Assembly (NCBI RefSeq): GCF_019052805.1
Contig: NZ_JAHQRJ010000001.1
Coordinates: forward strand, 3,286,001-3,350,000
Source: Noviherbaspirillum sp. L7-7A
GTDB taxonomy: Bacteria; Pseudomonadota; Gammaproteobacteria; Burkholderiales; Burkholderiaceae_D
Reading direction: 5' to 3'
DNA length: 64,000 nt
In this document: in pieces, positions 1 to 64,000 of the stretch
Layout of the letters: each line of letters starts with the position of its first letter
How positions within the stretch are numbered: position 1 is the first letter of the stretch
Notes under the pieces: model-generated
The model's input: only the letters and a program-made list of their open reading frames with translations
Told to the model about the DNA's origin: nothing
Database searches by the model: none
Program-made: the position numbers and the translations under genes

Positions 1-1153
1 CGATTTCCTCGACCGGGCCGCGCACCTCGGACGACACCAGCTTGTCCTTGGTCTGCGAACTGAATTTCGGCTCCGGCACCTTCACCGACAGCACGCAGGT
101 CAGGCCTTCGCGCATGTCGTCGCCGGCGATCTCGACCTTGGCCTTCTTGGCAAAGTCGTTTTCATCGATGTACTTGTTGATCACGCGGGTCATCGCCGCG
201 CGCAGGCCGGTCAGGTGGGTGCCGCCGTCGCGCTGCGGGATGTTGTTGGTGAAGCACAGCACCTGCTCGTTGAAGGCATCGTTCCACTGCATCGACACGT
301 CCACCGTGATGTTGGTGTTCTGGTCCGACAGCCTTTCGCCGGTGGCCTGGAAGATGGTCGGATGCAGCACGTTCTTGGCCTTGTTGATGTATTCCACAAA
401 GCCGCGGGTGCCGCCTTCGAAGGCGAACACTTCTTCCTTGCCGGTGCGCTGGTCCGACAGCCGGATGTGCACGCCGTTGTTCAGGAAGGACAGTTCGCGG
501 ATGCGCTTGGCCAGGATGTCGTAATGGAATTCGACATGGGAAAAGATTTCCTCGTCGGCCCAGAAATGCACCTCGGTGCCGCGCTTGTCGGTATCGCCGG
601 TAACCTTGATGGGCGACACCAGCACGCCATCGATGGTTTCGAGTTCGCGGTTCTGCGGCACGCCGCGCACGAACTCCATGTAGTGCTGCTTGCCATCGCG
701 GCGCACGGTCAGCTTCAGGAGCTTGGACAGGCCGTTGACGCAGGACACGCCCACGCCATGCAGGCCGCCCGAGACCTTGTACGAGTTCTGGTCGAACTTG
801 CCGCCGGCATGCAGCTCGGTCATCACGATCTCGGCCGCGCTGCGCTTGGGCTCGTGCTTGTCGTCCCACTTGATGCCGGTGGGGATGCCGCGGCCGTTGT
901 CGGTGATGGAGATCGAGTTGTCGGCGTGGATGGTGACGTGAATCTCGGTGCAATGGCCGGCCAGCGATTCGTCGATGGAATTGTCCAGCACCTCGAACAC
1001 CAGATGATGCAGGCCGGTGCCATCGGAGGTGTCGCCGATGTACATACCCGGGCGCTTGCGCACGGCTTCCAGTCCTTCCAGGATCTGGATGGAGGATGCG
1101 CCGTACTGGTTGGCTTGTGGCTCTTTGGTCGGTTCAGTTGGAATCGCGGACAT
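1..1153 (-). CDS. gyrB: DNA gyrase subunit B (3' end cut by window)
   Basis: ATPase subunit of DNA gyrase, which introduces negative supercoils. The 384 visible residues cover the GHKL ATPase domain and part of the transducer domain of a protein usually about 800-840 residues long; the TOPRIM half lies beyond position 1. Visible marks are the GyrB opening [20 protein letters not shown], the ATP-binding DNSIDE motif, the DNGRGIP motif and the GLHGVG glycine-rich lid. The start at 1153 is the ATG preceded by AGAAGG at a normal distance; it gives MSAIPTEP before the conserved core. It is the last gene of the leftward dnaA-dnaN-gyrB series. Confidence 0.97.
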
Positions 1154-1303
1154 GGCTGCCTTCTAAAAAACGGATGCTGCTAAAAATCGAAACGGAGTTC
1201 AAATGGGGCGGGGGACATGCAAGCAGGGCTTGCCGTCCCGCGACTGCCATCTTGCTGGACAACATGAGGTACTGCGCCCCGCGGCAATCGCGCAGGGCCC
1301 CCG

Positions 1304-1322
1304 GCCGCCGCTTCGCGGCGGT
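1304..1322 (-). terminator. GC hairpin just past dnaN
   Basis: CCGCCG (1305-1310) pairs with CGGCGG (1316-1321) around a tiny loop, three bases beyond the dnaN stop codon when read leftward. No T-run follows, so this may be a processing or pause hairpin between dnaN and gyrB, not a true intrinsic terminator. The dnaN-gyrB gap (1154-1324) holds nothing else that I recognise. Confidence 0.35.
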
Positions 1323-1324
1323 CA

Positions 1325-2431
1325 TCAGATACGCATCGGCATTACGACATACTTGAAATCGGCATTGTCCGGAATCGTGATCAGGGCCGATGAATTGGCG
1401 TCGCCGAGCGCGATGTTGACGTTGTCGCATTTAAGGTTGTTCAAGACGTCCAGCAGGTAACTGACATTGAAGCCGATGTCGATGCTGTCGCCGCCGTAAT
1501 CGATTTCGAGTTCGTCGACCGCTTCTTCCTGGTCGGCGTTGGTGGAACTGATCTTCATGCTGCCCGGGCTGATCACGCAGCGCACGCCCTTGAACTTGTC
1601 GGAGGTCATGATGGCGGCGCGCTGCAGCGAGCGCAGCAGGCGGTCGCGGTCGATCGTGAAGTCATTCTTGTAGCCCTTGGGAATGACGCGGGTGTAGTCG
1701 GGAAACTTGCCCTCGACCAGCTTGGACACCAGCTCGATGTCGGCAAAGGTCAGCCTGACCTGGTTGCCGGCGATATCAAGCTGCACCGGCTCGTCGCTCT
1801 CTTCGAGCAGGCGCTGCAGCTCGATGATGGTCTTGCGCGGGATGATGACTTCCTGGCGCGGGAATTCCTGGTCGACCTCGACCTGGCAGAACGCCAGCCG
1901 GTGGCCGTCGGTGGCAACCGCGATCACGTTCTTGCCGTCGACCACCAGCAGCAGGCCGTTGAGGTAGTAGCGGATGTCCTGCTGGGCCATCGCGAAATGG
2001 ACCATGTTGAACAGGTGCTTCAGGGTTTTCTGGGGCAGGGTCACGGTGGCGTTGTACTGCTCGGCCTGGGCGACCGTCGGGAATTCCTCGGCGGCCAGGG
2101 TCTGCAGCGCAAAGCGCGACTTGCCCGACTGTACCGTCATGCGCTTGTTGGCAAGCGACAGCGCGACATCGTCGCCGTCCGGCAGCGCGCGCAGGATGTC
2201 GAGCAGCTTGCGCGCGGCCACCGTGGTGGCGGCGACGTCGCTGCCGCTGCCCACGTTGGCATGGGTGGTGATCTGCACTTCGATATCGGTCGACAGGAAG
2301 GACACCCGCTCGCCGTCCTTGCGGATGAGGATATTGGCCAGAATCGGCAGCGTATGCCGACGCTCGACAATACCACTCACGACTTGCAGTGGCCGAAGTA
2401 GCGTGTCCCTGTGAGTTTTGACCAATTGCAT
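1325..2431 (-). CDS. dnaN: DNA polymerase III sliding clamp (beta subunit)
   Basis: Ring-shaped processivity clamp that tethers Pol III to DNA and recruits repair polymerases. It is 368 residues long, the normal length for a three-domain beta clamp. It begins MQLVKTHRDTLLRPLQVVSG and ends VMPMRI, the typical terminal P-M-R-[IL] of clamps that lies near the hydrophobic peptide-binding cleft. The conserved FSTD-like stretch (FLSTDIEVQI) and ATDGHRLA are present. It follows dnaA on the same strand after a 221-base gap and precedes gyrB. Confidence 0.98.
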   Translation of the reverse strand: MQLVKTHRDTLLRPLQVVSGIVERRHTLPILANILIRKDGERVSFLSTDIEVQITTHANVGSGSDVAATTVAARKLLDILRALPDGDDVALSLANKRMTVQSGKSRFALQTLAAEEFPTVAQAEQYNATVTLPQKTLKHLFNMVHFAMAQQDIRYYLNGLLLVVDGKNVIAVATDGHRLAFCQVEVDQEFPRQEVIIPRKTIIELQRLLEESDEPVQLDIAGNQVRLTFADIELVSKLVEGKFPDYTRVIPKGYKNDFTIDRDRLLRSLQRAAIMTSDKFKGVRCVISPGSMKISSTNADQEEAVDELEIDYGGDSIDIGFNVSYLLDVLNNLKCDNVNIALGDANSSALITIPDNADFKYVVMPMRI

Positions 2432-2652
2432 GGCTTTTCCTTATGGTTGATCAGAATCCTGGTTCTGGTTCTGGTTCGGTTTGGTTATGCTGTCCATCTC
2501 ATGCAGGCGTCGCCTGCATGCACTGCCTGCTGCGTATTTCCGACTGCCGGTCTTGCTGATTGCTGCCTGTTGCCCTTGCTTGCCGCCTGTTGCGTATTGT
2601 CCGCAGCCTGCGCTGGCGGTGCCGTTTTATCCACAGCCGCGCAGGCAGCGAC
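2432..2652. other. dnaA-dnaN intergenic region with repeats, palindrome and a DnaA box
   Basis: No gene is seen here. Seen directly are an exact DnaA box TTATCCACA at 2627-2635; a 21-base palindrome, CATGCAGGCG-T-CGCCTGCATG, at 2500-2520; tandem TGGTTC units at about 2458-2480; and an imperfect direct repeat GCCTGyTGCGTATT with copies near 2525 and 2584. The palindrome could act as a hairpin on the dnaA-dnaN transcript or as a protein site. The box may let DnaA act on dnaN transcription. Both roles are inference. Confidence 0.6.
2627..2635 (+). promoter_or_regulatory. DnaA box (exact TTATCCACA)
   Basis: The exact 9-base DnaA consensus lies 17 bases beyond the dnaA stop codon, in the dnaA-dnaN gap. 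As a single site it is more likely regulatory than an origin by itself. Confidence 0.6.
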
Positions 2653-4053
2653 TCAACCCTTCAATGTCTGCTCCAGCACATGCAGCTCGTGGTTGCATTC
2701 CGGGCTCTTGCTGCGGTCCGCGGCGATCTTGCGCACCGCATGCAGTACCGTGGTGTGGTCGCGCCCGCCAAACAGCTCGCCGATTTCCGGCAGGCTTTTC
2801 TGCGTCAGTTCCTTGGCCAGGTACATCGCGATCTGGCGCGGCCGCGCGATGTTGGCCGGCCGCTTCTTCGAATACATGTCGGCGACCTTGATGTTGAAGA
2901 AGTCGGCCACCGTCTTCTGGATGTTTTCCACCGAGATCTGGCGGTTCTGCACCGACAGCAGGTCCTTCAGCGCATCCTTGACCACGTCGATCGTGATCTC
3001 CTTGCCGTGGAAGCGGGAGTAGGCCAGGATCTTGCGCAGCGCGCCTTCGAGCTCGCGCACGTTGGAACGCAGGTGCTTGGCCACGAAGAAGGCCACGTCG
3101 TCGGACAGGTTGGCGCCTTCCGATGCCGCTTTTTTCAGCAGGATGGCCACCCGCATTTCCAGCTCCGGCGGCTCCACCGCCACCGTGAGGCCGGAGTCGA
3201 AGCGGGAAATCAGCCGGTCATCCATGCCGGTGATTTCCTTGGGATAGGTATCGCTGGTGATGATGATCTGCTTCTTCGCCGCGATCAGCGCCTCGAACGC
3301 ATAGAAGAATTCTTCCTGGGTGCGGCTCTTGCCGCCGAAGAACTGGATATCGTCGATCAGCAGAAGGTCCAGCGAATGGTAGTAGCGCTTGAAATCATCG
3401 AAGCCCTTGCGCTGGTAGGCCGTCACCACGTCGCGCACATACTGTTCCGCATGGATGTAGCGGATGCGCACATTGGCATTCTCGGCCAGCACCTGGTTGC
3501 CGATCGCATGAATCAGGTGGGTCTTGCCCAGGCCCACGCCGCCATACAGGAACAGCGGGTTGTAGGAAATGCCCGGATTGTTGGCCACCTGGATTGCCGC
3601 CGCCCGCGCCAGCTGGTTCGCCTTGCCGGTGACGAAGCTCTCGAAGGTCAGCGCGGTGTTGATCTTGCTCTGCTCGCGGCGCGGGGAGTCGGCCAGGTCG
3701 GCCGCCGGCTCGCGCACCTCGGCATCGGCCTGCATGCCGTCGCGCTCGCGCGGCGCTACCTGCGAGGTGGTGGTCGGCCCGGCCTGCTCGGCTGCCCGGC
3801 GCGCATTGCCCACGCGCGGATCCAGCACGAACTGCACCTCGATCGGCTCTTCCCAGAACTGCGCCGCCAGCGTGCTGATCCGGCTGGCAAACTGGGTTTT
3901 CACCCAGTCCAGCTTGAAGCGGTTCGGCGCGGCAATACGCAGGCGCCCTTCCTCGAAATCGAGCGGGGCGAGCGGCTTGATCCAGGCACTGAACTGCTGA
4001 GGCGTCAGTTCCTGCTCCAGCTGCGCGGAGCAGGTCTGCCAGAAATTTTCCAT
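2653..4053 (-). CDS. dnaA: Chromosomal replication initiator protein DnaA
   Basis: AAA+ initiator that binds DnaA boxes and melts oriC. Its 466 residues are of normal length. Domain I is at 1-90 ([20 protein letters not shown]), followed by a variable linker at about 90-130. The AAA+ core has Walker [10 protein letters not shown] at about 171-179, Walker [11 protein letters not shown] at about 230-239 and the ELEGALRKI sensor II region. The C-terminal HTH domain IV carries the signature [11 protein letters not shown]. The gene reads leftward and rpmH diverges on the other side of a 370-base gap. A DnaA box in that gap overlaps a possible promoter, which suggests autoregulation. Confidence 0.98.
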
Positions 4054-4142
4054 GAATCGTCTGATTTAGTAGCGCGGGACCGATGGTGCGTTGGCCCAGA
4101 TTGCGTTTGTTTATCGCAGGAATGCGGACTTCGAATTGGTGT

Positions 4143-4173
4143 ATTCTACCCGCGACCGCCAAAGTTATCCACA
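4143..4173 (-). promoter_or_regulatory. Putative dnaA promoter overlapped by a DnaA box
   Basis: An exact DnaA box, TTATCCACA, is at 4165-4173 (TGTGGATAA read leftward). Seventeen bases downstream on the minus strand is TAGAAT (4143-4148), a reasonable -10. The weak -35 (TGGATA) falls inside the box. This geometry would let DnaA repress its own gene, as is known for several dnaA promoters. The transcription start is inferred, not seen. Confidence 0.45.
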
Positions 4174-4235
4174 GGCAGGCGATCCGGCAACTGCCATGCG
4201 CATTTCACCACGCTCATCTATATGGGGCTAAGTGA

Positions 4236-4265
4236 TTGACAAACAAGCGCAAACTGCTGTCTAAT
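4236..4265 (+). promoter_or_regulatory. Sigma70-type promoter for rpmH-rnpA
   Basis: TTGACA (4236-4241) is a perfect -35, followed after 18 bases by TCTAAT (4260-4265) as -10. It lies about 160 bases upstream of rpmH and points rightward. It is the best sigma70 match in the dnaA-rpmH gap. The rest of that gap (4054-4423) holds no gene. Confidence 0.6.
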
Positions 4266-4423
4266 CACGGGTTCACTGCCAGCAGCGTCGATGTTGTGGC
4301 GGCTGCAGGCTCCGCAAGCGCCTGTTGTGGCTGAAGTCGACGCCAGCGGCGCCGGGGTTGCAGCTTGCGAACTTTCCGCCCTATTTTCTTTTTCCGTACT
4401 TCTGCTCAATAGCGAGAACCAAC

Positions 4424-4558
4424 ATGAAACGTACTTACCAACCTTCCGTTGTCCGCCGCAAGCGCACCCATGGCTTTCGCGTACGCATGGCAACCCGCGG
4501 TGGCCGCGCTGTGCTCAACGCACGTCGCGCCAAGGGCCGCAAGCGCCTCGCCGCCTAA
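4424..4558 (+). CDS. rpmH: 50S ribosomal protein L34
   Basis: A small, very basic protein of the large ribosomal subunit, 44 residues. It opens [19 protein letters not shown] and continues [18 protein letters not shown], the near-invariant L34 sequence. It is the first gene of the rightward rpmH-rnpA-yidD-yidC-mnmE series that diverges from dnaA. The ATG at 4424 is chosen over an upstream in-frame possibility because the L34 N-terminus is conserved from this methionine. Confidence 0.98.
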
Positions 4559-4570
4559 GTCGGCACCTGA

Positions 4571-4975
4571 TTGCTCGCTGCTGGCGTGACCGGCGAACGC
4601 CCTCAGGATTACGCACGCGACAAGCGCATCATTAAAACGGATGAGTTCTCATCCGTTTTTCGTTTGCGGCCCGTGCAGCGTACAGCGCATTTCGTGCTGT
4701 ACACGCGTTCCAATGAACTGGCGCATGCGCGCCTGGGCGTCGTCGTCGCCAAACGCTTCGCGCCGCGCGCGGTCACCCGCAATGCCATCAAGCGCATCAC
4801 CCGGGAACTGTTCCGCCAGAGCATGCTGCCCCCGGTCGACTGCGTGGTCCGGCTTTCCAGGCCGGTCAACACCAAGGCCGGGCCGGCTACCACCTCGGCG
4901 CTGAAGACCGCGCTGCGCCTGGAAGTCTCCCGCCTGTTCCACCCGCTGCGCCAGCAGGGCGGAACGCAGCCATGA
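4571..4975 (+). CDS. rnpA: Ribonuclease P protein component
   Basis: Protein cofactor of RNase P, which matures tRNA 5' ends together with the rnpB RNA. The core [10 protein letters not shown] is followed by the strand carrying HFVLY, then [25 protein letters not shown], matching the family's RNR signature (here AVTRNAIKR). No ATG lies before the conserved core. Possible starts are TTG at 4571 (134 residues) or GTG at 4586 (129 residues), and neither has a clear Shine-Dalgarno sequence. It sits 12-27 bases after rpmH, and its stop overlaps the yidD start (ATGA at 4972-4975). Confidence 0.93.
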
Positions 4976-5202
4976 AGACCTTGCTGCTTTTGTTGCTGCG
5001 GGCCTACAAGCTGGGCATCAGCCCGTTCATGGGCCAGAACTGCCGCTTTTATCCCAGTTGTTCCGACTACGCCGCGCAAGCCATCCGCCTGCATGGCCCC
5101 GCCCATGGCAGCCTGCTGGCCGCGCGGCGCCTGTGCAAATGCCATCCGTGGCACCCGGGCGGGCTCGATCCGGTCCCCGCAAAATCGCCCGCTCACTCCT
5201 GA
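4972..5202 (+). CDS. yidD: Membrane protein insertion efficiency factor YidD
   Basis: A small membrane-associated protein thought to help YidC-dependent insertion. It is 76 residues long. It starts [21 protein letters not shown], an amphipathic/hydrophobic helix, followed by the family's cysteine-bearing core [11 protein letters not shown] and the CHPWHPGG motif. It overlaps the rnpA stop by four bases and lies 14 bases before yidC, the standard order for this cluster. Confidence 0.96.
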
Positions 5203-5216
5203 ATTGCTGATTACTG

Positions 5217-6926
5217 ATGAATAAACATATGGATATCAAACGCACCGTCCTGTGGGTTGTATTCTCGATGTCGATGCTGTTGCTTTGGGACAACTGGTTG
5301 CGTTATACCGGCAAGCCGTCGATGTTCTTCCCGACGGCAACCCAGCAGGCCCAGCCGGCCACCGCCACGGGCACCACCGGCACGGCGCCAGCGGCCAATA
5401 CCGCCGCCGTACCGCAGGCCACGGGCGCTGCAGCCGCGCCGGGCGCCGCCGCGGTACCCGGCGCAGCCACGGCCGCCGTGCCGAATGCCGCGCCAGCCGC
5501 GGCTGCCGGCGAGCGCATCACCATCACCACTGACGTGATGAAGGCCGAAATCGACAGCATCGGCGGCGAACTGCGTCGCCTGGAATTGTTGAAGCACAAG
5601 GATACGCAGGACCCGACCAAGAACGTGGTGCTGTTCGATTCAAGCGCGGAACGTACCTACCTCGGCCAGACCGGCCTGATCGGCGGCGCTTTCCCGAACC
5701 ACCGCACGCCGTTCACCGTGCAACCCGGTCCGCGCACGCTGGACAGCGGCAATGAGATCAAGCTGGTGCTGACTTCCGAGCAGGGCGGCGTGAAGCTGAC
5801 AAAGACTTACACATTCCATCGCGGCGATTACACCATCGACGTCAAGCATGATGTGACCAACCTCTCCGGCGCGCCGGTGTCGCCGTCGCTGTATGTGCAA
5901 TTGCTGCGCGATGGTGGCGCATTGCCGGGCGATTCCAAGTTTTACAGCACCTTTACAGGCCCGGCTGTCTATACCGAATCCGACAAGTTCCAGAAGCTGG
6001 CCTTTGACAAGATCGGCAGCGGCAAGGACAACCATGCCACCAAGTCCGACAACGGCTGGATCGCGATGGTGCAGCACTATTTCGTCTCGGCCTTCGTGCC
6101 GCCGGAAAAGGCGCCGCGCGAGATCTTCACCAAGAAGGTGGACAACAACCTGTATGCGGTCGGCAGCATCCTGCCGCTGGGCGCTGTCGCGCCGGGCGCG
6201 ACGGTCAGCATGGACACCAAGCTGTATTCCGGCCCGCAGGAATCGGAAACCCTGGAAAAGGTCGCTCCTGGCCTGGAACTGGTGAAGGACTATGGCTGGC
6301 TGACCATCATCGCCAAGCCGATCTTCTGGCTGATGACCCATATCCACAACATCCTGGGCAACTGGGGCTGGACCATCATCGTGCTGACCATCCTGATCAA
6401 GCTGGCCTTCTTCCCGCTGTCGGCGGCAAGCTATCGCAGCATGGCCAAGATGAAGCTGGTCACGCCGCGCATGACCGCCATCCGCGAGCGCCACAAGGGC
6501 GATCCGCAGAAGATGAACCAGGCCATGATGGAGCTGTACAAGACAGAGAAAATCAATCCGCTGGGCGGCTGCCTGCCCATCGTGGTGCAGATTCCGGTCT
6601 TCATTGCGCTCTACTGGGTGCTGCTGGCCAGCGTGGAAATGCGCCATGCGCCGTGGCTGGGCTGGATCCAGGATCTGGCCGCGCCTGACCCCTGGTTCAT
6701 CCTGCCGGTGCTGATGGCGGTGTCGATGTTCGTCCAGACCAAGCTGAACCCAACACCGCCGGACCCGGTCCAGGCCAAGGTGATGATGTTCATGCCCATC
6801 GTGTTCTCGGTGATGTTCTTCTTCTTCCCGGCCGGCCTGGTGCTGTACTGGGTGGTCAACAACATCCTGTCGATCGCGCAGCAGTGGGTCATTACCCGCA
6901 ACATCCAGACGCCGAAAGCGGCCTGA
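5217..6926 (+). CDS. yidC: Membrane protein insertase YidC (Oxa1 family)
   Basis: Inserts and folds inner-membrane proteins, alone or with SecYEG. Its 569 residues are of normal gram-negative length. An N-terminal membrane helix (about 8-25) is followed by a long Ala/Pro/Thr-rich low-complexity linker (about 40-95), then the periplasmic beta-sandwich domain (about 98-350). The five-helix insertase core includes [19 protein letters not shown], the cytoplasmic coiled hairpin ([17 protein letters not shown]) and [20 protein letters not shown]. The linker is longer and more Ala-rich than usual. A strong terminator follows. Confidence 0.97.
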
Positions 6927-6948
6927 CCTGACATCATGTCGTAGCAGC

Positions 6949-6981
6949 AAAGGCCCGTGCGCTTCGCCACGGGCCTTTTTT
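6949..6981 (+). terminator. Intrinsic terminator after yidC
   Basis: AAGGCCCGTG and CACGGGCCTT form a perfect stem around a GCTTCG-type loop, followed by a run of T. It separates rpmH-yidC from mnmE, so mnmE probably has its own promoter or depends on read-through. Confidence 0.9.
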
Positions 6982-7023
6982 CATGGAAACCGAGTAAACC
7001 TTCGATAACGAAAAATTGATCGC

Positions 7024-8412
7024 ATGAATCTCGACTCGACCCCGATCGCCGCCATTGCCACCGCACCCGGACGCGGCGGCATCGGCGTGGTGCGCCTGTC
7101 CGGCAAGAACATCGACAGCGTCGCGCGCGCCGTATGCCGCCTGCCCGAAGGCCGCGCGCTGGCGCCGCGCCATGCAACCTACCTCGACTTCATCCAGGCT
7201 GACGGCAGCGTGATCGACCAGGGCCTGGCGCTCTGGTTCAAGGCGCCGCATTCCTATACCGGGGAGGATGTGCTGGAACTGCAGGGCCATGGCGGCCCGG
7301 TGGTATTGCAGATGCTGCTGCAGCGCTGCCTGGAGGCCGGGCAGGAAATCGGCCTGCGGCTGGCCCAGCCGGGCGAATTCACCCAGCGCGCCTTCCTGAA
7401 CGACAAGCTGGACCTGGCGCAGGCCGAAGCGGTGGCCGACCTGATCGAGGCGTCGACCGAGGCGGCGGCCAAGTCGGCCTCGCAGTCGCTTTCCGGCGCC
7501 TTTTCGAAGGTCATCCGCAGCCTGGTCGACCAGGTGATCCACCTGCGCATGCTGGTGGAAGCCACGCTCGACTTCCCGGAAGAGGAAATCGACTTCCTGG
7601 AAAAATCCGACGCCCGCGGCCAGCTGGCAAGGATACGCGCGTCGCTGCAGCAGGTGTTCGAACAGGCGGCGCAGGGCGCGCTGCTGCGCGACGGCCTGAA
7701 CGTGGTGCTGGCCGGGCAGCCGAACGTCGGCAAGTCCTCGCTGCTCAATGCGCTGGCGGGGTCGGACGTGGCCATCGTGACGGCCATCGCTGGCACTACC
7801 CGCGACCGGGTGACCGAAACCATCCAGATCGAAGGCATACCGATCAACATCATCGACACCGCCGGCATCCGCGACGCCGCCGACGCCAGCGATGAAGTCG
7901 AGCGCATCGGCATCGAGCGCACCTGGGGCGCGGTGCGCGATGCCGACGTGATCCTGCACATGCTCGACGCCGGCCGCGGCCCGACCCTGGCCGACGAGCA
8001 GATCATGGCCCGCTTCCCCGGCAACGTGCCGGTGATCCGGCTATGGAACAAGATCGACCTGTCCGGTCATCGCGCCGCAGTGGACCAGATGCCGGACGCC
8101 ACCCACATCTACCTGTCCGCCACCGACCGCACCGGCCTGGACCTGCTGCGCGCCGAGCTGCTGCGCATCGCCGGCTGGCAGCAGACCGGCGAATCGCTCT
8201 ACCTGGCCCGCGAACGCCATCTGATCGCGCTGAAGGCTGCCCGTGAGCACCTGGATATCGCGGCAGAACTGGCAGCGCAGAATGACCAGGCGCTGGACCT
8301 GTTTGCGGAAGAACTGCGCCTGGCGCAGGACAGGCTCAACAGCATCACGGGAGCGTTTACGTCGGATGATTTGCTGGGGGTGATCTTCAGCAGGTTCTGC
8401 ATCGGGAAGTAA
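7024..8412 (+). CDS. mnmE: tRNA uridine-5-carboxymethylaminomethyl GTPase MnmE
   Basis: With MnmG (at 53969 in this window) it builds the cmnm5 group on U34 of certain tRNAs. It is 462 residues. The N-terminal tetrahydrofolate-binding domain begins [19 protein letters not shown] central helical domain follows. The inserted G domain has G1 [10 protein letters not shown]2 TTRD, G3 DTAG and the NKID guanine-specificity motif. The terminal FCIGK carries the family's invariant cysteine. Start ATG at 7024; no strong Shine-Dalgarno sequence is visible. Confidence 0.98.
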
Positions 8413-8572
8413 CTACGTCGTCGGCGGCAGTCTCCACTTCTCGGCATGGCCTTGATGGCCTGCCCGGTGATTCTGCGCAAGCGGGATGCATTAATAAGCC
8501 GGTCTGCCTTGGATCAATGCAGACCCGTTGCTACCATGAACTTGTCTTTTAAACCACTTCAAGGAGGCAACC

Positions 8573-8749
8573 ATGGCTGACAACCTCAATGAGCGCGGAC
8601 CGCAGGACCGCTCCCGCATCAACGTCAACGAGGCATGGGAACTGCAGTACTGGACCAGGAAATTCGGCGTCAGCGAAGAGCAATTGAAAGATGCCGTAAA
8701 GGCCGCCGGCCCATCGGCGGATGCCGTCGGTAAGCATCTCGGGAAGTAG
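8573..8749 (+). CDS. DUF3606-type small protein
   Basis: A 58-residue acidic-to-neutral protein, MADNLNERGPQDRSRI followed by NVNEAWELQYWTRKFGVSEE and a C-terminal helix ending GKHLGK. The pattern 'RSRIN...E...WT.KFGVS...L..AV...G' is that of the DUF3606 family, found widely in proteobacteria with no assigned function. A strong AAGGAGG (8561-8567) fixes the start at 8573. A perfect inverted repeat follows directly at 8755-8779. Confidence 0.85.
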   Translation: MADNLNERGPQDRSRINVNEAWELQYWTRKFGVSEEQLKDAVKAAGPSADAVGKHLGK

Positions 8750-8754
8750 CAATT

Positions 8755-8779
8755 TCAGGGTGTCTGACAGACACCCTGA
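8755..8779 (+). terminator. Perfect inverted repeat after the DUF3606 gene
   Basis: TCAGGGTGTCT-GAC-AGACACCCTGA is an 11-base perfect stem just past the stop codon. It lacks a following T-run, so it may act as a 3'-end stabiliser, weak terminator or protein site. Confidence 0.5.
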
Positions 8780-8884
8780 CGCAGTTTGATGAGGCGCATG
8801 CTGCAGTGCGCCAACCGGAACCGTCGACACAACATCTTGTCAACTTTGTACCGCGTTATTTAACGCATTACTTGGAGAAATAAG

Positions 8885-9067
8885 ATGAAAAAAATTGCTG
8901 CAGTATTACTCGTGATGGTGATGGCCGGCTGCTCCAGCATGGGCATGAGTTCTTCGGGTCGCTCGGGTATGTCCAACACCGGCTCCGGCATGGGTGCAAG
9001 CGGGATCGACAACCGCCATTCCGTGATCGATCCCAACGGCCAGCTCAACATCTATCACGGTGGCTGA
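8885..9067 (+). CDS. Small Ser/Gly/Met-rich lipoprotein
   Basis: A 60-residue predicted lipoprotein. The signal peptide MKKIAAVLLVMVMAGC ends in a lipobox (MAGC, Cys at 16). The mature part is rich in Ser, Gly and Met (SSMGMSSSGRSGMSNTGSGM) and ends HSVIDPNGQLNIYHGG. I recognise no family domain. GGAGAAATAAG upstream supports the ATG at 8885. It is probably anchored in the outer or inner membrane facing the periplasm. Confidence 0.75.
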   Translation: MKKIAAVLLVMVMAGCSSMGMSSSGRSGMSNTGSGMGASGIDNRHSVIDPNGQLNIYHGG

Positions 9068-9181
9068 TAGCGTGGACAGACAGGCGGATTATCAACTCGG
9101 CTGTGTGATTCACCGTACTGAAGCCCGGCCGTTACGGCGCTAATCTGCCTGTTCCGATCACAACAATCCAAGGAGAGCCCC

Positions 9182-9487
9182 ATGAACAAGTTAGTGACCA
9201 CGCTGACTGCCTGCCTGTTTGCCGTGACCATGCATGCGCCGGTATTCGCAGCCGATGCGGCCAAGCAGGATGCCAAGGCGCAGAAGGAACTGGCCGAAGG
9301 CGACTACAAGGCTGCCAAGGCAAAAGCCGACAGCCGGGAAGATGCGGCCAAGGAAGAATGTGAAAAGCTGAGCGGCGCCGACCAGCGCGCCTGCAAGAAG
9401 AGGGCGGATGCCGCAGCCGATCGGGCCAAGGCAGAGGCCAAGGCCGACCGTGACCATGCGAAGGCGAATGCGAAGGCGATGAAGTAA
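9182..9487 (+). CDS. Lys/Ala/Asp-rich periplasmic protein
   Basis: A 101-residue protein with a Sec signal peptide cleaving after PVFA-A (about residue 23). The remainder is a highly charged helix of Ala, Lys, Asp and Glu (for example AKQDAKAQKELAEGDYKAAK), with two cysteines (EECEKLSGADQRACKK) that could pair. It resembles small cell-envelope proteins annotated only as hypothetical. AAGGAGAG (9169-9176) precedes the start. A classical terminator follows the stop. Confidence 0.8.
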   Translation: MNKLVTTLTACLFAVTMHAPVFAADAAKQDAKAQKELAEGDYKAAKAKADSREDAAKEECEKLSGADQRACKKRADAAADRAKAEAKADRDHAKANAKAMK

Positions 9488-9508
9488 CTGGCAGCGTTTG
9501 CGGGTTTG

Positions 9509-9540
9509 AAAAAGCCGCCGTTTTTACGGCGGCTTTTTTA
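9509..9540 (+). terminator. Intrinsic terminator
   Basis: AAAGCCGCCG pairs with CGGCGGCTTT across a TTTTTA loop, followed by TTTTT. The A-tract upstream makes it usable in both directions, which suits the convergent amidase gene on the other strand. Confidence 0.9.
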
Positions 9541-9626
9541 CTGAAATGCTGATCGCTGCAGGGTACCTTTTTCGAGATTGCATACCGGGTATTGCAGCAG
9601 CAGCCCTCTTGCCATGCAGGCACTTG

Positions 9627-9661
9627 GTAGGGTGCAATACCCGAAGGGCATTGCACCCTAC
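9627..9661. repeat. 35-base palindromic repeat (REP-like)
   Basis: GTAGGGTGCAAT and ATTGCACCCTAC flank ACCCGAAGGGC, giving a 12-base perfect stem. It lies between the convergent small periplasmic gene and the amidase. Palindromes of this 'GTAGGGTGC...GCACCCTAC' kind are commonly dispersed intergenic elements in proteobacteria. Only this copy is seen in the window. Confidence 0.6.
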
Positions 9662-9696
9662 AACATCCACTTCAGCAATGTTGATCCAAGCGAATG

Positions 9697-11049
9697 TCAG
9701 ACTCGCTTCTGCAACAGAGCTTCCACCATCATGCCCAAGGCCAGCACATCCCGGTCGCGTCCTCCCGCCGCCGCAATCATCAACCCCACCGGCGCCGTTC
9801 CCGGTGTCTGGCAGGGTAGCGACAAGGCGCAGCCATCCAGGAAATTGATGAAGGTCGGATTACGCAGAATGAGCGCATTGGTCCGGTAATAGACGTCATC
9901 TTCGGTCAGTTCAGCCAGCGTCGGCGCCACTACAGGCACAGTCGGCATCAGCAGTGCATCGTAACCGGCAATGCGCTGCTCCAGCGAGGCGATCCAGCGC
10001 ACGCGTGCATCCAGCAGTTCCAGCAGGTCGGACGCCGTCATGCCCTGGCCGCGGCGGATGCGTGACAGCACCCGCGGATCGTAGCGGTCGCCGGCACGTT
10101 CGATCAGCGCGCGGTGCCAGGTCCAGGCCTCGGCCGAACTCAGGCCGCCGGTGGCATTGATCGATGCCAGTTCATCGAACTCCAGTACGACAATCTCTTC
10201 CAGCAAGGCGCCGGCCGCCGACAGGCGCGACAGCGCGGCCCGGAAGGATGCCGCGACATGGCTGTCCATGCCATCCTGAACGATGTTGGTCGGCACGGCC
10301 AGGCGCATGCCGGCCAGCCTTGCCGGCTTGGGCAAGGGCCGGGTGTCGGCGGCCAGGATCGCATCGAGCTGCGCGCAGCAGGCGACGCTGGCGGCGATCG
10401 GGCCGATCGAGTCGAGCCGGGTTGCCAGCGGCAATGCACCGGTCAGCGGCACGCGGCGCGCGGTCGGCTTGAAGCCGGCCAGGCCGCACAGCGCGGCGGG
10501 AATGCGCACCGAGCCGCCGGTATCGGTGCCGATCGCGGCAACGGCCATCTGGTCCGTCACCGACACCGCCGCGCCGGACGAGGAGCCGCCCGGAATGCGG
10601 CCGGTGGCGCGGTCCCAGGGATTGCGCGGCGTGCCGTAATGCGGGTTCAGGCCCAGGCCGGAATAGGCGAATTCGGTCATGTTGGTGCGGCCGACGATCA
10701 CCGCGCCGGCTGCCAGCAGGCGCTGCACGACAACCGCGTTTTCCCTGGCGGCCGGCGCGCCCTGCAGCGCCACCGAGCCGGCCAGCGTGGTGTCGCCGGC
10801 GACGTCGAACAGGTCCTTGATCGAGATCGGCAGGCCGTCGATGGCCGAGCGGGGCAGGCCGGCGCCGCGCAGCAGGTCCGAGGCCTGGGCCGCGGCGCGC
10901 GCCTGCGCCGAATACACCTTGGTAAAAACCCGTACGCCTTCGCCGGCCGGGTCGGCGATGTGCGCCAGCGCGGCGTCGGTCAGTTGCAGCGAGGTGGCGC
11001 GTCCTTCATCGAGCGCGGTGCGCAGTTCAGCCAGGGTGGGAATCATCAT
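9697..11049 (-). CDS. Amidase (amidase-signature family)
   Basis: Hydrolyses a carboxamide to acid plus ammonia; the substrate is unknown. It is 450 residues. The catalytic Ser-cisSer-Lys triad is visible: lysine in LPISIKDLFDVAG (about 76) and the serines in the signature GRIPGGSSSGAAVSV (about 150-165), followed by GTDTGGSVRIPAALCG. It starts 42 bases after the TSUP exporter gene, which itself overlaps the TonB receptor gene, so the three look co-transcribed leftward. GatA is unlikely because no gatB or gatC adjoins. It could act on an imported amide or on allophanate/urea-type compounds. Confidence 0.9.
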   Translation of the reverse strand: MMIPTLAELRTALDEGRATSLQLTDAALAHIADPAGEGVRVFTKVYSAQARAAAQASDLLRGAGLPRSAIDGLPISIKDLFDVAGDTTLAGSVALQGAPAARENAVVVQRLLAAGAVIVGRTNMTEFAYSGLGLNPHYGTPRNPWDRATGRIPGGSSSGAAVSVTDQMAVAAIGTDTGGSVRIPAALCGLAGFKPTARRVPLTGALPLATRLDSIGPIAASVACCAQLDAILAADTRPLPKPARLAGMRLAVPTNIVQDGMDSHVAASFRAALSRLSAAGALLEEIVVLEFDELASINATGGLSSAEAWTWHRALIERAGDRYDPRVLSRIRRGQGMTASDLLELLDARVRWIASLEQRIAGYDALLMPTVPVVAPTLAELTEDDVYYRTNALILRNPTFINFLDGCALSLPCQTPGTAPVGLMIAAAGGRDRDVLALGMMVEALLQKRV

Positions 11050-11091
11050 CGTTCCATGTCGGTGGTTGGAGTCGGCCGCCGCCTGCCGGGT

Positions 11092-11886
11092 CTACCAGTA
11101 GGTCAGCAGCATCTTGGTTGCCAGCACATAGAGCAGCAGGGCGAAAATTCGTTTCAGGGCCAGCACCGGCAGCCGGTGCGTCATGCGGGCGCCAAAGGGC
11201 GCGGTCAGCACGCTGCCGCTGACCAGCCCGGCCAGCGCCGGCAGGAAGATGAAGCCCAGCGACCACGGCGGCAACTGGGCGATGCCCCAGCCCGACGCCA
11301 GGTAACCCAGGGTGCCCACCATGGCCACGGGAATGCCCAGCAACGCGGCGGTGCCGATGGCGGTACGCAGCGGCACGCCGCACCAGAGCATGAAGGGCAC
11401 ATTCAGGAAAGCGCCGCCGGCCGACACCAGGCCGCAGATGGTGCCGATGGCCAGGCCGGCGATGAACAGCGGCAGCGGACCCGGCAGCGGCCGGTGCGCG
11501 GCGGGTTTGCGGTTGAGCAGCATCTGGGTCGCGCCGGCATACACGATCACGGCGAAGGCCATGGCCAGGTGGCGCTGGGAAATCCAGCCGGCGGCCAGGG
11601 TCGCCAGCAGGCTGCCGGTGACCATGCCCGGCGCCATGCGCTTGAAGATGTCGGTGTCGATGCCGCCCAGGCGCCAGTGCTCGCGCACGCTGGAGGCGGA
11701 GGTGAAGACGATGGACGCCATTGCCGTGCCCAGCGCCAGGTGCACGATATGGTCGGGCGCATAGCCCTGCAGGGTGAAGATGGCAGCCAGGACCGGCACC
11801 AGCGTCATGCCGCCGCCGATGCCCAGCAGGCCGGCCAGCACGCCCACCAGCGCGCCGGCGCCCAGGTATACCGCGAACCAGGCCAT
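11092..11886 (-). CDS. TSUP (TauE/SafE) family membrane exporter
   Basis: A predicted anion exporter of the sulfite/organosulfonate type. It is 264 residues with about eight hydrophobic segments. It opens with YLGAGALVGVLAGLLGIGGG, the conserved TauE glycine-rich first repeat, and the second repeat appears as GLAIGTICGLVSAGGAFLNVP. Its ATG overlaps the stop of the TonB receptor gene (TGATG at 11884-11888), so the two are translationally coupled. The substrate cannot be read from the sequence. Confidence 0.9.
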   Translation of the reverse strand: MAWFAVYLGAGALVGVLAGLLGIGGGMTLVPVLAAIFTLQGYAPDHIVHLALGTAMASIVFTSASSVREHWRLGGIDTDIFKRMAPGMVTGSLLATLAAGWISQRHLAMAFAVIVYAGATQMLLNRKPAAHRPLPGPLPLFIAGLAIGTICGLVSAGGAFLNVPFMLWCGVPLRTAIGTAALLGIPVAMVGTLGYLASGWGIAQLPPWSLGFIFLPALAGLVSGSVLTAPFGARMTHRLPVLALKRIFALLLYVLATKMLLTYW

Positions 11887-14021
11887 CAGAACTGGCTGCG
11901 CACGCCGACGAACAGGCGGCGGCCGGGCGCGGGCTCGTAGAAGCGGCCATTGCCGTCATTGACGATGACCGAGCCGGCATACTGGCGGTCGAACAGGTTG
12001 TCGACGCGGCCGAACAGGTAGAAGCGGGCGGCGGCGGTGCGGAACTCCCTGCCCAGGCGCAGGTTGAAGGCGGTGTAGCCGGGCGCGGCTTCCGAGTTGA
12101 CGTCATTGACCCAGGTCTTGCTTTCGGCACGCATTTCCAGCGCCAGGGTGGTGGCTTCGGCGATGCGGGTTTCGGCCTGCGCATACAGCGCATGGCGCGG
12201 CACGCCGGGCAGGCGGTTGCCGGAAGCGACATTTTGCCTGGTACCGGCGGCAGTGGTGCTGGTGAAGCCGCTGTAGAAGCGGGCGTCGAGCAGGGTATAG
12301 GCCAGGCGGGTGGTGACCTGCTCCCAATCGGCCTTCCAGCCCACCTCAATGCCGCGGCGATCGACCCGGTCGGCATTCTGGAACACGGTGCGGCCGCCCG
12401 AAACCAGTTCGGGCACGATTTCGTCGCGGCTGCGGGTGGCGAACAGGGCCAGGTCCAGGCTGTGGCGGCCGCTTCGCGCCTTCATGCCGATCTCGGCCTG
12501 GTTGCTCTTGGAAGGCTTCAACTGGAAGTTGGGGCCGGTGGCGGTGCCGGCGCGGTAGGCGCTTTCCGCCAGGGTCGGCGTCTCGAAGCCTGTGCCGAGG
12601 TTGCCGTAGAAGTTGAGGTTGTCATTGGCATGCCACACCAGGCCCAGCACCGGGCTGGTGTTGCGATAGGTGACATTGCCGCTGTCATTGCGGCCGTCGC
12701 CGGTGTACTTGTCGTTGACCGAGAACTTCACCTGGCTGACCCGCACGCCGGCCTGCGCCTGCCATTGCGGCGCGAATGCCCATTCGATCTGGCCGAAGTA
12801 ATCCAGGTTGCGGGCGGTATCGTCCTCGTTGCGGCGCAGTGCGCCCGGCGTGCCGGCGTTATTGACGAAGCCCTTGCGGGTTTCCTTCAACCGGTCGGCT
12901 TCCACGCCCAGCGTCCATTGCAGCGGCATGTCGTTCAGGCGGGTCTTGTGCACCCAGTTCAGGCCGACGCCGCCAAAGCTGCGGTCGAGATCGACCACGC
13001 CGCCGGCCGAGGTGGTGAAGCCGGTGCGCCGGTCAGTCTGGTCGCCGGCCATCGACAAGGTCTGGAACACGTCGCGCCGGCCCACGTAGACGCGGGCATT
13101 CAAGCGGTCGCTGGAAGACAGGTCGTGCTCGACCACGATGCCGGCCTGTTGCTGGTCGATCGTCTTGCGGGTGTCGAACTGGATCGCCGCCGGAATCACC
13201 TGGCGCGGATTGCTGTTGAAAGCAGCACGGTTCAAGCCCAGCGGGTCCTGCGACAGCGGCTGGTCGAAGCTGTTGAAGATGCCGGTAATCCTGGTGGAAG
13301 AGGACGGCCGCGCCACCACCTTGGCATTGACCTGGGTCCGCTCCGCGGCGCTGTGGTCGCGGTAGCCATCGGTGGTGAAGCGCGACACGTCCAGCAGCGC
13401 GCCCAGGGCCTCGCTGCCGCCGCCGACCGACAGGTCGAGATGGCGCTGGTTGTCCGAGCCGATGCCGGCGGCGACACCGAACTTCGGCGTGGACGACACC
13501 GGGGGATCCTGGGTGAACACCTGCAGCACGCCGCCGGCGGCATTGCCGTACAGCTGGGCCAGCGGTCCGCGCAGCAGTTCGATGCGCTTGGCCGATGTCA
13601 GGCTGATGGACGAGGCCTGGCCCTGGCCGTCCGGCATGGTGGCCGGGATGCCGTCGATCAGGATGCGCACGCCGCGCACGCCGAAGGTGGAACGGGTGCC
13701 GAAGCCGCGCACCGACAGCTGCAGGTCCTGCGCATAGTTTTCCCGGTTGCGCACCTGCGTGCCCGGCACGGCCGACATCAGCTCGGACAGGTTGACCAGG
13801 GGCGAACCGAGCCGCATCGGATCGATTTCGACTGCATCGATTGCGCCGGGCACGTCGAAGCGCCGCTGCTCGCTGCGGCTGCCGCTGACCACGATCTCGC
13901 CCAGCGTGGGGTCGGAAGGCGCCGGCGTGGCTGTCTGCGCCTGTGCCGGCATGCTGGCCGCTGCGGCGCATGACAACAAGACGGCCAGGGAAATTGGAGT
14001 AGGACGCGGGCAGGTAGGCAT
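11886..14021 (-). CDS. TonB-dependent outer membrane receptor
   Basis: A 711-residue outer-membrane gated channel. The preferred start at 14021 gives a clean signal peptide (MPTCPRPTPISLAVLLSCAA...AQAQ). It is followed by the TonB-box-like GEIVVSGSR, the plug domain (NLSELMSAVPGTQVRNRENY, RGFGTRSTFGVRGVRILIDG, RGPLAQLYGNAAGGV) and a 22-strand barrel region ending in LFVGVRSQF with the C-terminal Phe. An upstream methionine at 14102 is open but gives no signal sequence. It heads the receptor-TSUP-amidase unit. No clear Fur box was found upstream, so iron-siderophore use is not supported by the DNA. Confidence 0.93.
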   Translation of the reverse strand: MPTCPRPTPISLAVLLSCAAAASMPAQAQTATPAPSDPTLGEIVVSGSRSEQRRFDVPGAIDAVEIDPMRLGSPLVNLSELMSAVPGTQVRNRENYAQDLQLSVRGFGTRSTFGVRGVRILIDGIPATMPDGQGQASSISLTSAKRIELLRGPLAQLYGNAAGGVLQVFTQDPPVSSTPKFGVAAGIGSDNQRHLDLSVGGGSEALGALLDVSRFTTDGYRDHSAAERTQVNAKVVARPSSSTRITGIFNSFDQPLSQDPLGLNRAAFNSNPRQVIPAAIQFDTRKTIDQQQAGIVVEHDLSSSDRLNARVYVGRRDVFQTLSMAGDQTDRRTGFTTSAGGVVDLDRSFGGVGLNWVHKTRLNDMPLQWTLGVEADRLKETRKGFVNNAGTPGALRRNEDDTARNLDYFGQIEWAFAPQWQAQAGVRVSQVKFSVNDKYTGDGRNDSGNVTYRNTSPVLGLVWHANDNLNFYGNLGTGFETPTLAESAYRAGTATGPNFQLKPSKSNQAEIGMKARSGRHSLDLALFATRSRDEIVPELVSGGRTVFQNADRVDRRGIEVGWKADWEQVTTRLAYTLLDARFYSGFTSTTAAGTRQNVASGNRLPGVPRHALYAQAETRIAEATTLALEMRAESKTWVNDVNSEAAPGYTAFNLRLGREFRTAAARFYLFGRVDNLFDRQYAGSVIVNDGNGRFYEPAPGRRLFVGVRSQF

Positions 14022-14166
14022 GGTCTGGAAATTGGCAGGTGGGCAAGATTTTCGGTCAGCCATTCTAACTGTGTAGAGCGACCACGCAAACTTTTGGTGC
14101 ATGAACTAACAACACTGGATGCGTGCGTGCAAATCTGCAGCCGGCGTTTTATGGCAGCATCGACGC

Positions 14167-14754
14167 ATGTCTGAATCTGCAAGCAATGCATCTCCAGCGG
14201 AAACGCCCTGGCTGCCACGGGCTTTCTTCGACCGCGACACCGAACTGGTAGCACGCGAACTGCTGGGCTGCCTGCTGGTGCACCGGGTCGACGGCGTCGA
14301 ACGTGTCGGCAAGATCGTCGAAACCGAAGCCTACCTGGGCGTGGGCGACCTGGCTGCGCATTCCTCCAAGGGCGTCACGCCGCGCACCCAGGTCATGTTC
14401 GGCCCGCCGGGCCATGCCTATGTCTATCTGATTTACGGCATGCATCACTGCCTCAACATCGTCACCGAGGCCGAAGGGCAGGGCACCGCCGTGCTGCTGC
14501 GGGCGCTTGAGCCGGTGCGCAATCTGCACGGCAAGACCAGCGGGCCGGGCCTGCTGTGCAAGGCCATGGGCATAGACCGACGCCTGAACAGCCATGACTT
14601 CTGCAGCCCGACGCTGCATGTGCTGCCGCGGCCGGCCGGCCAGGCGGCTGCCGTGGTGAAGCGGCCCAGAATCGGCGTCGATTATGCCGGCGAATGGGCG
14701 GCACGGCCGCTGCGGTTCTACCTGGAAGGCAACAGCTACATTTCGCGCAAATAG
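14167..14754 (+). CDS. 3-methyladenine DNA glycosylase (AAG/MPG family)
   Basis: Base-excision repair glycosylase that removes alkylated purines. It is 195 residues from the ATG at 14167, with a longer open frame back to 14119. Family marks are LARELLGCLLVH-type text (VARELLGCLLV), KIVETEAYLG with the catalytic Glu, AAHSSKGVTPR, MFGPPGHAYVYLIYGMHHCLN and the late SGPGLLCKAMGI. Length and order fit bacterial AAG-type enzymes, and it is not related to AlkA. It stands alone between the leftward TonB unit and the rightward chemoreceptor. Confidence 0.95.
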   Translation: MSESASNASPAETPWLPRAFFDRDTELVARELLGCLLVHRVDGVERVGKIVETEAYLGVGDLAAHSSKGVTPRTQVMFGPPGHAYVYLIYGMHHCLNIVTEAEGQGTAVLLRALEPVRNLHGKTSGPGLLCKAMGIDRRLNSHDFCSPTLHVLPRPAGQAAAVVKRPRIGVDYAGEWAARPLRFYLEGNSYISRK

Positions 14755-14824
14755 GCTGGCTGCTCCGCTGTAACCGCCTTTTACCAACAGCACCATCCGT
14801 ATTATTACCTTTGGTCAACAAATA

Positions 14825-14838
14825 TTGATCCAAATCAA
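14825..14838 (+). promoter_or_regulatory. Perfect FNR/ANR box upstream of the Aer-like receptor
   Basis: TTGATCCAAATCAA matches the FNR/ANR consensus TTGAT-N4-ATCAA exactly. A -10-like CATAAT lies at 14862-14867. With a start near 14874 the box centre is at about -42, the class II activation position. This implies oxygen-dependent activation of the downstream receptor gene; the activator is inferred. Confidence 0.75.
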
Positions 14839-14897
14839 TTTTTGACGTTCCTTGAATGCACCATAATTGCTCAACAGAAATATAAAGGAGCAGCACC

Positions 14898-16466
14898 ATG
14901 CGGATGAACCTGCCGGTCACCCAGCGCGAATATGAATTGCAGGATGGCCAGGCTATCGTTTCCAAGACCGATACCCACGGCAACATCACCTATGTCAACG
15001 CCTACTTCATCGAAGTCAGCGGCTTTGCCGAGGAAGAGCTGCTGGGTGCGCCGCAAAACCTGGTGCGCCACCCGGACATGCCGGCCGAGGCCTTTGCTGA
15101 TATGTGGGCAACGCTCAAGGACGACCGTCCCTGGACCGGGCTGGTAAAGAACCGCCGCAAGAATGGCGACCATTACTGGGTGCTGGCCAATGTCACGCCT
15201 GTGCGCGAAAACGGCGTGACCGTAGGCTATATGTCAGTGCGTGGACGCCCTGACCGCGCCGCGGTGCAGGCGGCAGAGGCAGCCTACCGCGAGTTGCGCG
15301 AAAACCCCGACTGCGGATTCATGGTGCGCAATGGCCGCATTGCCCGCAGCGGCTTGCGCGGCCGGCTTGCGTCGCTGACAAGGCTGAGCCTGTCGACCCG
15401 GATCGGCCTGACCATGGGTGCGCTCAACCTGCTGCTGGCCAGCCTTGCCATCTCCGGATGGATGGGCGGCGATGCAGGCTGGCGCACCGGCGCCGAAATC
15501 GCCGGCATGGCTGTCTGCCTGGGCTTGTGGGCTAGCCTGCAGGCCCGGGTCATTGCCCCGCTGCGCGATGCGGTGCAGGCAGCGCGCGCCATCGCCGGCG
15601 GCGACCTGGCAACCAGCTTCAGCAGCCGCAATGAAGACGAGATGGGCCAGCTGATGCAGGGCCTGCAGCAAATGAATGTGAATCTGCGTTCCATCATCGG
15701 TGACGTGCGTGCCGGCATGGACACGATGCTGCTTGGCGCACGGGAAATCGCTGCCGGCAATATGGACCTGTCCGGCCGCACCGAGGCGCAGGCCTCCAGC
15801 CTGGAGGAAACCGCGTCCAGCATGGAACAGTTCGCTTCCACCGTGAAGCAGAATGCCGGTCATGCAGTCAATGCCAGCGAACTCGCCGGCAAGGCATGCG
15901 GCATTGCCGAGCGCGGCGGCGCGGCGGTCAGCGAGGCAGGCGCCACCATGCAGGAAATCAGTCAGGCGGCGCACCGCATCGTCGACATCATTTCGGTCAT
16001 CGACGGCATCGCCTTCCAGACCAATATCCTGGCGCTCAACGCCGCGGTGGAAGCAGCCCGCGCCGGCGAGCAGGGCCGCGGCTTTGCGGTCGTGGCGTCC
16101 GAGGTGCGCGCACTTGCACAGCGCTCGGCCGCCGCCGCCCAGGAAATCAAGGTGCTGATCGACGACTCGGTCAACAAGGTCGACAGCGGCACCAGCAAGG
16201 TCACCCAGGCCAGGCGCACCATGGAGGAAATGACCACCGCCATTACCCAGGTCAGCACCCTGATGGCCGAGATCACGGTGGCCAGCAAGGAGCAGAGCCA
16301 GGGCATCGACCAGGTCAACCAGGCGGTCAACGACATGGACCAGGTCACCCAGCAGAACGCCGCGCTGGTGGAGGAAGCCGCGGCTGCCGCCGCCAGCCTG
16401 CAGGATCAGGCGCGGCGGGTGACGGAAGCGCTGTCGGTATTCAAGGATAGCGGGCGGGCGCGGTGA
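14898..16466 (+). CDS. Aer-like PAS-domain methyl-accepting chemotaxis protein
   Basis: A predicted aerotaxis/energy-taxis receptor of 522 residues. An N-terminal PAS domain (about 10-120) contains [37 protein letters not shown] and VTPVRENG, the FAD-binding PAS type seen in Aer. A short hydrophobic hairpin follows (about 165-210), then HAMP ([18 protein letters not shown]) and a signalling domain with the invariant hairpin tip ([20 protein letters not shown]). There is no periplasmic ligand domain. Methylation regions carry Glu/Gln pairs. GGAGCAGCACC precedes the ATG. A perfect FNR/ANR box upstream suggests induction at low oxygen. Confidence 0.93.
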
Positions 16467-16487
16467 GGGCGGCCGGGAGGCACTTTA

Positions 16488-17492
16488 CTAGCGGGTGCGG
16501 AACGACCATGACCGGTTCACGGCGACATTATCGACCGTGCCGGTGAAGCGCACGTCATAGTCGGTCTGCGGCTGCAGCACGTCGATCGGGATGATGGCCG
16601 CAACCGAGGGTTCGGCAATCTCCTTGTCATTGTCATAAGTGAGCAGCAGCGTGGACAGAGGCGCGCGGCCGCGCGGACTGATGTTGAAGCTGATGACCTT
16701 GAGCTTGGAGGTGATATCGGCATGGACGCTGACCGGATAGCCGACCTCATTGCGGGCCGGCACCGGGTCCGGCTGCTCCTGATTGGAATAGAACACGGTG
16801 GGCAGGTTTTGCTGGCCATTGAACGGGTAGGTCACCAGGCCGCCATTGCCCAGCCCGCCCTGGTTCAGGGTGCGTGTCGCGAAATTGGTCGTGAAATAGG
16901 TGTAGCCGCTGCTGCCGGTGGCAACGCCCGCACCGGCTTCCAGGAATTTGGGCTCCATGATCACGAAGCGGTGATAGATGGCGGTAATCAGTTCTTCGGC
17001 AGCGTTGACGCCGCTCCTGTCGCCGGTAGCAGAGATGACTTCGCCAAAGGCGTAATTGCTGCCGGGAAGAGAATAGCCGGCCGACTGCAGTCGCTCGAAG
17101 ACGCTGGCGCCGGTAAAGCCGCGCCGCGTGGACACTTCGTCGTGCGTGATGAAATCGTTGATGGCCTGGTAATTCGAATGCGCCAGCGCCGCCTTGTCCA
17201 CCTGCGCATTGCGCGCAACAGGCGCCAGACCCATCTGCTGCCGCCGGAAGTTGAACCAGTTGAAGCCATCGGCTGCCATATCGCCGGTCTGCCTTGGCGC
17301 GCCGGCTTCATTGAGAATGTTGACTGGCACGCCACCGTCGCTGACGACGCCATCCGGCTGCAGATTACCCGTGCGATCTGTGCTGCCGCTACTGCTGCCG
17401 CCTCCGCCGCCGCAACCGGCTGCCAGGACCGCGATCAGCAGGGAGATCAGCCAGGCGCTGGCTTTTCGGTTGAATGATCGTGAACTGGTCAT
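16488..17492 (-). CDS. CAP (SCP/PR1)-domain lipoprotein
   Basis: A secreted CAP-superfamily protein of 334 residues from the ATG at 17492, with a longer frame open to 17744. The signal sequence ends in a lipobox, LIAVLAAGC, followed by a GGGGGSSSGS linker. The CAP domain covers about 70-230: FNWFNFRRQQMGLAPVARNA, AALAHSNYQ, HDEVSTRRGFTGASVFERLQ, and the late GAGVATGSSGYTYFTTNFA. The C-terminal part (about 240-334) looks like a beta-sandwich. CAP proteins bind lipids or act as proteases in some organisms; the activity here is unknown. Confidence 0.88.
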   Translation of the reverse strand: MTSSRSFNRKASAWLISLLIAVLAAGCGGGGGSSSGSTDRTGNLQPDGVVSDGGVPVNILNEAGAPRQTGDMAADGFNWFNFRRQQMGLAPVARNAQVDKAALAHSNYQAINDFITHDEVSTRRGFTGASVFERLQSAGYSLPGSNYAFGEVISATGDRSGVNAAEELITAIYHRFVIMEPKFLEAGAGVATGSSGYTYFTTNFATRTLNQGGLGNGGLVTYPFNGQQNLPTVFYSNQEQPDPVPARNEVGYPVSVHADITSKLKVISFNISPRGRAPLSTLLLTYDNDKEIAEPSVAAIIPIDVLQPQTDYDVRFTGTVDNVAVNRSWSFRTR

Positions 17493-17809
17493 GGCGTTCC
17501 TTGCGCAAAGTGTGGCAAGCACGTTGTGCCTGCCGTGATGGTGATTGGTGAATGACAGCGTGGTGGTGTTGCACGTCGAGGGAAGAACTGCATGACGACG
17601 TGCATGGTTCGCATCCTCATTTCTGGCAATCTGGAATGAGTACCAATCTGCCACGCTATTGCACAACATTATCACGCACTGCGCTTTCCACAGGCAGGCG
17701 CAACGACAGACCTTGACCTGCCCGGAATGCCACTCCGGACGCAAAGCCTATTGCCCTCTACAATACCGGCTGGCCGCATTTCGCACGCCCGCTCACCTCA
17801 GCCCGACCC
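17493..17809. other. Divergent intergenic region
   Basis: 317 bases between the leftward CAP lipoprotein gene and the rightward AbrB-type gene. No gene is recognised. TACAAT at 17759-17764 is a plausible rightward -10 for the AbrB-type gene, but no matching -35 is present at the right spacing. Nothing else was identified. Confidence 0.5.
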
Positions 17810-18868
17810 ATGCCGTTTGCTTCATCGTCCGATCTTCGTTCATTCCTGCTGACTTTACTGCTGGGCCTGGCTGCGGCCGGCCTGTGCAATCTGCTGCACA
17901 CGCCTTTGCCGTGGATGATAGGGCCGCTGTTCGCCAGCGCCGCCGCACGCATGGCGGGCATTGCGCTGTTCTGCCCGGCACAGGTCAGGCAGGGCGGCCA
18001 GTGGGCAATTGGCACGGCGCTGGGCCTGTATTTCACGCCGCTGGTGCTCGGCGTGCTGGCCTCGTATGCGGTCTGGATTGCCGTTGGCCTGGCATTTGCG
18101 ATGCTGCTGGGGCTGGCCGGGGCCTGGCTGCTGTCGCGGCTGTCGGACGTGGACCGGGTCACCGCCTTCTTCGCCATGGCGGTCGGCGGCGCGTCGGAAA
18201 TGGCGGCGCAGGGCGAGCACCATGGCGCGGCGGTCGACCGCATCGCCGCCGCCCACAGCCTGCGCATCATGATGGTGGTGGCCATCGTGCCGTTCGCCTT
18301 CAAGTTTCTCGATGTGCATGGCGCCGATCCCTTTGTGCCCGGCGCCCGTGAAGTCCGCTATGACGGCCTGGCGCTGCTGATCGTGCTGACCGCCAGCGGC
18401 GCGCTGCTGCTGGGACGCTTTCGCTGGCCGAACAACTGGGTGATCGGCCCGCTCGCGGTTTCCATCCTGCTGACCGCCTTCGGCCTGAACCTGTCGGCGC
18501 TGCCGGAATGGATGACGCATTTCGGCCAGCTGTTCATCGGCATTTCGCTCGGTACCCGTTTCACGCCGGAATTCCTGCATACCGCGCCGCGCTATCTGGC
18601 CAGCGTGGCGCTGTGCGCACTGCTGGCCATCCTGGTGGCGGGCGGGTTCGGCCTGCTGCTGGCCTGGGCCAGCGGCATCAACCCGGCCACTGCCATCCTG
18701 GCCACGTCGCCGGGCGGCATCGCCGAAATGAGCCTGACCGCGCGCACGCTGCAACTGGGCGTGCCTATCGTCACTGCCTTCCATGTGATCAGGATGTCGG
18801 TGATCGTGCTCACCATCGGGCCGCTGTTTCGTTCGCTGCGCTATTTCCAAGAACGGGCGGACGCCTGA
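17810..18868 (+). CDS. AbrB-family (AmoA-type, Pfam 'AbrB') membrane protein
   Basis: A 352-residue polytopic membrane protein with the AbrB duplication: two related halves of five to six helices, each beginning with a 'P.W..GPL' type segment. The first is LLHTPLPWMIGPLFASAAAR; the second is WPNNWVIGPLAVSILLTAFG. The conserved AVGGASEMA of half one is echoed by TSPGGIAEMSLTA in half two. Despite old 'ammonia monooxygenase' labels, this family has no shown enzyme activity and is usually called a putative transporter or regulator of aidB. It stands alone. Confidence 0.88.
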   Translation: MPFASSSDLRSFLLTLLLGLAAAGLCNLLHTPLPWMIGPLFASAAARMAGIALFCPAQVRQGGQWAIGTALGLYFTPLVLGVLASYAVWIAVGLAFAMLLGLAGAWLLSRLSDVDRVTAFFAMAVGGASEMAAQGEHHGAAVDRIAAAHSLRIMMVVAIVPFAFKFLDVHGADPFVPGAREVRYDGLALLIVLTASGALLLGRFRWPNNWVIGPLAVSILLTAFGLNLSALPEWMTHFGQLFIGISLGTRFTPEFLHTAPRYLASVALCALLAILVAGGFGLLLAWASGINPATAILATSPGGIAEMSLTARTLQLGVPIVTAFHVIRMSVIVLTIGPLFRSLRYFQERADA

Positions 18869-18979
18869 TGCAGGGCGGGCGGGGAGCGGTAGCGTTGAAG
18901 CGCCGAGGTCGATGCGCCTGCTGCGCCGCCTGGTGCGGTGAAAGCCAGACCCTGAACGTCAGGCATGAAGCAGCAAGCG

Positions 18980-19471
18980 TCAGGGCCGCAGCGTCTCGAA
19001 CACGCCCTGCACCCGGTTCTTCTGCACATTGTCCCAACTGAACACCTGGCCGCTCATCGCAATATAGACGCCGGCCGGCAGGGCTTGCGCCAGGCCGAAG
19101 GCCATGCCGAAATTGAACAGGGCATCCGAATTGGCGATCTCATAGGGAATCATCGCGCCGGTCATCACGATGGTCTTGTCCAGCCTGGCCGGACCCAGCA
19201 GGCGGGCGGTTTCCGGCATGGTATCGGTGCCATGAACGATCACCAGCCGCTGTTCCGGCGCCTCGATACAGGCCTGCAGGATGCGCTCGCGGTCGGCGTC
19301 CTGCATGTCCAGCGAATCCAGCAGGGGCAGTGGCGCCACCCTGACCGGCTGGCTGATGCGGCTGCGCGCGATGACCGTGGGCAGCACGCTGGCGCCGAAG
19401 CCCAGCTTGCCGGCGATTTCATCGTAATGTTTTTCAAATGTGCCGCCGGCGGCGACGATGCAAACACTCAT
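18980..19471 (-). CDS. Short asparaginase-domain protein
   Basis: A 163-residue protein equal to only the N-terminal domain of type I/II asparaginases, which are normally about 330 residues. Both active-site regions of that domain are kept: AAGGTFEKHYD (first threonine region) and VIVHGTDTMPETA (the HGTDT motif with Thr and Asp). MTGAMIPYEIANSDALFN follows as in the family. The C-terminal domain is absent and no remnant is seen downstream, so this is probably the recognised short 'asparaginase domain' family, not a recent truncation. Its activity as an amidohydrolase is uncertain. Confidence 0.82.
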   Translation of the reverse strand: MSVCIVAAGGTFEKHYDEIAGKLGFGASVLPTVIARSRISQPVRVAPLPLLDSLDMQDADRERILQACIEAPEQRLVIVHGTDTMPETARLLGPARLDKTIVMTGAMIPYEIANSDALFNFGMAFGLAQALPAGVYIAMSGQVFSWDNVQKNRVQGVFETLRP

Positions 19472-19674
19472 GACAGGGGAGGAGGAAGTGGCAGATCGCG
19501 GCTATCATAGCCTACCGGGAGCCATGCAAAAATTTTGCCCGCCTGGGAATTTCCGGCATGAATCATGAATCAAAGCATGGCATCCGCCGCTTTCGGCCGG
19601 TGAAATTCGCCTGTCAGGCGCACGGCGAATACCGCTACACTGGCATCCTGCAAGCCCTCCTTTCCCTGTCGAAC

Positions 19675-20424
19675 ATGAAACCCGTCGCTCCCGGAACCGT
19701 TATTTTCCATCGCTATCGAGGCTATGGCGTCATCACCTCGGTCAACCTGCTGACCGGATGGATCTCGGCGCGTTTCGGTGCGGAAGGGCGCACGCTGGAC
19801 CTGAATCTGTCATCCGACCAGGTGCAGCATGCGGACGGCGAGCCCATCCTGTTCCGGCGCCAGCCGCCGGCCCGCATGCCGCATGCGCGCCTGATGGAAA
19901 TGGTGCGCGACCTGCACCGCGCCGGCTATCAGCGGCTCTACCTGTACAGCTGGCCCAAGGCGTCCGGCCTGCACTGGCGCTGGCATCTGTTCACCGGACC
20001 GCGCAACTGGATGCAGCGGCCCTGGCGCGAAGGCTGGTACGGGTCGGGCGCGGAGTACAACCTGAATCCCATCATGGGCTGGGGCGACGCGCCGGGCGCC
20101 GATGCCCAGGAACTGGGCAGCGCGCTGGCCAGGTTCGATCCGCAGGGCCTGGCGCAAGCGCTGGGCCGCGACCAGGACCATACGGCCTGGTTCGAGATGG
20201 TATGCGAAGCGCTGCTGCCGGACTATGCCTTCAGCCTCGGCTGGGACCAGCGCGAGGCGCAACCGGAAGGCCTGCCGGTGATCGCGGTGCGGCGCGGCGT
20301 GCCGGACTATGCCGGTCCGGTGCTGCCCTGGCCGCCCGGCTGGGCTGGCCTCTGGAGCAATGTGCCGGCGATCCGGCTGGTCAGAATAAATCCGGCTGGC
20401 GTCCCGTCCGACGACGTTCGTTGA
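19675..20424 (+). CDS. Conserved hypothetical protein
   Basis: A 249-residue soluble protein that I do not assign to a function. The N-terminal 55 residues look like a small beta-barrel (VIFHRYRGYGVITSVNLLTGWISARFG). The rest is Trp-rich (LYSWPKASGLHWRWHLFTGP, YGSGAEYNLNPIMGW), a pattern seen in uncharacterised proteobacterial proteins. The ATG at 19675 is chosen because the upstream extension to 19558 is low in family-like character. Its last 44 bases overlap the convergent MOSC gene. Confidence 0.7.
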   Translation: MKPVAPGTVIFHRYRGYGVITSVNLLTGWISARFGAEGRTLDLNLSSDQVQHADGEPILFRRQPPARMPHARLMEMVRDLHRAGYQRLYLYSWPKASGLHWRWHLFTGPRNWMQRPWREGWYGSGAEYNLNPIMGWGDAPGADAQELGSALARFDPQGLAQALGRDQDHTAWFEMVCEALLPDYAFSLGWDQREAQPEGLPVIAVRRGVPDYAGPVLPWPPGWAGLWSNVPAIRLVRINPAGVPSDDVR

Positions 20425-20971
20425 TCTGCGCAATCGACAACTGGCGCGGTCCGGGCAGGAGCCGCGCCGTCTCGCCGGCATTGACCAGGCCCGGCTGCAG
20501 CACCCGGAGATAAAAGCCGGTGGCGCCGCTCTGGTCCATCAGCCTGGCCGCATTGGACAGGCCCATCTTCACATTCAGCTTGAAGCAGGGCGTGCGCACT
20601 TCGCTGACCTCCAGCAGTACACGGCCCAGCGACAGCCGGTCGCCCAGCCAGACATCCTGTTCCAGCAGGCCCTGGATCGTCAGGTTCTCGCCCAGCGCGC
20701 CATACGCCAGCGCCGCATCGGCCTTGCCGGCCTGCCGCCGCTGCGCCTCCCAGAAAGCATAATGCTCGACCGGATAGGCATACACCGCCTTGCCCGGCCC
20801 GCCATGCAGCCTGCGGTCCGCCTGCGCATCGCCGTCCAGTCCCAGCCGTCCGACAACCACCGGCCCGCTGCGGGCCTGCTTGTGGATGCCGGTCGCCACG
20901 TGGCGGCCAGCCTCGGCCTTGGTGCCGAACAGGTTGCCCACAGGCGCGGTATTGACACTGACGATGACCAT
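20381..20971 (-). CDS. MOSC-domain protein (YiiM-like)
   Basis: A 196-residue MOSC-domain protein, related to molybdenum-cofactor sulfurase C-termini. It may handle sulfur or hydroxylated purine analogues (YiiM reduces N-hydroxylated substrates in E. coli). Visible are GRLGLDGDAQADRRLHGGPGKAVYAYP (family motif with D-x-Q-x-D and HGG), YGALGENLTIQGL and the conserved cysteine in VRTPCFKLN. The start at 20971 gives MVIVSVNTAPVGNLFGTKA, the family N-terminus. Its 3' end overlaps the convergent gene by 44 bases. Confidence 0.9.
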   Translation of the reverse strand: MVIVSVNTAPVGNLFGTKAEAGRHVATGIHKQARSGPVVVGRLGLDGDAQADRRLHGGPGKAVYAYPVEHYAFWEAQRRQAGKADAALAYGALGENLTIQGLLEQDVWLGDRLSLGRVLLEVSEVRTPCFKLNVKMGLSNAARLMDQSGATGFYLRVLQPGLVNAGETARLLPGPRQLSIAQINERRRTGRQPDLF

Positions 20972-21098
20972 TCTTCCTTTTCCTTCATGCTCCAGCGCTG
21001 TGCGGGACGCCGCGCCGCGCACCATGCCGGCGCTTCCATCACGCAATTTTATGGCATGGCTCTTGCTGAAACGGGCGGTCAACCACACAGGAGCATTC

Positions 21099-21542
21099 AT
21101 GGACCGCACGCAAGTCACCAGCAAGATACTCGCCGCCAAAGTCAGGAAGGGCCTGCAATGGCGCGACATCGCCACCCGCATAGGCCAGAGCAAGGAGTGG
21201 ACCACGGCCGCCTGCCTGGGCCAGATGACCTTTACCAAGGCCCAGGCCACGGCGGCCCAGGACCTGTTCGAGCTGAGCGACGAGGAAACCGCGTGGCTGC
21301 AGATCGTGCCGTACAAGGGCTCGCTGCCTACCGCGGTGCCGACCGATCCGCTGATCTACCGCTGGTATGAAATCGTCAGCGTGTACGGCAGCACCATCAA
21401 GGAACTGATCCACGAGGAATTCGGCGACGGCATCATGAGCGCCATCGACTTTTCCATGGACATCCAGCGCCAGGAAGATCCCAAGGGCGACAGGGTCAAC
21501 GTCGTCCTGTCCGGCAAGTTCCTGCCCTACAAGACCTACTGA
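21099..21542 (+). CDS. cynS: Cyanate hydratase (cyanase)
   Basis: Converts cyanate plus bicarbonate to carbon dioxide and carbamate, which decays to ammonia. Its 147 residues compare with 156 in E. coli. The N-terminal HTH-like part is followed by the catalytic core. The three active-site residues are visible: Arg88 and Glu91 in IYRWYEIVSVYGS and Ser114 in GIMSAIDF. AGGAG (21089-21093) fixes the start. No cynT carbonic anhydrase or cynX adjoins, so it is a stand-alone detoxification or nitrogen-scavenging enzyme. Its end overlaps the convergent gene by 7 bases. Confidence 0.97.
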   Translation: MDRTQVTSKILAAKVRKGLQWRDIATRIGQSKEWTTAACLGQMTFTKAQATAAQDLFELSDEETAWLQIVPYKGSLPTAVPTDPLIYRWYEIVSVYGSTIKELIHEEFGDGIMSAIDFSMDIQRQEDPKGDRVNVVLSGKFLPYKTY

Positions 21543-22546
21543 ACCGGCCCGGAAGCCTTCCTTTCGAGCGCTTCCGGATTGAGCACATTCCTCGGCTCGC
21601 CCCTGGCGAAATCGACGATGTTCTGGAATGCCGCGCCGAAATACAGCTCGTAGCCGTCCTTTTCCACATAGCCCAGGTGCGGCGTGGCCAGGACATTCTC
21701 CATGCGCAGCAGGGGGGAATCGGGCGGCAGCGGCTCCTGCTCGAACACGTCGATCGCAGCCTGGCCCGGGCGGCCCTGCGCCAGCGCCGCTTCCAGCGCG
21801 CCAGGCGCGATCAGCTCGGCCCGGCTGGTATTGACCAGGATGGCGGTCGGCTTCATCGCCGCCAGGTCGGCTGCCTGCACGATGCCGCGGGTGGCGTCGT
21901 TCAGGCGCAGGTGCAAGGTCAGCACGTCCGATAGCGCAAAGAATTCCTCCTTGCTGGCAGCCGCGTCGTGGCCGTCATGCAGCGCCGCCTCCAGGCTGGG
22001 CGGGCGTCCCCAGACCAGCACCTTCATGCCGAATGGCTTCGCGTACGAGGCGATCTTGCGGCCGATCTTGCCGTAACCCCAGATACCCAGCGTTCTGCCC
22101 TTGAGCACCACGCCAAGCCGGTTATGCTGCGGCGCCAGCGAGGCGGTCTGCCAGAGGCCCTGCTTCAGGTTCGCGCTGTACTGGGTGATGCGGCGGGTTG
22201 CTGCCATCACCAGCGCCCAGGTCAGTTCGGCCGGCGCGGTCGGATCGCCGCTTCCTTCGACGATGGTCACGCCGCGCGCCGTCGCCGCGGCCACGTCCAC
22301 ATGGCCGCTGACCTTGCCGGTCTGTGAAACCAGCTTCAGGTTCGGCAGCTTGTCGAGCAGGGCCCTGGAAATCGCCGTGCGTTCCCGGATCAGTACCAGG
22401 GCGTCATAAGGCGCCAGCCGTACCGCCAGTTGCCCGATGCCGCGCGCGCTGTTGTTGAACACCTTGACTTCATGGCCGTCCAGAAGACGGAAACAATCGA
22501 GCCGCCGGACGGCGTCCTGGTAATCGTCGAGAATCGCAATTTTCAT
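21536..22546 (-). CDS. D-2-hydroxyacid dehydrogenase family protein
   Basis: NAD(P)-dependent oxidoreductase of the D-isomer 2-hydroxyacid dehydrogenase family, 336 residues from the ATG at 22546. It begins MKIAILDDYQDAVRRLDCF. The Rossmann motif appears as GKTLGIWGYGKIGRKIA-like text (RTLGIWGYGKIGRKIASYA). Active-site residues are in VLTLHLRLNDATRG (substrate loop), NTSRAELI (Arg), DVFEQEPLP (Glu) and ATPHLGYVE (His). The substrate is unknown; the family includes phosphoglycerate, glyoxylate and formate dehydrogenases. An in-frame extension to 22654 is rejected because homologues start at MKIAILDDY. Confidence 0.9.
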   Translation of the reverse strand: MKIAILDDYQDAVRRLDCFRLLDGHEVKVFNNSARGIGQLAVRLAPYDALVLIRERTAISRALLDKLPNLKLVSQTGKVSGHVDVAAATARGVTIVEGSGDPTAPAELTWALVMAATRRITQYSANLKQGLWQTASLAPQHNRLGVVLKGRTLGIWGYGKIGRKIASYAKPFGMKVLVWGRPPSLEAALHDGHDAAASKEEFFALSDVLTLHLRLNDATRGIVQAADLAAMKPTAILVNTSRAELIAPGALEAALAQGRPGQAAIDVFEQEPLPPDSPLLRMENVLATPHLGYVEKDGYELYFGAAFQNIVDFARGEPRNVLNPEALERKASGPVQ

Positions 22547-22974
22547 CAAGAATTCCTGGGAATCGGGTAGGGGATTGGAAAGGAAAGAATTGTTTCGCAG
22601 GAAATGATAGCCGGCCTCACCCGGAAATGCAGGGCACGACCAAAAATGGCGCATTGCAGCAATTTCCAGAATAAAATTCTTCGATAAAACAAGATCTTAT
22701 CGGCCAATAGCCTACTATTTAAGTCGACTACTATTTCCTCCAAACTTGTGTTTGGTCATTGGATTTGCAAAAAAGACAGGTGTACAATCACCCACCATTT
22801 TTAGCAAAAGCCCGCTTTTCCACCCTTGAGCCTGGTGCTGTCTTCAGCACAGGTGGCGCGGCAGATTGCCAGCGTTTCGACAAGACCGCCGTGGCGCGCC
22901 ATACTGCGCCAGCAACAGCGACGATCCTGCCGTGCCGGGACAGATTTTTTTTATTGGCATTGGAGGTAGTACTC
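22547..22974. other. Divergent intergenic region upstream of pckG
   Basis: 428 bases of AT-richer sequence between the dehydrogenase and pckG. Seen are a promoter candidate (separate entry), a perfect 6-base inverted repeat CGATAA-N9-TTATCG at 22682-22702, and a leader of about 180 bases between the promoter and the pckG start. No gene or known riboswitch is recognised in the leader. GGAGG just before 22975 is the pckG ribosome binding site. Confidence 0.5.
22759..22788 (+). promoter_or_regulatory. Putative pckG promoter
   Basis: TTGGAT (22759-22764) and TACAAT (22783-22788) are 18 bases apart and face pckG. The long leader that results could carry post-transcriptional control of this gluconeogenic gene; that is inference. 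Confidence 0.5.
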
Positions 22975-24834
22975 ATGAACCAGCCTGTCATGAACGGCGT
23001 CACCGCCGTCGAGGCCCCGTCTTACGTCAAGCACCAGAAACTGATCAGCTGGGTCGCGGAAATCGCCGCGCTTACCAAGCCCGACAGCATCTACTGGTGC
23101 GATGGCTCCGAAGAGGAATATAACCGCCTGTGCGCCCTGATGGTCGAAGGCGGCACCATGAGGAAGCTGAACCCGGAAAAGCGTCCGAACAGCTACCTGG
23201 CCTGCTCCGACCCGTCCGACGTGGCGCGGGTGGAAGACCGCACCTTCATCTGCACCGACAACAAGGAAGATGCCGGCCCCACCAATAACTGGATGGCCCC
23301 GGCGGAAATGCGCGCCACCATGAACGGCCTGTTCGACGGCGCCATGCGCGGTCGCACCATGTATGTGGTGCCGTTCTCAATGGGTCCGCTCGGTTCGCCA
23401 ATCGCTCACATTGGCGTGGAATTGTCCGACTCACCCTATGTCGCCGTCAACATGCGCATCATGACCCGCATGGGCCGTGCCGTGTACGACGTGCTGGGCA
23501 GCGACGGCGAGTTCGTGCCTTGCGTGCACAGCGTGGGCGCGCCGCTGGAGCCGGGCCAGAAGGACGTGGCCTGGCCCTGCAACCCTACCAAGTACATCGT
23601 GCATTATCCCCAGACCCGCGAAATCTGGTCCTACGGTTCCGGCTACGGCGGCAATGCGCTCCTGGGCAAGAAATGCTTTGCGTTGCGCATCGCGTCCACC
23701 ATGGGCCGCGAGGAAGGCTGGCTGGCCGAGCACATGCTGATCCTGGGCGTTGAAAACCCGGAGGGCAAGAAGCACTATGTCGCGGCGGCGTTCCCGTCGG
23801 CCTGCGGCAAGACCAACTTCGCGATGCTGATTCCGCCGGCCGGTTTCGAAGGCTGGAAAGTCACCACCATCGGCGACGACATCGCCTGGATCAAGCCGGG
23901 CGCGGATGGCCGCCTGTATGCGATCAATCCGGAAGCCGGCTACTTCGGCGTTGCCCCCGGCACCAACAGCGACACCAACTACAACTGCATGGCATCGCTG
24001 AAGGACAACACCATCTTCACCAATGTCGCATTGACCGATGACGGCGACGTATGGTGGGAAGGCATGACCAAGGAGCCGCCGGCGCACCTGATCGACTGGC
24101 AGGGCAAGGACTGGACGCCCGCCATCGCCAAGGAAACCGGCGCCAAGGCAGCCCATCCGAATGCACGCTTCACCGTCTCCGCCACCAGCAACCCGGTGCT
24201 CGACCCGTCCTGGGACGATCCGGCCGGCGTGCCGATCTCGGCCTTCATCTTCGGTGGCCGCCGCTCAACCACCGTGCCGCTGGTCACTGAAGCGCGCGAC
24301 TGGGTGGAAGGCGTCTACATGGCCGCTACCATGGGATCCGAAACGACCGCAGCAGCCACCGGGCAGCAGGGCGTGGTGCGCCGCGATCCGTTCGCGATGC
24401 TGCCATTTGCCGGATACAACATGAGCGAGTATTTCCAGCACTGGCTGGAAATCGGCGAAAAGCTGAATGCAACCGGCGCCACCCTGCCGCGCATCTATTG
24501 CGTCAACTGGTTCCGCACCGACGAGAATGGCCGCTTCGTGTGGCCGGGTTTTGGCGACAACATGCGCGTGCTGAAGTGGATGCTGGAACGCATCGAGGGC
24601 AAGGCATCGGAAGGCGTCGAACACCTGTTTGGCGTCACCCCGCGCTATGAAGACATGCACTGGGACGGCCTGGACTTCGGCCGCGACAAGTACGAGAAAA
24701 TCACCTCGATCGATAACAGTGCCTGGGAAGACGAGCTCAAGCTGCATGCTGAACTATTTGACAAGCTCAGGCATAAACTGCCGCCGGAACTGGAAGCCGC
24801 CAAGGGCAAGCTGGAACAGCGCCTGAAGGCCTGA
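22975..24834 (+). CDS. pckG: Phosphoenolpyruvate carboxykinase (GTP)
   Basis: Gluconeogenic enzyme converting oxaloacetate plus GTP to phosphoenolpyruvate, carbon dioxide and GDP. It is 619 residues, the size of the GTP class. Marks include the substrate region [18 protein letters not shown], the P-loop with the hallmark cysteine [13 protein letters not shown] (about 273-285), the metal-binding DDIAWIKPG, and [12 protein letters not shown]. The GTP class is clear from the cysteine P-loop, which is absent from ATP-type PckA. GGAGG is positioned just before the ATG at 22975; 72 upstream in-frame codons are excluded. Confidence 0.98.
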
Positions 24835-24961
24835 GGTTTGGATCAAAAGCCTGGAGCCGCTGTTTTCAATGCATGAACCATGCACAAAAACGGCAGTTAA
24901 AAAAGCTTAGGCTGTACTCGCAGACGTCCAGGCGAACAAAAATCTGGTGGAGGAGACAAAC

Positions 24962-24993
24962 AAACGCGGCAGGGAAACCTGACCGCGTTTTTC
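24962..24993 (+). terminator. Strong intrinsic terminator downstream of pckG
   Basis: AACGCGGCAGG-GAAA-CCTGACCGCGTT forms a long stem closed by a GAAA tetraloop with one bulged A, followed by TTTTTCTTTTT. It lies 127 bases after pckG and 19 bases before the next start. A GGAGGAGACAA sequence with no following start codon lies just upstream, so a short non-coding transcript ending here is possible. Confidence 0.88.
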
Positions 24994-25011
24994 TTTTTCC
25001 CAAGGATACGC

Positions 25012-25272
25012 ATGGCCATTCTCATCATCGTCTACGATCTTAGCCCAGTCCCGACTTCCTATCATGATCTGGTCAGTGCGATAAAAAAATTTCCTTGGGC
25101 AAAGTTGTCAGCAAGCAGCTACGCAATTTCTACCAACTTCACTCCCCAAACCGTGTTCAATCAGTTGCGTCCATTGATGGACAGCTCAAGCAACCTGTAC
25201 GTCATTACGGGGCATAAGCCCTTTACTGGCTATGGTCCGGAAGCTGTCAATAAATGGCTGCAACAGATGTAA
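25012..25272 (+). CDS. SinR/Cas2-like small protein
   Basis: An 86-residue protein. It begins MAILIIVYDLSPVPTSYHDL, a first beta strand ending in Tyr-Asp-Leu as in Cas2 and 'SinR family' ferredoxin-fold proteins. It continues with an alpha helix (DLVSAIKKFPWAKLSASSYAI), a strand-turn NFTPQTVFNQLRPLMDSSSNLYVITG and a C-terminal helix. AAGGA (25002-25006) precedes the ATG. No cas1 or CRISPR array is near, so it is a solitary Cas2-fold protein; VapD-like nuclease or toxin roles are possible but not shown. Base composition is AT-richer than the core genes. Confidence 0.6.
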   Translation: MAILIIVYDLSPVPTSYHDLVSAIKKFPWAKLSASSYAISTNFTPQTVFNQLRPLMDSSSNLYVITGHKPFTGYGPEAVNKWLQQM

Positions 25273-25535
25273 AGGCGGCGAAGACCGTCGCTAGTCAATA
25301 CTCAAGTTCATAAGTCCAACTCGCAGCAGGAATTACCAACACTAATGCCTAGAAGGGAGCAACAGGGAGTTTCACCAGCAACACGGAAGCGCCATCTTTC
25401 TCCAAAAATCCAGGTTTTTTCAAGCGATAATCCAGTTCCCTTCTTTCAGTGCAAGCGCGACAGGCATTGTGCAACTCGCCAGATAACAAGCAGTCTGTCA
25501 TGTCTGAAGCTAGCCTACCTGCCTCTGGAGCTGCC

Positions 25536-25775
25536 ATGTATATGGTTTACTGGACTGAGATAGCCGACGAAACCAGAATCCCTTACCAGGAACTATTTCC
25601 TCCATCCGATCTGCGCGCTGCACTGGAATTCATGGAAAAACTGCGCCAAAGGCAACGTGCGGGAGAATCGGTTTGTTTTGTTGTGATGTCTTCGGAAAAT
25701 CCGGATTCGGTGGGGCATGCTGGCGCAGCCGACCCGCCTCCGGATTATAAGTGGATGAAAAGAAGAAAACAGTAA
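25536..25775 (+). CDS. Small hypothetical protein
   Basis: A 79-residue protein starting MYMVYWTEIADETRIPYQEL, with a helix FPPSDLRAALEFMEKLRQRQR and a strand SVCFVVMSSENPDSV, ending in a basic tail (KRRKQ). GGAG (25527-25530) supports the ATG at 25536 over an upstream in-frame ATG at 25500. I do not recognise a function. It lies just before the broken tpsA gene, tail to tail. Confidence 0.6.
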   Translation: MYMVYWTEIADETRIPYQELFPPSDLRAALEFMEKLRQRQRAGESVCFVVMSSENPDSVGHAGAADPPPDYKWMKRRKQ

Positions 25776-25812
25776 GCGAATGATGAGCTTGTCTGAACTG
25801 GCTATTCGTTCC

Positions 25813-27983
25813 TTATCGTGTTAGTTCAATCGGCAAATTCATTCCGTCATTTTCGAGGGATAAACTAACTGTATTCTTCATTTTCCTCGTTTTTGACCGC
25901 GTCCGATACTCTTCATCTTTGTCAACGGTCGCCCAAACAAAAAAGTTTTCCGATTTGCTATCACTATTCACTGGCTTGGAACCGGATGGTGGTGTCCTGG
26001 AATTGCTTTGATTACCGGCATCGGCAGTATTGTTGGTGTTTCCGCTATTTTCGCCTTTACCACCAGGATCAATACTGACGTTTCCAGGTTCACCTGCTCC
26101 TTTACCCGCTAGCTCCCCGGACGAAGGGGTGGAATCGTTTGAAACTGGCAAATCCGTGTTTCCGGCTGGCTTGCCTGGATCCGCTGGAGGTGTTGTTGGT
26201 GACGCAGGGTCTGGTTTACCAGACGGATTGGATGGGCTAGTTCCCGGATCTTGAGTCGACGGTTTCTCGCGAATTAAACCACTGCTGCTTGACTTAACGA
26301 TTTGATAGTTTTCAGTAACATTTTTTCCTTCAGCATTAATGATCTGAACCTCACCTACTTGTAAGGTTCGGTTTCCAGGCACATTTGAATCAAATGCCTG
26401 GCGCGCTGTCATCACATCACCTTCCACAAGCCCCATATTGCCGCTGTTGTAATTCTTAGAAATTTGCGGTGTTAGAGAAGAGGTAATCGATTCATCAAAC
26501 TGTTTAGACTCAGGGCTTGCTTCAACAAGAATCGGCCTGGCGTAGATTTTTACCGAAGCTTGCTGATCAATAATCGGATTTTCAAGATAATAGCCTTGCT
26601 GATCTGACCAGAATTTCTTTTGATTTTTATACGAAATTTCACCAACGTTCATCAGGCTGTTAAAATTAGGGTCAGAAGTGGAATATAGATGTTTCGAATC
26701 TACTGCGTTTAAATCAGAGTAGAGTAATTTTGGTTGGACCCGGACCGCTACACCGTCGTAGGCTTTCGTCACATTTGCATCAACTGATAAAATTTCCAGG
26801 GGCTTGAGAAAAGACTTTAGCAGCGGAAAGGTATAACCGTCATAGCGCGTCCAAGTCTCGTCAAAATCGAAATTCAACTTTGCATTCTTGAGTGCCGATG
26901 CACTTAACTGGCCGTTTTCCGCATAGCTGGTGCCATTACCTGGATCATAAACAAATGCATTTGTTTTTCCTTTTCCATCCGTGGTGTAATAAGCATTGGT
27001 AATTTTTCCACTATTCATTCCTGCAATGCCATTTTTTGAATTATTCCATAGTGCATAAGCGCTATCAATTTTTCCATCGTTCGTGCCGGCAATCCCACCC
27101 AGCCCTGAACCGAAGAACGACCCTGCCACTGATGCCAGGCTATAGGCGTTTTTGATCTCGCCCATGGATCCATTTTTTCCTGTAATTCCTCCCGCAGAAT
27201 TAGGAGAAATCTCCGAATATCCGGGCTTAACGTCAATGGATACGCTTCCCGTTACGAAGACATTGTGAATATTTCCATTGTTGTGGCCGGCTATTGCGCC
27301 TACCGAGTCATTACCCGTGATGTTGACGTCAACCAGACCAAGGTTTTTGATTTCGCCACTGGAGGAAGAGAACAGGCCAATCTTGCTTCCAATAGGCCTG
27401 TTTATATACAAGTTGGATATAATATGATTCAAGCCGTCAAGCTTGCCCGAAAACTGCTTGACATCATTCAAAGCCAGCGGGATGAATCCTGTGTTGTAGT
27501 TCCATATATCCCTTGGCAAACCGCCAGTGCCCTGATTCCACAACGTGGTCTCGGTCGCATCAATATCACGACCAAGTGCATAATAGCCCGACAGATTCTC
27601 ATTTATCCTTTGCAACTGGCTGACGTTGTTCACCAGCATCCACAAACGATAGGGGCTGGTGATGAAGTTTTCATAAATCCGGTTGTTTCTGAAGCTCTCT
27701 ACATTTGTATAAATGTCGATATCTGCATTATCGGCAGCATTGATCTTTCCAGCTTGTCCAAAGATCAGAGTACCGCTGCTGGTACCGTTGGCGTCTGTAC
27801 GAATTTTCAGCCCGCCGGTGCCTAACTTTACGGAAGCGTTAATCAACACATTTTTTTCAGCTTCTAAATTAAGTTTGTTTTGTCCACTGGATGAGATCGC
27901 ATTATTGATGACAAGATCGCCGCTTTCTACCTGTCTGTTACCCTGAGCTTTCACCGTAATGTTGGTGGTTGACAGATTGCTAT
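25813..27983 (-). pseudogene. C-terminal fragment of TpsA-type filamentous haemagglutinin
   Basis: About 723 codons of a two-partner-secretion exoprotein cut off from its start by an IS. Read leftward it opens NLSTTNITVKAQGNRQVESG, a typical strand just after the TPS domain. GLUG-type repeats follow (VGAIAGHNNGNIHNVFVTGS, AGGITGKNGSMGEIKNAYSL, GGIAGTNDGKIDSAYAL), then an MBG/YDG-type region (VTKAYDGVAVRVQPKL; ILVEASPESKQFDESI). A long Pro/Ser/Gly-rich linker and a short charged end (MNLPIELTR) complete it. An ATG inside the IS (28071) could start an artificial fusion but would lack a signal peptide. Codon use is AT-rich compared with neighbours. Confidence 0.85.
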
Positions 27984-29027
27984 GGCTTTGTTGCGCAAAT
28001 CGGGCAGCCAAGCGCATTGGCAGCAATTCGGGTAGGCTGGGTGCATGAAACCCGCTGCTCGGAAGTACCAAACGACGAACTGGAAAGCCTATAACGCGGC
28101 ATTAAAGGCGCGTGGCTCTCTGCTGATCTGGCTCGATCCCACTATGAACTGGCACGGCCAGGCAAACGGTAAGCGTGGACGAAGTCCAACCTTTAGTGAC
28201 GAAGCCATTCAGTTCTGTCTGAGTATCAAATGCCTGTTCAGCTTGCCGCTACGCCAGGCCATGGGCATGACGCAAAGCTTGCTGCAATTGACAGGCCTCG
28301 ACTGGCCCGTCCCCGACTACAGCACGATAAGCCGCCGGCAAAAGAAATTGCGCGTTGCCATCGAAGTCATGCCCACCACGACCGGCCTGCACCTGCTGGT
28401 CGATAGCACCGGCATCAAGATGCTGGGCGAAGGCGAATGGAAGACCAGGAAGCATGGCGCTGATTACCGCCGCCAATGGCGCAAAGTCCATCTTGGCATT
28501 GATGCTTCCACACTCGAGATTCGCGCGATGGAAGTGACGGACAACAGTATCGGCGATGCGCCTATGTTGCCCAACCTATTGGGTCAGATTCCTCCAGAAG
28601 AGCTGCTCGCCAGCGTCAGTGGTGATGGCGCTTACGATACGAAGGGCTGCCATGAAGCCATCGCACGACGTCAGGCCGATGCCATAATCCCGATCCGGAA
28701 AAATGCCAAGCTATGGAAGATGAATCGCATTGGTGCCACGGCACGAAATGAGATTCTACGAGCGACACGCCGACTGGGCCGAACGATCTGGAAGAAATGG
28801 AGTGGCTATCACCGACGAAGTTTGGTCGAGACTAAGATGCGCTGCTTCAAGCTACTTGGCGAACGCATCATGGCCCGTGACTTTGATCGGCAAGTCGCTG
28901 AATTACAGGTCCGTGCCGCTGTGCTGAATCGCTTTACGCGCCTTGGCACGCCAATTACGGTCGCTATGCCATAAATCCATCTACAGCAAGGTTAACTCGT
29001 CCCTTACTTTATTTCTGCAACAGAGCC
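27984..29027 (+). mobile_element. IS5-family (IS903 group) insertion sequence
   Basis: 1044 bases bounded by imperfect 17-base terminal inverted repeats. The left end is GGCTTTGTTGCGCAAAT (27984-28000), the right end, inverted, is GGCTCTGTTGCAGAAAT (29011-29027); 14 of 17 match. The ends and length agree with IS903 (about 1057 bases, ends starting GGCTTTGTTG). It carries one transposase gene. The 9 bases on each side (GATTGCTAT and CCTGTGGAG) are not a target duplication. It splits a tpsA gene. Confidence 0.92.
28045..28974 (+). CDS. IS903-group transposase
   Basis: A 309-residue DDE transposase of the IS5 family. It opens with the IS903-type TTNWKAYNAALKARGSLLIWLD. The catalytic core shows LLVDSTGIKMLGEGEWKTRKHG (first Asp), VSGDGAYDTKGCHEAI (second Asp) and WSGYHRRSLVETKMRCFK (the Y-(2)-R-(3)-E motif with Glu). 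It appears full length with no frameshift, so the copy may be active. It fills most of the element. Confidence 0.95.
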   Translation: MKPAARKYQTTNWKAYNAALKARGSLLIWLDPTMNWHGQANGKRGRSPTFSDEAIQFCLSIKCLFSLPLRQAMGMTQSLLQLTGLDWPVPDYSTISRRQKKLRVAIEVMPTTTGLHLLVDSTGIKMLGEGEWKTRKHGADYRRQWRKVHLGIDASTLEIRAMEVTDNSIGDAPMLPNLLGQIPPEELLASVSGDGAYDTKGCHEAIARRQADAIIPIRKNAKLWKMNRIGATARNEILRATRRLGRTIWKKWSGYHRRSLVETKMRCFKLLGERIMARDFDRQVAELQVRAAVLNRFTRLGTPITVAMP

Positions 29028-29989
29028 CCTGTGGAGACCCGTGCAGCAGATGCATGGACCGTACCGCCGGGGCCGTCTGTCGCAGATGCATCCAAAGTGC
29101 CATTAAGGTTGACTACGCCGCGCTGGGAATCGGCAAGCAATTCTATTTTGCCTTTTACATTGCTCAATGTTTTTGCTTCAATGACGCCGGTATTATTAAC
29201 TACTGCATGTTTGCCTAAATCGTCCACGCCGTTTGCCACAAGGGAAATCGTACCGCCAGCTGCCTTGATTTTTCCGGAGTTTTCTACAAGAGCATTAGCA
29301 GTTTCCCGATTGATCGCATAACTGATCAGCGAATTTTTGGAAAAATAAACAGCAGCCTGGTCACCGGCACCCATCAGTACTCGCCCTCCTGACGCATCCA
29401 GGTCGCCACTGTTTTTGACTTCATCAGAAAGAAAAACAATATAACCGCCTTCCGCGGCAGTCACAGATCCCGAGTTTTTTACCGAAGTTGGCAGGCTGGA
29501 AGTTTTGGAAAACTGAAAATTTCCATCCATAAAGTTCTTGTCTGATATACCCAGGGTACTGGCTACAATGCCTCCGGCATTAATTTGTGCACCCTCACCC
29601 AACAGCACCCCATTGGGGTTGACAATAAATACCTGGCCATTCGCAGTCAACCTCCCATTAATCAAACTCGCGTCCAGTCCTGTTACGCGGTTCAGTATCA
29701 GGGAAGAACTTGAAGGCTGAATGAAGTTGACCGTTTCTCCCGATGCGATGCCAAACTGCTGCCAGTTAATGATAGCCTTGTCAGTCGCCTGCCTGATCTC
29801 CATGCCACGGTGGTTGTTAACGACATCAATAGAACCCGAAGCAATTAAGGGACCTTGTGGTAACGCGCTTGCATTCGACGTGTAAAGCGATGCAAAAGCC
29901 AGAAAAATGGGCATTCTAAAACTCTGGTTTTTTTTTGTGGTTTTTATTTTTCTTGCGTTATTTTTTTTAAAAGCGCCTTTCTTTTTCAT
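29028..29989 (-). pseudogene. N-terminal fragment of TpsA-type filamentous haemagglutinin
   Basis: The 5' portion (about 320 codons) of the same exoprotein. A basic N-terminus and signal peptide (MKKKGAFKKNNARK..., cleavage near SNASA-LP) lead into the TPS secretion domain: DKAIINWQQFGIASGETVNF, LNRVTGLDASLINGRL, QVFIVNPNGVLLGEGAQINA with the NPNG motif, then beta-helix repeats (VKNSGSVTAAEGGYIVFLS). At the IS junction the frame runs into TAA inside the element. The start ATG at 29989 is preceded by AAGGAG. No tpsB transporter gene is present in the window. Confidence 0.88.
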
Positions 29990-30206
29990 GATGTTTCTCC
30001 TTAATAAGGACGAGGATGATGAAACCGTTGTTCGTCCGAATTTAAGTTCTTACTTCTAAGGCAAGAACAATCATTAGCTTCAAAAAACTTAAAGACCTCT
30101 TTATAGAACGGGTAACCGATTATTGGAGATCAATATTCCGATCATCGTTTATACTGATTGCTTGTCGGTACCATAAGTATTGAATCGCGATTTAAAGGGA
30201 ACATGA

Positions 30207-31313
30207 ATGAAGACGAAAGCAGCAATTGCCTGGAAAGCCGGTGCGCCGCTGACCATCGAGGACGTTGACTTGCAAGGACCCAAAGCGGGTGAAGTGCTTA
30301 TCGAGGTCAAGGCGACAGGCATCTGTCACACCGATTACTACACCTTGTCGGGTGCGGACCCCGAAGGCATTTTTCCTTCCATTCTCGGACATGAGGGCGC
30401 CGGCATCGTGGTCGACGTCGGTCCGGATGTAAAGTCCTTGCGGGCCGGTGATCATGTCATTCCGCTCTATACGCCGGAATGCCGCCAGTGCAAATTCTGC
30501 CTGTCGCAGAAAACCAATCTCTGCCAGGCAATCCGTGCCACTCAGGGCAGGGGACTCATGCCGGACGCGACCTCGCGTTTTTCCCTTGATGGCAAACCGG
30601 TTTTTCATTACATGGGTACGTCGACCTTTGCCAACCATATTGTCGTACCGGAGATTGCCGTTGCAAAAATCAGGTCGGATGCACCCTTCGACAAGGTTTG
30701 TTATATCGGATGCGGCGTTACCACGGGCGTGGGCGCGGTGCTGTTTACGGCCAAGGTCGAGGCAGGGGCGAATGTGGTGGTATTCGGGCTTGGCGGCATC
30801 GGCCTGAATGTCATCCAGGCAGCGAAAATGGTGGGCGCAAACGGGATTATCGGTGTCGATCTCAATCCGGAGCGGGAGGCGATGGCGCGCAAGTTCGGCA
30901 TGACGCATTTCGTCAATCCAGGCAATGTCGAGAATGTCGTCGATCACATCATCGAGCTCACCGACGGCGGCGCCGACTATTCCTTCGAATGCATAGGCAA
31001 TACGACTACCATGCGGCAGTCGCTGGAGTGCTGTCACAAGGGCTGGGGCCAGTCCATCATCATCGGTGTGGCTGCAGCAGGCGAGGAAATCAGTACCCGG
31101 CCATTCCAGCTGGTCACAGGCAGGGTGTGGAAGGGTTCCGCCTTTGGCGGCGCACGGGGGCGTACCGATGTGCCGAAGATCGTCGACTGGTATATGGAAG
31201 GCAAGCTGAACATCGACGACCTGATTACGCATACCTTGCCGCTGGACCGGATCAACGAAGGCTTCGATCTGATGAAGCGGGGCGAGTCGATCCGTTCGGT
31301 AGTGCTTTACTGA
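30207..31313 (+). CDS. frmA: S-(hydroxymethyl)glutathione dehydrogenase / class III alcohol dehydrogenase
   Basis: Oxidises the formaldehyde-glutathione adduct (and S-nitrosoglutathione) using NAD. It is 368 residues. Catalytic zinc ligands lie in CHTDYYTLSG and GHEGAG, and the structural zinc four-cysteine loop is PECRQCKFCLSQKTNLC. The Rossmann motif is FGLGGIGLNVIQAAK. FECIGNTTTMRQSLECCHKGWG and the class III marker region AFGGARGRTDVP are present. AAAGGGA precedes the ATG at 30207. No frmR or S-formylglutathione hydrolase gene adjoins. Confidence 0.97.
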   Translation: MKTKAAIAWKAGAPLTIEDVDLQGPKAGEVLIEVKATGICHTDYYTLSGADPEGIFPSILGHEGAGIVVDVGPDVKSLRAGDHVIPLYTPECRQCKFCLSQKTNLCQAIRATQGRGLMPDATSRFSLDGKPVFHYMGTSTFANHIVVPEIAVAKIRSDAPFDKVCYIGCGVTTGVGAVLFTAKVEAGANVVVFGLGGIGLNVIQAAKMVGANGIIGVDLNPEREAMARKFGMTHFVNPGNVENVVDHIIELTDGGADYSFECIGNTTTMRQSLECCHKGWGQSIIIGVAAAGEEISTRPFQLVTGRVWKGSAFGGARGRTDVPKIVDWYMEGKLNIDDLITHTLPLDRINEGFDLMKRGESIRSVVLY

Positions 31314-31365
31314 AGATGACACATCCCTTGGGTAAGCGGCCGGCAGCAACGGGGAAGGGCATGCC

Positions 31366-32244
31366 ATGACGCTACCAATGCGCGATGGCGTGGCCCCCAG
31401 CTTTGTCATTTTGCCGGCAGGTTGCAATGGCAACCTGCTCGACTTCCTGACGCAGCAGTTTCCGGCTGTCCCGCGCCCGGTGTGGGAAAGCCGCCTGGCC
31501 CGTGGCGAAGTGGTGGACGATCGTGGCATGCCCATGCGGACCGATACGGCCTGCCGGCAGAATGCCAAGATTTTTTACTATCGCGAGCTGCCGCCGGAAA
31601 CCCCGATTCCCTTCGAGGAAACCATACTGCATGCAGATGCGCACCTCCTGGTGGTCGACAAGCCGCACTTTCTTCCGGTCACGCCTAGCGGACGATTTTT
31701 GCAGGAAACCCTGCTGGTTCGGCTCAGGCGCAAGACCGGGCTGGCGCATTTGTCGCCCATTCACAGGCTGGATCGGGAAACCGCTGGCGTGATGCTGTTT
31801 TCAGTCGACCCGGCCAGCCGCGGGCAATACCAGTCGCTGTTCCAGCGGAGGGCGGTCAGCAAGGTGTATGAAGCGCTTGCCGACCCGCTGCCCGATGTCG
31901 ACTTCCCGTTGACCTACCGCAGCCGGATGGTGGACGGGACGCCTTTCTTCCGCATGACGGAAGTTCCTGGCGAGCCGAATTCGGAAACCGTGATTACGCC
32001 AATCGAAACTTGTGGCGACCATGTGCTGTATCGCCTGGAGCCGTTGACCGGCCGCAAACACCAGCTGCGGCTGCATATGGCCAGTCTGGGCATCCCCATC
32101 GTCAATGATGCGTTTTATCCCGATGCCTTGCCATGCAAGGCGGACGATGTGTCTTCGCCGTTGAAGCTGTTGTCCCGTTCAGTACGCTTCATCGATCCTC
32201 TGAGCGGCGAGACCAGGCATTTCGCCAGCCAGCTGGTGCTGTAG
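31366..32244 (+). CDS. RluA-family pseudouridine synthase
   Basis: Isomerises uridine to pseudouridine in rRNA or tRNA. It is 292 residues with no S4 domain. The catalytic motif is HLSPIHRLDRETAGVMLFS, with the Asp in HRLDRETAG. VDKPHFLPVTPSG and the late LTGRKHQLRLHMASLGIPIVNDAFYP match the family. An in-frame start at 31366 follows the frmA stop by 52 bases, so co-transcription with frmA is possible. The exact target cannot be read from the sequence. Confidence 0.93.
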   Translation: MTLPMRDGVAPSFVILPAGCNGNLLDFLTQQFPAVPRPVWESRLARGEVVDDRGMPMRTDTACRQNAKIFYYRELPPETPIPFEETILHADAHLLVVDKPHFLPVTPSGRFLQETLLVRLRRKTGLAHLSPIHRLDRETAGVMLFSVDPASRGQYQSLFQRRAVSKVYEALADPLPDVDFPLTYRSRMVDGTPFFRMTEVPGEPNSETVITPIETCGDHVLYRLEPLTGRKHQLRLHMASLGIPIVNDAFYPDALPCKADDVSSPLKLLSRSVRFIDPLSGETRHFASQLVL

Positions 32245-32286
32245 GGTGGGCGCCAGGCAACTGCAAGACTTCCTCCGGCTGACTTT

Positions 32287-33477
32287 ATGAAACATGCAAC
32301 ATCGATTCCCCCCACCGCTGTTCTGGCTCTGTCGCTGGCCGCCTTTGGCAGCGGCATGTCGCTGCGTTTAACGGATGCTCAGCTACCGCGCCTGGCAGCG
32401 GATTTTGGCGTATCCTTGGCCAGCGCTTCGGATGTCATCACCTGTTTTTCGGTCGCTTATGGCATATCGCAGCTGTTTTTCGGCCCGTTGGGAGACCGGT
32501 TCGGAAAATACCTGGTGATCGCCTGGGCAAGCGCTTGCTGCGCGATGACCGCATTACTCTGCGCAATTGCGCCTAATTTTCCTCTGCTGCTGGCAGCACG
32601 TTTTCTGGCCGGCGCTACCGCGGCTGCCTTGATTCCCCTTTCGATGGCATGGATAGGCGACGTCATTGCGTATGAAGACCGGCAACCGGTGCTCGCACGA
32701 TTTTTGATCGGGCAGATCCTTGGCGTATCGGCAGGGGTATTCGTCGGCGGAATGGCTGCGGATTACCTGAACTGGCGTATTCCGTTTTTTGGCATTGCCA
32801 TGGGCTTTGTACTGATCAGCCTGAAGCTGTTTTCCCTGAACAGAAGGCTGCCGGAACATGCGAGACAAACGGTGCAGGGAGAAGGGGCCGCCGGACGCCG
32901 GATGATGCGTGAGTTTTCGCAGGTGTTGTCAGGAAAATGGGCGCGAATCGTGCTCGCAACGGTATTTCTGGAAGGCCTCTTCCTGTACGGTGCATTTGCG
33001 TTCATCGCTACCCACGTCCATGTGGTCCACGGCTTGCCCTTGTCGAAGGCGGGCTTGCTGGTCATGCTCTTCGGGTTTGGCGGCGTGTTGTTCGCCACGG
33101 CCGCGAGAACGCTGGTGCGCCGGCTTGGGGAGGCCGGACTGACGCTCTGGGGCGGCATGATTGCCTCCTTGTCGCTGCTGGGCATCGGCATAGGGCCACA
33201 CTGGATCTGGGCGCTTCCCGGCTGCTTCTTTGCTGGCGTGGGCTTTTACATGCTGCACAACACCTTGCAAATCAATGCCACGCAGATGGCGCCCGAACGC
33301 CGTGGCGCCGCCGTGTCGGCGTTTGCATCCTGCTTCTTCATCGGGCAGTCTGCCGGCGTTGGAATGGCCGGCCTGCTGGCCGATTACAGCAGTACAACCA
33401 CCGTTCTCATCCTTGGTGCGGTGGGATTGCTGACGCTGTCATTGAATTTCAGTCGACTGCAAAGAAAAAAGCCATAA
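32287..33477 (+). CDS. MFS transporter (12-TM drug/metabolite type)
   Basis: A 396-residue polytopic protein with about 12 hydrophobic segments. The loop 2-3 motif A is GPLGDRFGKYLVIAWAS. The fourth and fifth helices include AARFLAGATAAALIPLSMAWIGD and QILGVSAGVFVGGMAADYLNWR, with the antiporter-like motif C region. This resembles the DHA1 efflux family. It starts 42 bases after the pseudouridine synthase gene and may be co-transcribed. The substrate is unknown. Confidence 0.9.
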   Translation: MKHATSIPPTAVLALSLAAFGSGMSLRLTDAQLPRLAADFGVSLASASDVITCFSVAYGISQLFFGPLGDRFGKYLVIAWASACCAMTALLCAIAPNFPLLLAARFLAGATAAALIPLSMAWIGDVIAYEDRQPVLARFLIGQILGVSAGVFVGGMAADYLNWRIPFFGIAMGFVLISLKLFSLNRRLPEHARQTVQGEGAAGRRMMREFSQVLSGKWARIVLATVFLEGLFLYGAFAFIATHVHVVHGLPLSKAGLLVMLFGFGGVLFATAARTLVRRLGEAGLTLWGGMIASLSLLGIGIGPHWIWALPGCFFAGVGFYMLHNTLQINATQMAPERRGAAVSAFASCFFIGQSAGVGMAGLLADYSSTTTVLILGAVGLLTLSLNFSRLQRKKP

Positions 33478-33510
33478 AAAATGCCCCTCTAGACTATTGT
33501 CCGAGGGGCT
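33476..33510 (-). terminator. Intrinsic terminator for the leftward small membrane-protein gene
   Basis: Read leftward, GCCCCTC and GAGGGGC form a 7-base stem followed by ATTTTTT. The T-run lies on the minus strand only, so it ends transcription coming from the 33634-33939 gene; it also sits right at the end of the convergent MFS gene. Confidence 0.8.
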
Positions 33511-33633
33511 AACCTTCCCGAGTGGGAGGAGGAGACAACCTGAAAAAACATCTGACGCAGGCCAAAGTTTCTTTGATCGCTTCTACCTCAACCAGATTTA
33601 TTAATGTGAGAGAAGATTGCTTAACTAAATGAC

Positions 33634-33939
33634 TTAACCACGCGATGCAATCTGCCGCAGCTCGGCGGCCAGGTTAGGCTGGCTACGTTCGTATTCACAG
33701 GCCATGCTGTGCAACATGGCGATGCCACGCAGCTTTTGCGCGAAGCGACGCTCTTCCAGCGATTTGCGTGGTGCCATCAGCAGGATGGCAGCCTGGATCA
33801 GGCCCTTGAGCAGGGGTTTGAAAACCAGCAGCAGGGTAGCAAACAAGCTTACGCCAAGCAGCGGGCGCGCGGCGCCAGCGGCGACCCCGGCAAAGGAAAC
33901 TGCAGCTTCAAGCGGAAAGGCAATGGACATGAACGACAT
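33634..33939 (-). CDS. Small predicted membrane protein
   Basis: A 101-residue protein. Two hydrophobic stretches are seen: AAVSFAGVAAGAARPLLGVS with LFATLLLVF, and KGLIQAAILLMAP. A basic, helical cytoplasmic tail follows (RKSLEERRFAQKLRGIAMLH). GGGAG before the ATG at 33939 supports the start. I do not recognise a family. It has a 120-base 3' stretch ending in its own terminator. Confidence 0.65.
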   Translation of the reverse strand: MSFMSIAFPLEAAVSFAGVAAGAARPLLGVSLFATLLLVFKPLLKGLIQAAILLMAPRKSLEERRFAQKLRGIAMLHSMACEYERSQPNLAAELRQIASRG

Positions 33940-34097
33940 AAGGCAACTCCCGACCAGTTATTCTGTAAAAAATTTCTTCGAAACACTCATATGTTGCGAT
34001 GCAGTATAAGTAGGCATAAGATCGAAAGCCAATTTTCTGTTTGGATAGCCGTTATGTTTCTCATGAATAAGGTTTGGGCCAAAGAAGAGGTACGCGG

Positions 34098-35039
34098 GTG
34101 AGCTTCCTGAGCCTGGATCTGAATCTGTTGCGCGTCTTCGATGCTGTCATGAGCGAGCAGAACCTGACACGCGCGGCAAGTCGCCTGGCGATGACCCAGC
34201 CTGCGGTATCGAACGCCATCCGCCGCCTGCGTGATGCACTGAACGATGACATCGTGGTACGGACCGCGCATGGAGTGAAGCCGACACCCAGGGCGGAAAG
34301 CCTGTGGCCGGCAGTGCGCAGAGCGCTTGCGCAGTTGCAGGAAGCCGTGGCGCCCCATACCTTTGACGTCTCGCAGGCAACAGCGACCTTTCGGCTGGCG
34401 ATGGCCGATGCAACCGCCGCACTGGCATTACCTTCGCTTATGCGCGCCATTGAAAAGGAGGCGCCGGGCTTGAGCATCAGGATGATGCCGCTTACCACCC
34501 GTGAACCACGTCCGATGCTGCTGCGCGCGGACATCGACCTGGCCATCGGCTTCTTTCCGGGAGTGGTGGCGCAGCTTTCGGGAGAAGTGGCAACGGCAAT
34601 CAGGCACGAGCGCCTGTATTCCGGCAAATATGTGTGTGTAATGCGCCGGGATCATCCCCTGGCGAAAGGCCCGTTGACGGTGGACGATTATTGCCAGGCC
34701 AAGCATTTGCTCGTCAGTTTTTCAGGCCGGGCCAGGGGACTGGTGGACGATGCATTGGCCCGCATGGGGCGGGAACGCCGCATTCTGCTGACCGTGAATC
34801 AGTTTTTCACGGCAGGCCGGGTCGTCGCCAATTCCGACCTGATTACGGTGCTGCCGCGTCATTTGATTGCTTCCACCGGCATCAGCTACGAACTGGTTGA
34901 CCTCGAGCTGCCATTCGACATGCCTGATGTGCATGTGGACATGCTGTGGCATGAGCGCGATGCGCACAATCTGGCGCACAAGTGGATGCGCGAACATCTG
35001 ATGACCATGGCGGCAGAAGCTAGTCCCCATGCTGCTTAA
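34098..35039 (+). CDS. LysR-family transcriptional regulator
   Basis: A 313-residue regulator with an N-terminal winged HTH (LDLNLLRVFDAVMSEQNLTRAASRLAMTQPAVSNAIRRL) and a substrate-binding domain. The pattern (AMADATAALALPSLMRAIEK, LLRADIDLAIGFFP, VCVMRRDHPLA) is of the NodD/LinR/PcaQ-like subgroup. GTG at 34098 is preferred because AAGAGG lies 8 bases upstream; a TTG at 34074 is also in frame. Its last 20 bases overlap the convergent MFS gene. The inducer is unknown. Confidence 0.9.
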   Translation: MSFLSLDLNLLRVFDAVMSEQNLTRAASRLAMTQPAVSNAIRRLRDALNDDIVVRTAHGVKPTPRAESLWPAVRRALAQLQEAVAPHTFDVSQATATFRLAMADATAALALPSLMRAIEKEAPGLSIRMMPLTTREPRPMLLRADIDLAIGFFPGVVAQLSGEVATAIRHERLYSGKYVCVMRRDHPLAKGPLTVDDYCQAKHLLVSFSGRARGLVDDALARMGRERRILLTVNQFFTAGRVVANSDLITVLPRHLIASTGISYELVDLELPFDMPDVHVDMLWHERDAHNLAHKWMREHLMTMAAEASPHAA

Positions 35040-36204
35040 TGCTCCTGCGCCTGGCATGCCGCACAGCCACCCAGTAAGCCATGCTGGCCATCATGCTCAT
35101 TGCCAGCAGCAGCAGCATCGTGGATGTCTGCCCCAGGGTGGCCAGCGCCAGGGTAAAGCCGAATGGCGCCAGGGCCCGCGCAACGAATGCGGGCCGGGCC
35201 AGCCGGCCCAGCAGGGTGGTGTAATCATGGCGGCCATACAGCTCGGCGGGCACGATGCCCCGGACGATGGTCATTAATCCGTTGCTGATGCCATACAGCG
35301 CGGCCACAAGATAGGCCAGTTGCGTCGAGCCATCCAGCAGGAACAGCGCTGTCATTCCCAATATCATTGCCGCGAAGGTCATGGTGCCCACATGCACCGC
35401 GCGCGTGTTGCGGCCCATGCCCAGCTCCAGCAGTCGCCCGAGCACCTGGGTTGGCCCGACCAGCGCCGCAATCATGACCGCCTGTGCATCGCTCAGGCCA
35501 GCCGTGCGAAACATGCCGATCAGGTGTACTGACAATACCGACAGCACGAAGCTGCCCGCCGCAAAGGCAAGCGCCAGCCAGGCAATGTCAGGCGCCTGGT
35601 TCTCGATTGCAGGACGGTCAGGAAGGCTGCCGTGCTTGCGGCCGTTCGCTGGCAACAGGCACGCGTGCAGTGGCAGGCAGACGAGGATCTGCAGCAATGC
35701 ATAGAACAGCAGCGCCTGGCGCCATCCAGCCATGGCCATCAGGAATTGGGATACTGGCCAGGAAAGCGTGCTGGCAAAACCGCCAAACAAGGTTAATCCT
35801 GTGACAGAGCGCCGATAGGCGTCGCCTGCAATCTGGTTCAATGCCATGAAACCTGCGTCATATAAGCATGCGGACATCGCAAAACCAGCAAGGATGGCTG
35901 CGCCAAACAGGCTTAGAGGCCCGCTGGCGGCCGCAAGCAGGCACAAAGCCAGCATGGACAGGACAGACCCGGAGCACAGCACGGCGCGGGCGCCATGGGC
36001 TTCCATCAGCCTCGCGACTGCCGGCGCCGCCAAGCCCGAGATGGACAGGCTTAATGTAAAGGCGGCAAACAGCATGCTTGAACTGATCTGCAAGTCCTGT
36101 TGCATGCGCTCGCCAAGCACGGCAATCGGGTAATAAAGACTGCCCCAGGAAATGATCTGGGCAACGCCCAGGCCGCTCACGACGACCGTTAATGGGCGTT
36201 TCAT
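35020..36204 (-). CDS. MFS transporter
   Basis: A 394-residue, 12-segment MFS protein from the ATG at 36204. It begins TVVVSGLGVAQIISWGSLYYPIAVLGERM, a form seen in monocarboxylate/oxalate-formate-like MFS groups. It includes ALNQIAGDAYRRSVTGLTLFGGFASTLSWPVSQFL, a typical fifth-helix region of such proteins. An in-frame extension to 36309 is rejected because it has no conserved character and would enter the DnaA-box region. The substrate is unknown. Confidence 0.88.
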   Translation of the reverse strand: MKRPLTVVVSGLGVAQIISWGSLYYPIAVLGERMQQDLQISSSMLFAAFTLSLSISGLAAPAVARLMEAHGARAVLCSGSVLSMLALCLLAAASGPLSLFGAAILAGFAMSACLYDAGFMALNQIAGDAYRRSVTGLTLFGGFASTLSWPVSQFLMAMAGWRQALLFYALLQILVCLPLHACLLPANGRKHGSLPDRPAIENQAPDIAWLALAFAAGSFVLSVLSVHLIGMFRTAGLSDAQAVMIAALVGPTQVLGRLLELGMGRNTRAVHVGTMTFAAMILGMTALFLLDGSTQLAYLVAALYGISNGLMTIVRGIVPAELYGRHDYTTLLGRLARPAFVARALAPFGFTLALATLGQTSTMLLLLAMSMMASMAYWVAVRHARRRSIKQHGD

Positions 36205-36217
36205 CCATGCTCCGCGA

Positions 36218-36260
36218 TGTGGATAAGGCTTTGGATAAGCTGTGCAGCTTGTGGGGATAA
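36218..36260 (-). promoter_or_regulatory. Three consecutive DnaA-type boxes
   Basis: TGTGGATAA (36218), TTTGGATAA (36230) and TGGGGATAA (36252) all point the same way within 43 bases; the first is exact and the others differ at one position each from the 9-mer consensus. Confidence 0.65.
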
Positions 36261-36373
36261 AACCGTCTTTGCGCCGGACAGGATTCTTGTACAGAATCGC
36301 CCACTGCAAAATACAGGGCTTATGCAGGATTTATGAAATTTCCAAGTGGTTGATTTCATGAATTTTTTTATTG

Positions 36374-36382
36374 TTATCCACA
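36374..36382 (+). promoter_or_regulatory. DnaA box (exact) in an AT-rich run
   Basis: An exact TTATCCACA sits inside AATTTTTTTATTG...CAATAATGG, opposite in direction to the three boxes at 36218-36260. Confidence 0.65.
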
Positions 36383-36479
36383 ATAATGGGCATGCGTTAA
36401 CAACTACTACTATTCGTATACAAAAACCTTGATTAAATAAACAGCGCAAACCTGAAGCAGGGGGGGTTAACAAACGGCC

Positions 36480-37250
36480 TCAAGGCAGCAGAGCAGACAA
36501 CCTGCGTATCGTATGAAATGCGTAGACAGAAGCGACGTGCCGAATAAAGGAAAGAAAATCGACTGCAGAGTCTTCGTTGGCGTTGTCAGAGATGGTGCGA
36601 ATCACGGAAAACGGTATGCCAAATTCATGGCACACCTGGGCAACCGCAGCGCCTTCCATCTCGACAGCCAGTAAATCCGGAAAATCCCTCTTTAATTCTT
36701 GCAGTCTTGATGCGCTGGCAATGAATTCATCGCCGCTGGCAATCAGTCCCTGATGTAGGCGGGGCTGATGCAGATTGAAATTCGCGCGGTTTTCCTCGGA
36801 TATCTCAGTCAGCAAATCCTGGTCCAGGAAATTGGTGGCTGCTTCCAGCAGATAACGATTAATTTGCGCATCGCTTGGAAATCGGGAAAGCCCGGTGAGT
36901 GGAATTTCAAATCGCGGAAAAAGCGGGCGCGTGTCCATGTCGTGTTGCACAAGCTCGCTTGCAATAACGATGTCGCCAACCCGCACTTCGGGGTCGGCAG
37001 ATCCGGCAACGCCGGTAAATAACAGATGAGAAACGTCGAAACGCTCGATCAACATGGCAGCTGTTGCAGCTGAAGCAACTTTTCCCAATCTGGACAAGAC
37101 GCAGATGCAATCGATTCCCCACAAATTGCCGTGGACATAGTCTCTCTTGCCACGGGTAAAAATTTTTCCATCGCGCATTTGGGTGATCAGGCCTGCCTGT
37201 TCTTCCTGAAGCGCGCTGATGATGCCAAGTCGGTACGGTTTTCTGTCCAT
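36480..37250 (-). CDS. mtnN: 5'-methylthioadenosine/S-adenosylhomocysteine nucleosidase
   Basis: Cleaves adenine from MTA and SAH, recycling methionine and by-products of quorum-signal synthesis. It is 256 residues. Catalytic residues can be placed: Glu in IISALQEEQAGL, Glu in AVEMEGAAVAQVCH and Asp in IRTISDNANEDS. The MTAN pattern LLFTGVAGSADPEVRVGDIVIASE is also present. It is slightly longer than E. coli Pfs (232). The gene stands alone between two AT-rich segments with DnaA boxes. Its promoter is not obvious. Confidence 0.93.
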   Translation of the reverse strand: MDRKPYRLGIISALQEEQAGLITQMRDGKIFTRGKRDYVHGNLWGIDCICVLSRLGKVASAATAAMLIERFDVSHLLFTGVAGSADPEVRVGDIVIASELVQHDMDTRPLFPRFEIPLTGLSRFPSDAQINRYLLEAATNFLDQDLLTEISEENRANFNLHQPRLHQGLIASGDEFIASASRLQELKRDFPDLLAVEMEGAAVAQVCHEFGIPFSVIRTISDNANEDSAVDFLSFIRHVASVYAFHTIRRLSALLP

Positions 37251-37546
37251 TTTTTCTCTTTCAAAGGCCCGGAAGCCGCATAAAACCGCGTATCTGGTTT
37301 TATCTTAAATAGCTGTATACAAATCTAGTAATAGTGTTAACCGGTGATTTTTTCTGTGAGTAAGTCTCGTAACGCCTTTTAAATCAATTACTTGAAACGG
37401 GGATAAAGGCTGGATAAGCCCTGTATGTTAACGTGATAGCTTCTGAACAAAAATCGGAAGTTTTGGATATCCGCGCTTATGCACAAGCCGGCAACCGGAT
37501 ATCCATAGGTTTGTCCACAGTTCAAGTGATTGAAATTTAAGGAAAT
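37251..37546. other. AT-rich intergenic region with IHF-type site and DnaA-like boxes (candidate oriC, right part)
   Basis: 296 AT-rich bases between mtnN and the LysR gene. Seen are an exact IHF consensus AATCAATTACTTG (WATCAA-N4-TTR) at 37382-37394; weak DnaA-like CGGGGATAA (37398) and GCTGGATAA (37409); TTATGCACA at 37477-37485 and TTGTCCACA at 37511-37519 (one mismatch each); and GTTAAC at 37336 and 37427. No gene was recognised. The mix of DnaA-like boxes, an IHF site and AT-rich DNA is the pattern of bacterial origins. Confidence 0.55.
37382..37394 (+). promoter_or_regulatory. IHF-type binding site
   Basis: AATCAATTACTTG fits WATCAANNNNTTR at every fixed position and is followed within 25 bases by two weak DnaA-like 9-mers. 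Confidence 0.45.
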
Positions 37547-38422
37547 TCACCGCTCCCAGACGGTTTTCAACAAGGAAAAAACGGCCTGGATGATGGGTTC
37601 CTGGGCACGCTTTGCCTGGCAAACGAAGCTCAAATCCATTGCCAGACTGACCTGATCGGCAATCACCAGGCCACGTGCCTGGGCTTCCCGCAGTGCGACG
37701 GAGTCCCTGGCTAGCGCCAAGCCGACGCCGGATTTCACGAGATCAAGCATGGACGGTTCCTGATCCACCATCGCCACCTTGTGCGGTGACACCTTATGTT
37801 GTGCAAACACTTTTGTAAGCAGTCGGTTATGGGCGGATTCGGGTGGCGTCCATATCCATGGAAGGCTGGCCAGCGATTTCCAGTCGCGGCCGGCGACCCG
37901 ATTTTTCCAGCCTTGCGGCGCCAGCACATAGTAATTAAAGGAAGTCAGCGCCTGATAACTGAATTCCTTGCCGGGAATGCCAAGGTAAAAACCGACGTCG
38001 AGTCCACCGTTCTTGATCTGCTGAAGCACCGAGCCCGACATGCCCTGCTGAAGTTGTGTTGATAATTGCGGGTAAGATTCGACAAGTCGCTTCAAAAATG
38101 CGCCAAGTCGGATGAATTCGGGATCGAGTATCGTGCCTATCGAGAGCGTGCCCGACAGGGTGGAATGCAATGCATCGGCGCCTTGGCGGAATTCCATCAA
38201 GCTGGCCAATACCCGTTCGGCAAACGGAAGCAGTTTGGCACCGTCATCGGTTAGCATCATGCCGGCTGCGGTGCGATGAAACAGTTGCAGGCCCAGCGTA
38301 CTTTGCAGGGCCTTTAATTGCAGGCTGACGGCAGGCTGCGTCAAATGCAGACGCTCGGCGGCGCGGGTCAGGTTCGCTTCCTGGGCGATGGTGACGAATG
38401 CACGTAACTGATTGAAATCCAT
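37547..38422 (-). CDS. LysR-family regulator, divergent from the MmsA-GMC-LIV cassette
   Basis: A 291-residue LysR regulator: HTH MDFNQLRAFVTIAQEANLTR...HLTQPAVSLQLKALQ, then the effector domain (LSGTLSIGTILDPEFIRLG; VLAPQGWKNRV; GVGLALARDSVALREAQARG). It is transcribed away from the mmsA-type gene across a 117-base gap, the usual arrangement for a LysR regulator and its target. A LysR gene divergent from mmsA plus a GMC dehydrogenase is known from 3-hydroxypropionate-responsive clusters of Pseudomonas, so a beta-hydroxyacid inducer is a testable guess. Confidence 0.9.
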   Translation of the reverse strand: MDFNQLRAFVTIAQEANLTRAAERLHLTQPAVSLQLKALQSTLGLQLFHRTAAGMMLTDDGAKLLPFAERVLASLMEFRQGADALHSTLSGTLSIGTILDPEFIRLGAFLKRLVESYPQLSTQLQQGMSGSVLQQIKNGGLDVGFYLGIPGKEFSYQALTSFNYYVLAPQGWKNRVAGRDWKSLASLPWIWTPPESAHNRLLTKVFAQHKVSPHKVAMVDQEPSMLDLVKSGVGLALARDSVALREAQARGLVIADQVSLAMDLSFVCQAKRAQEPIIQAVFSLLKTVWER

Positions 38423-38472
38423 AGAAGTTTAGCTTTATAAAAATTCCTTATATTGGTCGCCAGCATAACTCA

Positions 38473-38502
38473 TTGGATTTGCCAGTTGGTCATCGTTATC
38501 CT
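38473..38502 (+). promoter_or_regulatory. Putative promoter of the mmsA cassette
   Basis: TTGGAT (38473-38478) and TATCCT (38497-38502) are 18 bases apart, upstream of the mmsA start and within the LysR-mmsA gap. The match is weak, as expected for an activator-dependent promoter. Confidence 0.35.
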
Positions 38503-38539
38503 GTGCGCCATCGAACATCAATCATTCATGAGGATTTCC

Positions 38540-40054
38540 ATGAGCCAGCCCGCACGCATCGAGCACTTCATCAATGGCACCATCACCGCATCGTCCGGCG
38601 ACCGCAGCCAGGATGTGACCAATCCCGCGACTGGCGAAGTCGGTGCCCAGGTGGCGCTGGCCAGCGTGGCCGATGTGAATGCGGCGGTGGCGGCGGCAAA
38701 CGCTGCCGCGCCGGCATGGGCCGACACGGCGCCGCTGAAGCGGGCACGCATCCTGTCGAAGTTCAAGGAACTGATCGAACGGCATCATGACGACCTGGCC
38801 AGGGCGATTACGCGGGAACACGGCAAGGTATTTTCGGATGCGAAAGGGGAGGTGATCCGCGGCCTGGAGATCGTTGAATTCGCCTGCGGCGTGCCGCAGC
38901 TCCTGAAAACCCAGTTCACCGACAATATCGGCGGCGGCATCGACAACTGGCAGCTGCGCCAGCCGCTGGGCGTCACCGCCGGCATCACGCCGTTCAATTT
39001 CCCGGTCATGGTGCCGCTGTGGATGGCGCCCATGGCGCTGGCAACCGGCAACACCTTCGTGCTCAAGCCATCCGAGCGCGATCCGTCGCCGTCGCTGATG
39101 ATGGCCGACCTGCTGAAGCAGGCCGGACTGCCGGACGGCGTCTTCAATGTGGTGCAGGGCGACAAGGTGGCGGTGGATGCGCTGATCCAGCATCCGGATG
39201 TGAAGGCGGTGTCCTTTGTCGGCTCGACCCCGATCGCGGAATACATCTATACCGAAGGCGCGCGCCGCAAGGGCGCCTGGCCGCTGCGGGTGCAGGCGCT
39301 GGGCGGCGCCAAGAACCACCTGGTGGTGATGCCGGACGCCGACCTGGACCAGGCAGTGGATGCGCTGATTGGCGCGGCCTATGGCTCGGCTGGCGAGCGC
39401 TGCATGGCCATCTCGGTGGCGGTGGCGGTAGGGCAGGTGGCCGACAGGCTGATCGATGCGCTGATACCGCGCGTGAAGTCGCTGAAGGTCATGAACGGCA
39501 TGGAGGACGCGGCCGAGATGGGCCCGGTGGTCACCGCCCAGCACAAGGCCAAGATCGAAGGCTATATCGAGGAAGGCGTGCGCGCCGGCGCCCGGCTGCT
39601 GGTCGATGGCCGCGGCCTGAAGGTGCCTGGCCATGAAAACGGCTTCTTCCTGGGTGGCACCCTGTTCGACCAGGTGACGCCGGAAATGAAGATCTACCAG
39701 GAAGAGATTTTCGGGCCGGTGCTGTGCGTGGTGCGCGTGCCCGACCTGAAGTCGGCGGTGGAACTGATCAATGCCCACGAATACGGCAATGGCGTGTCGC
39801 TGTTCACCTCGGACGGCAATACGGCCCGCGAATTCTCGCGCCGCATCGAGGTGGGCATGGTGGGCGTGAACGTGCCCATCCCGGTGCCGATGGCCTGGCA
39901 TTCCTTCGGCGGCTGGAAGCGCTCGCTGTTTGGCGACGCCCATATCTATGGCGAGGAGGGCGTGCGGTTCTACACCCGCTACAAGTCCATCATGCAGCGC
40001 TGGCCGCAATCCATCGACAAGGGTGCGGAATTCACGATGCCGGTGGCGAAGTAA
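38540..40054 (+). CDS. mmsA: CoA-acylating methylmalonate/malonate-semialdehyde dehydrogenase
   Basis: Oxidises methylmalonate (or malonate) semialdehyde to propionyl-CoA (or acetyl-CoA) with loss of carbon dioxide. It is 504 residues from the ATG at 38540; the in-frame extension to 38453 is excluded. Marks are [64 protein letters not shown] and the catalytic cysteine in [15 protein letters not shown]. The pattern [19 protein letters not shown] is specific to the MMSDH branch. It is first in a rightward series with the GMC oxidoreductase 23 bases later. Confidence 0.95.
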
Positions 40055-40077
40055 GGTTGAAAGACAGGGAGACGACA

Positions 40078-41703
40078 GTGGAATCGGCAGGCAAATTCGA
40101 CTACATCATCATCGGCGCCGGCTCGGCCGGCTGCGTACTGGCCAACCGCCTGACCCAGGACCCGGATGTGTCCGTGCTGCTGCTGGAGGCGGGCCGCAAG
40201 GATGATTACATCTGGATCCATATCCCTGTCGGCTATCTGTACTGCATCGATAATCCGCGCACCGACTGGCTGTACCGCACAGAGGTCGATGCCGGCCTCA
40301 ATGGCCGCAGCCTGGTCTACCCGCGCGGCAAGGTGCTGGGCGGCTCCTCGTCGATCAACGGCATGATCTACATGCGCGGCCAGTCGCATGACTATGACCA
40401 GTGGGCCGCGCTGACCGGCGACGACAGCTGGCGCTGGGACGCGGTGCTGCCGCTGTTCAAGAAGACCGAGGACTACTACAACGGCGCCGATGAATTCCAT
40501 GGCAGCGGCGGCGAGTGGCGGGTGGAAAGGCAGCGCCTCAAGTGGGAGATCCTGGAAGCCTTCCGCGACGCGGCGGAACAGGTCGGCATTCCGAAGACCG
40601 CCGACTTCAATCGCGGCGACAACAATGGCTGCGGCTACTTCGACGTCAACCAGCGCCGCGGCATACGCTGGAACACCGCCAAGGCCTTCCTGAAGCCGGC
40701 CAGCAAGCGCAGCAACCTCACCATCATGACCGGCTGCCATGTGCAGCGGCTGAAGATCGCGACGACGGAAAGCGGCAAGGCCTGCACCGGCGTCGAATTC
40801 ACCGGCGGCGGCCGTGCATGGACGGCCGATGCCACCCGTGAAACCCTGCTTTGCGCCGGCGCCATCGGCTCGCCGCAAATCCTGCAGCTGTCGGGCATCG
40901 GGCCGGGCGCGCTGCTGCAGCAGCATGGCATCAAGGTCGAGCTCGATGCGCCCGGCGTTGGCGACAACCTGCAGGACCATCTGCAGATCCGCATGGCCTT
41001 CAAGGTAAGCGGCGCCAAGACCCTGAACACCATGGCCAACAACTGGTTCGGCAAGATGAAGATCGGCATGGAGTATGTGCTCAACCAGAGCGGCCCGATG
41101 TCGATGGCGCCATCGCAGCTTGGCGCCTTCACCCGCTCCGACGCCAGCCAGGCCACGCCCAACCTGCAATACCATGTGCAGCCGCTGTCGCTGGAGCGCT
41201 TCGGCGAACCGCTGCATCCATTCCCGGCCTTCACCGCCAGCGTCTGCAATCTGCGGCCGACGGCGCGCGGCCATGTGCGCATCGCGTCGGCCGACGCCTC
41301 GGCGGCGCCGAAGATCACGGCCAATTATCTGAGCACGCCGGAAGACCGCAAGATCGCCGCCGAATCGCTGAAGCTGACCCGCACCATCGTCCATGCGCCG
41401 GCGATGAAAAAGTATGCGCCCGAGGAATTCAAGCCCGGCGCGCACCTGACGACCGACGAGGAACTGGCCCGCGCGGCAGGCGATATCAGCACCACCATCT
41501 TCCATCCGGTGGGCACCTGCAGGATGGGTCGCGATGACGATGCCAGCGCCGTTCTCGACAGCCAGCTGCGGGTGCGCGGCGTGGCGGGACTGCGCGTGGT
41601 GGATGCGTCCATCATGCCCGTCATCACCTCCGGCAATCCGAATTCGCCCACCATCATGATTGCCGAAAAGGCGGCTGCGCTGCTACGCGCGAGCTATCGT
41701 TGA
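40078..41703 (+). CDS. GMC-family FAD oxidoreductase (choline-dehydrogenase-like)
   Basis: FAD-dependent alcohol dehydrogenase of 541 residues from the GTG at 40078 (AGGGAGA upstream). FAD-binding YIIIGAGSAGCVLANRLT is followed by VLLLEAGRKD. The GMC signature 1 is YPRGKVLGGSSSINGMIYMRG, and signature 2 is LLCAGAIGSPQILQLSGIG. The catalytic His lies in FHPVGTCRMGRDD, and the end has SGNPNSPTIMIAEKAA. Placed behind mmsA with a divergent LysR, it parallels the FAD-type 3-hydroxypropionate dehydrogenase (HpdH) clusters; choline or other alcohols remain possible substrates. Confidence 0.92.
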   Translation: MESAGKFDYIIIGAGSAGCVLANRLTQDPDVSVLLLEAGRKDDYIWIHIPVGYLYCIDNPRTDWLYRTEVDAGLNGRSLVYPRGKVLGGSSSINGMIYMRGQSHDYDQWAALTGDDSWRWDAVLPLFKKTEDYYNGADEFHGSGGEWRVERQRLKWEILEAFRDAAEQVGIPKTADFNRGDNNGCGYFDVNQRRGIRWNTAKAFLKPASKRSNLTIMTGCHVQRLKIATTESGKACTGVEFTGGGRAWTADATRETLLCAGAIGSPQILQLSGIGPGALLQQHGIKVELDAPGVGDNLQDHLQIRMAFKVSGAKTLNTMANNWFGKMKIGMEYVLNQSGPMSMAPSQLGAFTRSDASQATPNLQYHVQPLSLERFGEPLHPFPAFTASVCNLRPTARGHVRIASADASAAPKITANYLSTPEDRKIAAESLKLTRTIVHAPAMKKYAPEEFKPGAHLTTDEELARAAGDISTTIFHPVGTCRMGRDDDASAVLDSQLRVRGVAGLRVVDASIMPVITSGNPNSPTIMIAEKAAALLRASYR

Positions 41704-41898
41704 CGGCATCGACCCGCACGCCGTGGAACAGCCTCTTATTTGTTGAACAACTGCAGCAGGCGCATGTATGATGCGCTAGCGCAAAACACAGTAACAAAGC
41801 TTGACGCACGGTAGTTATACCGTATTGCTAAAAAGATCAGGCGCTGTGTAGGATGCGAAAAATCTAGACGAATAAGCAAGAGCCACACAGGAGACCCC
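41704..41898. other. Gap between the GMC gene and the ABC transporter
   Basis: 195 bases without a gene. A weak promoter candidate is TTGACG (41801-41806) with TATTGC (41823-41828), spacing 16. The transporter may therefore be transcribed separately from mmsA-GMC. No terminator is visible after the GMC gene. Confidence 0.4.
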
Positions 41899-42669
41899 AT
41901 GGCCGATGTCATTCTGGAGACCAGGCACCTGACCAAGGAGTTCAAGGGATTCACTGCGGTGAACGATGTGAATCTTCAGGTCCAGCGGGGCCATATCCAT
42001 GCACTGATCGGCCCCAACGGCGCCGGCAAGACCACCTGCTTCAACCTGCTGACCAAGTTCCTGGTGCCAACGGCGGGCCAGATCCTGTTCAATAACCGCG
42101 ACATCACTTCGGCAGCACCGGCGCAGATCGCGCGCCAGGGCATCATCCGCTCGTTCCAGATCTCGGCCGTCTTCCCGCATCTCACCGTGATGGAAAACGT
42201 GCGCATCGGCCTGCAGCGCGCGCTTGGCAATTCCTTCCACTTCTGGACCAGCGAACGCACGCTGTCGCGCCTGAATGACCGCGCGATGGCCTTGCTGGCC
42301 GAAGTCGACCTGACCGAGTTCGCCGACACCGTCACGGTGGACCTGCCATACGGCCGCAAGCGTGCGCTGGAGATCGCCACCACGCTGGGCATGGAGCCCG
42401 AACTCATGCTGCTCGACGAGCCTACCCAGGGCATGGGCCACGAAGACGTCCACCGCGTCACCGCGCTGATCAAGAAGGTATCGGCCGGCCGCACCATCCT
42501 GATGGTGGAACACAACATGAGCGTGGTCTCGGGCATCTGCGACCGCATCTCGGTATTGCAGCGCGGCGCCATGCTGGCCGAGGGCAACTACCAGGAAGTG
42601 TCGTCGAATCCCCAGGTGATGGAAGCCTATATGGGCACCACCAGCGGCGCGCTCGAAGGCGCACATTGA
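41899..42669 (+). CDS. LIV-type ABC transporter ATP-binding protein (LivG-like)
   Basis: A 256-residue ATPase for a branched-chain amino acid/amide-type importer. Walker A is intact (GPNGAGKTT, 38-46), the Q-loop lies in IIRSFQIS, Walker B in LMLLDEPTQGMG and the H-loop in ILMVEHNMSVV. The signature region reads LPYGRKRALEIA in place of LSGGQ, which is normal for LivG-type proteins. GGAGACCCC precedes the ATG. It is first of five genes ordered G-F-binding protein-H-M. Confidence 0.94.
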   Translation: MADVILETRHLTKEFKGFTAVNDVNLQVQRGHIHALIGPNGAGKTTCFNLLTKFLVPTAGQILFNNRDITSAAPAQIARQGIIRSFQISAVFPHLTVMENVRIGLQRALGNSFHFWTSERTLSRLNDRAMALLAEVDLTEFADTVTVDLPYGRKRALEIATTLGMEPELMLLDEPTQGMGHEDVHRVTALIKKVSAGRTILMVEHNMSVVSGICDRISVLQRGAMLAEGNYQEVSSNPQVMEAYMGTTSGALEGAH

Positions 42670-42717
42670 TCAACACGGCGGCGGCACGCTCTGCTGCCGC
42701 CGGTCTGGAAAGCACAC

Positions 42718-43425
42718 ATGGAAAAAGCGCTTGAAGTCGCCAACCTGCACGCCTGGTATGGCGAATCGCATATTCTGCACGACCTCAGTTTTTCAGTGAG
42801 CAAGGGCGAGGTCGTCACGCTCCTCGGCCGCAACGGCGCCGGGCGCACCACCACGCTGCGCGCCATCATGGGCCTGACCGGCGCGCGCCGCGGCTCCATC
42901 AGGATCAACGGCGCCGAGGCGATACAGCTGCCGACCTACCGGGTGGCGCACCTGGGCGTGGGCTATTGCCCGGAAGAGCGCGGCATCTTCTCGTCGCTGT
43001 CGGCCGAGGAAAACCTGATGCTGCCGCCGTCGGTGTCCAAGACCGACCGCGGCATGTCGATCGAAGAGATCTACGACATGTTTCCCAACCTGGCGGAGCG
43101 CCGCAACAGCCAGGGCACCCGACTGTCCGGCGGCGAGCAGCAGATGCTGGCGGTGGCGCGCATCCTGCGCACCGGCGCGCGCCTCCTGCTGCTCGACGAG
43201 ATTTCCGAAGGCCTGGCGCCGGTCATCGTGCAGGCGCTGGCGCGCATGATCACAACCCTGAAGGCCAAGGGTTACACCATCGTGATGGTGGAACAGAATT
43301 TCCGTTTCGCGGCACCGCTCGCGGACCGGTTTTACGTGGTGGAGCATGGTCAGATCGTGGAGACCTTTGCTGCATCCGAATTGAACGCCAAGATGCCGGT
43401 GTTAAACGAACTGCTCGGGGTCTGA
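42718..43425 (+). CDS. LIV-type ABC transporter ATP-binding protein (LivF-like) with Arg in Walker A
   Basis: A 235-residue second ATPase. The Walker A loop reads GRNGAGRTT (37-45), so the lysine that normally contacts the ATP phosphates is arginine (R43, codon CGC). The signature LSGGEQQMLAVARIL is canonical. Walker B is LLLLDEISEGLAP, with Ile where Pro is usual, and the H-loop VEQNFRFA has Gln-Asn, as is common for LivF. YCPEERGIFSSLSAEENLML matches the family. The remaining motifs are good, so this is not a decayed gene. Confidence 0.92.
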   Translation: MEKALEVANLHAWYGESHILHDLSFSVSKGEVVTLLGRNGAGRTTTLRAIMGLTGARRGSIRINGAEAIQLPTYRVAHLGVGYCPEERGIFSSLSAEENLMLPPSVSKTDRGMSIEEIYDMFPNLAERRNSQGTRLSGGEQQMLAVARILRTGARLLLLDEISEGLAPVIVQALARMITTLKAKGYTIVMVEQNFRFAAPLADRFYVVEHGQIVETFAASELNAKMPVLNELLGV

Positions 43426-43478
43426 ACCCGGGCCCGGGACAGCATAAAGGCATCGCCCCATTCATCAAGGAGAAGACA

Positions 43479-44693
43479 ATGAAGTTGAAGGCTAAAGTAA
43501 TTGCGATGGCAGTGGCATCGATTGCCGCCATGGGTTTCGGCGCAGGCGCGAACGCGCAGATCTCCGGCGACGTAGTGAAGATCGGCTTCATCACCGATAT
43601 CTCGGGCCTGTACTCCGACATCGACGGCCAGGGCGGCGCCGAAGCCATCAAGATGGCGATTGCCGACTTCGGCGGCACGGTCAACGGCAAGAAGATCGAG
43701 CTCGTCACCGCCGACCACCAGAACAAGGCCGACATCGCCGCCAGCAAGGCGCGCGAATGGTTCGACCGTGAAGGCGTGGACATGCTGATCGGCGGCACCA
43801 ACTCGGCAACCGGCCTGGCGATGGCCAAGGTCGCGGCCGAGAAGAAGAAGCCCTTCATCTCGATCGGCGCCGGCACCGCGCGCCTGACCAACGAGGAATG
43901 CTCGCCCTATACCGTGCACTATGCCTATGACACCGTGGCGCTGGCCAAGGGCACGGGCGGCGCGGTGGTGAAGCAGGGCGGCAAGTCCTGGTACTTCCTG
44001 ACCGCCGACTACGCCTTCGGCGCTTCGCTGGAGAACGATACCTCGGCCGTGGTCAAGGCATCCGGCGGCCAGGTGCTGGGCTCGGTCAAGCATCCGCTGT
44101 CGGCATCGGACTTCTCGTCCTTCCTGCTGCAGGCGCAGGCTTCCAAGGCCCAGATCCTGGGCTTGGCCAACGCCGGCGGCGACACCATCAATGCGATCAA
44201 GGCCGCCAATGAATTCGGCGTGACCAAGACCATGAAGCTGGCCGGCCTGCTGATGTTCATCAATGACGTCCACTCGCTGACGCCGGCGCTGACCCAGGGC
44301 ATGTACCTGACCGACAGCTGGTACTGGGACCAGAACGACGACACCCGCGCCTTCGCCAAGCGCTACTTCAGCAAGATGAAGAAGATGCCATCGAGCCTGC
44401 AGGCGGCAGACTATTCGGCCACGCTGCAGTATCTGAACGCGGTCAAGGCAGCCGGCACCGATGACACCGAAAAGGCCTGGGAGAAGTTCAAGTCCAGCAA
44501 GATCAACGACATGTATGCCAAGAACGGCACCATCCGCGCCGACGGCAGCATGATCCATGACATGTACCTGATGCAGGTGAAGGCGCCCAACGAATCCAAG
44601 ACGCCGTGGGACTACTTCAAGATCGTGGCGACGATTCCGGGCGACCAGGCTTTCACGACCAAAGCCGAAACCAAGTGCGCTGCCTGGAAATAA
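43479..44693 (+). CDS. LIV-type ABC transporter periplasmic substrate-binding protein
   Basis: A 404-residue type I periplasmic binding protein (Peripla_BP_6). Signal peptide MKLKAKVIAMAVASIAAMGF...ANA is cleaved near residue 25. The mature protein begins ISGDVVKIGFITDISGLYSD and includes DMLIGGTNSATGLAMAKVAA and WYFLTADYAFGASLENDT, typical of amide/branched-chain and aromatic-acid binders. GGAGAAGACA precedes the ATG. A terminator-like hairpin follows before the permease genes, which would give more binding protein than permease. The ligand cannot be read from the sequence. Confidence 0.94.
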   Translation: MKLKAKVIAMAVASIAAMGFGAGANAQISGDVVKIGFITDISGLYSDIDGQGGAEAIKMAIADFGGTVNGKKIELVTADHQNKADIAASKAREWFDREGVDMLIGGTNSATGLAMAKVAAEKKKPFISIGAGTARLTNEECSPYTVHYAYDTVALAKGTGGAVVKQGGKSWYFLTADYAFGASLENDTSAVVKASGGQVLGSVKHPLSASDFSSFLLQAQASKAQILGLANAGGDTINAIKAANEFGVTKTMKLAGLLMFINDVHSLTPALTQGMYLTDSWYWDQNDDTRAFAKRYFSKMKKMPSSLQAADYSATLQYLNAVKAAGTDDTEKAWEKFKSSKINDMYAKNGTIRADGSMIHDMYLMQVKAPNESKTPWDYFKIVATIPGDQAFTTKAETKCAAWK

Positions 44694-44708
44694 TCAGCAG
44701 CCTGTGTG

Positions 44709-44739
44709 CGGCGCGCGGCTGGTTCGCGCGCCGTTTTTT
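44709..44739 (+). terminator. Terminator/attenuator between binding protein and permeases
   Basis: CGGCGCGCG pairs perfectly with CGCGCGCCG around GCTGGTT, followed by TTTTTT. Placed inside the transporter operon, it probably lets only part of the transcripts continue into livHM. Confidence 0.88.
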
Positions 44740-44782
44740 CTGTGCCCGTCCGGCTCCGGCCGGATGATTTGAGATAAGCGCG

Positions 44783-45667
44783 ATGGAAATTTTCGGCATA
44801 CCCCTGCAGGCGATGTTGAGCCAGCTGCTGCTGGGCCTGGTCAATGGCTCGTTCTACGCGATGTTGTCGCTTGGGCTGGCCGTGATCTTCGGCTTGCTCA
44901 ACGTGATCAACTTCGCCCATGGCGCCCTGTACATGATGGGCGCATTCATCGCCTGGATGGGCTTGAGCTACTTCGGCATCAATTACTGGGTGATGCTGGT
45001 AGCCGCGCCGCTGATTGTCGGCCTGTTCGGCATCATTATTGAAAAGACCATGCTGCGCTGGCTCTACAAGCTGGACCATCTGTATGGCCTGCTGCTGACC
45101 TTCGGCATCACGCTGATGGTGGAGGGCGTGTTCCGCTCGGTCTATGGCGTCTCCGGCCAGCCTTATTCGGTACCCAGCGCCCTGAGCGGTGCGACCAACC
45201 TCGGCTTCATGGTGCTGCCCAATTACCGCGCCTGGGTGGTGGTGGCTTCGCTGATCGTCTGTTTCGTGACCTGGTTCGTGATTGAAAAGACCAAGCTGGG
45301 CGCCTACCTGCGCGCCGGCACCGAGAACCCGAAGATGGTGGAGGCCTTCGGCATCAACGTGCCGCTGATGGTCACGCTGACCTACGGCTTCGGCGTGGCG
45401 CTTGCAGCTTTTGCCGGCGTGCTGGCCGCGCCGGTGATCCAGGTGTCGCCGCTGATGGGTTCCAACCTGATCATCACCGTGTTCGCGGTGGTCGTGATCG
45501 GCGGCATGGGTTCCATCATGGGCTCGATCCTGACCGGCCTGGGCCTGGGCATCATCGAAGGCCTGACGCGGGTGTTCTATCCGCAGCTGTCGGCCACCGT
45601 GGTGTTCATCATCATGGCGATCGTGCTGATGATTCGTCCCGCCGGCCTGTTCGGCAAAGAAAAGTAA
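44783..45667 (+). CDS. LIV-type ABC transporter permease (LivH-like)
   Basis: A 294-residue inner-membrane permease with about eight helices. It opens QLLLGLVNGSFYAMLSLGLAVIFGLLNVINFAHGALYM, the hallmark LivH start. The conserved cytoplasmic loop is LRAGTENPKMVEAFGINVPL, the EAA-like coupling region. It ends VFIIMAIVLMIRPAGLFGKEK. It is followed after six bases or so by the second permease. Confidence 0.95.
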   Translation: MEIFGIPLQAMLSQLLLGLVNGSFYAMLSLGLAVIFGLLNVINFAHGALYMMGAFIAWMGLSYFGINYWVMLVAAPLIVGLFGIIIEKTMLRWLYKLDHLYGLLLTFGITLMVEGVFRSVYGVSGQPYSVPSALSGATNLGFMVLPNYRAWVVVASLIVCFVTWFVIEKTKLGAYLRAGTENPKMVEAFGINVPLMVTLTYGFGVALAAFAGVLAAPVIQVSPLMGSNLIITVFAVVVIGGMGSIMGSILTGLGLGIIEGLTRVFYPQLSATVVFIIMAIVLMIRPAGLFGKEK

Positions 45668-45679
45668 TCGGAGATGGCA

Positions 45680-46651
45680 ATGAATAAGAAACTGCTGTAC
45701 GGCATTGCGCTGCTGCTGGCGCTGGCCGCGCCGTTCTTCCTGTACCCGGTGTTCCTGATGAAGGTGCTGTGCTTCGCGCTGTTTGCCTGCGCCTTCAACC
45801 TGCTGATCGGCTATACCGGCCTGCTTTCCTTCGGCCACGCGGCCTTCTTCGGCGGTGCCGGCTATATCACCGGCTATGCACTGAAGGGCATGGGCCTGCC
45901 GACCGAGATCGGCCTGCTGGCCGGCACCGCGTTCGCTGCGCTGGTGGGCCTGGTGATGGGCGGCCTGGCGATACGCCGGCAGGGCATCTACTTCACGATG
46001 ATCACGCTGGCGCTGGCCCAGATGCTGTTCTTCGTATTCCTGCAGGCGCCGTTCACCGGCGGCGAGGATGGCCTGCAGGGCGTGCCGCGCGGCCGCCTGC
46101 TGGGCATGCTGGACCTGTCGAATGACGTCACCATGTATTTCGTGGTGCTGGCCATCGTGATTGCGGCTTTCGCGCTGATCGTTCGCATCATCCACTCGCC
46201 ATTCGGCCAGGTGCTGAAGGCGGTGAAGGAAAACGAGCCGCGCGCGATCTCGCTGGGCTATGACGTGGACAGGTACAAGCTGCTGGCCTTCGTGCTGTCG
46301 GCCGCGCTGTCGGGCCTTGCAGGGGCCACCAAGACCCTTGTGCTGGGCTTCGAGACGCTGACCGATGCCCACTGGACGATGTCCGGCCTGGTGGTGCTGA
46401 TGACGCTTGTAGGCGGCCTGGGGACCATCGTCGGCCCGGTGGTCGGCGCCATTGTGATCATCGCGCTGGAAAACAAGCTGGGCGACCTGGGCAATGGACT
46501 GGCACGGCTGACCAGCATCGAGTGGTTCAATACGCTCGGCGATTCGGTCACCATCGTCACTGGCCTGATCTTCATCATCTGCGTGCTGGCATTCAGGCGT
46601 GGCATCGTGGGCGAGATCGCGGCGCGCATCCGGCCTGCCTCACGGCATTGA
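45680..46651 (+). CDS. LIV-type ABC transporter permease (LivM-like)
   Basis: A 323-residue permease. CAFNLLIGYTGLLSFGHAAFFGGAGYITGYAL and GLAIRRQGIYFTMITLALAQMLFF are LivM hallmarks; the coupling loop is KAVKENEPRAISLGYDVDRYKL. Two ATGs are in frame (45674 and 45680). The second is preferred because CGGAG ends at 45673, which leaves proper spacing only for 45680. It is the last gene of the transporter set, followed by a terminator. Confidence 0.94.
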   Translation: MNKKLLYGIALLLALAAPFFLYPVFLMKVLCFALFACAFNLLIGYTGLLSFGHAAFFGGAGYITGYALKGMGLPTEIGLLAGTAFAALVGLVMGGLAIRRQGIYFTMITLALAQMLFFVFLQAPFTGGEDGLQGVPRGRLLGMLDLSNDVTMYFVVLAIVIAAFALIVRIIHSPFGQVLKAVKENEPRAISLGYDVDRYKLLAFVLSAALSGLAGATKTLVLGFETLTDAHWTMSGLVVLMTLVGGLGTIVGPVVGAIVIIALENKLGDLGNGLARLTSIEWFNTLGDSVTIVTGLIFIICVLAFRRGIVGEIAARIRPASRH

Positions 46652-46668
46652 CGGCAAATACCCGGTGA

Positions 46669-46698
46669 AAAACCCGCTGTGATGAACAGCGGGTTTTT
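46669..46698 (+). terminator. Intrinsic terminator after the transporter operon
   Basis: AAACCCGCTGT and ACAGCGGGTTT pair around GATGA, followed by TTTTT. It is bidirectional in form, with an A-run upstream. The rest of 46699-46921 holds no gene; it becomes AT-rich close to the end of the Sel1 gene. Confidence 0.92.
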
Positions 46699-46921
46699 TT
46701 ATGGGGCGCGTACGAGGGGGTGCAAAAGGACAGGGGAGGGCGGCCTCGTGGCCATGCCTATTCTCGAAATCGCCATGCCGGCGGCCAGATTTTATTATTT
46801 TCCATACTTGGAATTGAAAGCGCAGTCGAGGCGGCCGCCTATGCCGTGAGAACGCAAAAGCACCATAAGTGCTTGAAATTTAAAAATATTTAAATGAATC
46901 GGGACGTGAAAATGGAGAACA

Positions 46922-49900
46922 TCAGTTTAAAAATTCGTTCGCCCGGGTGTATCCCTGGTCCGCGGCTTTGCGAAACCACTGGGTGGCCTGGTTCGTGTCC
47001 TTGTGCACGCCTATCCCGTACCAATAGCAACGGCCCAGGGAAAATTGCGCCTCGACGAGCCCCTGGTTTGCGGCCGTCCGATACCATTCGATCGCTTGGT
47101 CCTGGTCCTTTTTCACGCTTTTGCCCTCCAGCAAGAATGTGCCAAGGTCGAATTGCGCCTTGGCGTATCCCTGGTTCGCAGCCTTGCCAAGCCATCTGAT
47201 GGCCCGAGCCTTGTCTTCCTTTACGCCTATGCCGTTCCAATAGAAGTTGCCTACGATAAATTGAGCCTCGGCGAGCCCCTGGTTCGCAGCCTTCTCGTAC
47301 CATGCCAGCGCCTCGGCGTCGTCCTTGGGTACACCCGTGCCATTCCAATAGCAACTGCCCAGGTTGAGCTCCGCCCCAGCGAACCCTTGGCTAGCAGCCT
47401 TCTCATACCACTCGGCGGCCTTTGCGTAGTCCTTGCTTACACCGATGCCATTCCAATAACAATTGCCCAGGTTGTCTTGCGCCCCAGCGACCCCCTGGAT
47501 CGCAGCTTTCTCATACCACGCAAAGGCCTTGGCGTCGTCCTTGGGTACACCCGTGCCATTCCGATAGCAATTGCCCAGGTTGACTTGCGCATCAGCGAGC
47601 CCCTGGTTCGCCGCCTTCCCGTACCACGCCATGGCCTTGGCGTAATCCTTGGGTACACCTCTGCCATACCAATAGCAATTGCCCAGGTTGACCTGGGCAT
47701 CAGCGAACCTCTGGTTCGCAGCCTTCTCATAGCACTCTGCGGCCCTGGCGTAGTCCCTGGTTACACCCGTGCCATTCCAATAGCAATTGCCGAGGTTGAC
47801 TTGCGCCCGAGCGAGCCCTTGGTTCGCCGCCTTTTCATAGCACTCGGCGGCCTTGGCGTAGTCCCTGATTACACCGGCGCCATGCTCATAGCACATGCCC
47901 AGGTTTAATTGCGCCTCAGCGAGCCCTTGATACGCAGCCTTGCTAATCCACGCGAAGGCCGCGGCCATGTCTTTCTTCACGCCTGTGCCGTTCTCATAGC
48001 AATTGCCCAGAGCGAATTGCGCTTGAGCGAGCCCCTGATGCGCAGCCTTGCCAAACCACTCGAAGGCAGTGGCCATGTTCACGTTCACGCCTATGCCAAA
48101 TTCATGGCACATGCCCAGGTTGTATTGCGCGTTGGCGTCCCCATTCCTTGCGGCCGTGCGATACCAGCCGGCGGCCCGGGCCTTGTGTTCCTTCACGCCT
48201 ATGCCCTTCTGATAGCAATAGCCGACGCCGCTTTGCGCCTCGGCGAGCCCCTGGTTCGCAGCCGCGCGATACCACGCGAAGGCCTGGGCCTTGTCCACGC
48301 TCACGCCCGTGCCGTTCCAGTAGCAATTGCCCAGCCTGAGTTGCGCCTCGGCAAGTCCCTGGTTCGCAGCCGCGCTATACCACGCAAAGGCCTGGGCCTT
48401 GTCCACGCTCACGCCTGTGCCGTTCCAGTAGCAATCGCCCAGCCTGATTTGCGCCTGAGCGTCTTCCGGATCAAAAGTCTGGCGATTTCCGGCTGTGGTA
48501 GTGGTTGTGGTTGTCGTTGTCGTGGCGCCTGTCTCGGTCGTGGTGGTTTTGAACGTCGGGATCTTCGTCTCCGCAGCTATCAATCCGTGGCGCTCCAGCA
48601 GGTTTTGCATGGCCACGCTGGTCGGCTGGTGCGTGGCGAAGTGGCGTTGGAGGTCCGTCCTGGCTGCCTCATCCTGCCTGGCGAGAAAGTAATCGAGGGA
48701 TGTGATTACCTCGTCATCCAGCAACGCAATGTTCTGTTGCACCGCGCTCAGGAATGGGCCAATCTGTTCGTCGAAGCGGTATCCAGTCTCAGGAGCCAGC
48801 AGCCACATCACGACCGTCAGTTGGCCGGAAGCGAGCGCGCATGCCAGCGCGCCTAGGCTTTCCAGGCCTTTTCCTTTCTTCCGATTGAGCAGGCCGGGCT
48901 GGCCGGCCAGTCGCTTGAGGCGTTCCAGCGCTTCTGGATCCCTGGAGTTGAGCAAGTCAAACCATTCGTCTTCCGGCCTGGCGGTGGGGTTCAGGGCGCG
49001 GCTCGTTTGCTGGTGTCGCTTTTGGGCGGGCTTGGCGTGTGTCGCCGGCTTGCGTGGTGTAGCGCTGGCCGGCTTGGGTTGTGGCTCTGCCTTGCGCTGT
49101 GGCGGCGTGGCGGCCATCGACGGCGCCGGCTGCTGCGCTTGTGGCAGAGCCGCAGACCTGACGCCATAGGCCTCGGTCTGACGGTTTGCCCTGGCGACCT
49201 TGCGCGGACTGTGCCACCCCTGGCTTTCCGGCTTGTTCGCGGCGGCCAAGGTGGTAGTCCGCAGGGACGTGGCGGCCCGGAAGGTGGGCGCGGCCATCCT
49301 GCCCCTATCGCTGTGACTGCTGCTGGCGGTGGACGGCGGGATGATCCGCGTATAGCCTGGCGGCAGTGCGGGCCGAATCGCTTTGCGCGAAGGCGACGTC
49401 AGCACCTTCAGTACTGCCTCAGCTGGCGGCAGTGCAAGGACCTCGTCCTCGATCACGCCTCTGTCCCGGATGGCGGCTGCCAGGTCTTCCATGCTGTAGC
49501 CGCTCGGGTTGTTGCACGGACCCAGTAACGCAGCCAGGCCAGGTTGCGCCTGCGCCAGGGTCACCAACTTCGCGCTCAGCAAGCCGCGTAGCGCCGGCAA
49601 TGCCACCATGCGCGATTTCTCCTTCCACGTCGAGGAGCACCAGGCCATGTTGTCCATCAGCCCCGCCATGAAAGTCTTCAGTTCGGGCGTGGCTGATGCC
49701 AGATTGCGGCGCACGACGTAGTCCAGGCCTGACAAGAGTCCACTGAGGGTTTTGGGGCCAGTAAATGCGTCTGGGGTGCAGTGTAGTGAATGCTGGATCA
49801 AATGGTTCGCAGCTCTGCGCAGTTGATCTTGCGCGAACCCCGGGGCGGTGCTGTCGGTGGCCGGGGCAGTGGCGGCGGCCGTCGTGGTAGTCAGCCTGGC

Positions 49901-51253
49901 AGGCATCATGGTCGTTGTGGTGCCGCCAGCGGGAAGGCTTTGCCGCAGGTGACGGTCGCAGCGCTTCACAAAGCTGATCAGGTTCGCTACCGCCTGGCCG
50001 CTCGGCAGGCAGTCCATGAACGCCTCGTCATTCATCACGCCAAGCAGGGCATGGCTGGCAGCGACCCAATTCGGTACCAGTGCCTGCTCCGGCAGGCTCG
50101 CGCCGTGCTCGCCGAGCACCCGCAGGAAATTGGCGCAATTGGATAATGTGCGGCAGTCGTCTGCAAGCATCTGATCAGCAGAAATCCGCAGGATTACCCC
50201 AACCAGCCCCGCCAGCCCCTGCGAGAGCAGGACGTTTGTAGCCGCCGGCAGCAGGCCGTGCGCCATCATGTCCTTGACCAGATTGCATACATTCGTGCAG
50301 GCCACGGCATCGACCCTTCCTGTCCCCAGCCGGGCTGCCATGTCGCTGGAACACAGCCACTCGCCGCAGGTGGCCAGACGGCGGCGGCCGGCCAGGCCTT
50401 TCTCGCTGCTATCGACTTTTATTAAGCGGAACTGGAAGATGGTGTTGATCTGCACGGCGCATTTGCCGAGTTGGTGCGTGGTCAGTCCGCAGGTGTTCAG
50501 TTTGCCCGCCAGCGATTCCTCGAACACGGTCAGTGCCTTATTGAACACTTTCTCGATAGGCTGGCTTACTTCAATGCACTCAGCCTTGAGGGCGCGACTG
50601 GCCCAGTTCAGGATATCGAGCACGACGCCGATCGAGGCGGTCGCTGCCGGCAGGCCGGCTTCGCATGCACGTTCCATCAGCACGTCGGTGATTGCCTGCA
50701 GGTCCGGCCTCAGCCTTTGCAGGCGCTCCTTCTCGAACATTGTTCCCGCTGCCGGCGCCACGCAGGTGGACAGGCCCATGCACAGGGTGTGGATGGTGTT
50801 GATGTCGAGGCTGGCGCTGCCATCGCCGCAGAGCAGGACGCGCAGACGAGGAAGGAGGACATACAGGCCGTCGGCCAGCCTGCGGAGTGCCGCGTCATGC
50901 GGATCGTCGCGCATGAAGGCCTTGAGCTTCTGTTCTGATGCCTTGATGGCGTCAAAGAACTGCAGAACCTGTTCCAGGTCGATTGGATTGGTGCCGCGCA
51001 AAGGCCGAAGATGCTCATTGAGCACGCCGATTGCTTGGGCATGGTCATCCGGCAGGCGGGCGTCGGCGTCGGATAACAGCGGTGTGCCTGAACGGTTGCC
51101 GGCATGCAGGCGGGGTTGCCGCGTTGCGCCATCCTGGCCGGTCGCGGCTTGCCCATTGCAACTGTCACCGTCGACTGGGGTGCTATCCGAATCGGACAGG
51201 ACGTAGGAAAAGCTTGAACCGCTGGTGCCATCAGTTGGATTGCTGGATTGCAT
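46922..51253 (-). CDS. Giant Sel1-repeat protein, possible secreted effector
   Basis: A 1443-residue protein from the ATG at 51253 (open to 51376). No signal peptide is seen; the first 60 residues are Ser/Asp/Thr-rich, like some type III or IV effector leaders. A large helical region follows (about 75-640), with weak resemblance to helical-repeat effectors (for example GQAVANLISFVKRCDRH). Then come a Pro/Lys/Ala-rich linker (about 700-810), a folded helical segment (DEWFDLLNSRDPEALERLKR...), a poly-Thr tract and 14 consecutive 36-residue Sel1 repeats of the form AQxNLGNCYWNGTGVxKDxAKAxxWYEKAANQGLAE. Its role is unknown. Confidence 0.85.
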   Translation of the reverse strand: MQSSNPTDGTSGSSFSYVLSDSDSTPVDGDSCNGQAATGQDGATRQPRLHAGNRSGTPLLSDADARLPDDHAQAIGVLNEHLRPLRGTNPIDLEQVLQFFDAIKASEQKLKAFMRDDPHDAALRRLADGLYVLLPRLRVLLCGDGSASLDINTIHTLCMGLSTCVAPAAGTMFEKERLQRLRPDLQAITDVLMERACEAGLPAATASIGVVLDILNWASRALKAECIEVSQPIEKVFNKALTVFEESLAGKLNTCGLTTHQLGKCAVQINTIFQFRLIKVDSSEKGLAGRRRLATCGEWLCSSDMAARLGTGRVDAVACTNVCNLVKDMMAHGLLPAATNVLLSQGLAGLVGVILRISADQMLADDCRTLSNCANFLRVLGEHGASLPEQALVPNWVAASHALLGVMNDEAFMDCLPSGQAVANLISFVKRCDRHLRQSLPAGGTTTTMMPARLTTTTAAATAPATDSTAPGFAQDQLRRAANHLIQHSLHCTPDAFTGPKTLSGLLSGLDYVVRRNLASATPELKTFMAGLMDNMAWCSSTWKEKSRMVALPALRGLLSAKLVTLAQAQPGLAALLGPCNNPSGYSMEDLAAAIRDRGVIEDEVLALPPAEAVLKVLTSPSRKAIRPALPPGYTRIIPPSTASSSHSDRGRMAAPTFRAATSLRTTTLAAANKPESQGWHSPRKVARANRQTEAYGVRSAALPQAQQPAPSMAATPPQRKAEPQPKPASATPRKPATHAKPAQKRHQQTSRALNPTARPEDEWFDLLNSRDPEALERLKRLAGQPGLLNRKKGKGLESLGALACALASGQLTVVMWLLAPETGYRFDEQIGPFLSAVQQNIALLDDEVITSLDYFLARQDEAARTDLQRHFATHQPTSVAMQNLLERHGLIAAETKIPTFKTTTTETGATTTTTTTTTTAGNRQTFDPEDAQAQIRLGDCYWNGTGVSVDKAQAFAWYSAAANQGLAEAQLRLGNCYWNGTGVSVDKAQAFAWYRAAANQGLAEAQSGVGYCYQKGIGVKEHKARAAGWYRTAARNGDANAQYNLGMCHEFGIGVNVNMATAFEWFGKAAHQGLAQAQFALGNCYENGTGVKKDMAAAFAWISKAAYQGLAEAQLNLGMCYEHGAGVIRDYAKAAECYEKAANQGLARAQVNLGNCYWNGTGVTRDYARAAECYEKAANQRFADAQVNLGNCYWYGRGVPKDYAKAMAWYGKAANQGLADAQVNLGNCYRNGTGVPKDDAKAFAWYEKAAIQGVAGAQDNLGNCYWNGIGVSKDYAKAAEWYEKAASQGFAGAELNLGSCYWNGTGVPKDDAEALAWYEKAANQGLAEAQFIVGNFYWNGIGVKEDKARAIRWLGKAANQGYAKAQFDLGTFLLEGKSVKKDQDQAIEWYRTAANQGLVEAQFSLGRCYWYGIGVHKDTNQATQWFRKAADQGYTRANEFLN
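46934..48460 (-). repeat. Fourteen tandem 108-base Sel1-coding repeats
   Basis: The 3' third of the gene is built of 14 head-to-tail 36-codon units. DNA similarity is high among the middle units (for example GCCATTCCAATAGCAATTG recurs with few changes), which indicates recent duplication or gene conversion. Units 1 and 2 (3' end on the + strand, about 48250-48460) are nearly identical in protein. Confidence 0.9.
48484..48552 (-). repeat. Threonine-codon tract before the Sel1 repeats
   Basis: Read leftward, this is a run of ACN codons encoding TTTTETGA followed by ten threonines. Codons are mixed (ACC, ACA, ACG), so the tract is a protein linker more than a simple DNA repeat, though GTTGTC/GTTGTG units could slip. 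Confidence 0.7.
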
Positions 51254-51783
51254 GTGTGAGTCCGACAAAAAATGAAGCGTAGTCCGCGAGGCTGTCATGA
51301 GCCCCGGGAGGCTGTGGACGCTGCCATCACAAGCCATCTGCGGCGGTTGAATTCTCGTGATGGCAAGTACCGTCACTGTGTCTGCCTATGGCCCGGTCTG
51401 TCCTGGGGATTGCTGGATCAGCTTCCAGGGCGCGTAGAAGACCGTATGGGACGAATCTGAACGACGGGTTCCATGGAGTGTGAAGCAGAGCAGGGCAAGC
51501 CTGCTCCATTCCCGTGCCGTACCGTGTGACGCAGGATTGATCGTTGGTTCAGCCAGGCGAAGCTGTGCTGCAGCACTGGCGGGTGTTCGCGCAGGCTTCG
51601 GGTGCACGCCATGCCCGGACGCTCGCTCAGTTTGGATTGGCAGGTAGAAAGGTTGGCATCGCTACCGGCAGCGTCTTTGGCTGCGGCAGCCAAGTGCTGG
51701 TGCCGTCTGTCTCTCTGACAGTGGAAAGGGGAGGGGGCGGCGAGACAGGGCGGCGCTGCCTGCCCTGTCTCGCGACCTGCAGT
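51254..51783. other. Intergenic region upstream of the Sel1 gene
   Basis: 530 bases without a recognised gene. It holds a perfect 12-base inverted repeat (separate entry) next to the alcohol dehydrogenase stop. GGAACC read leftward at 51472-51467 resembles the first half of a HrpL box, but the second half fits poorly. No clear sigma70 promoter for the Sel1 gene was found. Confidence 0.45.
51740..51773 (-). terminator. Perfect inverted repeat past the iron-type alcohol dehydrogenase
   Basis: GCGAGACAGGGC and GCCCTGTCTCGC (12 bases each, loop 10) lie 10 bases beyond the stop codon read leftward. A C-rich stretch, not a T-run, follows, so it is a hairpin end signal of uncertain strength. Confidence 0.55.
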
Positions 51784-52950
51784 CTACAAGGCGGCAGCGT
51801 AGATTGCCCGCGCGTCGGCGCGTTGCAATTCACGCGGATTGTTGACGAGCAGCCGGGTCTGCAGCATGGCGTCGTCGGCCAGGCGGTCGAGGTCGGCTTC
51901 GGTAATGCCGACTTCACGCAGCGTGGTTTCAATGCCAACCCGTTTTGCAAGTTCTTCGACTGCGACGATCAGTGACTGGCTGCGCGCTTCGTCGCTGCCC
52001 TGGGCGCCTGGCGCCACGATATCGGCCAGTTCGGCATAGCTGGACGCGGCATGGCTGGCATTGAAGCGCAGCACATGGGGCAGCACCAGGGCATTGGACA
52101 AGCCGTGCGGAACGTGGAATATGCCGCCAATCGGATAGGCAAGCGCATGCACCGCGGCCACCGGTGCATTGGAGAATGCCTGGCCAGCCAGCATTGCGCC
52201 GAGCAGCATTGCCTGCCGTGCCTCCAGGTTGCTGCCATCCTCACAGGCGACAACGAGATTTCTAGAAAGTAACTTCAATGCCTCCCGGGCAAGCATGTCG
52301 GAGAGCGCATTTTTCTTGTGCCTGGTGGTATAGGCCTCTATCGCATGCACCATGGCGTCAATGCCGGTAGCGGCAGTCACCTTGGGCGGCAAGCCGACTG
52401 TCAACGATGCGTCAAGGATAGCAAGGTCGGCATACAGCTTGGGCGACACCACGCCCATCTTGGTTGTCTCGCCTGTCGTCACAATCGAAATCGGTGTCAC
52501 CTCAGAGCCGGTGCCAGCGGTGGTGGGAATCTGCAACAAGGGCAATCGCCGTCCTTGGACATTGCCTATGCCATACATGCTGGACAGCGGCTGCTCGCTT
52601 CCGGCCAGGATGGAAATCAGCTTGGCGACATCCATCGAACTGCCGCCGCCAAAGCCGATGACGATGTCTACGCCATACTGTCTTGCGCTGTCGGCCGCCT
52701 GCAGGACAATGTGTTCAGGCGGGTCAGCCAGGACATCGGAATACGTCTGCACCTGTATGCCGGCTTCCACCAGGCTGGCTCGGGGCGCATCGATCAGGCC
52801 TGTCCCGAGAAATCCCCGGTCTGTCACGATCAGAGCGTTTTTGACATCTGGAAACTGTTGTCTGAGCAGTGTCCCAAGCCTCTGTACGGCGCCTGTCTCG
52901 CACACAATGTTGGGTACGGTGCTGAAGGTAAATGTGTTGTAAGTGTTCAT
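51784..52950 (-). CDS. Iron-containing (group III) alcohol dehydrogenase
   Basis: A 388-residue NAD(P)-dependent dehydrogenase. The nucleotide site GFGGGSSMDVAKL is followed by IPTTAGTGSEVTPISIVT. Metal ligands are in GIDAMVHAIEAYT (Asp, His) and AVHALAYPIGGIFHVPHG (two His). AAGGAGACAAG before the ATG at 52950 is an ideal ribosome binding site. The family acts on ethanol, 1,3-propanediol, lactaldehyde, 4-hydroxybutyrate and maleylacetate; I cannot pick one. It diverges from the TSUP gene at 53063. Confidence 0.93.
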   Translation of the reverse strand: MNTYNTFTFSTVPNIVCETGAVQRLGTLLRQQFPDVKNALIVTDRGFLGTGLIDAPRASLVEAGIQVQTYSDVLADPPEHIVLQAADSARQYGVDIVIGFGGGSSMDVAKLISILAGSEQPLSSMYGIGNVQGRRLPLLQIPTTAGTGSEVTPISIVTTGETTKMGVVSPKLYADLAILDASLTVGLPPKVTAATGIDAMVHAIEAYTTRHKKNALSDMLAREALKLLSRNLVVACEDGSNLEARQAMLLGAMLAGQAFSNAPVAAVHALAYPIGGIFHVPHGLSNALVLPHVLRFNASHAASSYAELADIVAPGAQGSDEARSQSLIVAVEELAKRVGIETTLREVGITEADLDRLADDAMLQTRLLVNNPRELQRADARAIYAAAL

Positions 52951-53062
52951 CTTGTCTCCTTGTCCGGCGATTGTAGCAAGATGACATGCGCCGGGCTAAC
53001 TGCTAAGGTGCCTGTCTTTTTGCCCGGCAACCTGGGCGCCTCAACCAGAAGAGCAAGAAGAC

Positions 53063-53827
53063 ATGACGGATTACCTGGTGCTAGCTGCGGCCGCCTTTCT
53101 CGCCGGATTGATTGATGCAGTAGTCGGTGGGGGAGGGCTGATCCAGATACCGGCATTGTTCTCCACTCTGCCGACGGTGGCGCCGGCAACGCTGCTGGGT
53201 ACCAGCAAACTGGCCGGGATCTGGGGTACCGGTGCAGCAGCAATCAACTTTGCGCGTCGGATCACGATCCAATGGTCGACTGCTGCGCCTGCCGCTGGTG
53301 CGGCTTTCGTGCTGTCCTTTCTGGGCGCTTATACGGTAACCAAAATTCCGCCCGATTTCATCCGCAAGCTGCTGCCCTTTATCCTCGTTGCCGTAGCGGT
53401 TTACACGCTGAAGAAGAAAGACCTCGGCGCGCACCATGCGCCCCTACATGCAGGCTGGCAGGAAAAATCACTGGCGGTGCTGATTGGAGGAAGCATCGGT
53501 TTCTATGACGGTTTCTTTGGCCCTGGCACCGGCAGCTTTCTGGTGTTCCTGTTTGTGCGTGTCTTTGGATACAACTTTCTGAGCGCAGCGGCGGTGTCCA
53601 AGATTGTCAACGTTGCCTGTAACCTTGCCGCGCTGCTGTGGTTTGGTTACAGCGGACATCTGTTGTGGAAGGTCGGGATCATGATGGCGGTATTGAATGT
53701 GGCTGGTTCGCTCATCGGTAGCAGGCTGGCATTGCGGCATGGAAGCGGCTTCGTCAGGAAGATCTTCCTGTTTGTTGTAAGCGCGCTGATCTTGAAGACA
53801 GGGTATGACGCGTTTCTGATGCATTAA
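53063..53827 (+). CDS. TSUP (TauE/SafE, YfcA-like) membrane protein
   Basis: A 254-residue eight-helix protein. First repeat: FLAGLIDAVVGGGGLIQIPALF. LGTSKLAGIWGTGAAAINFARR is a typical YfcA region. Second repeat: GFYDGFFGPGTGSFLVFLFV. It belongs to a different branch from the TSUP protein at 11092. The substrate is unknown. It ends only a few bases before the first parS site. Confidence 0.92.
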   Translation: MTDYLVLAAAAFLAGLIDAVVGGGGLIQIPALFSTLPTVAPATLLGTSKLAGIWGTGAAAINFARRITIQWSTAAPAAGAAFVLSFLGAYTVTKIPPDFIRKLLPFILVAVAVYTLKKKDLGAHHAPLHAGWQEKSLAVLIGGSIGFYDGFFGPGTGSFLVFLFVRVFGYNFLSAAAVSKIVNVACNLAALLWFGYSGHLLWKVGIMMAVLNVAGSLIGSRLALRHGSGFVRKIFLFVVSALILKTGYDAFLMH

Positions 53828-53829
53828 TT

Positions 53830-53845
53830 GGTTTCACGTGAAACA
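53830..53845. promoter_or_regulatory. parS site 1
   Basis: GGTTTCACGTGAAACA matches the universal parS TGTTTCACGTGAAACA at 15 of 16 positions; the inner 14-base palindrome is perfect. It is a ParB nucleation site, directly behind the TSUP stop codon. Confidence 0.93.
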
Positions 53846-53865
53846 AAAGGTGGATTACGTCTGTC

Positions 53866-53881
53866 TGTTTCACGTGAAACA
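53866..53881. promoter_or_regulatory. parS site 2 (perfect)
   Basis: TGTTTCACGTGAAACA, identical to the chromosomal parS consensus, 35 bases after site 1 and upstream of mnmG. Confidence 0.97.
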
Positions 53882-53928
53882 AAGGACAAACATCTGCGCC
53901 ACCAAAGCGGCACCGAAAGAAAAGACTC

Positions 53929-53934
53929 TATAAT
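53929..53934 (+). promoter_or_regulatory. -10 element upstream of mnmG
   Basis: A perfect TATAAT lies 35 bases before the mnmG start; no good -35 is found at 16-18 bases. It lies 48 bases from parS site 2, so ParB spreading might affect it. Confidence 0.4.
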
Positions 53935-53968
53935 CTCGCCTCTGTTCATCGTCTCACCGAGGCGCACA

Positions 53969-55903
53969 ATGCTATTTCCTACTGAATTTGATGTCATCGT
54001 CGTTGGCGGCGGCCACGCCGGCACTGAAGCTGCGCTCGCCGCGGCACGCATGGGGCAGAAGACCCTGCTGCTGACCCACAATATTGAAACCCTGGGCCAG
54101 ATGTCCTGCAACCCGTCTATCGGCGGCATCGGTAAAGGCCACCTGGTAAAGGAAGTCGACGCCATGGGCGGCGCGATGGCAATTGCCACCGACGAAGCCG
54201 GCATCCAGTTCCGCATCCTGAATTCCTCAAAAGGCCCCGCCGTTCGCGCCACGCGAGCGCAAGCCGACCGCATCCTGTACAAGCAGGCCATCCGCTCACG
54301 CCTCGAAAACCAGCCTAACTTGTGGCTATTTCAGCAGGCAGTTGACGACCTGATGGTGGAGGGCGACCGCGTCGTCGGCGCGGTAACCCAAGTGGGTATC
54401 CGCTTCCGCAGCCGTGCCGTGGTACTCACCGCAGGCACTTTTCTGGATGGGAAGATCCACGTCGGCCTGAATAATTATTCTGCCGGCCGCGCCGGTGATC
54501 CTCCTGCCGTGTCGCTTTCGGCCAGGCTGAAGGAACTGAAGCTGCCGCAAGGCCGGCTGAAAACCGGCACGCCGCCACGTATCGATGGCCGCAGCATCGA
54601 CTTCACGCGCCTGACCGAACAACCGGGTGACCTCGATCCGGTGCCGGTATTCTCGGTCATGGGGAACACCGCCATGCATCCGCGGCAGGTGCCATGCTGG
54701 GTTACCCATACCAACGCCCGTACCCATGACGTGATTCGCGGCGGTCTGGACCGCAGCCCGATGTACACCGGCGTCATCGAAGGCGTCGGCCCGCGCTATT
54801 GTCCGTCGATCGAAGACAAGATCCACCGCTTCGCGGACAAGGAATCCCACCAGATTTTCCTGGAGCCGGAAGGCCTGACGACCAACGAGTTTTACCCGAA
54901 CGGCATCTCCACCAGCCTGCCATTCGACGTGCAACTGGAACTGGTGCGCTCCATGATCGGCCTGGAAAATGCGCATATCCTCCGTCCGGGCTATGCGATC
55001 GAATACGACTATTTCGATCCGAGAGGGTTAAAGGCATCGCTAGAAACCCGCGTCATCCAGGGTTTGTTCTTCGCCGGCCAGATCAATGGCACGACCGGAT
55101 ATGAAGAAGCCGCCGCCCAGGGCATGCTGGCCGGACTGAATGCCGCGCTGCAAACGCAGGGCAGGGAAGCATGGACGCCAAGGCGTGATGAAGCCTATCT
55201 CGGCGTGCTCGTTAACGACCTGATTACCCAAGGCGTGATGGAGCCGTATCGCATGTTTACCAGCCGTGCCGAATTCCGCCTAAGTCTTCGCGAGGACAAT
55301 GCCGATATGCGTCTGACCGAAATTGGCCGGAAGTTGGGTTGCGTCGGCGATGCGCAATGGCAGGCATTCGAGGAAAAACGCGAGGCTGTTTCACGTGAAA
55401 TCGAGCGCCTCAAATCGACCTGGGTCAGCCCAAAGCTGGTTGCATCGCTGGAAGCTGAACGGGTTCTCGGCAAGGCCATGGAGCGCGAGTACAACCTCGC
55501 CGACCTCTTGCGCCGTCCTAATGTGAACTACGACTTATTGATGTCTATGCAGTCAGTTGACGGAAGGAAGTTCTCTGCCGAACAACCTCTCGCTGACGCC
55601 GTGCGCGAACAGATCGAAATCCAGCTGAAATATGCCGGCTACATCGACCGCCAGGCGAAGGAAGTGGAGCGGCATGAACACTTCGAAAACCTGAAGCTGC
55701 CCGCCGAACTGGACTACATGCAGGTCAAGGCGCTGTCGATGGAAGTGCGGCAGAAGCTGAACAAGCATAAACCGGAGACGCTGGGCCAGGCATCCCGTAT
55801 CGCGGGCGTTACGCCGGCGGCAATTTCGCTGCTGCTCGTGCATCTCAAGAAAGGCGGCTTCCGCGAGTTTTCTGCAGTGCCCGCCGGAACCAGCGCGTCA
55901 TGA
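53969..55903 (+). CDS. mnmG: tRNA uridine-5-carboxymethylaminomethyl enzyme MnmG (GidA)
   Basis: FAD enzyme that, with MnmE (gene at 7024), modifies U34 of tRNA. It is 644 residues from the ATG at 53969, beginning [23 protein letters not shown] with the FAD dinucleotide fold. The family signatures [18 protein letters not shown] and [16 protein letters not shown] are present. An in-frame extension to 53828 is rejected: it would translate the two parS sites (VSRET twice). A third parS-like site lies inside the gene at 55387. Its stop overlaps rsmG. Confidence 0.97.
55387..55402. promoter_or_regulatory. parS-like site 3, inside mnmG
   Basis: TGTTTCACGTGAAATC matches parS at 14 of 16 positions and keeps 13 of the 14 core bases. 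It encodes Val-Ser-Arg-Glu-Ile in MnmG without disturbing the reading frame. Confidence 0.85.
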
Positions 55904-56568
55904 GAGCGCCGGCATTCGACCGTGCCGCACTCTCAGTCCAGCTGGAAGAGGGCATCGCGGGATTGTCGCTCAACCTGAGCCAGGCGCAGGTGGCAAAGCT
56001 GCTCGACTATCTCGCCTTGCTGGCGAAATGGAATGCGGTCTATAACCTGACCGCGGTGCGCGACCCAGCCCAGATGGTGGTGCAGCACTTGCTCGATTCC
56101 CTCGCTGCGATGCCTGCATTTACCGGTGCAAACCGGGTGCTCGATGTCGGATCAGGCGGTGGACTGCCAGGCATGGTGCTGGCGATCTGGGCACAGGAAG
56201 CGGCGCCGGACATGCGGGTCGACATGATAGACACCGTGCACAAGAAGACCGCATTCCTGACCCAGGTAAAGGCAGAGCTTGGTTTGAGCAAAGTCACCGT
56301 GCATACCGGCCGGGTGGAGGCGTTACAGGTTACGCCGCTGTATGACGTGATCACCTCCCGCGCCTTTGCGGATCTGTCCGACTTCGTCAACTGGGCAGGC
56401 CACCTGCTGGCGCCGGGCGGCCGATTCATTGCGATGAAAGGCGTCGCCGCCAGCGAAGAAACCGACCGGCTGCCGGCTGCATGGCGGGTTGAAAAAAAGC
56501 AGCCGCTGCAGGTGCCGGGTCTGGATGCGGAACGGCATCTGGTCTTCATTGCCAGGGCAGGGGAGTAA
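55900..56568 (+). CDS. rsmG: 16S rRNA (guanine-527-N7)-methyltransferase RsmG
   Basis: SAM-dependent methyltransferase that makes m7G527 in 16S rRNA; its loss gives low-level streptomycin resistance. It is 222 residues. [25 protein letters not shown] is the family hallmark, and the SAM motif is [32 protein letters not shown] and GRFIAMKG also match. Its ATG overlaps the mnmG stop (ATGA at 55900). Confidence 0.97.
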
Positions 56569-56575
56569 GGTCAGC

Positions 56576-57205
56576 ATGCTTGCGCCGTTACCGTTCATGG
56601 GCATTTCCGATGTGTGGCAGCTCATTCTTGCCGCCACGGTGTTTCTGATGCTGCCGGGTCCGGGAACGTTCTGCGTGCTTACATGCACTGCGCGCCATGG
56701 CGTGCGCGGCGGCTTCGCCTCGGTTGCCGGGCTGATGCTGGCCGACGCCATGTTGATGCTGCTCGCCGCATTGGGTGTCGCCGCGCTGCTCAGGGCCAAC
56801 CCGCTGGCATTCCAGGCAATGCAGTATCTGGGCGCGGCTTACCTGGCCTGGCTGGGTCTGCGGCTACTACTGGCCAGGGAAGCGGCGAGCGGCGTGGTGC
56901 CATTTTCAAGCGCTGCCGACTTCCGTCGCGGCTTTCTGGTCACCAGCATCAACCCCAAGGCCATTGTGTTCTACATGGCGTTTTTCCCGCTGTTCATCGA
57001 TCCGGCTACGCACCGCGGCGGCCTGACCTTTGTCGTCATGGCCGCCATCATCGCCAGCTGCACGCTGTGTTACTGCAGCCTGCTGGTCTTGGTCGGCAAT
57101 GCCGCCGCGTCGCGCCTGAAACGGCATCGCGGACTGGCCCGGCTTGCCAATCGGGCGGCTGGCCTGTTCCTGATTGGCTTCGGCATCAAACTCACAACCA
57201 ACTGA
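56576..57205 (+). CDS. LysE/RhtB-family amino acid exporter
   Basis: A 209-residue six-helix exporter. LPGPGTFCVLTCTARHGVRGGFASVAGLMLAD is the RhtB start region; QYLGAAYLAWLGLRLL and the loop FRRGFLVTSINPKAIVFYMAFFPLFID are diagnostic. ATG 56576 follows GGGAGTAAGG; a second ATG at 56597 is possible. It sits between rsmG and parA, a place where I recall a similar gene in other Burkholderiales. The exported substrate is unknown. Confidence 0.92.
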   Translation: MLAPLPFMGISDVWQLILAATVFLMLPGPGTFCVLTCTARHGVRGGFASVAGLMLADAMLMLLAALGVAALLRANPLAFQAMQYLGAAYLAWLGLRLLLAREAASGVVPFSSAADFRRGFLVTSINPKAIVFYMAFFPLFIDPATHRGGLTFVVMAAIIASCTLCYCSLLVLVGNAAASRLKRHRGLARLANRAAGLFLIGFGIKLTTN

Positions 57206-57212
57206 CAAATCC

Positions 57213-57983
57213 ATGGCCAGAATATTTTGTGTCGCAAATCAAAAAGGCGGAGTGGGGAAGACCACCACCGCAGTGAATCTGGCAGCCGGACTGGCCAAGC
57301 TCGGCCAGCGCGTGCTGCTGGTCGACCTCGATCCGCAGGGCAATGCGACCATGGGCGCCGGCATCAACAAGGCTGAACTGGACGGTTCCATCTATGAAGT
57401 GCTGGTTGGCCTGGCGGACGTCGCCGCCTGCCGCAAGGAGTCGGAAACCGGTCGCTTCGATGTCTTGCCGGCCAACCGCGAACTGGCGGGCGCCGAAGTG
57501 GAAATGGTGGAACTGGACAACCGTGAAAAGCGGCTGAAGCTGGCGCTGGCTGCGGTGGATGCCGACTATGACTTCATGCTGATCGATTGCCCGCCGGCAC
57601 TGTCGATGCTGACCCTGAACGGCCTGTGCGCCGCCCATGGCGTGATCATTCCGATGCAGTGCGAATACTATGCGCTGGAAGGTTTGTCCGACCTGGTCAA
57701 TACCATCAAGAAAGTCCATGCCAAGCTCAATCCGGACCTGCGCATCATCGGCCTGCTGCGGGTGATGTTCGACCCGCGCATGACACTATCGCAGCAGGTA
57801 TCGGCCCAGCTCGAGCAGCACTTCGGCGACAAGGTATTCAAGACCATCATCCCGCGCAACGTGCGTCTGGCCGAAGCGCCTTCCTACGGCATGCCGGGCG
57901 TGAGTTTCGATCCCTCTTCCAAGGGTGCCCAGGCCTATGTCGCCTTCGGCGCCGAAATGGTCGAGCGGATCAAGGGCTGGTAA
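57213..57983 (+). CDS. parA: Chromosome-partitioning ATPase ParA
   Basis: Walker-type ATPase that moves ParB-parS complexes. It is 256 residues. The deviant Walker A is NQKGGVGKTTTAVNLA (9-24); LVDLDPQGNATMG, LIDCPPALSMLTLN and MQCEYYALEGLSDL follow. There is no N-terminal HTH, so it is the chromosomal (Soj) type. The start at 57213 gives MARIFCVANQKGG; the longer frame to 57174 only overlaps the exporter gene. parB follows after 42 bases. Confidence 0.97.
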   Translation: MARIFCVANQKGGVGKTTTAVNLAAGLAKLGQRVLLVDLDPQGNATMGAGINKAELDGSIYEVLVGLADVAACRKESETGRFDVLPANRELAGAEVEMVELDNREKRLKLALAAVDADYDFMLIDCPPALSMLTLNGLCAAHGVIIPMQCEYYALEGLSDLVNTIKKVHAKLNPDLRIIGLLRVMFDPRMTLSQQVSAQLEQHFGDKVFKTIIPRNVRLAEAPSYGMPGVSFDPSSKGAQAYVAFGAEMVERIKGW

Positions 57984-58025
57984 GCCGATACATATGCACT
58001 CCTCAATGAAATGACGATCTGACAC

Positions 58026-58904
58026 ATGGCGACCAAAAAAACCAAGGGCCTGGGACGCGGCCTCGACGCGCTGCTTGGCGGCTCCTCCGACACTTCCGAG
58101 ACGGAAGCCATGGGAGTTAGCACGCCATCCTCGCTGGCCATCGACAAGCTGCAGCCCGGAAAATACCAGCCGCGCACCCGCATGGACGAGGGTGCCCTGG
58201 CGGAACTGGCCGATTCGATCCGCGCGCAGGGATTGCTGCAGGCCATCCTGGTCAGGCCAGTGCCCGAGGCCAATGGCCGCTATGAAATCATCGCCGGCGA
58301 ACGCCGCTTCCGGGCAGCGCAACTGGCTGGCCTCACGGAAGTGCCGGTACTGGTCAAGAGCGTGGATGACCATGCCGCGGCGGCGATGGCGCTGATCGAG
58401 AATATCCAGCGCGAGGATCTGAATCCGCTGGAAGAAGCGCAGGGCATACAGCGGCTGATTTCGGACTTCGGATTTACCCATGAGCAGGCTGCCGGCGCGG
58501 TAGGCCGCTCGCGCAGTGCGGTTTCCAATTTATTGCGCCTGCTCAACCTGGCGCAGCCGGTGCAAACCATGCTGATGGCCGGTGACATCGACATGGGCCA
58601 TGCGCGCGCCTTGCTGTCAGTCGATGCTGCGACCCAGATCAACCTGGCCAACATGATCATCGCTCGCAGGCTCTCGGTCCGCGAGGCGGAAAAGCTGGTA
58701 GCCCAGGCACTGGCGGACGACCAGCAGCAAAAACCCGCACCGCGTGAAAAGCCGCGCGACATCGTGCGCCTCGAGGAGGAGTTGTCGGACGCGCTCGCGA
58801 CCCAGGTTGCCATCAAGGTCAGCGCGCGTAACAAGGGACAGCTCGTCATCGATTTTGCCAACCTCGATGCACTGGATGGCGTGATTGCACGCTTGCGGCG
58901 TTGA
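58026..58904 (+). CDS. parB: Chromosome-partitioning protein ParB
   Basis: CTP-dependent clamp that loads at parS and spreads. It is 292 residues. The N-terminus KKTKGLGRGLDALLGG is the ParA-interacting peptide. The CTP-binding region carries GERRFRAAQLAGLTEVPV and ENIQREDLNPLEEAQ. The HTH is THEQAAGAVGRSRSAVSNLLRLL. The C-terminal dimerisation end is RNKGQLVIDFANLDALDGVI. Its targets, the parS sites at 53830, 53866 and 55387, are 2.6-4.2 kb upstream. Confidence 0.97.
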   Translation: MATKKTKGLGRGLDALLGGSSDTSETEAMGVSTPSSLAIDKLQPGKYQPRTRMDEGALAELADSIRAQGLLQAILVRPVPEANGRYEIIAGERRFRAAQLAGLTEVPVLVKSVDDHAAAAMALIENIQREDLNPLEEAQGIQRLISDFGFTHEQAAGAVGRSRSAVSNLLRLLNLAQPVQTMLMAGDIDMGHARALLSVDAATQINLANMIIARRLSVREAEKLVAQALADDQQQKPAPREKPRDIVRLEEELSDALATQVAIKVSARNKGQLVIDFANLDALDGVIARLRR

Positions 58905-59208
58905 CATTCCAAATCGCAACACTGCGCTGACTCGGCCGTTCCGGCTGTTGTATATCAGTCACGTAAAACTACGGTAGGCGTTTACATGTTCGACGATGTG
59001 TGATGCATAACCGATGATCCCATGCTTTTAGCGCGCGTTGTGCGCGATTTCAGTGCAAGTAAACGTTTGACGCCGCGGAAAGAATAATCTTATAATCCCG
59101 TGGCTTCAGAAATCGCACTCCATCCGCAAGCCTTTGCATTTCACACGAACCACACGGCCCGTACCGCGACTCGCAAGAGCCCAACGGGTTGCATGAGTCT
59201 GGACAAGT
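58905..59208. other. parB-atpI intergenic region
   Basis: 304 bases without a gene. It contains the strong atp promoter listed separately and a GCGCGCG-TTG-TGCGCG stretch near 59031. A leader of about 100 bases precedes atpI. No terminator after parB was recognised. Confidence 0.5.
59067..59096 (+). promoter_or_regulatory. Strong sigma70 promoter of the atp operon
   Basis: TTGACG (59067-59072), 18-base spacer, perfect TATAAT (59091-59096). It is the best sigma70 promoter in the window and faces atpI. Confidence 0.85.
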
Positions 59209-59547
59209 ATGCTTCGCCTGGTCCTTCTGCAACTGTTGACTACGGTCTTGGCTGGCGCCGTGGCTGGAATGCTGGGCGGAATCCACGCACTGATTTCCGC
59301 ATTGCTGGGTGGTTTGTGTTGTGTGGTGCCGAATGGTTTGCTTGCGCTGCGCTTGTACTCGAATGCGCGCCGATCACAGACCGTCAATCCGATGTCGTTT
59401 TTCATCGGTGAATTTATAAAGATTGCACTGACCATTGCATTGTTGGCTGCGGTGGTCTGGCTGTACCGCGATTTGAACTGGCTGGCGCTGATCGCCGCTT
59501 TCATCGTGGCACTGAAAAGTTACATCATCTTATTATTTAGGCACTGA
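59209..59547 (+). CDS. atpI: ATP synthase subunit I
   Basis: A small membrane protein that helps assemble the c-ring. It is 112 residues with four hydrophobic segments ([77 protein letters not shown]). It lies directly before atpB (two-base gap), its usual place. Sequence conservation in this family is low; position and topology carry the call. Confidence 0.92.
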
Positions 59548-59548
59548 C

Positions 59549-60394
59549 ATGGCGACTGAAACTGCTGCTGGGGCGGCTGCGGGGCATGCTGCTCCCACCG
59601 CTTCCGAATACATCGTCCACCATCTTGGACACTTCTCCACCAATCATCAGGAAAAGATCGTCGATTTTTCCATCATTAACATGGACACGCTGTTCTGGTC
59701 CGTTGCGATGGGCATCGTCGGCTGTCTCGTGATGTATTTGGCCGCACGTCGTGCTACCGCCGGCGTCCCCGGCCGTCTGCAGGCTTTCGTTGAAATGGTC
59801 GTGGAAATGGTCGACGACCAGGCCAAGTCCATCGTGCATGGCGACCGCAGCTTCATCGCACCGCTGGCGCTGACCGTGTTCGTCTGGGTTGCGCTGATGA
59901 ATTCCCTGGATTTCCTGCCGGTTGACCTGTTTTCCAGCCTGTTCAGCGTGCTGGGCATCGAGCACGTGTTCCCGCATCACCGCGTCGTGCCAACCGCCGA
60001 CCTGAATGGCACCATGGGCATCGCCCTGGGCGTGCTGGTCCTGATGCTGTACTACAACGTGAAGATCAAGGGTGCCGGCGGCTTTGTCCATGAACTGTTT
60101 GCCGCACCGTTCGGCATCTGGCTGGCGCCGTTCAATCTGCTCCTCAATATCATCGAATTCGCCGCAAAAACCGTATCGCTCGCGATGCGACTGTTCGGCA
60201 ACATGTACGCCGGCGAGCTGCTGTTCCTGCTGATCGCTTTGCTTGGTTCGACTGCAACCGTGTTCGGTTTCGTTGGGCATGTAATTGCCGGTTCGATGTG
60301 GGCCATCTTCCACATTCTGATCGTGCTGTTGCAGGCGTTCATCTTCATGATGCTCACGCTGGTGTATCTCGGCCAGGCACATGAAGGCCATTAA
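59549..60394 (+). CDS. atpB: ATP synthase F0 subunit a
   Basis: Forms the proton half-channels against the c-ring. It is 281 residues. The fourth helix region [31 protein letters not shown] contains the essential arginine (in SLAMRLFGN). [24 protein letters not shown] and the C-terminal [22 protein letters not shown] are typical. It is second in the operon. Confidence 0.98.
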
Positions 60395-60448
60395 TCAGCA
60401 GATTGATGGCAAGCGGTAAAACTTTCTGATTCAACCTTTCGTTTTTAA

Positions 60449-60721
<273 letters not shown>

Positions 60722-60793
60722 TACGGTTCGACCGTCCTGATTCTCATGCTGGAATAGGATTCCAGCACTCGCCATTCTGAGAAGGAAACTACC

Positions 60794-61264
60794 ATGAACC
60801 TGAATGCAACATTGTTTGCTCAGTTCGTGGTCTTCTTCATCCTGGCTGTCTTCACGATGAAATTCGTGTGGCCGCCATTGATGAACGCGCTCGACGAGCG
60901 CGCCAAGAAGATCGCGGACGGTCTGGCTGCTGCCGAGCGCGGCAAGCTGGAAATGGCTGCCGCGGAAAAGCGCGTGCAAGCCGAACTGGCTTCGGCGCAC
61001 GACGCTGGCCAGAAGCGCATCGGCGACGCTGAAAAGCGTGCCCAGGCGATCATCGAAGAAGCAAAGCGGACTGCCTCGGAAGAAGCAGCCCGTATTCTGG
61101 CTTCGGCCCGCGCGGACGCAGAACAGCAAGTCAGCCAGGCACGTGACGCACTGCGCGCCCAGGTGGCAACGCTGGCAGTTCAGGGCGCCGAGCAGATCCT
61201 GAAGCGGGAAATCAACCCCGCCGCTCATGCCGATCTGTTGAACCAACTGAAGACCGAGCTGTAA
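60794..61264 (+). CDS. atpF: ATP synthase F0 subunit b
   Basis: Peripheral stalk subunit of 156 residues. One N-terminal membrane helix ([22 protein letters not shown]) is followed by a long charged coiled coil ([20 protein letters not shown]...). It dimerises and connects F0 to the delta subunit. Its stop is two bases before the atpH start. Confidence 0.97.
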
Positions 61265-61266
61265 TC

Positions 61267-61800
61267 ATGGCCGAACTCGCAACGATTGCCCGCCCCTACG
61301 CCGAGGCGCTGTTTCGTGTAGCCCAGTCCGGAAACATGGCGGCCTGGTCTGAACTCGTTTCAGGCATGTCGTCGGTGGCCGCCAATCCTGACATGCAGGA
61401 ACTGGCGCGCAACCCGAAGGTGTCCGATGAGCAGATCGTCTCTACTTTTCTCGCCGCGCTGAACTCGCCCGCCAATGCCGAACTCCAAAACTTCGTCGGC
61501 ATGCTGGTCGAAAACGGTCGCCTGGCACTGCTGCCGGAAATCGCGCTGCAATTCCATGCATTGAAAAATGCGCAGGAAGGCGCGGCGGATGCGGAAATCG
61601 TGAGCGCGTTCGAGCTGACGCCGGCGCAGATAAACGACCTGGTTGCGACGCTGCAGAAGCGCTTCGGCCGCAACCTGAACCCGTCGGTGACCGTGGATAA
61701 CTCGCTGATCGGTGGCGTGCGCGTCGTGGTTGGCGATGAAGTGCTCGACACGTCGGTGCGCGCCAAGCTGCAGCAGATGCAGACCGCATTGACCAGCTGA
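61267..61800 (+). CDS. atpH: ATP synthase F1 subunit delta
   Basis: Joins the b stalk to the alpha subunits. It is 177 residues. [16 protein letters not shown] opens the family's N-terminal helical domain; [34 protein letters not shown] is the conserved C-terminal signature. It lies between atpF and atpA. Confidence 0.97.
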
Positions 61801-61848
61801 CCCGGCCCGCTTCGGCAAGCACGCAAGACATCTAAATTAGGAGTTAAC

Positions 61849-63390
<1,542 letters not shown>

Positions 63391-63420
63391 TTTGAACGCG
63401 GCTAGAAGGAGCAAGGACTC

Positions 63421-64000
63421 ATGGCTGTAGGCAAAGAGATACGTGGCAAGATCAAGAGCGTAGAGAATACGAAGAAGATCACCAGGGCGATGGAAATGGT
63501 CGCCGCTTCCAAGATGCGAAAGGCGCAGGAGCGGATGCGGTCGGCCCGTCCCTATAGTGACAAGATTCGTAATATCGCCTCCAATCTTGCCGAGGCCAAT
63601 CCGGAGTACACCCATCCGTTCCTGGTCAAGCAGGATGCCTCGAAGACGGTCGGCATCATCGTGGTCACCACTGACAAGGGCCTGTGCGGCGGCATGAACA
63701 CCAATGCGTTGCGTGTTCTGACCAACAAGCTGCGCGAGCTCGAAGGCAAGGGCAACAAGGTCGAGGCCGTCGCCATTGGCAACAAGGGCTTCGGCTTTCT
63801 GAACCGCGTTGGCGCCCGGGTCGTGTCGCATGCAGTCCAGATCGGCGACACGCCGCATCTGGAAAAGCTGATCGGCCCGGTCAAGGTGCTGCTGGACGCT
63901 TACCAGGAAGGCCGGCTGGACGCGGTCTACATCGTCTACACCAAGTTCATCAACACGATGAGGCAGGAGCCGATGCTGGAGCAGTTGCTGCCGCTGTCGT
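63421..64000 (+). CDS. atpG: ATP synthase F1 subunit gamma (3' end cut by window)
   Basis: Central rotor shaft. The first 193 residues of about 290 are present: [31 protein letters not shown] (the N-terminal coiled-coil helix) and [20 protein letters not shown] (the GLCGG motif). AGAAGGAG upstream fixes the ATG at 63421. atpD and atpC are expected beyond the window. Confidence 0.97.

Follow-up and report, generated by a model that had tools for sequence, protein, structure and literature searches.

Where does replication of the chromosome of Noviherbaspirillum sp. L7-7A begin? The question is raised by the two intergenic gaps that flank mtnN in the 64-kb stretch of contig C1 analysed here (the window), because an earlier sequence-only reading had placed initiation there, with mtnN inside or beside the origin. 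Our follow-up points to the same place with a more specific architecture: oriC is very probably a pair of diverged copies of a single module, set on either side of mtnN and facing one another, a conclusion drawn from the DNA sequence. The anatomy, conservation and copy number of that module are directly observed, as is its place relative to the skew of related chromosomes and to a dif-like site in this one.

The elements of the two gaps are collected in Table 1. The two exact DnaA boxes, the four boxes with one mismatch and the four GTTAAC sites (36396, 36466, 37336 and 37427) that had been reported from the sequence were all located, and the single exact IHF consensus claimed there exists but proved to be one of two, the window as a whole containing five. 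The gaps are AT-rich as described (58% and 61% AT, versus 45% in the dnaA-rpmH gap), and the dnaA-rpmH gap was rightly called box-poor, with one exact box (4165). NCBIfam confirmed dnaA, dnaN and mtnN (-) as well as mnmG and mmsA (+). The 1342 bp contain six boxes that match exactly or with one mismatch, a density beyond chance: among 200 dinucleotide-shuffled versions of the window the maximum was three. Exact boxes number 24 genome-wide. The lowest-stability 50 bp of the window begins at 37291, in the module 2 tract of the second gap, and the AT-rich tract of module 1 is among the lowest 0.086%. GATC is absent from both modules, no promoter-like sites were found at 35.8-38 kb of the window, and no Rfam family matched within its 64 kb. 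Elsewhere in the window, the segment at 25000-30000 has low GC (45-51%) and carries an IS5-family transposase together with an ORF that encodes a filamentous-haemagglutinin N-terminal domain, and was probably acquired; on C2, a Guanidine-I riboswitch lies at L003:1379-1492, near the start of that second contig.

Table 1. Features of the mtnN gaps and the parS-like site, in window coordinates
Feature	Position	Strand	Remark
Origin module 1	36218..36450	+	profile match 36218-36452
Outer DnaA box, module 1, exact TTATCCACA	36218..36226	-	motif scan
DnaA box, 1 mismatch (TTATCCAAA), module 1	36230..36238	-	motif scan
DnaA box, 1 mismatch (TTATCCCCA), module 1	36252..36260	-	motif scan
Exact IHF consensus, module 1	36343..36355	-	module 2 has one at the matching place
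Inner DnaA box, module 1, exact TTATCCACA	36374..36382	+	
Putative unwinding element 1, 71% AT	36396..36450	+	GTTAAC, GTATAC (36416), AT-rich tract
CTACTACTA, DnaA-trio-like, inside putative unwinding element 1	36404..36412	+	
mtnN, MTA/SAH nucleosidase	36480..37250	-	between modules 1 and 2
Origin module 2, inverted	37286..37519	-	profile match 37519-37285
Putative unwinding element 2	37291..37345	-	GTTAAC 37336-37341, GTATAC 37315
CTATTACTA, inside putative unwinding element 2	37326..37334	-	
Inner DnaA box, module 2, weak: TTACTCACA, 2 mismatches	37355..37363	-	
Exact IHF consensus, module 2	37382..37394	+	
DnaA box, 1 mismatch (TTATGCACA), module 2	37477..37485	+	
Outer DnaA box, module 2, 1 mismatch (TTGTCCACA)	37511..37519	+	
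parS-like site, sole one in genome (at most 1 mismatch)	53866..53881	.	16 kb from modules

The module is a conserved unit of ~235 bp, defined from an alignment of 24 copies from 12 genomes. Around the mtnN genes of relatives, an outer TGTGGATAA and an inner TTATCCACA recur ~157 bp apart at a fixed spacing. The order of elements runs from the outer box through further boxes, a T-rich stretch, a CTTATGCA-like site and an IHF-like TAANNNNTTGAT to the inner box, which is followed by a spacer, GTTAAC, CTA repeats and an AT-rich tract. The window carries this unit twice in inverted orientation, the AT-rich sides facing mtnN, and each copy has three CTA-type trios in a run that lies 21 nt (module 1) or 20 nt (module 2) from the inner box. 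Modules 1 and 2 are 53% identical to each other, versus 67% and 66% to their counterparts in G003. In a FastTree phylogeny of the 24 modules, copies 1 and 2 form separate clades across this genome and its congeners G002 and G003, and both copies of one genome cluster together in G005, G015, G020 and G025. An exact IHF consensus is not universal in the modules, since it occurs in only 59 of 150 aligned copies, against 2 of the 150 for a reversed control, these being the best 150 of 178 matches and coming from 80 of the at least 118 stretches described below. Of the 41 aligned copies that fail the pattern used to find those loci, the exact inner box is nevertheless present in 39, and two or more trio-like repeats in 37.

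Profile R1, a sequence-only model of the module, matches this genome in two places only (E up to 0.01) and is found in 182 of 195 genomes of the family, with two or three matches in 138, one in 44 and none in 13. The boxes noticed in a single genome are thus kept in relatives as a defined module. In 30 genomes of one to four contigs, picked by hand for low contig number, strong matches (E <=5e-20) come as two or three at a single locus in every case, none of them beside dnaA, and four extra weak matches (E 0.001-0.006) occur in G180, G195, G129 and G020. A weak match in G195 (C1:1687-1826; 18 bits, E 0.004) lies directly after dnaA and may be what remains of an earlier origin at that position. 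In relatives, module and dnaA lie as little as ~6 kb apart in G028 and as much as ~719 kb apart in G004 (both if circular), with 19 kb between them in G035.

The named loci were found with a pattern requiring an exact inner box, which gave at least 118 stretches, two of them (L162 and L214) on one contig. Among the matches listed, two copies are present in 70 stretches, three in 33 and one in 15; the 88 listed stretches away from ends hold 74 tandem arrangements, 10 single copies and 4 inverted pairs. At a threshold of 40% identity, mtnN was found within 65 of the 118 listed stretches of up to 8 kb and was not found in 53, some of which are incomplete in length. The earlier placement of mtnN inside or beside the origin is apt for this genome; in relatives the units may flank one side of it or lie apart. 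The 80 listed named records belong to genera that we take to be Oxalobacteraceae (four were looked up and three are so placed) or to Paucimonas (Burkholderiaceae in NCBI), or are MAGs labelled Burkholderiales, Burkholderiaceae or Betaproteobacteria.

Across the Burkholderiales, the profile matches 155 of 300 genomes, 146 of them outside this family and mostly through weak, single matches. In the 61 best-scoring of these 146 (the top listed matches, down to E 3.1e-8), the match lies within 300 bp of dnaA in 38, or in 43 of 66 when five genomes added by hand after their coordinates had been viewed are included (G371, G340, G231, G236 and G256); for seven of the 23 without dnaA within 300 bp, dnaA is on a different contig. 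The profile was built from mtnN loci, so its matches next to dnaA in other families strongly support oriC and suggest that the origin moved away from dnaA in this lineage. The same adjacency argues against a reading in which the modules are DnaA-binding control sites of the datA or DARS kind, or a DnaA-regulated promoter region of mtnN. Such a role would suit the position of module 2 upstream of mtnN and the presence of mtnN in 65 of the 118 listed stretches, and datA and DARS are likewise marked by DnaA boxes combined with IHF. However, each module includes a CTA run and an AT-rich tract, the modules sit at the skew rise of relatives, and no mtnN was found at 40% identity in the other 53 listed stretches, some of them incomplete; we therefore hold this role to be very improbable.

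Strand asymmetry in relatives favours the modules as oriC. GC skew is higher to the right of the module than to the left in 46 of 55 named loci among the matches listed (sign test p 4e-7; random splits of these loci give 61%), with means over these 55 of -0.0216 on the left and +0.0317 on the right; the remaining 63 of the 118 listed stretches were excluded for having a flank below 1.5 kb. In all five single-contig relatives sampled, which were hand-picked for few contigs, skew is lower to the left than to the right and crosses zero. With 20 kb per side, the left and right values are -0.063/+0.007 in G195 and -0.041/+0.001 in G030, the right side being barely above zero in both, -0.017/+0.014 in G193 and -0.017/+0.031 in G074; in G206, 10-kb stretches lying ~10 kb off on each side give -0.016/+0.036, and every 1-kb bin at 2.501-2.510 Mb is positive. 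The rise is located at the modules rather than at dnaA, which in two of the five lies more than 300 kb away. A KOPS switch at the module is absent in G074, G030 and G193, and G195 and G206 have too few sites. Judged by coordinates, dnaA would meet a replication fork coming from the module head-on in several genomes, G074, G193 and G020 among them.

In this genome, asymmetry switches 60-110 kb to the left of the modules by GC skew, k-mers and KOPS, and not at them. Cumulative GC skew over C1 3.09-3.55 Mb reaches its minimum at 3,247,334, or at 3,212,361 with rRNA operons masked, and thus falls outside the 35-39 kb of the window where the sequence-only reading had expected it. The k-mer minimum lies at 3,259,384, with a second near 3.290 Mb at dnaA (rRNA unmasked), and KOPS switch at 3.231-3.2605 Mb (rRNA masked). 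KOPS give a clean signal at the two ends, with 1 F : 19 R over 3.09-3.23 Mb and 9 F : 0 R over 3.482-3.55 Mb; between these, F predominates over 3.23-3.36 Mb (13 F : 2 R) and the interval 3.36-3.482 Mb is a mixture of 7 F : 8 R. The 8 F : 2 R at 3.230-3.322 Mb is the wrong polarity for an origin at the modules. We dropped KOPS as an origin locator, given the mixed interval here and the lack of a switch in three of five relatives, and also strand-corrected GC3 skew, whose signal here is too weak, all ten intervals spanning zero.

These switches to the left of the modules, together with the second k-mer minimum, would fit a working origin on the dnaA side, either in the gap adjoining dnaA or at C1 3.23-3.26 Mb where asymmetry switches. 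Each gap flanking dnaA has one exact box, and the profile adjoins dnaA in many other families. Yet 3.24-3.265 Mb offers four scattered one-mismatch boxes and no cluster, the profile matches neither there nor at dnaA, and relatives show their skew rise at the modules and not at dnaA. The unmasked GC-skew minimum, moreover, coincides with an rRNA operon leader (3,247,430). An origin on the dnaA side is, we think, improbable. Because of this leader, the shallowness of the masked curve and the mixed KOPS, the switch in this genome is not to be trusted outright, and it is further doubtful because of an inverted block, the near-zero GC3 skew and the lack of a module there. The block, ~138 kb long (C1 3,248.7-3,387.4 kb), is inverted relative to G003:C10 and has one end ~1.3 kb from an rRNA operon; its midpoint falls ~5 kb from the modules, which hints at an inversion symmetric about the origin, although as a single event it is not counted as proof. 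The off-module skew signal in this genome is thus weak, and both rRNA operons and rearrangement confound it. Nevertheless, since asymmetry here does switch away from the modules, we keep our confidence in oriC at mtnN short of near-certainty. Other points that weigh against it are the missing KOPS switch in three relatives, the weak inner box of module 2, the 20-21 nt between inner box and CTA run, which exceeds published spacers, and the family genomes with a single match (44) or none (13).

A different marker lies on the far side of the chromosome. The one dif-like site in this genome (C1 1,329,252; three mismatches to the pattern used) has its antipode 1.9 kb from the module pair, if C1 is circular and the site is dif. 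Measured from that antipode, the dnaA-rpmH gap and the hemE-priA gap are each 34 kb away and the switches in k-mers, KOPS and GC skew 65-77 kb, which counts against an origin at any of these. When the ends of C1 are joined, the sequence across the junction aligns with rRNA leaders from three further places (L073, L018 and L010), and neither C2 nor C3 has rRNA operons at its ends, which fits a circular C1; circularity is not proved, because the cut sits at the start of a repeat shared with the 3.247-Mb operon (L009), like an assembly break. The rRNA operons near the modules are directed away from them: those at 3.222 and 3.247 Mb run leftward, those at 3.474 Mb and at the C1 start rightward. 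This arrangement favours an origin at the modules, as do their low-stability DNA and the parS-like site 16 kb away. Initiation at mtnN, as originally claimed, is supported by the conserved module, the skew rise in relatives, this antipode and the dnaA-adjacent matches elsewhere.

The hemE-priA gap, outside the window at C1 3,358,949-3,359,731 (L007:8949-9731), holds another concentration of sites, its 783 bp containing two IHF sites and five boxes with at most one mismatch, of which three are exact. Similar clusters occur in G003, G195 and G030, all three gaps examined, and a second origin adjacent to hemE is proposed for Ralstonia pickettii in the available portion of PMC4403523. If this cluster were the origin, the mtnN modules would be accessory. 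However, GC skew has no sign change there in G195, G030 or G206, and the module profile has no match there; we consider such an arrangement very improbable and regard the cluster as a candidate DnaA control site or secondary origin.

If the modules are oriC, DnaA would bind the outer and inner boxes and IHF would bend the DNA between them; a DnaA filament would extend from the inner box over the CTA repeats and open the AT-rich tract, at which helicases would be loaded and from which forks would depart both ways. One or both modules may fire. Escherichia coli oriC is a single unit, rich in GATC and distant from dnaA, with end boxes in opposite orientation, an IHF site and an AT-rich unwinding side. 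The modules share with it the opposed end boxes, the IHF site, the AT-rich side and the separation from dnaA, but are two inverted units free of GATC. The bipartite origins of B. subtilis and H. pylori likewise consist of two DnaA-box clusters with a gene between them; here, in contrast, the clusters are homologous, each has its own AT-rich tract and CTA run, and the gene is mtnN rather than dnaA. We rejected a bipartite origin with one unwinding region, as each cluster has its own candidate unwinding tract. Those bipartite origins are also mentioned in the portion of PMC4403523 referred to above.

Excerpts of PMC8287927 and PMC10721633 describe the BUS as a DnaA box, a spacer and DnaA-trios (3'-GAT-5' on the other strand), the spacer being 10-13 nt with a limit of 16 (PMC8287927). 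As far as these excerpts go, the modules resemble the BUS in having a box, then CTA repeats (three trios per module), then AT-rich DNA, and differ in their spacer of 20-21 nt and in the two or three such putative units per origin. Two members of the Burkholderiales offer other comparisons. Cupriavidus metallidurans CH34 has a skew transition ~90 kb from dnaA, adjoining 213 nt with three perfect boxes (PMC2864759, in part), and a dnaA-distal origin of Burkholderia cenocepacia has dispersed boxes, repeats, an IHF site and an AT-rich block (PMC4948915, in part). Set against those portions of the two accounts, repeated origin units are described only here.

A dnaA-distal origin in the Burkholderiales is thus already reported, and the novelty lies in an origin built from two or three units, diverged and near-complete; search listings of the open-licence literature, with subscription papers and DoriC outside the scope, showed no account of origin units repeated in this way for the family. 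Bacterial origins are usually regarded as having one unwinding unit. We tentatively suggest, as a possibility with rather less than an even chance, that replication of Oxalobacteraceae chromosomes begins at a composite of two or three homologous oriC units, each of which, near-complete in itself, would be able to melt and load helicase, and that these multiplied after the origin left dnaA and were kept by selection, with unit number and orientation forming part of initiation control. The natural variants, tandem or inverted and with or without mtnN between, may show how many units are needed and how two helicases load. The origin of Herbaspirillum seropedicae had been assigned to the dnaA region, according to the available part of PMC3093359. 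Our results suggest that such an assignment would be wrong for much of the family, H. seropedicae itself lying outside the sample, and the module profile offers a way to locate the candidate origin in draft genomes.
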